From a virus, in the IMG/VR virus record IMGVR_UViG_3300025815_000121, positions 1 to 22,976 of that record: a stretch of DNA of 22,976 nt, one strand, 5' to 3'. Position 1 is the first letter of the stretch. Every line of letters begins with the position of its first letter. The notes below the pieces were generated by a model that made no database searches, had not been told where the DNA came from, and saw only the letters and a program-made list of their open reading frames with translations. Position numbers and translations under genes: made by a program. This document shows positions 1 through 22,976 of the stretch, piece after piece.

Positions 1-2
1 TT

Positions 3-1685
3 GCGGTCGAACAAATTAGAGAAGGCAATCAACCTATCCGCAAGGTTGCAGCATGGCTTGAGAATGAAACAGGTAGAAAATTATCGGCAACCAGACTTCA
101 TAAGATCGCATGGTCACCCGAAGAACTTGAGACACGTAGAAAAAAGCGGAGACGCGGTCTTACTGCTGAACAAAGACGATTACAAGATCTTAAAGATCAA
201 GAAAGACAAAGCAGAATCAAACACGGAATCGCAGAGCGAAAGCTACAGCGAGCCGTCAAAAAGACAAAACCACATGCTGTCGATACTGGTGTAGACTTTT
301 CAGACCAAGTAGTTCAAGATAGAGAGATTGCTTTTCAGGCTAATCCTGGCCCACAAACTGATTTTCTATCCGCGACAGAACGTGAAGTTTTTTATGGAGG
401 TGCAAGAGGCGGGGGTAAAACTTATTCCCTCTTAGTGGCACCGTTACGGTTTATCCATAACCCAGTGCATCGTGCGCTACTAATTCGTAGGTCGATGCCT
501 GAATTAAGAGATGTTATTTTCCAAACTCAACAGATTTATAAGAAGATCGAACCAAAAGCAAAGTTTAAGAGCCAAGAAAATACATGGTACTTTCCAAGTG
601 GAGCACGAGTTGAATTCGGCTATTGTGAAAACCTTCAAGACGTTTTACGTTACCAAGGTCAGTCCTATTCCTGGATTGGTGTGGACGAGTTGCCGCAATA
701 TGCTAGCCCGGATGTATGGCATTTTCTTCGTTCGTCCTTACGAACTACTGACCCAAGTCTTCCTTTGCATATGCGTGCGACTGGTAACCCAGGAAATATC
801 GGTTCTGCGTGGGTTAAAAAGATGTTCATCGATCCGGCTAAGGCTGGCACGAAAATTACAGAGAAAGTTGAATATGAGGTTGAGGGAAAGACCCTAACTT
901 CTGAGATCACTCGTAAATTTATTGCGGCTTCTGTTTGGGATAATCCATACTTAACACAAGACTCTAGTTATATTTCTATGCTGGCTTCTTTGCCAGAGGT
1001 AAAAAGAAAACAATTTTTATATGGTGATTGGGATGCAGTTGACGACGGAGCGTTTCCAGACTTTGACAAAGAGACGCATGTGGTACCATCTTTTGAGATT
1101 CCTCACGGGTGGACGAAAATCAGATCAGCGGACTTTGGTTACGCGGCACATTCAGGTGTCCTTTGGGGCGCAGTAGACTTTGACGGGTGCCTGTGGATTT
1201 ACAGGGAGTTATATGTTAACCGTTTAACTGCTGATAAACTCGGGGAACTTATCCGAGAAACAGAAGCAAGTGACGGTAGGATTCAAGATGCGTTATTAGA
1301 TAGCTCGTGTTGGGCTAAACGTGGTGATACAGGACCATCTATTGCCGAGGCTCTTAATGCAACCGGGTGTAGGTTTAGACCTTCAGACAGATCTCCAGGT
1401 TCTCGTGTCGCGGGAAAGATTGAGTTGCACAAAAGATTAGCGGTGGATGAAGACACAGGTGAGCCAGGGATTAGAATCCTAGATAACTGTAGAAATTTAA
1501 TAAGTCAACTAGCAGCAATTCCTATTGATCCTCGTAATCCAGAAGATGTAGATACTAAATCAGAAGATCACTTATACGACGCTCTGCGATATATGATACA
1601 ATCTCGACCTTCTAATGTTAGAGTTGCATATGAAAATACACCTAAAAAACGCTGGAAACCTAGCGACAACGTATTTGGATATTAA
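3..1685 (+). CDS. Terminase large subunit (5' end outside window)
   Basis: This is the ATP-driven DNA-packaging motor and headful or end-cutting nuclease, which acts at the portal. The frame is open from the left edge (first full codon at base 3), so the true start lies upstream. A GTG at 435 is not the start, because it falls after the Walker A motif GGARGGGKT (396-422). Walker B is IGVDE (675-689). The RNase H-like nuclease is indicated by ADFGYA (Asp codon at 1131), LLDSS (Asp at 1299) and DHLYDALRY (1566 onward). At least 560 residues are visible. About 130 of them precede Walker A, which is far more than most TerL proteins have. That part holds an HTH-like stretch (visible residues about 8-35) and a very basic helical stretch (about 46-90). 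It ends 3 bases before the portal start. The identification is secure; the role of the N-terminal extension is inference. Confidence 0.95.
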   Translation, partial: AVEQIREGNQPIRKVAAWLENETGRKLSATRLHKIAWSPEELETRRKKRRRGLTAEQRRLQDLKDQERQSRIKHGIAERKLQRAVKKTKPHAVDTGVDFSDQVVQDREIAFQANPGPQTDFLSATEREVFYGGARGGGKTYSLLVAPLRFIHNPVHRALLIRRSMPELRDVIFQTQQIYKKIEPKAKFKSQENTWYFPSGARVEFGYCENLQDVLRYQGQSYSWIGVDELPQYASPDVWHFLRSSLRTTDPSLPLHMRATGNPGNIGSAWVKKMFIDPAKAGTKITEKVEYEVEGKTLTSEITRKFIAASVWDNPYLTQDSSYISMLASLPEVKRKQFLYGDWDAVDDGAFPDFDKETHVVPSFEIPHGWTKIRSADFGYAAHSGVLWGAVDFDGCLWIYRELYVNRLTADKLGELIRETEASDGRIQDALLDSSCWAKRGDTGPSIAEALNATGCRFRPSDRSPGSRVAGKIELHKRLAVDEDTGEPGIRILDNCRNLISQLAAIPIDPRNPEDVDTKSEDHLYDALRYMIQSRPSNVRVAYENTPKKRWKPSDNVFGY

Positions 1686-1688
1686 AAC

Positions 1689-3878
1689 ATGGTAGATAAA
1701 ACTGATATTGTTGTGTTAGATGATGAGGCCGGACTAGACGATTCTTCTTACTATAGTCTTGTAAGTTATATCGAATCACGGTATAATCGCGCCCAAGATC
1801 GTCGCTACACAGACGAAGATCGGTGGCTACGAGCATACCGAAACTACCGAGGTTTATACGGTCCTGATGTTCAATTCACAGAGGCCGAAAAGTCTCGTGT
1901 ATTTATTAAGGTTACCAAGACTAAAGTTTTAGCTGCCTATGGTCAGCTTATTGATGTTCTTCTAAGTCAAAACCGATTTCCTTTAAGCATTGAACCGACT
2001 ACTCTACCCGAAGGTGTCGTAGATACTGCTCATGTAGATCCGAAGCAAGCCGAAGCAGAGGATATGGTAGAGAAACAAATTGAAAGTATTTATGGGTATC
2101 CCGGTGACGGTCGAGATCTTCAGCCCGGTGATACCTCAAATTCTTTACAAGAACGCTTAGGTCCGCTGAAAGAAGATCTAAAAGAACTAGAAGGTTTAGA
2201 AGAAGGCCCTGGCGTTACTCCTTCTGCCGTAACTTTCCATCCTGCTCAAGAAGCTGCTAAAAAGATGGAAAAGAAAATTAAAGACCAGCTAGAGGAATCT
2301 TCTGCTACTAAGCATCTTCGTCATACTTGCTTTGAATCAGTTCTATTTGGAACCGGTATCATGAAAGGCCCGTTTGCTTACGATAAAGAATATGCAAACT
2401 GGACAGATACCGGTGAGTATGATCCAATTATTAAAACTGTTCCACGGGTAGAGCATGTATCTGTCTGGGATTTTTATCCTGATCCAGACGCTTACAACAT
2501 GGAAGAATGTAATTATGTTATCGAGCGTCATCGGTATACACGATCCCAGCTACGCGAGTTAAAGAAGCGTCCTTACTTCCGCCCGTCAGTTATTGAAGAA
2601 GCTATTAAAGAAGGTGAGAACTACACTCGTGAATGGTGGGAAGATGATCTAAACGATAACCAGATCAGTTCTGAGTTTGGTTCAGAGAATTCCGTGACAG
2701 GTAGCGGCGGCGTAGATCGTTTTGAAGTATTAGAATTTTGGGGTACCATTGATCGCAAGGTGGCTGAGTCACAAGATATCGAGATACCAAAAGAGTATGA
2801 AGATACTGATGAACTACAGATTAACTGTTGGATTTGTAATGGTAAAGTACTACGTTTTGTAATTAACCCCTTCACACCTGCACGTATTCCTTATGTAGCA
2901 TCGCCGTATGAGTTAAATCCTTACAGCTTCTTTGGTATCGGTCTTGCTGAAAATATGGATGACACTCAGACGCTTATGAATGGTTTTATGCGTATGGCCG
3001 TGGATAACGCGGTTCTATCTGGAAACCTCCTTATTGAAGTAGATGAAACCAATCTAGCACCAGGACAGGACTTAAATGTTTACCCTGGTAAGGTATTCCG
3101 TCGTCAAGGGGGCGCTCCTGGACAGGCTATCTTCGGTACAAAATTTCCTAACGTCTCCTCTGAAAATATGTTATTATTCGACAAAGCTCGGGTTCTAGCT
3201 GATGAGTCATCTGGTTTGCCTTCGTACTCGTATGGTCAGACAGGCGTGATGGGTACCGGTCGTACTGCTTCAGGTATCTCCATGCTAATGGGGGCAGCTA
3301 GTAACTCTATTCGCACTGTTGTTAAAAATATTGACGATTATTTATTACGTCCGTTAGGTGAAGCTTTATACGCTTGGAATATGCAGTTTGATTTTGATCC
3401 TGAGATTAAAGGGGATCTGGAAGTTAAAGCACGAGGCACAGAAAGCTTTATGCAGAACGAGGTACGTTCTCAGCGGCTTATCAGCTTCCTACAGATTGCT
3501 AGTAATCCTGTTCTTGCTCCTTTTGCGAAGTTCCCTTACATTATGCGCGAGATTGCAGCGACTATGGATCTCGATATGGATAAGGTCACAAACAACCCCG
3601 AGGAAGCCTTCCGGCAAGCCCTGCTGCTTCAACAGATGCAGAAGCAAGCTATGGAAGACGCTCCTCCCCAACAATCTCAGGTAGCTGTCGGACAAGACGC
3701 TATGGGTACTGGAGGAGGAACAATCGGTGTAGGACAAGCACCGGTACCCGGAGAAGAGGGAGCACCTACTGGGGGTGGTCCTACACAGGCTCCTCAACAG
3801 CAACCTTCCGGTCAAGGCGGTATAACAGAACAACAACTTATTCAAATGCTCCAACAAAATCAGGCGGGTAGTGCTTAA
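1689..3878 (+). CDS. Portal protein
   Basis: This is the dodecameric ring at the capsid vertex through which DNA enters and leaves; it docks terminase and later the adaptor. At 729 residues it is close to the P22 portal (about 725). Features seen include an early YNRAQDRRYTDEDRW helix, an acidic linker at about 115-170, the region around VSVWDFYPDPDA typical of this portal family, and a Gly/Pro/Gln-rich C terminus (about 650-729) ending in a Gln-rich helix, where P22-type portals carry their barrel. It directly follows the terminase, the usual order for packaging genes. No good Shine-Dalgarno sequence precedes the ATG, which suggests translational coupling to the terminase stop 3 bases upstream. 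Call from residue pattern, length and position. Confidence 0.9.
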   Translation: MVDKTDIVVLDDEAGLDDSSYYSLVSYIESRYNRAQDRRYTDEDRWLRAYRNYRGLYGPDVQFTEAEKSRVFIKVTKTKVLAAYGQLIDVLLSQNRFPLSIEPTTLPEGVVDTAHVDPKQAEAEDMVEKQIESIYGYPGDGRDLQPGDTSNSLQERLGPLKEDLKELEGLEEGPGVTPSAVTFHPAQEAAKKMEKKIKDQLEESSATKHLRHTCFESVLFGTGIMKGPFAYDKEYANWTDTGEYDPIIKTVPRVEHVSVWDFYPDPDAYNMEECNYVIERHRYTRSQLRELKKRPYFRPSVIEEAIKEGENYTREWWEDDLNDNQISSEFGSENSVTGSGGVDRFEVLEFWGTIDRKVAESQDIEIPKEYEDTDELQINCWICNGKVLRFVINPFTPARIPYVASPYELNPYSFFGIGLAENMDDTQTLMNGFMRMAVDNAVLSGNLLIEVDETNLAPGQDLNVYPGKVFRRQGGAPGQAIFGTKFPNVSSENMLLFDKARVLADESSGLPSYSYGQTGVMGTGRTASGISMLMGAASNSIRTVVKNIDDYLLRPLGEALYAWNMQFDFDPEIKGDLEVKARGTESFMQNEVRSQRLISFLQIASNPVLAPFAKFPYIMREIAATMDLDMDKVTNNPEEAFRQALLLQQMQKQAMEDAPPQQSQVAVGQDAMGTGGGTIGVGQAPVPGEEGAPTGGGPTQAPQQQPSGQGGITEQQLIQMLQQNQAGSA

Positions 3879-3880
3879 TA

Positions 3881-4087
3881 ATGAAAGAAGTTTTAATTTT
3901 AGTCAATCAACCAGATTTTCAACAGCTAATGGATATCTATTTAGACGAAAAGAAGAAAGAGTATTACAGGATACTAGAACAGTCTGATGATGAAAAAGAA
4001 TTATATCGAGCGCAGGGCGCTTGCAGCTTGTTAAATAAAATGAAAAATATGAAAGTTGAAGTTCAAACAAAAGCTAAGAGGGGTTAA
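3881..4087 (+). CDS. Small hypothetical protein (68 aa)
   Basis: A short, charged, probably all-helical protein with no signal peptide or membrane span. It starts 2 bases after the portal stop and ends 2 bases before the next gene, so it is locked into the late operon. Its sequence is Lys/Glu-rich with a central helix around YLDEKKKEYYRI and a basic C terminus. Small genes at this spot occur in related phages without an assigned job; a portal accessory or assembly role is only a guess from position. The ribosome-binding site is weak, so translation is probably coupled to the portal gene. Confidence 0.8.
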   Translation: MKEVLILVNQPDFQQLMDIYLDEKKKEYYRILEQSDDEKELYRAQGACSLLNKMKNMKVEVQTKAKRG

Positions 4088-4089
4088 AT

Positions 4090-6828
4090 ATGTCTCAAGT
4101 TTTAGATGCAATTAAAAGAATTCGTACTAACAAAATAGGAGATGCCTTAGAAAAATTTGCTGATATAGTTTCTAAGGTAGAGTCTAACAATGAAAATGTA
4201 CGTCAAGAAGGCGGCGGTCCAGGACGAGGCTTTTATCAATATGAGATGCAAGCTGGTTCAAAAAAACCGCAGGGGGCAAAAACTGCGCTTAATAGATATA
4301 AGAGATTTTTAGATCAAAACAGTTTAACTATGCCTGAAAGCTACGCTAGAGAATTAAAAAGCAAAAATTTTGACCCTAACGATCCTGACTTTACAAAACT
4401 CTCTAGAGAACTTCAAACAGAAATATTTTATGCCGATAAGCAAGAAGATCCTGACTTTAAATTAGCAGATCTTGCAAGTGGCACTTTATCGTATCAAAAC
4501 GCTTGGCTTGACCATCATTGGAAAGGGCCAGATAAAGACAGAGAAGCTAGAATAAAACATTACAACAACGAAATACCTCAGCCAAAACCTACACCACCAC
4601 TTCCTGAACCACGGCCTGAACGAAATATGCCACCTCTGCCAGAACCACGGCCACCGCAAGGAAGTGAAAAAGATTTTCCTCCTCAAGCAATAAACCCACC
4701 CCCGAGTTCTTTTCGTTTTGATGAGTCTTCTACTATTGACAGTTTTAATTCAGATCCGTCTATCACGGGGGGTCAAGCCGAAGACAGTCTCGATGCCCAA
4801 ATGGCTGAGGTTATGGGGTCTGATCCTAGTCGATATCGTCCTGTACCTAAAGAAAAGCTTACGGAGGGCGAGTCTTTAAATAGCCGTGAGTTACTAGAAA
4901 GTCCAACTCAACAAGAGGTGGGTCCGGCATATACGGAAGAAGAGTTAGCTAGAGAGGCTTACGTAGATCCAGAAAGCGCCCGTCGTCAGCAGGAATTTGA
5001 AGAAGGTACAGGTGCGTTTGCTTCAGAAAGTACCGGTGATCAAACTATCGGTGATATGCTTCGTAGCTTCTTTGGCACTAGTGAAGAAGCAGATACATAT
5101 GAAGGACCAACAGGAGAAGCTGATCCAGCTAACTTTGCTGAAGGTGGTCCCGTAGAAAAGGAACTAGAAGTGACAGAGGATGATCTACCAGACCCGCCTC
5201 CTGGTGCAACTCCTGAAGAAGTAGCGGATGATATTCCTGCGTATCTTTCAACCGGCGAGTATGTTCTTCCGGCTAACGTAGTTAGGTATTACGGATTAGC
5301 TAAGATTAAAGACTTACATCAAAACGCCCTATTTGAATTACAGCAGATGGAAGATCTCGGGATGATTCAAAACGTGGATCATAACGGTGAAGAAGAAGAC
5401 GATGACGATGAGATGACTTTTATTCAAGAACCAAAAACACTCCTTGTTATTGAGTCTTCAAAAGGTTTGATGCGTCCTATGCACTTTAATGAGGGTGGTA
5501 ACCCTAATGAACCTGGGGAGGGGGAACCCGCTTCATCGCCACCGAGTGAAACTCAAGGCTCCGCAGATCAAGGATCAGATCCAGCAGAAACTGGGACAGC
5601 ACAGGCAGAAGAGCAAGCAGAGGCGGATATAGCTGCGGCAAATCTTGAGAAGGAATCTACAGAAGACGCACTAGGTTTGTTCGGTACCGGTCTTACCGCT
5701 GAAGATATGGCAATGAACACAACGCCGGGTCGAGCTTTAGCGGCAATTGGCGCTATTGCCGGGGCCCTTACAGATACTTTTCAAGGACTCGAAAAGGAAG
5801 GTGTTACTGTTGATTTTCCTGGAGAAGATGACTACAGTGGATTTGGGAAAGGCACAGACATCGGAGGTGACGACGGTTCTAGAGGTGGTGGTGGAGATGA
5901 CCCAAACATATCTATGGCAGATCTAACTCCAGAAACTCCTAGGATTAGAACTTCTGTCCGGCGATTTATACCTGGAGTTGGTATTATTGATACCGCTCCT
6001 AAAAGAGGTATTATGAGGGCCTCTAACGGCGGCATGGCTTACGTACCAGGGGTAGGATTACTAGGGACCGGTCAAAAAAACACGTTTGGCGAAGATCAAT
6101 CAGATTTGTTTAACTTTAAAGATTTTGTGTTATCTGGAAGTTTTGATAATTTGTATTCTATGTTTATTGACTCTCCCGAGGGATACTCCCCTGACGAATT
6201 TAGAAAGTGGGAAGAAAAGACAGAACAGAGATACAATAAGAATCCTAGGCTTACCGGAAAAAGTCTGAACCAAAGAAGAACTCTTGCGCGAGAAATTGTT
6301 CCTTTCGGCGCTAATTTAGATGGAAGTGCGGGGAGTCATAACGAAATATCTAGAGACAAAGAACTTTGGGCGATTCTTTCACAATATGGCATGGGCGGCG
6401 ATCAAGGAGAACTACTAAAGAATTACAATGAGGGTTATAATATGATTGATCTGAATGGTTCTCCAGCGACAAACGAGTTTCTTAAAGCAAAACTCGACAC
6501 ATTAGCCTCAACTCGTAGAATTAAACGGGAAGGAATATCATCATCTGATATCCCGGAAGGTTCTACAAACTATGACGTTATTCGTAGTTTATATGCTCCT
6601 CAAGTGTCATTATCAGAAACGGAAGGTCCAGAAAATAGGTTTTATCCTGATAATTTAGATATACTGAGCGACCCCGAAGGGTTTAAGCGGCAATTCGGTT
6701 CTGATTTAACCGGACCTGCCGATGTAGATATTGTTAATAGATTTATAGGTGCATCGCCAAAAAGTAACAATGGTATTATGTCTGCCTCACCCAAAAATAC
6801 CTTTATACCGGGGGTTGGCCTAGTTTAA
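4090..6828 (+). CDS. Composite virion protein with lysozyme-like N terminus
   Basis: A 912-residue multi-domain protein with a good Shine-Dalgarno sequence (AGGGG) before its ATG. Residues about 20-150 look like a lysozyme or lytic transglycosylase fold: a Glu-Ser pair (E31-S32), then GGGPGRGFYQYE (41-52) resembling the G-x-x-Q part of soluble lytic transglycosylases, and WLDHHWKG at 139-146. A Pro-rich linker follows (about 155-205), then acidic low-complexity sequence. A compact module contains DDIPAYLSTGEYVLPANVVRYYG (380-402, quoted here as its two halves DDIPAYLSTGEY and VLPANVVRYYG), a signature I have met in phage structural proteins. After more acidic linker comes an Ala/Gly-rich helix (around GRALAAIGAIAGAL), three PGVG motifs (628-631, 653-656, 907-910) and a C-terminal globular region. 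The likely role is a virion-associated cell-wall enzyme with assembly or ejection function. The fold assignment is inference; the presence of the gene is certain. Confidence 0.65.
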   Translation: MSQVLDAIKRIRTNKIGDALEKFADIVSKVESNNENVRQEGGGPGRGFYQYEMQAGSKKPQGAKTALNRYKRFLDQNSLTMPESYARELKSKNFDPNDPDFTKLSRELQTEIFYADKQEDPDFKLADLASGTLSYQNAWLDHHWKGPDKDREARIKHYNNEIPQPKPTPPLPEPRPERNMPPLPEPRPPQGSEKDFPPQAINPPPSSFRFDESSTIDSFNSDPSITGGQAEDSLDAQMAEVMGSDPSRYRPVPKEKLTEGESLNSRELLESPTQQEVGPAYTEEELAREAYVDPESARRQQEFEEGTGAFASESTGDQTIGDMLRSFFGTSEEADTYEGPTGEADPANFAEGGPVEKELEVTEDDLPDPPPGATPEEVADDIPAYLSTGEYVLPANVVRYYGLAKIKDLHQNALFELQQMEDLGMIQNVDHNGEEEDDDDEMTFIQEPKTLLVIESSKGLMRPMHFNEGGNPNEPGEGEPASSPPSETQGSADQGSDPAETGTAQAEEQAEADIAAANLEKESTEDALGLFGTGLTAEDMAMNTTPGRALAAIGAIAGALTDTFQGLEKEGVTVDFPGEDDYSGFGKGTDIGGDDGSRGGGGDDPNISMADLTPETPRIRTSVRRFIPGVGIIDTAPKRGIMRASNGGMAYVPGVGLLGTGQKNTFGEDQSDLFNFKDFVLSGSFDNLYSMFIDSPEGYSPDEFRKWEEKTEQRYNKNPRLTGKSLNQRRTLAREIVPFGANLDGSAGSHNEISRDKELWAILSQYGMGGDQGELLKNYNEGYNMIDLNGSPATNEFLKAKLDTLASTRRIKREGISSSDIPEGSTNYDVIRSLYAPQVSLSETEGPENRFYPDNLDILSDPEGFKRQFGSDLTGPADVDIVNRFIGASPKSNNGIMSASPKNTFIPGVGLV

Positions 6829-6839
6829 ACCTTTTTTGC

Positions 6840-6886
6840 GGGCTACCCACTACCCTCTTCGTGGTGAAGAGCTACTGGTGGCCCCC
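6840..6886 (+). other. Imperfect intergenic stem-loop
   Basis: The apex is perfect: CTCTTC (6855-6860, counting the preceding C as optional) pairs with GAAGAG (6866-6871) around a five-base loop. Below it, interrupted pairing continues (CTA with TAC-type partners) down to GGG (6840-6842) with CCC near 6884-6886. No T-run follows, so it is a poor intrinsic terminator on the + strand. A run of six T lies just before it, so a weak terminator-like role on the opposite strand is possible but no gene needs it. A processing or mRNA-stability element between the 912-aa gene and the scaffold gene is more likely. Confidence 0.5.
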
Positions 6887-6903
6887 TATAGAGAGAGAGT
6901 AAA

Positions 6904-7734
6904 ATGCAAGCTCAAGCAGTAGAAAACACACCTAAAGTTTCAATGATGAAGTACAAAAATAATTCATCGATTGAAGAAGAAGAAAAGGAAATTGAACGCC
7001 TAGAAGCAGAACGCGCAGGAAATACTGAAGAAGCTGAACAAGAACCAGAAGAATTAAATCCTGAAGAGGAGACGTTTAAGAAACGCTATGGCGATCTTAG
7101 GCGACATATGCAAAGCAAAGAATCTCAGTATGTAGAAGAAATCAGCAAGTTAAAAAGTCAATTAGAAAGCGTTACTAAGCGACAGGTAAAACTGCCTAAG
7201 AGCGACGAAGAGCTAGAACAGTGGGCTGAAAAATATCCAGACGTAGCTAAGATTGTAGAAACAATCGCTACTAAGAAAGCAATTGAAGCACGAAAAGACG
7301 TAGAAGAAAAATTAGCTGCTGTTGATAAGATGCAGCACGAAGTGAAAGTTAAAGAAGCAGAGTCAGAGTTAGCTAGGTTTCACCCTGACTACAGTGAATT
7401 ACGTGCAGATGCAGACTTCCACGCATGGGTAGATGTACAACCTAAGTGGATTCAGGATGCTCTATACGAAAATGAAACTGACTTCTTAGCAGCGTCAAAG
7501 GCAATTGATCTCTATAAACTAGAGACAAAGCCAAAGCCTACTACAAAAGATGCAGCTAAGAGTGTTGGACGGCCACGACGTTCGCAAGAACCTACACTAG
7601 AGACTAAAGCAAAGTGGTCCGAGTCAGCAGTTAAAAAGCTTTCGGGTAAGGATTACGAGCGGTTTGAAAATGAAATCATGGAAGCTATTCGTACAGGCAA
7701 CTTCGAATACGATATTTCTGGTGGTGCTCGGTAA
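6904..7734 (+). CDS. Capsid scaffolding protein
   Basis: This is the probable internal scaffold that directs shell assembly and is lost before or during packaging. It is 276 residues long, very rich in Glu and Lys, and mostly predicted helix and coiled coil (about 20-150), with the segment EETFKKRYGDLRRHMQ at about 54-70 that I associate with scaffold proteins of marine phages. A more ordered region around FHPDYSELRADADFHAWV sits at about 160-180. The C terminus is short and partly basic. It stands immediately before the major capsid gene, the classic location. A purine-rich GAGAGAGAGT leader serves as its ribosome-binding region. No protease gene is visible nearby, so scaffold release may not need cleavage. 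Assigned by composition and position rather than by a catalytic motif. Confidence 0.78.
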   Translation: MQAQAVENTPKVSMMKYKNNSSIEEEEKEIERLEAERAGNTEEAEQEPEELNPEEETFKKRYGDLRRHMQSKESQYVEEISKLKSQLESVTKRQVKLPKSDEELEQWAEKYPDVAKIVETIATKKAIEARKDVEEKLAAVDKMQHEVKVKEAESELARFHPDYSELRADADFHAWVDVQPKWIQDALYENETDFLAASKAIDLYKLETKPKPTTKDAAKSVGRPRRSQEPTLETKAKWSESAVKKLSGKDYERFENEIMEAIRTGNFEYDISGGAR

Positions 7735-7742
7735 TTTTTTAC

Positions 7743-7771
7743 TTGACAAATAAAATTTAGTATGTTATAAT
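7743..7771 (+). promoter_or_regulatory. Consensus sigma-70 promoter with extended -10
   Basis: TTGACA at 7743-7748 and TATAAT at 7766-7771 are separated by exactly 17 bases. Both hexamers match the bacterial consensus fully, and TG at 7763-7764 adds an extended -10 element. The predicted transcription start is around 7778-7780. The promoter lies in the non-coding gap after the scaffold gene and points at the major capsid gene, so the host RNA polymerase could drive capsid synthesis independently of the upstream late genes. Confidence 0.88.
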
Positions 7772-7789
7772 ATTATCTATACAATAAAA

Positions 7790-7817
7790 GTGGGCCATTA
7801 ATTTGGCCCGCTTCTTT
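7790..7817 (+). terminator. Terminator-like hairpin just after the promoter
   Basis: GTGGGCCA (7790-7797) pairs with TGGCCCGC (7804-7811) in an 8-bp stem with one G-T pair and a TTAATT loop. It is followed by TTCTTT and preceded by A-rich sequence, so it resembles a moderate bidirectional intrinsic terminator. It begins only about 11 bases after the predicted start of the new transcript. It could stop read-through from upstream, act as an attenuator, or cap and stabilise the 5' end of the capsid mRNA. The structure is clear; which role applies is not. Confidence 0.65.
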
Positions 7818-7981
7818 CCAGACACCTCTAAATGTTTAGACCACTGTCTGATCTTCCGCTAACACTTACGGAAAATTCAACTACCTGTACAATATTTAGG
7901 CCGGAACCCCTACCCTAATGAGTCAGCCTTGAATGCCTAATGTTAGTTCTTTTTAGCAAACAGCCTGAAAGGAGATAACCA
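7818..7981 (+). promoter_or_regulatory. Structured leader and strong ribosome-binding site of the capsid gene
   Basis: This untranslated leader contains a two-part stem-loop: CAGACA (7819-7824) with TGTCTG (7845-7850), enclosing TCTAA/TTAGA (7827-7840). A second small stem follows, TTCCG (7854-7858) with CGGAA (7869-7873). The end carries AAAGGAGA (7968-7975), six bases before the ATG at 7982, one of the strongest ribosome-binding sites in the window. No ORF or tRNA-like fold was found in the leader. Confidence 0.6.
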
Positions 7982-9049
7982 ATGGCTTTTTCATCGGCTC
8001 CTGGCTACGGTAACCTACCTAACGGTAACTTCTCGCCGGTAATTTACAGCAAGAAGGTACAGACTGCGTTCCGTAAGACCAGTATCGTTGAAGACATCAC
8101 AAACAGTGATTACTTCGGTGAGATCAATAACTTTGGTGATAGCGTTCGCATCATCAAGGAGCCAGAGATCACCGTTAAAGAATACGCCCGTGGCACCGTT
8201 GTAATGCCACAGGATCTCGATGACGAGGACTTCACTCTCGTTGTCGATAAGGCAAACTACTTCGCCTTTAAGATTGACGACATTGAAGAAGCACATTCGC
8301 ATGTGAACTTCGAATCTCTTGCTTCTGATCGCGCTGGCTATCGCCTTCGTGACCAGTTCGACCAAGAAATTCTTGGTTACATGACCGGCTTCAAACAATC
8401 TGCTCTTCACAGCATTGCCGATACTGCTCGTGTTTCTGGCGACAAGTCCGGTACCGATCCGATCACCGTTGCTGACAATGGTCTACTAGCTTCCATGCTA
8501 GTTGCTCGTAACAGCTTCGTTTCTGGTGGTGCTGCTACCGATTCTATCGCTACACACCCAGACGGTAGTACTGGTGAGGCAACCCCTCTACAGGTTCTAA
8601 ACCGGATGGCTCGTCTTCTTGACCAGCAAAATGTTGACCGTGATGGTCGTTGGGTTGTGGTTGACCCCGTTTTCGCTGAACAGCTAAACGACGAAAACAG
8701 CAAGCTTCTAAACAATGACTTTGCTGGTGGTCAGAATGCTGGCGACATTCTTCGGAATGGCCGCATCATTTCTGGCATGGTTCGTGGTTTCCGCGTTTAC
8801 CTTTCAAACAACCTACCTTCAATTGGCACTGGCCCTGCTACAGTTGATACCAACGGTTCCGCTACCAACTTCGGTGTGGTTCTTGCTGGTCACGACTCCG
8901 CAGTCGCTACTGCTTCGCAAATTGAAAAAGTAGAGACATATCGTGATAACGATAGCTTCGCTGACGTTGTTCGTGGTATGCATCTCTATGGCCGGAAGAT
9001 CCTTCGTCCAGAAGCTCTAGTCCGTGCACACTACAACATTGCCGGTTAA
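7982..9049 (+). CDS. Major capsid protein
   Basis: This is the shell subunit of the head, 355 residues, presumably with the HK97 fold shared by tailed-phage capsid proteins. Supporting signs are its place directly after the scaffold, its own consensus promoter and strong ribosome-binding site, and a coding style unlike its neighbours (mostly TTC for Phe, many C-ending codons), as expected for the most abundant protein. Recognisable stretches are SDYFGEINNFGDSVRI near residue 42, the long helix region around SLASDRAGYRLRDQFDQEIL (about 111-130), and GRWVVVDPVFAEQL around 220. The downstream partner is a small decoration-like protein. No signal peptide or cleavage site is obvious. Family assignment is from context and pattern; the function is quite secure. 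Confidence 0.87.
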   Translation: MAFSSAPGYGNLPNGNFSPVIYSKKVQTAFRKTSIVEDITNSDYFGEINNFGDSVRIIKEPEITVKEYARGTVVMPQDLDDEDFTLVVDKANYFAFKIDDIEEAHSHVNFESLASDRAGYRLRDQFDQEILGYMTGFKQSALHSIADTARVSGDKSGTDPITVADNGLLASMLVARNSFVSGGAATDSIATHPDGSTGEATPLQVLNRMARLLDQQNVDRDGRWVVVDPVFAEQLNDENSKLLNNDFAGGQNAGDILRNGRIISGMVRGFRVYLSNNLPSIGTGPATVDTNGSATNFGVVLAGHDSAVATASQIEKVETYRDNDSFADVVRGMHLYGRKILRPEALVRAHYNIAG

Positions 9050-9064
9050 TGGGGGAGATAAATT

Positions 9065-9553
9065 ATGGCTTTAGGTGATAATACTCTTACCGTTGCTCGT
9101 GGCAATAGTGCCCGTGGCCGTCAGCCGTACTATGTGCAAGGTTTTGTGAACTTTGCTACCGCTGCGACTGACAAAGGCGGCGCTCTTGCTGCTACTGACG
9201 TTATTCCGGCTCTTACCGTTCCAGCAAATCATGTGATTCTAGCTGCTGGTCTAGAAGTTTCCGTTGCTAATGTCGGCGGTTCTAATGATGTGACACTAAA
9301 TCTCTCCACTGCTGGTGGCGATATTTTCGTTGACGGTTTTGACTACGACGCTGCTTCTGTAGGTGACTACGGTGCAGCCGATGCAGACTTCCGTCCGGTA
9401 GTAGTCGGCGGTACCGCTGATAATCTTGATGTTACTATTGCAACTGCTACCACTGCCCCAACAGGCGGTGAAGTGCGGGTCTGGGCTGTCCTAATGGACG
9501 TCGATGACTCCGGTTCAATGGTTGCTGATGAGGTTTCACGCGACCTAGCTTAA
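9065..9553 (+). CDS. Probable capsid decoration / head-associated protein
   Basis: A 162-residue, Ala/Gly/Thr/Val-rich and probably all-beta protein with a GGGGGAGA ribosome-binding site, starting 16 bases after the capsid stop. It shares the capsid gene's codon preference, which suggests similarly high expression. The short basic N terminus (around TVARGNSARGRQPYYVQGF) could contact the capsid, and the rest resembles beta-sandwich cement or head-fibre proteins. It is followed by a stable hairpin that would isolate it and the capsid gene from downstream genes. The decoration role is inferred from position, length, composition and co-expression; a minor head protein remains possible. Confidence 0.6.
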   Translation: MALGDNTLTVARGNSARGRQPYYVQGFVNFATAATDKGGALAATDVIPALTVPANHVILAAGLEVSVANVGGSNDVTLNLSTAGGDIFVDGFDYDAASVGDYGAADADFRPVVVGGTADNLDVTIATATTAPTGGEVRVWAVLMDVDDSGSMVADEVSRDLA

Positions 9554-9563
9554 TTGATGTATT

Positions 9564-9590
9564 GGGGCGGGGCTTCGGTCCCGCTCCTCT
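9564..9590 (+). terminator. Intrinsic terminator-like hairpin with UUCG tetraloop
   Basis: GGGGCGGGGC (9564-9573) pairs with GTCCCGCTCC (9578-9587) over 10 bp with two G-T pairs, closed by a C(TTCG)G tetraloop, an exceptionally stable arrangement. The following sequence is T/C-rich and reaches TTTTT only at 9601-9605, so termination is probably partial. It separates the capsid and decoration genes from the adaptor and tail genes. Confidence 0.75.
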
Positions 9591-9606
9591 ACTCTTAGGA
9601 TTTTTC

Positions 9607-10329
9607 ATGGCAACGACTTTTCTCACATTAGTAAACGATACGTTACGCCGTCTAAATGAAGTTGAGATTGCCTCAGCCGATTTCGCGGCGGTTATTGGTT
9701 TTCGTGCTCAAGTAAAAGATGCCGTTAATGCAGCGTTGCATGAAATTTCACAACGTGAGTACTTTTTTCCTTTTAACTACACAACAGGTAGTTTAACACT
9801 AGCTTCTGGTACAGATACATATACGCTAGCTGCTGATGTTAAGTTAGCTGATTGGAACACGTTTAGAATTAACTACGATGTAGGTAATAATTTTTCTGCT
9901 CGTAAACTTCGTCAAATGGATTACAATAACTATCTCAGTTCATATTTCGAAAGAGATAGCGAGGCGGGATCAGGTGACTATGATCAGCCGATTTATGTTT
10001 ATAAAACTCCCGGTGGAAATGCCGGGTTTACTCCTATTCCAGATGCAGCATATTCCGTTTCTTACGACTATTATTCTTACCACACAGATTTAACTTTAAG
10101 CACAGATACTATGGTAGTTCCTGATGCCTTTAAACATGTAGTGATTGATGGATCTGTATATCACTGTTATATGTTCAGGGATAATTCTCAGCAAGCCGCA
10201 ATTGCTAAACAAAAATTTGATCTAGGTATTGATCATATGAGATCTCTCCTGATTAACACAAACCGTCTTTTAGAAGTGCGGGATACCAGAGTTGCCAATT
10301 TAATTAATGCTCCGACAGGGAGTATTTAA
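9607..10329 (+). CDS. Head-tail adaptor (connector) protein
   Basis: A 240-residue protein proposed to sit below the portal and join head to tail, comparable with tail tubular protein A (T7 gp11) or P22 gp4. The N terminus has the pattern FLTLVNDTLRRLNEV followed by FRAQVKDAVNAALHEI, two helices typical of these adaptors, then a beta-rich middle around residues 60-150 and a C-terminal helical part (about 165-240). The ATG at 9607 is chosen because TAGGA lies six bases upstream. A TTG 45 bases earlier in the same frame lies at the terminator hairpin and is not credible. Its last base overlaps the next gene's ATG. Assignment is from pattern and order: capsid, adaptor, nozzle. Confidence 0.72.
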   Translation: MATTFLTLVNDTLRRLNEVEIASADFAAVIGFRAQVKDAVNAALHEISQREYFFPFNYTTGSLTLASGTDTYTLAADVKLADWNTFRINYDVGNNFSARKLRQMDYNNYLSSYFERDSEAGSGDYDQPIYVYKTPGGNAGFTPIPDAAYSVSYDYYSYHTDLTLSTDTMVVPDAFKHVVIDGSVYHCYMFRDNSQQAAIAKQKFDLGIDHMRSLLINTNRLLEVRDTRVANLINAPTGSI

Positions 10330-12449
10330 TGGATAGTTGGAGAGACGTTACGGTATTATCTCGTGGCGGTCTATACACAAATGAAGATGCTCTAGTTCTA
10401 GCTTCCAGTAATCCGGGTGCGGCTATTCGGATGTTAAACTTTGAAATATCTCAATTTGGTGGCTACAGACGTATTAACGGATTTGAACCTTACGATGCTA
10501 CTTATCCAACCTTACCAGGGCTTGGAAAAGTTTTAGGTATCTGGATTCATAGTGATACTGTATACGGTGCTCGACGTAATTCTGGTGATGCTACAGGTTC
10601 TTTAGGAACGAACCCTTTTGCAGTTACTGATGGAAGTGCTACAGTTACAGTAACACATGTTTCTCATGGGTTAGCTATCGGCTCTTTCGTTACTTTTGCA
10701 GGAGCATCCGCTGTTGGCGGTCTTTCTTTAAACAGCGAGTTTGTTGTTACTTCAACTCCAACGGCTAATACTTACACATTTACCGCTAACGGAATTTCAA
10801 ATGCAACTACTTCTGGCGGCGGCGCTTCTGTATCTTACTCTTACAGCTATTACTATTCAGTTTATAGATTTACTGCTGGAGTAGGTTGGGGGAGTGATAT
10901 TACAACTGGTACTCGCTCTGCAATTGGTATTAATAAACTTCGCACTACAGAACATAGTTTTACAGGTTCAGAAGTTCATATTGTTACAGATGGTGTGAAT
11001 CGTCCCTTTCGACATAACAGAACTACATACATCGAAATATATGATCGACAAGGGACATCAGATACTGATACCGAAGATCAACTATCGAATATTTTTGATA
11101 CTAGTAACGGCGATGCTACAGTAAATGTTACTCACGTAGGTCACGGTCTTTCCGTAGGTGACACTGTACGATTTAGTAACATCGATGTAAATTTAGGGGG
11201 TGAAAACGCCAATAATAAAGACTACACTGTTACCGTAATCGTGGATGCCGATAACTACGAGTTTGAATTAAGTTCTGCATCTACCGTATCAGCTCAAAAC
11301 AATGTAGGCGGTACGGCAATAAATTGGTTTTACACTTTAGCCGGAACCGGAACAAAAAATATAGCTTCAGCAAAGTACAACACTGATTTTAGAAATCATA
11401 TATTTTTTGCTGGGATGTCTGATAATCCAAACTTTTTAGTTTTTAGTTCTCCAAATACAGATTTAAATTATCAACCAGCAACTGGTGCTGGTGTTATTAA
11501 TATAGGTTTTACCATCACAGGGATTGTAAAATTCCGAGATAATTTATATATATTTGGATCTGATAAAATTAAAAGATTAGTAGGTAATAGTTCTGCTGAT
11601 TTTGTTTTACAAGAAGTTACTAATAACATCGGTTGTATCGCTTCTGATAGTATTATAGAAATCGGTGGTGATATTTTATTCTTGGCATCTGATGGTATCA
11701 GACCTATTCAGGGTACAGCGCGTATCGGTGATATTGAATTAGAGACTATATCAAAACCGATTCAGCAGATTCTTCAAGCTCTTCCTGCTAATCAAAACTT
11801 AGATGATATGTGTTCAGTAGTTATCAGAGCTAAGACTCAGTTTAGATATTTCTTCCCTCCCGCAGTTTCAAGTGCTGATAGCGAAGGCATCATAGGTGGG
11901 ATAAGATTTGCAAATCAACGCACCGGATGGGAGTTTGGACAACTACTAGGAATACAAGCAACCGTTGCGGCAAGCGGCCTTATAAACAATCAAGAAGTTA
12001 TTGTTCATGGAGATCGAAGCGGTAATATCTTTAAACAAGAATCGGGTAACGATTTTAATGGAAGTGAAGTAGTTTCCGTATATGCTACCCCATTTCTATA
12101 CCTTGATAGTACTGAAAAACGAAAAGTTTTCCAACATCTAGCCCTATTTACTCGACCAGAAGGGCAGTCTACAATTAATTTAGGTATTGCTTTCGACTGG
12201 GATGATCCCGCTATACCAAATCCGAGTACATATAATTTAACAACCGCAGGTGCTCTTTTACGATACACCACAACCGGAGGGACATACGACTCCACGTTCA
12301 CCTTCGGAGGATCTTCTAGTCCTGTACTAGAAACAAATTTACAAGGTTCTGGTCGAGCTATTTCTTTAATCATAACATCTACAGGAACGCAAGCACCGTA
12401 TAGCATCAGCGGATTTTCTATAACCTACGAAGAGGCAGGATACAGATAA
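10329..12449 (+). CDS. Tail nozzle / tubular protein B-like
   Basis: A 706-residue beta-rich protein that likely forms the tail tube end or nozzle, comparable in place with T7 gp12 or P22 gp10. The N terminus (DSWRDVTVLSRGGLYTNEDA) and the central stretch with IVKFRDNLYIFGSDKIKRL and DILFLASDGIRPI (about 395-465) fit beta-propeller-like phage stabilisation proteins. Two homologous inserts sit at about 99-180 and 257-335, each with the core V-T-H-V-x-H-G-L-x-x-G and ending in a Tyr/Phe strand, like the small domain databases sometimes call FCCH-like in phage proteins. The ATG overlaps the adaptor stop (taATG), and AGGGAG provides the ribosome-binding site. The fold is inference; a tail structural role is strongly supported. 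Confidence 0.68.
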   Translation: MDSWRDVTVLSRGGLYTNEDALVLASSNPGAAIRMLNFEISQFGGYRRINGFEPYDATYPTLPGLGKVLGIWIHSDTVYGARRNSGDATGSLGTNPFAVTDGSATVTVTHVSHGLAIGSFVTFAGASAVGGLSLNSEFVVTSTPTANTYTFTANGISNATTSGGGASVSYSYSYYYSVYRFTAGVGWGSDITTGTRSAIGINKLRTTEHSFTGSEVHIVTDGVNRPFRHNRTTYIEIYDRQGTSDTDTEDQLSNIFDTSNGDATVNVTHVGHGLSVGDTVRFSNIDVNLGGENANNKDYTVTVIVDADNYEFELSSASTVSAQNNVGGTAINWFYTLAGTGTKNIASAKYNTDFRNHIFFAGMSDNPNFLVFSSPNTDLNYQPATGAGVINIGFTITGIVKFRDNLYIFGSDKIKRLVGNSSADFVLQEVTNNIGCIASDSIIEIGGDILFLASDGIRPIQGTARIGDIELETISKPIQQILQALPANQNLDDMCSVVIRAKTQFRYFFPPAVSSADSEGIIGGIRFANQRTGWEFGQLLGIQATVAASGLINNQEVIVHGDRSGNIFKQESGNDFNGSEVVSVYATPFLYLDSTEKRKVFQHLALFTRPEGQSTINLGIAFDWDDPAIPNPSTYNLTTAGALLRYTTTGGTYDSTFTFGGSSSPVLETNLQGSGRAISLIITSTGTQAPYSISGFSITYEEAGYR

Positions 12450-15400
12450 TGGCAGGATACACTAGACAATCTTCAGCCCAAATTTTAAGCGGAGAAATTG
12501 TTTCTGCCGCTCCAATTAACGCAGAGTATAACCAGATTGTAAATGCGTTTGATGAGTCAACCGGTCATAAACATGACGGCACTAGTGCTGAAGGCCCGCC
12601 AATTGATCGTATTGCCGATGCAGATCAAAATAATAAAATCTTAATCGATACCGGAAATAACCATATCGAATTCTATATTGATACTGGTGCCTCTACTCAA
12701 CAACTTCGTATTGAAGACGGTGCTATTGTTCCAATCACTGATGACGATATTGATTTAGGTGCAGTCGGTGCTGAGTTTAAAGATCTTCATCTAGATGGCA
12801 CTGCCAATATCGATAGTCTAGTTGCGGATACTGCGGATATTAATGGTGGTACTGTAGACGGATCAGTCATTGGTGGCACCACACCTGCTGCTGCTACCAT
12901 GACAGATCTTACTGCTACCGGTACAATTAACTTTGCCGGTGCGACAGTTAGCAACGGAGGTACTGTAACAACAGTTGCTATTAACGGTGGAACTATTTCT
13001 GGTATCACAGATCTAGCTATTGCAGATGGTGGTACAGCGGCTTCAAATGCTTCAGACGCTAGGGATAATCTAGGGCTTACTATCGGTACAAATATTCAGG
13101 CATATGATGCTGGATTACAATCCATTGCAGGATTAACCACTGCTGCTGATAAGATGATCTACACCACTGCATTAGATACCTATGCGGTTACAGATCTTAG
13201 CGCAGCAGGTAGGGCATTGATCGATGATGCTTCAGCAGGTGATCAACGTACCACGCTAGGTCTAGGCACTATGGCAACTCAAAATGCCAACAGTGTAGCT
13301 ATCACCGGAGGTACCATCAGCGGTATCACAAATATCTCAGATACCGGTAACACTCTACCATTCAGTTTTAGCACCACAATAACTGATTCTGATCCAGGTA
13401 GCGGTGTCTTTCGTCTAGATAATGCAACCCAAAATACAGCTACAAACATTTATATTGATGATGAAGATTCAAATGCTGTAGATGTATCCGCGTTTATTCA
13501 AACGCTTTCGGGTGGTAACAACCCCTCCTCCATTTTAGGTCTAGTCACACTTCGTAAAGAATTTTCTCCTGAAGTATTTCTACAATTCAAAGTTACCGGA
13601 GTTATAAATGCTGCTGGCTACACAAAACTAGCAGTGACCAATCTCTCATCCAGCACTGCAAATCCATTTTCTAATAGCGATAACGTGTTGATTGATATTT
13701 CTTTGTCTGGTGATAAAGGTGACGCAGGAGATATTACAGGTCCGGTAAGTAGCACCGATAATGCTATCGCTCGATGGGACGGTACTGCGGGTAACTTAAT
13801 TCAAGATTCCTCTGTACTTATTGCAGACGATGGAACTATCACCGCAGCCCAATACGACAGCACCGAATCTCTACCGGATATTAAGCCGAGCCTTAATCTG
13901 GACTTTGCCAACGTCAAGACGCTAGACCCGCGAATCACCTACACCCGCGCATCCACCGGGACGTATTACGATGGCAAGACCTTTGCGAAGGCAGAGGAGA
14001 ATTTGCTGTTGCAGTCGCAGGATTTCACGACGAGTTGGTTATTATCAAATGCCACAATAACTGCAAATTCTACAACGGCCCCTGACGGTAGTTCTACCGC
14101 AGACACTCTGACAGGTAACGGCGCTTCAGGCCAACACCTTGTTCAGCAACAGATCACAGTCATTTCTGGTCTAAATTATGTCTTTTCTTTTTTTGCGAAG
14201 GCAAACACAAACGATTTTGTGCAACTTCGTTTTGGTGGTGGCTTTGGATCACCAACTGCAAACTTTGATTTGTCGGCGGGAACTGTTGGAACTACCACAG
14301 GCACAATTACGGCAACAATTCAAGACGCAGGTAGTGGTTGGTATAGATGCTCTGGTATTACTGATGCTACCATAACTGGTCTAACTGCGGTGCAAATGTA
14401 TCTGGTTACTTCAGCATCCGCAGCGGCAGCGGAAACAAACACGCTGTCAACGTCCATCTACCTCTGGGGCGCTCAACTTGAACAGCGTGATTCCCTCACC
14501 GACTACACCCCCACCACCACTCAGCCGATCACCAACTACATCCCCGCACTTCAGACTGCTGCAAGTGGAGTGGCCCGCTTCGACCATGACCCAATCACGA
14601 GTGAGTCACTCGGCTTCCTCATTGAAGAGCAGCGGACCAACCTGATGACCTACTCCCAGGAGCTCGATAACGGGGCCTGGAGCGTGAATTCGAATGCGAC
14701 CATTTTGGCGAATGCAGTCGTCGCTCCGGATGGTACCGTCACGGCCGATCTATTGCGGGAGAACGGTATAAACGGCGAGCACTACCACGGCCAGTCTCTG
14801 ACCTACGCGACAGGCACCGATTACACGATTTCGGCTTATGTGCGCCCTGCCGGTCGGCACCAGTGCCAGTTGTTCTTCCCGGCGAGCGCGTTTTCGTCGC
14901 AAGTCACGACGATCTTCGACCTTTCGGCCGGAACTGTCGGGACAAGCAATGCTGACAATGCGGGCATCGAGACCCTGCCGGGCGGCTGGTTCAGGATCTG
15001 GCAGACACATCGGGCGACCGCGTCCACTTCTGGGAACACGTTTTTGAGGCTGATCAACGCAGGGTCTACCTCCTATCAGGGCGACGGCTACTCTGGCGTC
15101 TACATCTGGGGCGCACAGCTAGAGGCGGGTGCCTTCCCGACCAGTTATATCAAGACCACCGGTGCCCAAGCCACACGCAATGCAGACGCTGCCAGCATGA
15201 CCGGCACGAACTTCTCGGAGTGGTATCGGCAGGATGCTGGTACAATATTTGAAATTTCTAGGGCTGGCAGTCCGACCGGCAACGCATTTGCGGTTCAGAT
15301 GTCGGACAACAGCTATTCGAATAGGGTCATTATCGGTCAGGACTCCGCGAATGCTGTTGGACAAGTTCTTGTCTCTAGTTCTGTCACGTTGTCAGTTACC

Positions 15401-15646
15401 GCGTCTGGTCGCACTACGGATGCGCTTGCGCTGGTTTTTGCTGCCACGACCAATGACGGACAAATCGCCAAGGATGGCGCATTAGGCTCAAGCGACACTT
15501 CGGGGGCGATGCCAACCGCTCTGACGCGGTTGGATGTAGGCGCCGATCACACCGGGGCCAATGGGCTTAACGGCACCATCTCCCGCCTGACCTACTATCC
15601 CAAGCGCCTAAGCAACGCCACACTACAAGCCCTCACGGAGGAATAA
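12449..15646 (+). CDS. Tail fibre with tandem carbohydrate-binding-like modules
   Basis: The main host-recognition fibre, 1065 residues, overlapping the upstream stop by one base. Residues 1-110 look like the virion-attachment part (INAEYNQIVNAFDESTGHKH, then an IEDGAIVPITDDDIDLGAVG segment). About 110-300 is a repetitive shaft with GGTISGIT motifs. About 300-440 is a separate beta domain. Residues about 518-690 and 730-905 are two related modules, each starting with N-L-(L/M)-x-x-S-Q-(D/E), containing DLSAGTVGT and ending in (Y-L/I)-WGAQLE. The C terminus (about 905-1065) resembles a LamG/ConA-like domain ending in GLNGTISRLTYYPKRL. Base composition jumps within the gene, a sign of domain exchange. 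A downstream small gene may be its helper. Binding specificity cannot be read from sequence. Confidence 0.88.
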   Translation: MAGYTRQSSAQILSGEIVSAAPINAEYNQIVNAFDESTGHKHDGTSAEGPPIDRIADADQNNKILIDTGNNHIEFYIDTGASTQQLRIEDGAIVPITDDDIDLGAVGAEFKDLHLDGTANIDSLVADTADINGGTVDGSVIGGTTPAAATMTDLTATGTINFAGATVSNGGTVTTVAINGGTISGITDLAIADGGTAASNASDARDNLGLTIGTNIQAYDAGLQSIAGLTTAADKMIYTTALDTYAVTDLSAAGRALIDDASAGDQRTTLGLGTMATQNANSVAITGGTISGITNISDTGNTLPFSFSTTITDSDPGSGVFRLDNATQNTATNIYIDDEDSNAVDVSAFIQTLSGGNNPSSILGLVTLRKEFSPEVFLQFKVTGVINAAGYTKLAVTNLSSSTANPFSNSDNVLIDISLSGDKGDAGDITGPVSSTDNAIARWDGTAGNLIQDSSVLIADDGTITAAQYDSTESLPDIKPSLNLDFANVKTLDPRITYTRASTGTYYDGKTFAKAEENLLLQSQDFTTSWLLSNATITANSTTAPDGSSTADTLTGNGASGQHLVQQQITVISGLNYVFSFFAKANTNDFVQLRFGGGFGSPTANFDLSAGTVGTTTGTITATIQDAGSGWYRCSGITDATITGLTAVQMYLVTSASAAAAETNTLSTSIYLWGAQLEQRDSLTDYTPTTTQPITNYIPALQTAASGVARFDHDPITSESLGFLIEEQRTNLMTYSQELDNGAWSVNSNATILANAVVAPDGTVTADLLRENGINGEHYHGQSLTYATGTDYTISAYVRPAGRHQCQLFFPASAFSSQVTTIFDLSAGTVGTSNADNAGIETLPGGWFRIWQTHRATASTSGNTFLRLINAGSTSYQGDGYSGVYIWGAQLEAGAFPTSYIKTTGAQATRNADAASMTGTNFSEWYRQDAGTIFEISRAGSPTGNAFAVQMSDNSYSNRVIIGQDSANAVGQVLVSSSVTLSVTASGRTTDALALVFAATTNDGQIAKDGALGSSDTSGAMPTALTRLDVGADHTGANGLNGTISRLTYYPKRLSNATLQALTEE

Positions 15647-15648
15647 CC

Positions 15649-16011
15649 ATGATCTACTATTATCTCAAAACCTCCACCGAAACGCAAATGTGGGAGGCAC
15701 TTGAAGCTGCTGATCTGGCTAAGCGTGAATATGACCGCGAAGACCCGCTGAACGTGGCACCGGAAGACGCTGCAGAAGGCTGGCAGCCTACGGGTGCCTT
15801 TGAGTGGGTATTCACAGGTCTGGCACTTGATATGATCGGTACGATCTACAAGCCCACTGGCAACATGCTGACCGATTCAGAGGGTATGGAATACCTAGAG
15901 ATGGCATCGATTGATGGTTGGTACGCTAATCTAATTACAAAAGAAGGTGTGGAAGGACTGCCTGAAATCATGGCTCCTGAAACTCCTTACCGGGTTTGGA
16001 GTGGACAATGA
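15649..16011 (+). CDS. Fibre-associated protein, possible chaperone (120 aa)
   Basis: A 120-residue acidic, soluble protein with a clear GGAGG ribosome-binding site, two bases after the tail-fibre stop and overlapping the next start (ATGA). It is rich in Glu, Asp, Ala and Trp, with no membrane span. Its place directly after the fibre matches where tail-fibre assembly chaperones often lie, but I do not recognise a Tfa-type signature, so that role is inferred from position only. Its base composition starts like the GC-rich fibre end and becomes AT-richer later, so it may have travelled partly with the fibre. Confidence 0.75.
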   Translation: MIYYYLKTSTETQMWEALEAADLAKREYDREDPLNVAPEDAAEGWQPTGAFEWVFTGLALDMIGTIYKPTGNMLTDSEGMEYLEMASIDGWYANLITKEGVEGLPEIMAPETPYRVWSGQ

Positions 16012-16280
16012 CAAAACTTTTAGGAACAAAACCAAACCAGGCCCCTATCAACGCTGACTTGGGCGATCTGGCTTACCAGGACGGTGCCAACAGCCAAATA
16101 GGGCCTATCACCGTTACTGGCGGTAATGTTGGTATCGGACGCACCCCAACAACAAACTTATTAGAAGTAGCTGGCACGATTGAATCAACTTCAGGCGGGT
16201 TTAAGTTCCCGGATGGTTCGACGCAAACAAAATCCGCCGGTCATGGTTTAAGTGCAATGATTGCACTAGGAATGGCATAA
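16008..16280 (+). CDS. Short fibre-like protein (90 aa)
   Basis: Begins at the ATG inside an ATGA overlap with the previous stop; a TTG four codons upstream in frame is less likely because GGAG lies six bases before this ATG. The N terminus MTKLLG is shared with the protein starting at 16735. The middle, GGNVGIGRTPTTNLLEV, and FKFPDGSTQTKSA near residue 70 are typical of phage and prophage fibre stalks. With only 90 residues and an abrupt hydrophobic end, it is either a small fibre tip or spike subunit or a remnant of a longer fibre. It shows no stop codon or frameshift scar that would prove decay. Confidence 0.72.
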   Translation: MTKLLGTKPNQAPINADLGDLAYQDGANSQIGPITVTGGNVGIGRTPTTNLLEVAGTIESTSGGFKFPDGSTQTKSAGHGLSAMIALGMA

Positions 16281-16297
16281 TAAAAGGAAAAGATTAA

Positions 16298-16729
16298 ATG
16301 GCTAATCCCACAATCACAGGAACAATTGGCGTAGTTAGTTTTAGTGCCAGCACTATCATCTCAACTGGAACTACGAATGAAAATTTGCTAGGTAACACAG
16401 CTGCATCTGGCAAACTAATTCGGGTGCATTCCCTCGTTGTACACAATATCGATGGAAGTGCTGCTGCTACATTCCAGCTTAAACGCTATGATCAGGACGG
16501 AACTCCAATGCACTCTGATGTCGGTACATATCAGGCAGCAATTGGCGCAGATGTAGTCGCTGGCAGTGATCTTGGTGGATTTCATAATATCTCTATAGAG
16601 GCACAAAATAGTCTGGTTGTGTACGACAACACGCAAAATGTAACACTTCAGGAAGATGAAAGTTTAGTAATTCAGGCATCAGCGGCAAACGATCTCTCTG
16701 TAGAGATTCATTACAGTGTAATTGGATAA
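16298..16729 (+). CDS. Beta-rich virion-associated protein (143 aa)
   Basis: A 143-residue protein with an AAAGGA ribosome-binding site. It is Ser/Thr/Val-rich with alternating hydrophobic residues, fitting a beta-sandwich, and includes SLVVHNIDGSAAATFQLKRY around 44-63. No membrane span, signal peptide or catalytic motif is visible. It lies between two short fibre-type genes, so a small fibre, tip or decoration role is likely. I do not recognise a specific family. Confidence 0.75.
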   Translation: MANPTITGTIGVVSFSASTIISTGTTNENLLGNTAASGKLIRVHSLVVHNIDGSAAATFQLKRYDQDGTPMHSDVGTYQAAIGADVVAGSDLGGFHNISIEAQNSLVVYDNTQNVTLQEDESLVIQASAANDLSVEIHYSVIG

Positions 16730-16734
16730 GCAGT

Positions 16735-17520
16735 ATGACTAAACTTATTGGTGGAAATATTAGCGATACACCTATTAAAAATATTGGAGATGGTTCAGCT
16801 TTTTCGGCTGGCGGCGCTGCCGAGACAGATCCACTCTTCGCCAACGTCGAGCTTTTGCTGATGCCCGAGGCGGGCGATGCGTCCATCCTGGACAAGTCTT
16901 CTAACGCACGAACGGTAACCAACACCGGACCAGTTTCGATTGTGTCGGACGTTAGTAGTCCTACAGGCTATGCAATGGATTTCGGAACTGAAGCTCAAGT
17001 ATATTACTTAACTTTTTCAGACGATGCTGGACTAAAACCCGGAACAGGTGACTTTTGTATTGAGACAATTGCCTTATGTACGGGGACGACAAATGGCCAG
17101 AATTGTCTGACAGGTGCGTCCGTCGACGCTGATCACGGTTCGACACTTAACTTTCCTTGGTTCTATAGTAGTAATGGATTAGGAGTAGGTGCATATCCAC
17201 CGGCGGTTTTTATGCCTTGTAATAATGTCGGTGTAGCTTCTAGTGCCAGCGGGGTTACTTACAATAGCGGGGCCTATCATCATTGGGCCTTTAGTCGTTC
17301 TGGAACTACCTACCGTTTGTTTGCTGACGGTGTTCAAGAAGCAACAGGAACTAATAGTACTAATATCGGCGCATCTTCTTGGGTCGCGTTTCGTATTGGT
17401 TTATGGGGACTTTCAAGTTTTCGAGTTTTCCAAGGCAAAGTTGCGATGTTCCGTCTAACCATTGGAGCCGCTAGATACACTTCTAACTTCTCACCATTTA
17501 GTCTGTTCCCTAAATCTTAA
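16735..17520 (+). CDS. LamG/ConA-like fibre protein (261 aa)
   Basis: A 261-residue protein combining a short attachment-like N terminus (MTKLIG, shared with the 90-aa protein upstream) with a LamG-type jelly roll. The diagnostic part is YHHWAFSR at 181-188 followed by YRLFADGVQEATG, the pattern of Laminin G/concanavalin-like domains that bind sugars or other surface ligands. An early strand is ANVELLLMPE, a usual start of this fold in phages. A GC-rich patch (36 of 60 bases G or C at 16861-16920) gives way to AT-rich sequence (23 of 60 at 16981-17040), pointing to a recombined N-terminal half. GGATAAG before the ATG may serve as ribosome-binding site. It is probably an accessory receptor-binding protein. 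Confidence 0.8.
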   Translation: MTKLIGGNISDTPIKNIGDGSAFSAGGAAETDPLFANVELLLMPEAGDASILDKSSNARTVTNTGPVSIVSDVSSPTGYAMDFGTEAQVYYLTFSDDAGLKPGTGDFCIETIALCTGTTNGQNCLTGASVDADHGSTLNFPWFYSSNGLGVGAYPPAVFMPCNNVGVASSASGVTYNSGAYHHWAFSRSGTTYRLFADGVQEATGTNSTNIGASSWVAFRIGLWGLSSFRVFQGKVAMFRLTIGAARYTSNFSPFSLFPKS

Positions 17521-17538
17521 AGATAGTTTAATCACCAC

Positions 17539-18126
17539 ATGGAACTCTTAATCTCACTTTTATCTCTTCCTCTCTGCATTACATGGGCTTATCGTGGAGG
17601 AAGTCTCTATAAACAACAACAATGGGGTTGGTTAGGAAATACTCGTTGGCTTACTTTATTAGCTACACCTCTATTTATTACTGTAACCTATACAGTTTCA
17701 ATGTCCGAAAGTTTAACCACGGGTAATATTATAGGATTATTATTTGGTTTTATTTCATTCTTTGGTGCTCAAGCAGATGGCTGGGGCCGTCAAATGGATC
17801 TAGGAAGGGATAGTAAACCCGATAATGAAACAGGATATAGACTTAGAAATTTAATCTGGGAAAAGAAATCATCATTTAGTAGAGATCTAGCTGGTCTATA
17901 TATGAGGTTTGCTCAATTCTTAATTCCTGCCTTTTGTTTTGGTTTAGTTAATCCTGTATTATCTTTAAGTTGTATTAGCTTATTTTTATTAGCACCTCTA
18001 TGTTGGGTAATAGAACATAAACTTTACTATAGCAAAAATCAAGTACCCCGAATACCTTTTGTAGAAATTTTAATTGGGTGTGTCTTATTTGTCACAGTAG
18101 CATTTTCAAGCGTATATGTAATTTAA
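17539..18126 (+). CDS. Polytopic inner-membrane protein (195 aa)
   Basis: A 195-residue integral membrane protein with about five or six hydrophobic segments: near 1-16, 40-58, 64-82, 120-155 (long, probably two) and 172-195. The cytosolic loop between about 83 and 118 is charged and includes DGWGRQMDLGR. I do not recognise the family. It begins 18 bases after the fibre gene with no good Shine-Dalgarno sequence and heads a membrane-protein cassette that also contains two tiny single-span proteins. A role in lysis, membrane energisation or superinfection exclusion is possible, but the sequence does not decide. Confidence 0.8.
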   Translation: MELLISLLSLPLCITWAYRGGSLYKQQQWGWLGNTRWLTLLATPLFITVTYTVSMSESLTTGNIIGLLFGFISFFGAQADGWGRQMDLGRDSKPDNETGYRLRNLIWEKKSSFSRDLAGLYMRFAQFLIPAFCFGLVNPVLSLSCISLFLLAPLCWVIEHKLYYSKNQVPRIPFVEILIGCVLFVTVAFSSVYVI

Positions 18127-18138
18127 AAGGCCAGTAGT

Positions 18139-18294
18139 ATGGAAGTATTTAATGTGGTAACGTCTGCATGGCCCATATTTCTAGGAATTGTTACTCTTAT
18201 TGTTGTACTAGCTAAAATGCACGGCGATATTACTATTCTTAAAGAAAAAGTACGAACTTTGTTCGATTTATGGAATTCTAAAATAGGTAAATAA
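18139..18294 (+). CDS. Small single-span membrane protein (51 aa), candidate holin
   Basis: A 51-codon gene with AAAGG before its ATG. The protein starts MEVFNVVTSAWPIFLGIVTL, giving one transmembrane helix at about 9-30, then a charged helix with KEKVRTLFDLWNSKIGK. It ends two bases before the next gene, which also encodes a single-span protein with a coiled tail. Size, topology and the paired arrangement fit a holin or holin partner, but one-span holins have no reliable signature, so the function is a guess. Confidence 0.7.
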   Translation: MEVFNVVTSAWPIFLGIVTLIVVLAKMHGDITILKEKVRTLFDLWNSKIGK

Positions 18295-18296
18295 AA

Positions 18297-18530
18297 ATGG
18301 AAATCACCCCGGTAGTATTTTGGAACGTCCTTTTAACATTAGTTATTGCCCCAGCCTTGTGGGCATTCAGATCCCTTATAGCAGAGATCAAACGTATTGA
18401 TATTCTTTTAGCCCGTACACGTGAAGAGTACGCCACGAAGCACGAATTGCGGGATGACATGAAGCGTGTAATGGATGCACTACACAGAGTTGAAGATAAA
18501 TTAGATAAAGTACTAGCGAAGGAAAACTAA
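18297..18530 (+). CDS. Small membrane-anchored coiled-coil protein (77 aa)
   Basis: 77 residues with one N-terminal transmembrane helix (about 7-25, WNVLLTLVIAPALWAF) followed by a long amphipathic helix ending VEDKLDKVLAKEN. This topology recalls XhlA-type haemolysin/holin-associated proteins, which sit beside holins in other phages. It starts two bases after the 51-aa gene, suggesting they act together. The ATG at 18297 is used because it gives the full membrane helix, although the ribosome-binding site is weak and coupling is likely. A spanin role is unlikely because no lipoprotein partner is visible. Confidence 0.75.
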   Translation: MEITPVVFWNVLLTLVIAPALWAFRSLIAEIKRIDILLARTREEYATKHELRDDMKRVMDALHRVEDKLDKVLAKEN

Positions 18531-18531
18531 A

Positions 18532-19566
18532 ATGGCTCAAGAATTAACACCAGCGGAACGTGCTCAGTATCAACAAGCCATCAGAAATACTCTAGGGTAT
18601 ACCGCCCCTTTTGGTGGAGGTGCATACGGTCAGTTCGTTCAAACCTTAAATCCAAATCAGCGAGCAGTTGCAGAAGAATTAGAGCGGCAATATGTTACAG
18701 AAAGAACGGCGTATCAACCGGTAAATCAGATTGACTACAGCCAACTCGCTAGTCAAATACCTCAAATTGATTACAGTCAAATCAGCGGTCTAATGGCTCC
18801 TACTGAACAGGCTGCTCAAGAGACACAGGCTGCTATTGGAACGGCTGCTGCTGGTCAGGCTCCTACTTTATTTGGTGGTCAGGCAGGACTAATGTCTGGT
18901 CAACAGGCTCTAGGTGCTCAAGTTGATGAAGCTCAACAGCTTTTACAAACCGGTCAGATGGGTTTAGGTGAAGGACAGCAAGCATTGGGAGCAGGACAAC
19001 AGGCTCTAGGTGCAGGGCAGCAAGCATTAGGTACTCAAGTAGGTGGGGTACAACAGGCTGTTGGTCAAGCTGCTACAGGTACAGCCCCAGCAACAGGACT
19101 CTACGCAGGACAATCTGGACTGATGGCTGCTCAAGAACGTCTAGGACAAGACGTGGGTCGTCAGATCAGTGGTGTACGAGCTGGTGTATCTGATTTTCAA
19201 AGGGCAGTTGAAGCATACCAGCGGGGTGCTCAAGCTCAACGTGCAAACATTCAGTCATCGGGAGTAACAGGTCGAGAGCAATTACAACGTCAGTTAGGTG
19301 ATGTCGGAATTCAAGCTAATCGTGCTGCTGAACAAATGGCTCAGATTCGGCAATCCGCTGCTACACCTGTAGGAGCCGCTCAGATCGCTTCTGGTGCCGT
19401 TCCTGGCGGAGTGCAGCAACAGGCTGCTCAGATTGCTCAAGCTGCTCCAGCACCCTCTCAGGCGGCTCCTACTGGCCCTCTAGGCCCGGTATCCGTTGAC
19501 CCTCGTGATGTTCTTATACAACAATTAATCTCTAGCTATCAGGGCTTACTAAGTCCACAACAGTAA
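18532..19566 (+). CDS. Gln/Ala-rich probable internal (ejection) protein, 344 aa
   Basis: A 344-residue protein with very high Gln, Ala and Gly content, started by AAGGA. After an ordered N terminus (about 1-60) and two copies of IDYSQ(L/I) near 60-80, it has a run of 7-residue repeats, G-(E/A)-G-Q-Q-A-L (codons 18970-19032), then helical Gln-rich sequence, and an ordered end (DPRDVLIQQLISSYQGLL). Three SGLM/AGLM tripeptide-type motifs occur in it. No enzymatic motif is visible. It precedes a second Gln/Asn-rich protein, an arrangement typical of podovirus internal virion proteins ejected into the host envelope. The assignment rests on composition and context. Confidence 0.72.
   Translation: MAQELTPAERAQYQQAIRNTLGYTAPFGGGAYGQFVQTLNPNQRAVAEELERQYVTERTAYQPVNQIDYSQLASQIPQIDYSQISGLMAPTEQAAQETQAAIGTAAAGQAPTLFGGQAGLMSGQQALGAQVDEAQQLLQTGQMGLGEGQQALGAGQQALGAGQQALGTQVGGVQQAVGQAATGTAPATGLYAGQSGLMAAQERLGQDVGRQISGVRAGVSDFQRAVEAYQRGAQAQRANIQSSGVTGREQLQRQLGDVGIQANRAAEQMAQIRQSAATPVGAAQIASGAVPGGVQQQAAQIAQAAPAPSQAAPTGPLGPVSVDPRDVLIQQLISSYQGLLSPQQ
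18970..19032 (+). repeat. Three tandem 21-bp units encoding a 7-residue repeat
   Basis: Units at 18970-18990, 18991-19011 and 19012-19032 encode (E/A)GQQALG three times. Synonymous sites differ between copies (CAGCAAGCATTG, CAACAGGCTCTA, CAGCAAGCATTA), so the peptide is conserved although the DNA has diverged. A related copy (GQQALG) lies about 20 codons upstream. Confidence 0.9.
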
Positions 19567-19576
19567 GGTTATAAAA

Positions 19577-21172
19577 ATGGTAACACAACCACTGTCAACT
19601 CTCCCAACATTACAACCTGCTCCTGAAGATGAGCGGCGTACTACTGCAATCGCTGAACTGGATAAGTACATCGGTGACGAAGGAACTATTCGTCCTGATC
19701 TACTAGGTGGTTTATTACCAAAAGATTTAGATATTGAGGAATTAAAGAAAACCGGTAAAACAGATGATATCGTAACTGTTGCTAAGACGTTACAAGATAG
19801 GGATGTTGCACGTAACCTCGATCAGATCTACGGTGATTATGAAGGTTATAGAGGTATCTTCGGTCAAGGTGGATATGGACGATTTCTAGGCGCTAAAGGA
19901 GAGAAAAAGGGCTATGTAGATCCTTACGGACAGTTAACCGCAATAGGTAAACAGGCTGAGTTAGCCGAGACTCCAGAATTACCTACGGGTACGGAACTAC
20001 AGTTACAAAGGTTAACTCCTTCGGCTGATGAGTTTCTAGATGCAGATAAGTATAAAGTAACTCCTACTGCTTTTAATGTTGAAGCTGCTCAAGCAGAGAT
20101 TGCTCAAGCCGCTGATCCAAATAAGACCTTAGCTCAATCGTATGGTGCTCAACAAGCCTTTGAGCGGGTAGCGAAACAACAGATACAGGCTGCTCGTCAG
20201 GAAGGGCTAACTGATTACGTAGAACCCGCACAAGGTGAGGTAGATGTTAAGTCTACTGTACAGGGTCAGTTAGCTAGCCTAATGCAGCAATTTGAAGGTG
20301 GGCAGATTCCAGCTTTTGCTGCTGGTGCTATTCGTACTGCTGAACAACGTCTAGCTGCTCGTGGTTTAGGTGCCTCATCCATGGCTGGTGCTGCCATTAC
20401 TCAAGCTGCTATGGAAGCTTCTACTCCTATCGCTGCTGCTGATGCCGAGACGTATCGTCGTATGAATGAGTTAAACCTTAACAATCGTCAACAGGCTGAA
20501 GTTCTTAATGCTCAAATGACCTTGCAAATGGATTTGCAGAACCTATCTAATGAACAACAGGCTCGTGTAACTAATACACAAAATAGGGTTCAGGCATTGT
20601 TTACTGATCAGGCTGCAACGAATAGTGCTCGGCAGTTTAACGCTCAGTCTGAACAGCAGAATGATCAATTCTTTGCCAATTTATTTAATCAGACCGCTCA
20701 GTTTAACGCGGCTCAAACTAATGCTATTAACCAGTTTAACGCAGGACAGGCTAATACTATCAGTCGATTCAATTCAGAGTTAGCTAACCAACGAGATCAG
20801 TTCAATACACGAAACCGTATTCTTATTGATCAGGCTAACGCCGTGTACCGTAGGCAAATTAACACAGCGAATACAGCTATAGCTAATGCAGAGAATGAAT
20901 ATAACGTCCGTAACTTATTTAACATCAGTCAGCTTGCACAGGCTAATGTTTTACAAGATGCTAGAGATAAAGTAAACTTTGCTAGAGTGAATAGCTTGAA
21001 TGAGCAACAGTATCAATATGAGTTAGCTTTACAATCTTTTGCTGCGGATAAAAACCTTGAAAATACTCAGACTATTGCTTCAGGCCAGATAGTCGGTAAT
21101 GTGTTAGCTTCTGCCGCAGATGCGATCTTTACCAGCGTAGGATCGACAAACACCAACAAAAAGGAAGAGTAA
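19577..21172 (+). CDS. Asn/Gln-rich internal virion protein with 11-residue repeats, 531 aa
   Basis: A 531-residue protein, ribosome-binding site AAGG. The N-terminal half (about 1-215) is mixed and charged with Tyr/Gly-rich stretches (DGY-type: GDYEGYRGIFGQGGYGRF near 87-104). Residues about 220-290 are Ala-rich helix. From codon 20468 to 20929 there are 14 gapless units of 11 residues, with Asn at the third position in 12 of 14, for example QFNAAQTNAIN, QFNAGQANTIS and QFNTRNRILID. An 11-residue period is the signature of hendecad coiled coils, so a long right-handed helical bundle is expected. The role is most likely an ejected core protein forming a conduit with its neighbours. I recognise the composition from marine phages but not a named family. 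Confidence 0.78.
   Translation: MVTQPLSTLPTLQPAPEDERRTTAIAELDKYIGDEGTIRPDLLGGLLPKDLDIEELKKTGKTDDIVTVAKTLQDRDVARNLDQIYGDYEGYRGIFGQGGYGRFLGAKGEKKGYVDPYGQLTAIGKQAELAETPELPTGTELQLQRLTPSADEFLDADKYKVTPTAFNVEAAQAEIAQAADPNKTLAQSYGAQQAFERVAKQQIQAARQEGLTDYVEPAQGEVDVKSTVQGQLASLMQQFEGGQIPAFAAGAIRTAEQRLAARGLGASSMAGAAITQAAMEASTPIAAADAETYRRMNELNLNNRQQAEVLNAQMTLQMDLQNLSNEQQARVTNTQNRVQALFTDQAATNSARQFNAQSEQQNDQFFANLFNQTAQFNAAQTNAINQFNAGQANTISRFNSELANQRDQFNTRNRILIDQANAVYRRQINTANTAIANAENEYNVRNLFNISQLAQANVLQDARDKVNFARVNSLNEQQYQYELALQSFAADKNLENTQTIASGQIVGNVLASAADAIFTSVGSTNTNKKEE
20468..20929 (+). repeat. Fourteen gapless 33-bp / 11-residue repeat units
   Basis: Reading in register from E at 20468 gives 14 consecutive 11-mers; position 3 is Asn in 12, Asp in one and Phe in one. 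Units with QF at positions 1-2 are most alike (from 20633 onward), and outer units are more diverged but keep the register. No insertion or deletion breaks the period. Confidence 0.9.
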
Positions 21173-21175
21173 ACC

Positions 21176-21457
21176 ATGGAAATTTTTTCAGCGATTGCTT
21201 CAGCAGTAGTTACAACCGGTATTAAATCTTTTTTTGGTAGCTCGAAGAACACACCAAAGGTGGCTCAACTGAGTCCAAAACGAATCTCTAGTAATCTCAG
21301 GGTTCCAAGTATTGAAGCGGGCGATCCACCAGTTGCAGCACAAGCAGGATCTACTACGGCAATCGCTACTTTAATCAACCGACACGAAGCCATTATGGAT
21401 TCAATTGATGTATCTAAAGGTGTTGGTTTTAGCGCCGAAACCACTCGAATCGCGTAA
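21176..21457 (+). CDS. Small probable core/ejection protein (93 aa)
   Basis: 93 residues with a strong AAGGAAG ribosome-binding site, three bases after the previous stop. The N terminus (MEIFSAIASAVVTTGIKSFF) is a short hydrophobic or amphipathic helix, as in small inner-core proteins of podoviruses; the rest is polar and Ser/Ala-rich with a basic stretch (SPKRISSNLRVP). Part of the ejection block by position. No recognised family. Confidence 0.75.
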   Translation: MEIFSAIASAVVTTGIKSFFGSSKNTPKVAQLSPKRISSNLRVPSIEAGDPPVAAQAGSTTAIATLINRHEAIMDSIDVSKGVGFSAETTRIA

Positions 21458-21466
21458 GGATATATT

Positions 21467-21955
21467 ATGGCAGAAGATGCAACAAGTTTTTTTGATGGGG
21501 CTATTCCGGGTTCGTCCTTAACAGGTAATCTAGGTTCTGAAATCCATGAAAACCCACCTATTTATACTGATCCAACAGAAGCATATGATTACGTCGTATC
21601 TGGATTAATGAGTGATGATGGAGCAGAACGTATTTCTATTGCCGCTCAACTAGGTGTACCTGCTGAACTCATTGCTAGGTCGATTGTGTTTAGCGGTTGG
21701 GCGCAAGGTTACTATACAATCGACATTATGTTGCTTATCTTCGGCCCAGTATTCGAGGTTATTATGAAGCTGCTAGATAGCGCAGGTATTGAATACGAAA
21801 AACTCGCTATTCGTAAGAGTGATGATCGCTTAGAGAAAGCCTTCGAAGAACTAGAGAAGCGCAGTGAAAGCGAAGAACCGGAGGTAGAACCAGAACCTCA
21901 AGAGGAAGAGGAAGAGGAAGTACCTTCCACAGGACTGATGGGTAGGAGAGACTAA
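21467..21955 (+). CDS. Membrane-active-looking virion protein (162 aa)
   Basis: 162 residues, ribosome-binding site AAGGA. The N-terminal third is polar. The middle has helical repeats (ERISIAAQLGVPAELIARSI) and a strongly hydrophobic helix (YTIDIMLLIFGPVFEVIMKLL, about 88-108). The C terminus has a run of glutamates and ends TGLMGRRD. The last base overlaps the next ATG. A hydrophobic helix followed by an acidic tail in the ejection block suggests a protein that enters the host membrane during DNA entry; this is inference from features and position. Confidence 0.75.
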   Translation: MAEDATSFFDGAIPGSSLTGNLGSEIHENPPIYTDPTEAYDYVVSGLMSDDGAERISIAAQLGVPAELIARSIVFSGWAQGYYTIDIMLLIFGPVFEVIMKLLDSAGIEYEKLAIRKSDDRLEKAFEELEKRSESEEPEVEPEPQEEEEEEVPSTGLMGRRD

Positions 21956-22976
21956 TGGGTTTCTTTAACGCTGCATTTAGGTTAGGTAATAAAGCTGCAT
22001 TTAGGTTAGGTGTTGTACAAGGTTTTCAAAACCGTCAGGAAGAGATTGCCAAAGAACAAGAAAAGCTTCTAGAAGAAGATAAAAAACTTGCTAGAAAAGC
22101 GTCTGCTACTATGGCGAGCGTCGTGGATAAACGTAAGAGACTACGGCAAAATAGAGAAAACATATTTGCTATTATAAAAGGTGTTGCTCCTGAAGGTGCT
22201 GATAACGAAGCAATTAAAAATCTACTTAAGCAGAAGGAAAACACAGATGGTAGCCCTATAAATGAAAATACGGCAAGAAGATTATTAGAAAGCATGACGG
22301 CAGACCAGATCAATGCTTTTACACCAGCCGAGGAACCTGCTATAGAAAGTCCGCCTGAGACTGAAGAAGAAGAAAGTGGGCCAGGATTTTTAGCCTCTGT
22401 ATTTAGTCCTTCCGCTCGTGCCGCCGCACAACGCGAGAAAATTCTCAAAAAACCCGCCGGAGCTAGTGACGCGGAATGGAAAGCCGCACTCGCGGAACAA
22501 GATATTCCTGTTTATGAAAAACCTACTCAACCTGTGCGCTCTTTTAGCTACACAACTGGTGCAGATCGAAATTATATAAAAGATACTATGACACGGAAAA
22601 TCGAAAAAACGGGGGACATTGCTGGGTCAACTGATGAGACCCGACTTGAAAATTTATGGACTGATATCGGGACTTGGATGACCGGTGGGACCGTTTATGA
22701 TACATATTACCGTAAAAATGTAGACAGACTTGTAGCGGATGTAGATGACCTAGATGCCTTCTTAAAGAATAGGAAGGGATCTGATAGACTAACCCCTAAA
22801 GAAATAGAGAAGATTAAAAAGATAGGCATTCAAGAATTCTTGAAGGATGCCGATGAGGATGCAGATCCTGCTGCTACTCCTGCTGCTACTCCTGCTGCTA
22901 CTCCTGCTGCTACTCCTGCTGCTACTCCTGGTCAGGTCAGGAGAGGAACTCCCGTAACCCCGAAGTCTCCATACAA
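21955..22976 (+). CDS. Repeat-bearing virion protein, 3' end outside window
   Basis: The frame is open from the ATG overlapping the previous stop (taATG) to the right edge, giving at least 340 residues. The N terminus carries an exact DNA duplication encoding AAFRLG twice. A Lys/Glu-rich helix follows (about 30-75), then a segment like FTPAEEPAIESPPETEEEES, a more ordered region with WTDIGTWMTGGTVYDTYYRK around 240-260, and a perfect tandem repeat encoding PAAT five times near the right end. No catalytic motif is visible in the part present. Co-directional and overlapping with the ejection genes, it is likely the next internal virion protein, or the start of a large one. Confidence 0.85.
   Translation, partial: MGFFNAAFRLGNKAAFRLGVVQGFQNRQEEIAKEQEKLLEEDKKLARKASATMASVVDKRKRLRQNRENIFAIIKGVAPEGADNEAIKNLLKQKENTDGSPINENTARRLLESMTADQINAFTPAEEPAIESPPETEEEESGPGFLASVFSPSARAAAQREKILKKPAGASDAEWKAALAEQDIPVYEKPTQPVRSFSYTTGADRNYIKDTMTRKIEKTGDIAGSTDETRLENLWTDIGTWMTGGTVYDTYYRKNVDRLVADVDDLDAFLKNRKGSDRLTPKEIEKIKKIGIQEFLKDADEDADPAATPAATPAATPAATPAATPGQVRRGTPVTPKSPY
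21970..22011 (+). repeat. 18-bp direct repeat in the N terminus of the last gene
   Basis: GCTGCATTTAGGTTAGGT occurs at 21970-21987 and again at 21994-22011, in frame, separated by six bases. Identity is complete, so the duplication is recent or maintained; it doubles the peptide AAFRLG. Confidence 0.92.
22867..22926 (+). repeat. Five perfect 12-bp tandem repeats (PAAT x5)
   Basis: CCTGCTGCTACT is repeated five times without a mismatch (22867-22878 and each 12 bases to 22926), encoding Pro-Ala-Ala-Thr five times. Perfect identity at synonymous sites indicates recent slippage expansion. Because the unit is a multiple of three, changes in copy number alter linker length without breaking the frame. 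Confidence 0.95.

Follow-up and report, generated by a model that had tools for sequence, protein, structure and literature searches.

HMO-2011-like phages occur widely in the ocean, and their structural cassette is annotated almost entirely as 'hypothetical protein'. One of its proteins is now defined by a quantised array of asparagine-bearing 11-residue units, an Asn-hendecad array. It is encoded in a virus record of 22,976 bases, the whole of which is called the window below. Direct relatives of the window protein, which has 14 units, are phage1322_25 of Puniceispirillum phage HMO-2011, with 22 units, and CHOED_013 of Vibrio phage CHOED, with 17 units and described in GenBank as similar to phage1322_25; both are annotated as hypothetical only. 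The best isolate relatives also come from Roseobacter CRP, Pelagibacter HTVC, Aeromonas MQM1 and Rhizobium phages, and all are hypothetical except one 'huntingtin' record and one without a gene at that place. The 'huntingtin' label in GenBank (MW202701.1, L049:7921-10512) is probably an annotation artefact due to low-complexity sequence. At least 547 IMG/VR stretches encode relatives, as do 27 phage records and some prophages. Searched against Pfam and PHROGs at E<=0.001, the window protein itself fell into no family. Neither a published description of the 11-residue Asn repeat nor virion proteomics for any member of the group was found in the open-licence literature.

The proteins gp20-gp24 of phage SU10 are present in virions and absent once the genome has been released (PMC9509320). 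Their five genes stand in the place of the window cassette, before a strand switch. Like the gene in the window, SU10/phiEco32 gp21 and gp22 (phrog_4287, DNA ejection) lie in a late operon, 5' of a gene for more than 1000 residues and a strand switch, in a genome with a portal of the same family (PF23899). Like the window protein, they have a Gln/Asn-rich middle and a Gly-rich hydrophobic C-terminus. They differ in lacking a hendecad array, and SU10 has two copies and a separate transglycosylase, gp20. The T7 gp14/P22 gp7 class (outer-membrane pore) is likewise encoded early in a cassette ending with a very large protein, and its members are helical with a hydrophobic segment, as is the window protein. 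However, the window's hydrophobic segment is single, C-terminal and weak, and T7 gp14, the member of the class that was compared, has 196 residues and no repeats. T7 gp14 and DEV gp73/gp72 build channels of helices in the cell envelope (PMC11784390, PMC10925440). The DEV gp73-gp72 ejectosome (Schitoviridae) offers a model of how the window protein might work, since helices of several subunits form a DNA-wide tube across the envelope (PMC10925440); no account of varying unit length was found for it.

Profile comparison by hhalign gave a probability of 0.7% at best against SU10 gp21/gp22 and 0.4% against T7 gp14, and no homology to Grimontviridae injection proteins. Sequence searches among solved structures brought up neither DEV gp73-gp72 nor any other match beyond those judged to be chance. 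Given these null comparisons, we did not file the protein with the gp14 or phrog_4287 families. It probably acts in the manner of a podophage ejection protein while standing outside both. A shared G-x-S-S helical-turn motif was dismissed as a resemblance to the eye only. The features of the locus are listed in Table 1.

Table 1. Features of the array gene and its cassette in the window.
Feature	Position	Strand	Remark
ORF for the 531-aa Asn-hendecad protein	19577..21172	+	Opens the putative ejection cassette
Variable N-terminal part, residues 1-215	19577..20221	+	N-termini differ widely among relatives
Conserved helical module preceding the array, residues 216-297	20222..20467	+	Holds anchor A
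Array of 14 x 11-residue units, residues 298-451	20468..20929	+	Asn-3 in 12/14
N-arm, units 1-4, 22-residue super-repeat (NLxNxQQAxVxNAQ...)	20468..20599	+	
Conserved hinge unit 5 (FTDQAATNSAR)	20600..20632	+	Predicted helix breaks shortly after, residues 351-358
C-arm, units 6-14, QFNAxQxN type	20633..20929	+	Single predicted helix, about residues 359-472
C-terminal tail with Ala/Gly-rich hydrophobic stretch IASGQIVGNVLASAADAIF	20930..21169	+	Kyte-Doolittle mean 1.29
93-aa small protein, second cassette gene	21176..21457	+	Poorly conserved
162-aa acidic protein (PIPGSSLTGNLG...), third cassette gene	21467..21955	+	Partner in 119/119 loci
Start of next cassette gene, at least 340 aa, running beyond the window end	21955..22976	+	Position as the 340-600 aa gene in relatives

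Upstream of the array gene the window encodes a terminase (Pfam04466), an SU10-type portal (PF23899), tail proteins of two podophage families (phrog_10775 and phrog_5107) and a tail fibre. The array gene sits in a late cassette, between the tail, fibre and lysis genes and a very large distal gene. We compared the cassette order of the window, HMO-2011, CHOED, MQM1, phiM6 and CRP-1 with that of SU10. Behind the array gene come, in most cases, a small gene and then, in all, an acidic gene of about 165 residues and a gene for 340-600 residues; in the relatives a gene for about 800 to 1900 residues comes next, often with a strand switch after it. A homologue of the acidic protein was found at most 2.5 kb downstream of the array gene in all 119 loci, and this protein, which carries a PIPGxSLT motif, has no family in Pfam, PHROGs or PDB. 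In CRP-603, a cell-wall hydrolase (PF07486) is encoded directly 3' of the array gene.

The window ends before the large gene, and the 1128-aa protein of HMO-2011 matches no family. A distantly related prophage of Hahella ganghwensis shares the portal family and both tail protein families, and an Asn array can still be recognised in it. Its cassette encodes a 1206-aa protein (L179:6383-10003) with InPase and RadC domains and matches to DarB-like antirestriction, virion RNA polymerase (vRNAP) and virion structural families. DarB/vRNAP similarity, InPase and RadC are traits of proteins injected with phage DNA. The initial annotation had supposed an ejected protein, and the genes around the array gene agree with this, both in the SU10-like position of the cassette and in the large DarB/vRNAP-like protein of Hahella.

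Within the window protein, a confident small domain was predicted at residues ~13-130 (AlphaFold2, pLDDT 71-91). In some members, dockerin-like or EF-hand-like calcium loops (DVNGDGKVDLKDV and similar) lie in the variable N-terminal part, for example L033:323-4081 (protein residues 157-178) and the N-terminal part of the L133 protein. The module that precedes the array is marked by TVQGQL ... RGLGASSMAG ... PIAAADAETYRR. Several relatives have only a weak hydrophobic segment at the C-terminus, or none.

Fourteen gapless units had been read at 20468-20929, and they coincide exactly with residues 298-451, with zero slip. Asn stands at the third position as claimed, except for D in unit 5 and F in unit 7. 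The exact triplet Q-F-N, which had been noted as frequent, occurs in four units, and R-F-N in one. Compared with itself at lag 11, the protein had 41 identical residues, where shuffled sequences lead one to expect 14.8 (z 7.4); z was 6.8 at lag 22 and 7.5 at lag 33. At the DNA level, Tandem Repeats Finder detected no tandem repeat in 20300-21100, even at score 30, and the sole detectable adjacent 33-nt pair in the array (20699/20732) has 73% identity. The DNA repeat is thus nearly decayed, which argues that the pattern is old and maintained at the protein level.

The length of the array in relatives was measured as the distance between PIAxxDA, upstream of the array (anchor A), and [AS]NxxWRR, near its end (the C-anchor). 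The anchors were used as regular expressions and the scored set was limited to members with the exact motifs; a second PIA-like motif is present close to the C-anchor. Both anchors were found in 109 relatives, 47 of them non-redundant (<80% mutual identity), and in 10 more from genome contigs. Relative to the window, the distance in the 109 differed by -44, -22, 0, 11, 22, 33, 44, 77, 88 or 176 residues, and the genome contigs contributed the further classes +99, +110 and +396. No length difference other than a multiple of 11 occurred in either set. In all there are 13 length classes, from -4 to +36 units relative to the window and all 0 mod 11. Thirteen classes imply at least 12 length changes, and the probability that all are multiples of 11 by chance is about (1/11)^12 by simple arithmetic; the statistic counts length classes because the relatives are not independent. 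The initial annotation had called for a survey of unit number: the variation is real, from 10 to 50 units and far beyond what the single sequence could reveal, and no homologue with a broken register was met among the 109 and the 10.

The third position is conserved as well. Among 807 units of the 47 non-redundant relatives, N occupied position 3 in 71%, against 1-31% at the other positions; Gly made up 1.1% and Pro was negligible. Asn-3 is preserved in the distant Hahella and Luteibacter relatives when counted from the same upstream motif. A tblastn search of the phage records with the Hahella protein gave no match. The longest array, of 50 units with Asn-3 in 35, belongs to a 1258-aa member (L170:52-3828) on a contig binned as Sphingobacteriales, which is probably viral.

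The conserved hinge unit divides the array into two arms that behave differently. N-arm units share 25.6% with the unit two places away and 17.1% with the adjacent one, which gives a super-repeat of 22 residues. The unit counts of this arm are 0, 2, 4, 6, 8, 11, 12, 18 and 38, only one of the nine values being odd. In the C-arm, neighbouring units are as similar as any pair and the count varies by single units (6, 7, 9, 10 or 11 up to the WRR unit). The hinge was assigned by script, and by eye in L077 and four missed members. In the arrays of HTVC115P and ctYwJ313, DNA repeats lie mostly at multiples of 66 bp, and the Hahella gene contains a 66-bp tandem array. Units are probably gained through such 66-bp DNA repeats.

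AlphaFold2 predicted long helices at residues 270-350 and 359-472 of the full protein (29 sequences; block pLDDT ~38-72, which is low). For residues 216-531 (82 sequences), most of the second helix, 114 residues at about 359-472, reached pLDDT ~75-86, with a break near 355-358. As pTM was low (0.24-0.31), secondary structure alone is claimed. Both models thus agree with the helical array foreseen by the initial annotation, for which a non-helical prediction would have been adverse, and the results support a long helix kept strictly in hendecad register. A beta-solenoid with an Asn ladder was rejected, as the region is predicted all helix and contains so little Gly and Pro. Fold searches with the full model against BFVD and PDB, and with the fragment model against PDB, gave no match at E<=0.001. 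PDB profile matches to KMP-11 (E 0.03-0.1) and an aminopeptidase (0.37) were judged to be chance.

Like hendecad coiled coils, the array keeps a strict 11-residue register, here over 110-550 residues, in a long predicted helix. Unlike them, its core positions are mostly polar and its defining residue is Asn-3. As to an a/d/e/h hydrophobic seam, an 11/3 wheel showed two weak apolar stripes, one at 1/4/8, stronger in the N-arm, and one at 2/6/10, stronger in the C-arm, so that the stripe moves between the arms. Column permutation, which had only 11 points to work with, found no significant hydrophobicity harmonic and no significant single amphipathic face; the 11/3 moment was 0.063 (p 0.81). Position 3 is flanked by the 2/6/10 stripe on one side and by charged positions, 7 and 11, on the other. 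A ladder of buried Asn lining a channel is therefore not supported in the form proposed. The capsid of MQM1 has a diameter of 70.6 nm (PMC10410586), and 50 units as a straight helix would measure about 82 nm (arithmetic, 1.5 Å per residue). A straight rod inside the virion is thus impossible at least for the 50-unit member, which must bend, fold or stay partly unfolded within the head.

With moderate confidence, we take the protein to be an internal component of the virion that an HMO-2011-like marine podophage ejects, and whose hinged Asn-hendecad helices would form a rod or tube of adjustable length. The products of the cassette, of which the array gene is the first, would exit the head through the short tail before the DNA. 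The array would be a long, weakly amphipathic helix of two arms with the conserved hinge between them. Helices of several subunits may then pair in a fixed 11-residue register, probably by hydrogen bonds of Asn/Gln side chains more than by a hydrophobic core. The paired helices would form a rod or tube that lengthens the tail across the cell envelope, and the C-terminal segment, rich in Gly and Ala, may be fixed in a membrane or span it. Evolution would tune the reach by gain or loss of whole units. The repeat with its strict register and quantised length, the helical prediction, and the cassette with its conserved partner gene are established; that the protein is in the virion, is ejected, oligomerises into a tube and touches a membrane is inferred.

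Other placements of the protein in the virion have to be weighed against this. It might be a component of an exterior tail rod or fibre, a trimeric helical shaft whose folding is assisted in some members by an S74-type chaperone. Peptidase_S74 chaperone domains are typical of trimeric tail fibres, and the CRP-3 and CRP-212 orthologues end in one (L045:2416-4272, protein residues 547-602; L050:2506-4287, 523-579). The array gene also lies downstream of fibre genes, and genes for a tail fibre and for fibre assembly precede the Hahella homologue. We nevertheless consider a fibre unlikely. S74 is missing in most members, the window's included, and S74-like tails, by sequence, also appear to end annotated DNA injection proteins of Grimontviridae. 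The array protein has no fibre family match and is constantly linked to the acidic partner gene. Its variable end is N-terminal and its conserved module C-terminal, the reverse of the usual fibre plan. Matches of CRP-3 and CRP-212 to PHROG 'virion structural' and 'DNA ejection protein' families vanished once the C-terminal S74 was trimmed, and were for that reason rejected as evidence. Alternatively, the protein might stay in the head, where as a scaffold-like element or a rod of the core it would organise portal or DNA, with the array folded on or along other components. A gene within the late structural operon and long helices would suit this, and podophage heads do contain core structures (PMC11784390). 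This reading is nevertheless improbable, since a separate scaffold-like gene (6904-7734, by position and composition only) already lies between portal and capsid, the cassette position is that of the SU10 ejection proteins, and the Hahella cassette ends with a DarB/vRNAP-like protein.

The period of 11 may also be explained without a bundle, or without any structural constraint. A membrane-surface 3-11 helix in the style of alpha-synuclein, perilipin or group 3 LEA, folding on the host membrane, would share the 11-residue period and the neutral Asn/Gln/Thr/Ala-rich composition with few strong hydrophobics, and would suit a protein threaded unfolded through the tail. It would require one continuous apolar face (98 degrees per residue), which the 11/3 harmonic given above does not provide. 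Moreover, the most conserved position is Asn, which a lipid face does not demand, and this reading is very unlikely. The multiples of 11 might instead reflect the mutational mechanism alone, by 66- and 33-bp tandem duplications. The DNA repeats of HTVC115P and ctYwJ313, mostly at multiples of 66 bp, and the Hahella tandem array speak for this. In the window, however, the DNA repeats are decayed, yet Asn-3 and the frame persist in relatives at 40-70% protein identity; small indels are common elsewhere in the protein and, in net effect, absent within the array. We therefore find a mutational origin alone quite improbable.

Under the favoured reading of an ejected rod or tube, the array suggests a testable idea of how short-tailed phages adjust the reach of their ejection apparatus. 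A bolder version, which we regard as unlikely, is that of an ejectosome ruler, a tube closed by an Asn/Gln ladder in place of the usual hydrophobic core, its length changing in steps of 16.5 Å per unit, or of 33 Å per double unit in the N-arm (about one turn of B-DNA). If this were true, phages of different hosts would span different envelopes through unit number. The natural series of 10 to 50 units in a single register would also serve studies on the physics of polar helical assemblies.

Several other repeats and motifs were seen in the window. Immediately upstream of the array gene, ORF 18532-19566 encodes a 344-aa Gln/Ala-rich protein with homologues near many close relatives, and it contains a 21-bp repeat coding GQQALGA (18964-19032). 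In the ORF that leaves the window, a 24-bp duplication at its start (21966-22011, ORF 21955) gives a KAAFRLG-like sequence twice, and a perfect 12-bp tandem repeat of 5.4 copies (22866-22930) encodes Ala-Ala-Thr-Pro. Between the portal and capsid genes, a 912-aa protein (4090-6828) weakly matches a tape-measure family (phrog_3547, E 3e-5); a stretch near its N-terminus looks lysozyme-like by eye, and it has Gly-Gly/PGVG motifs.
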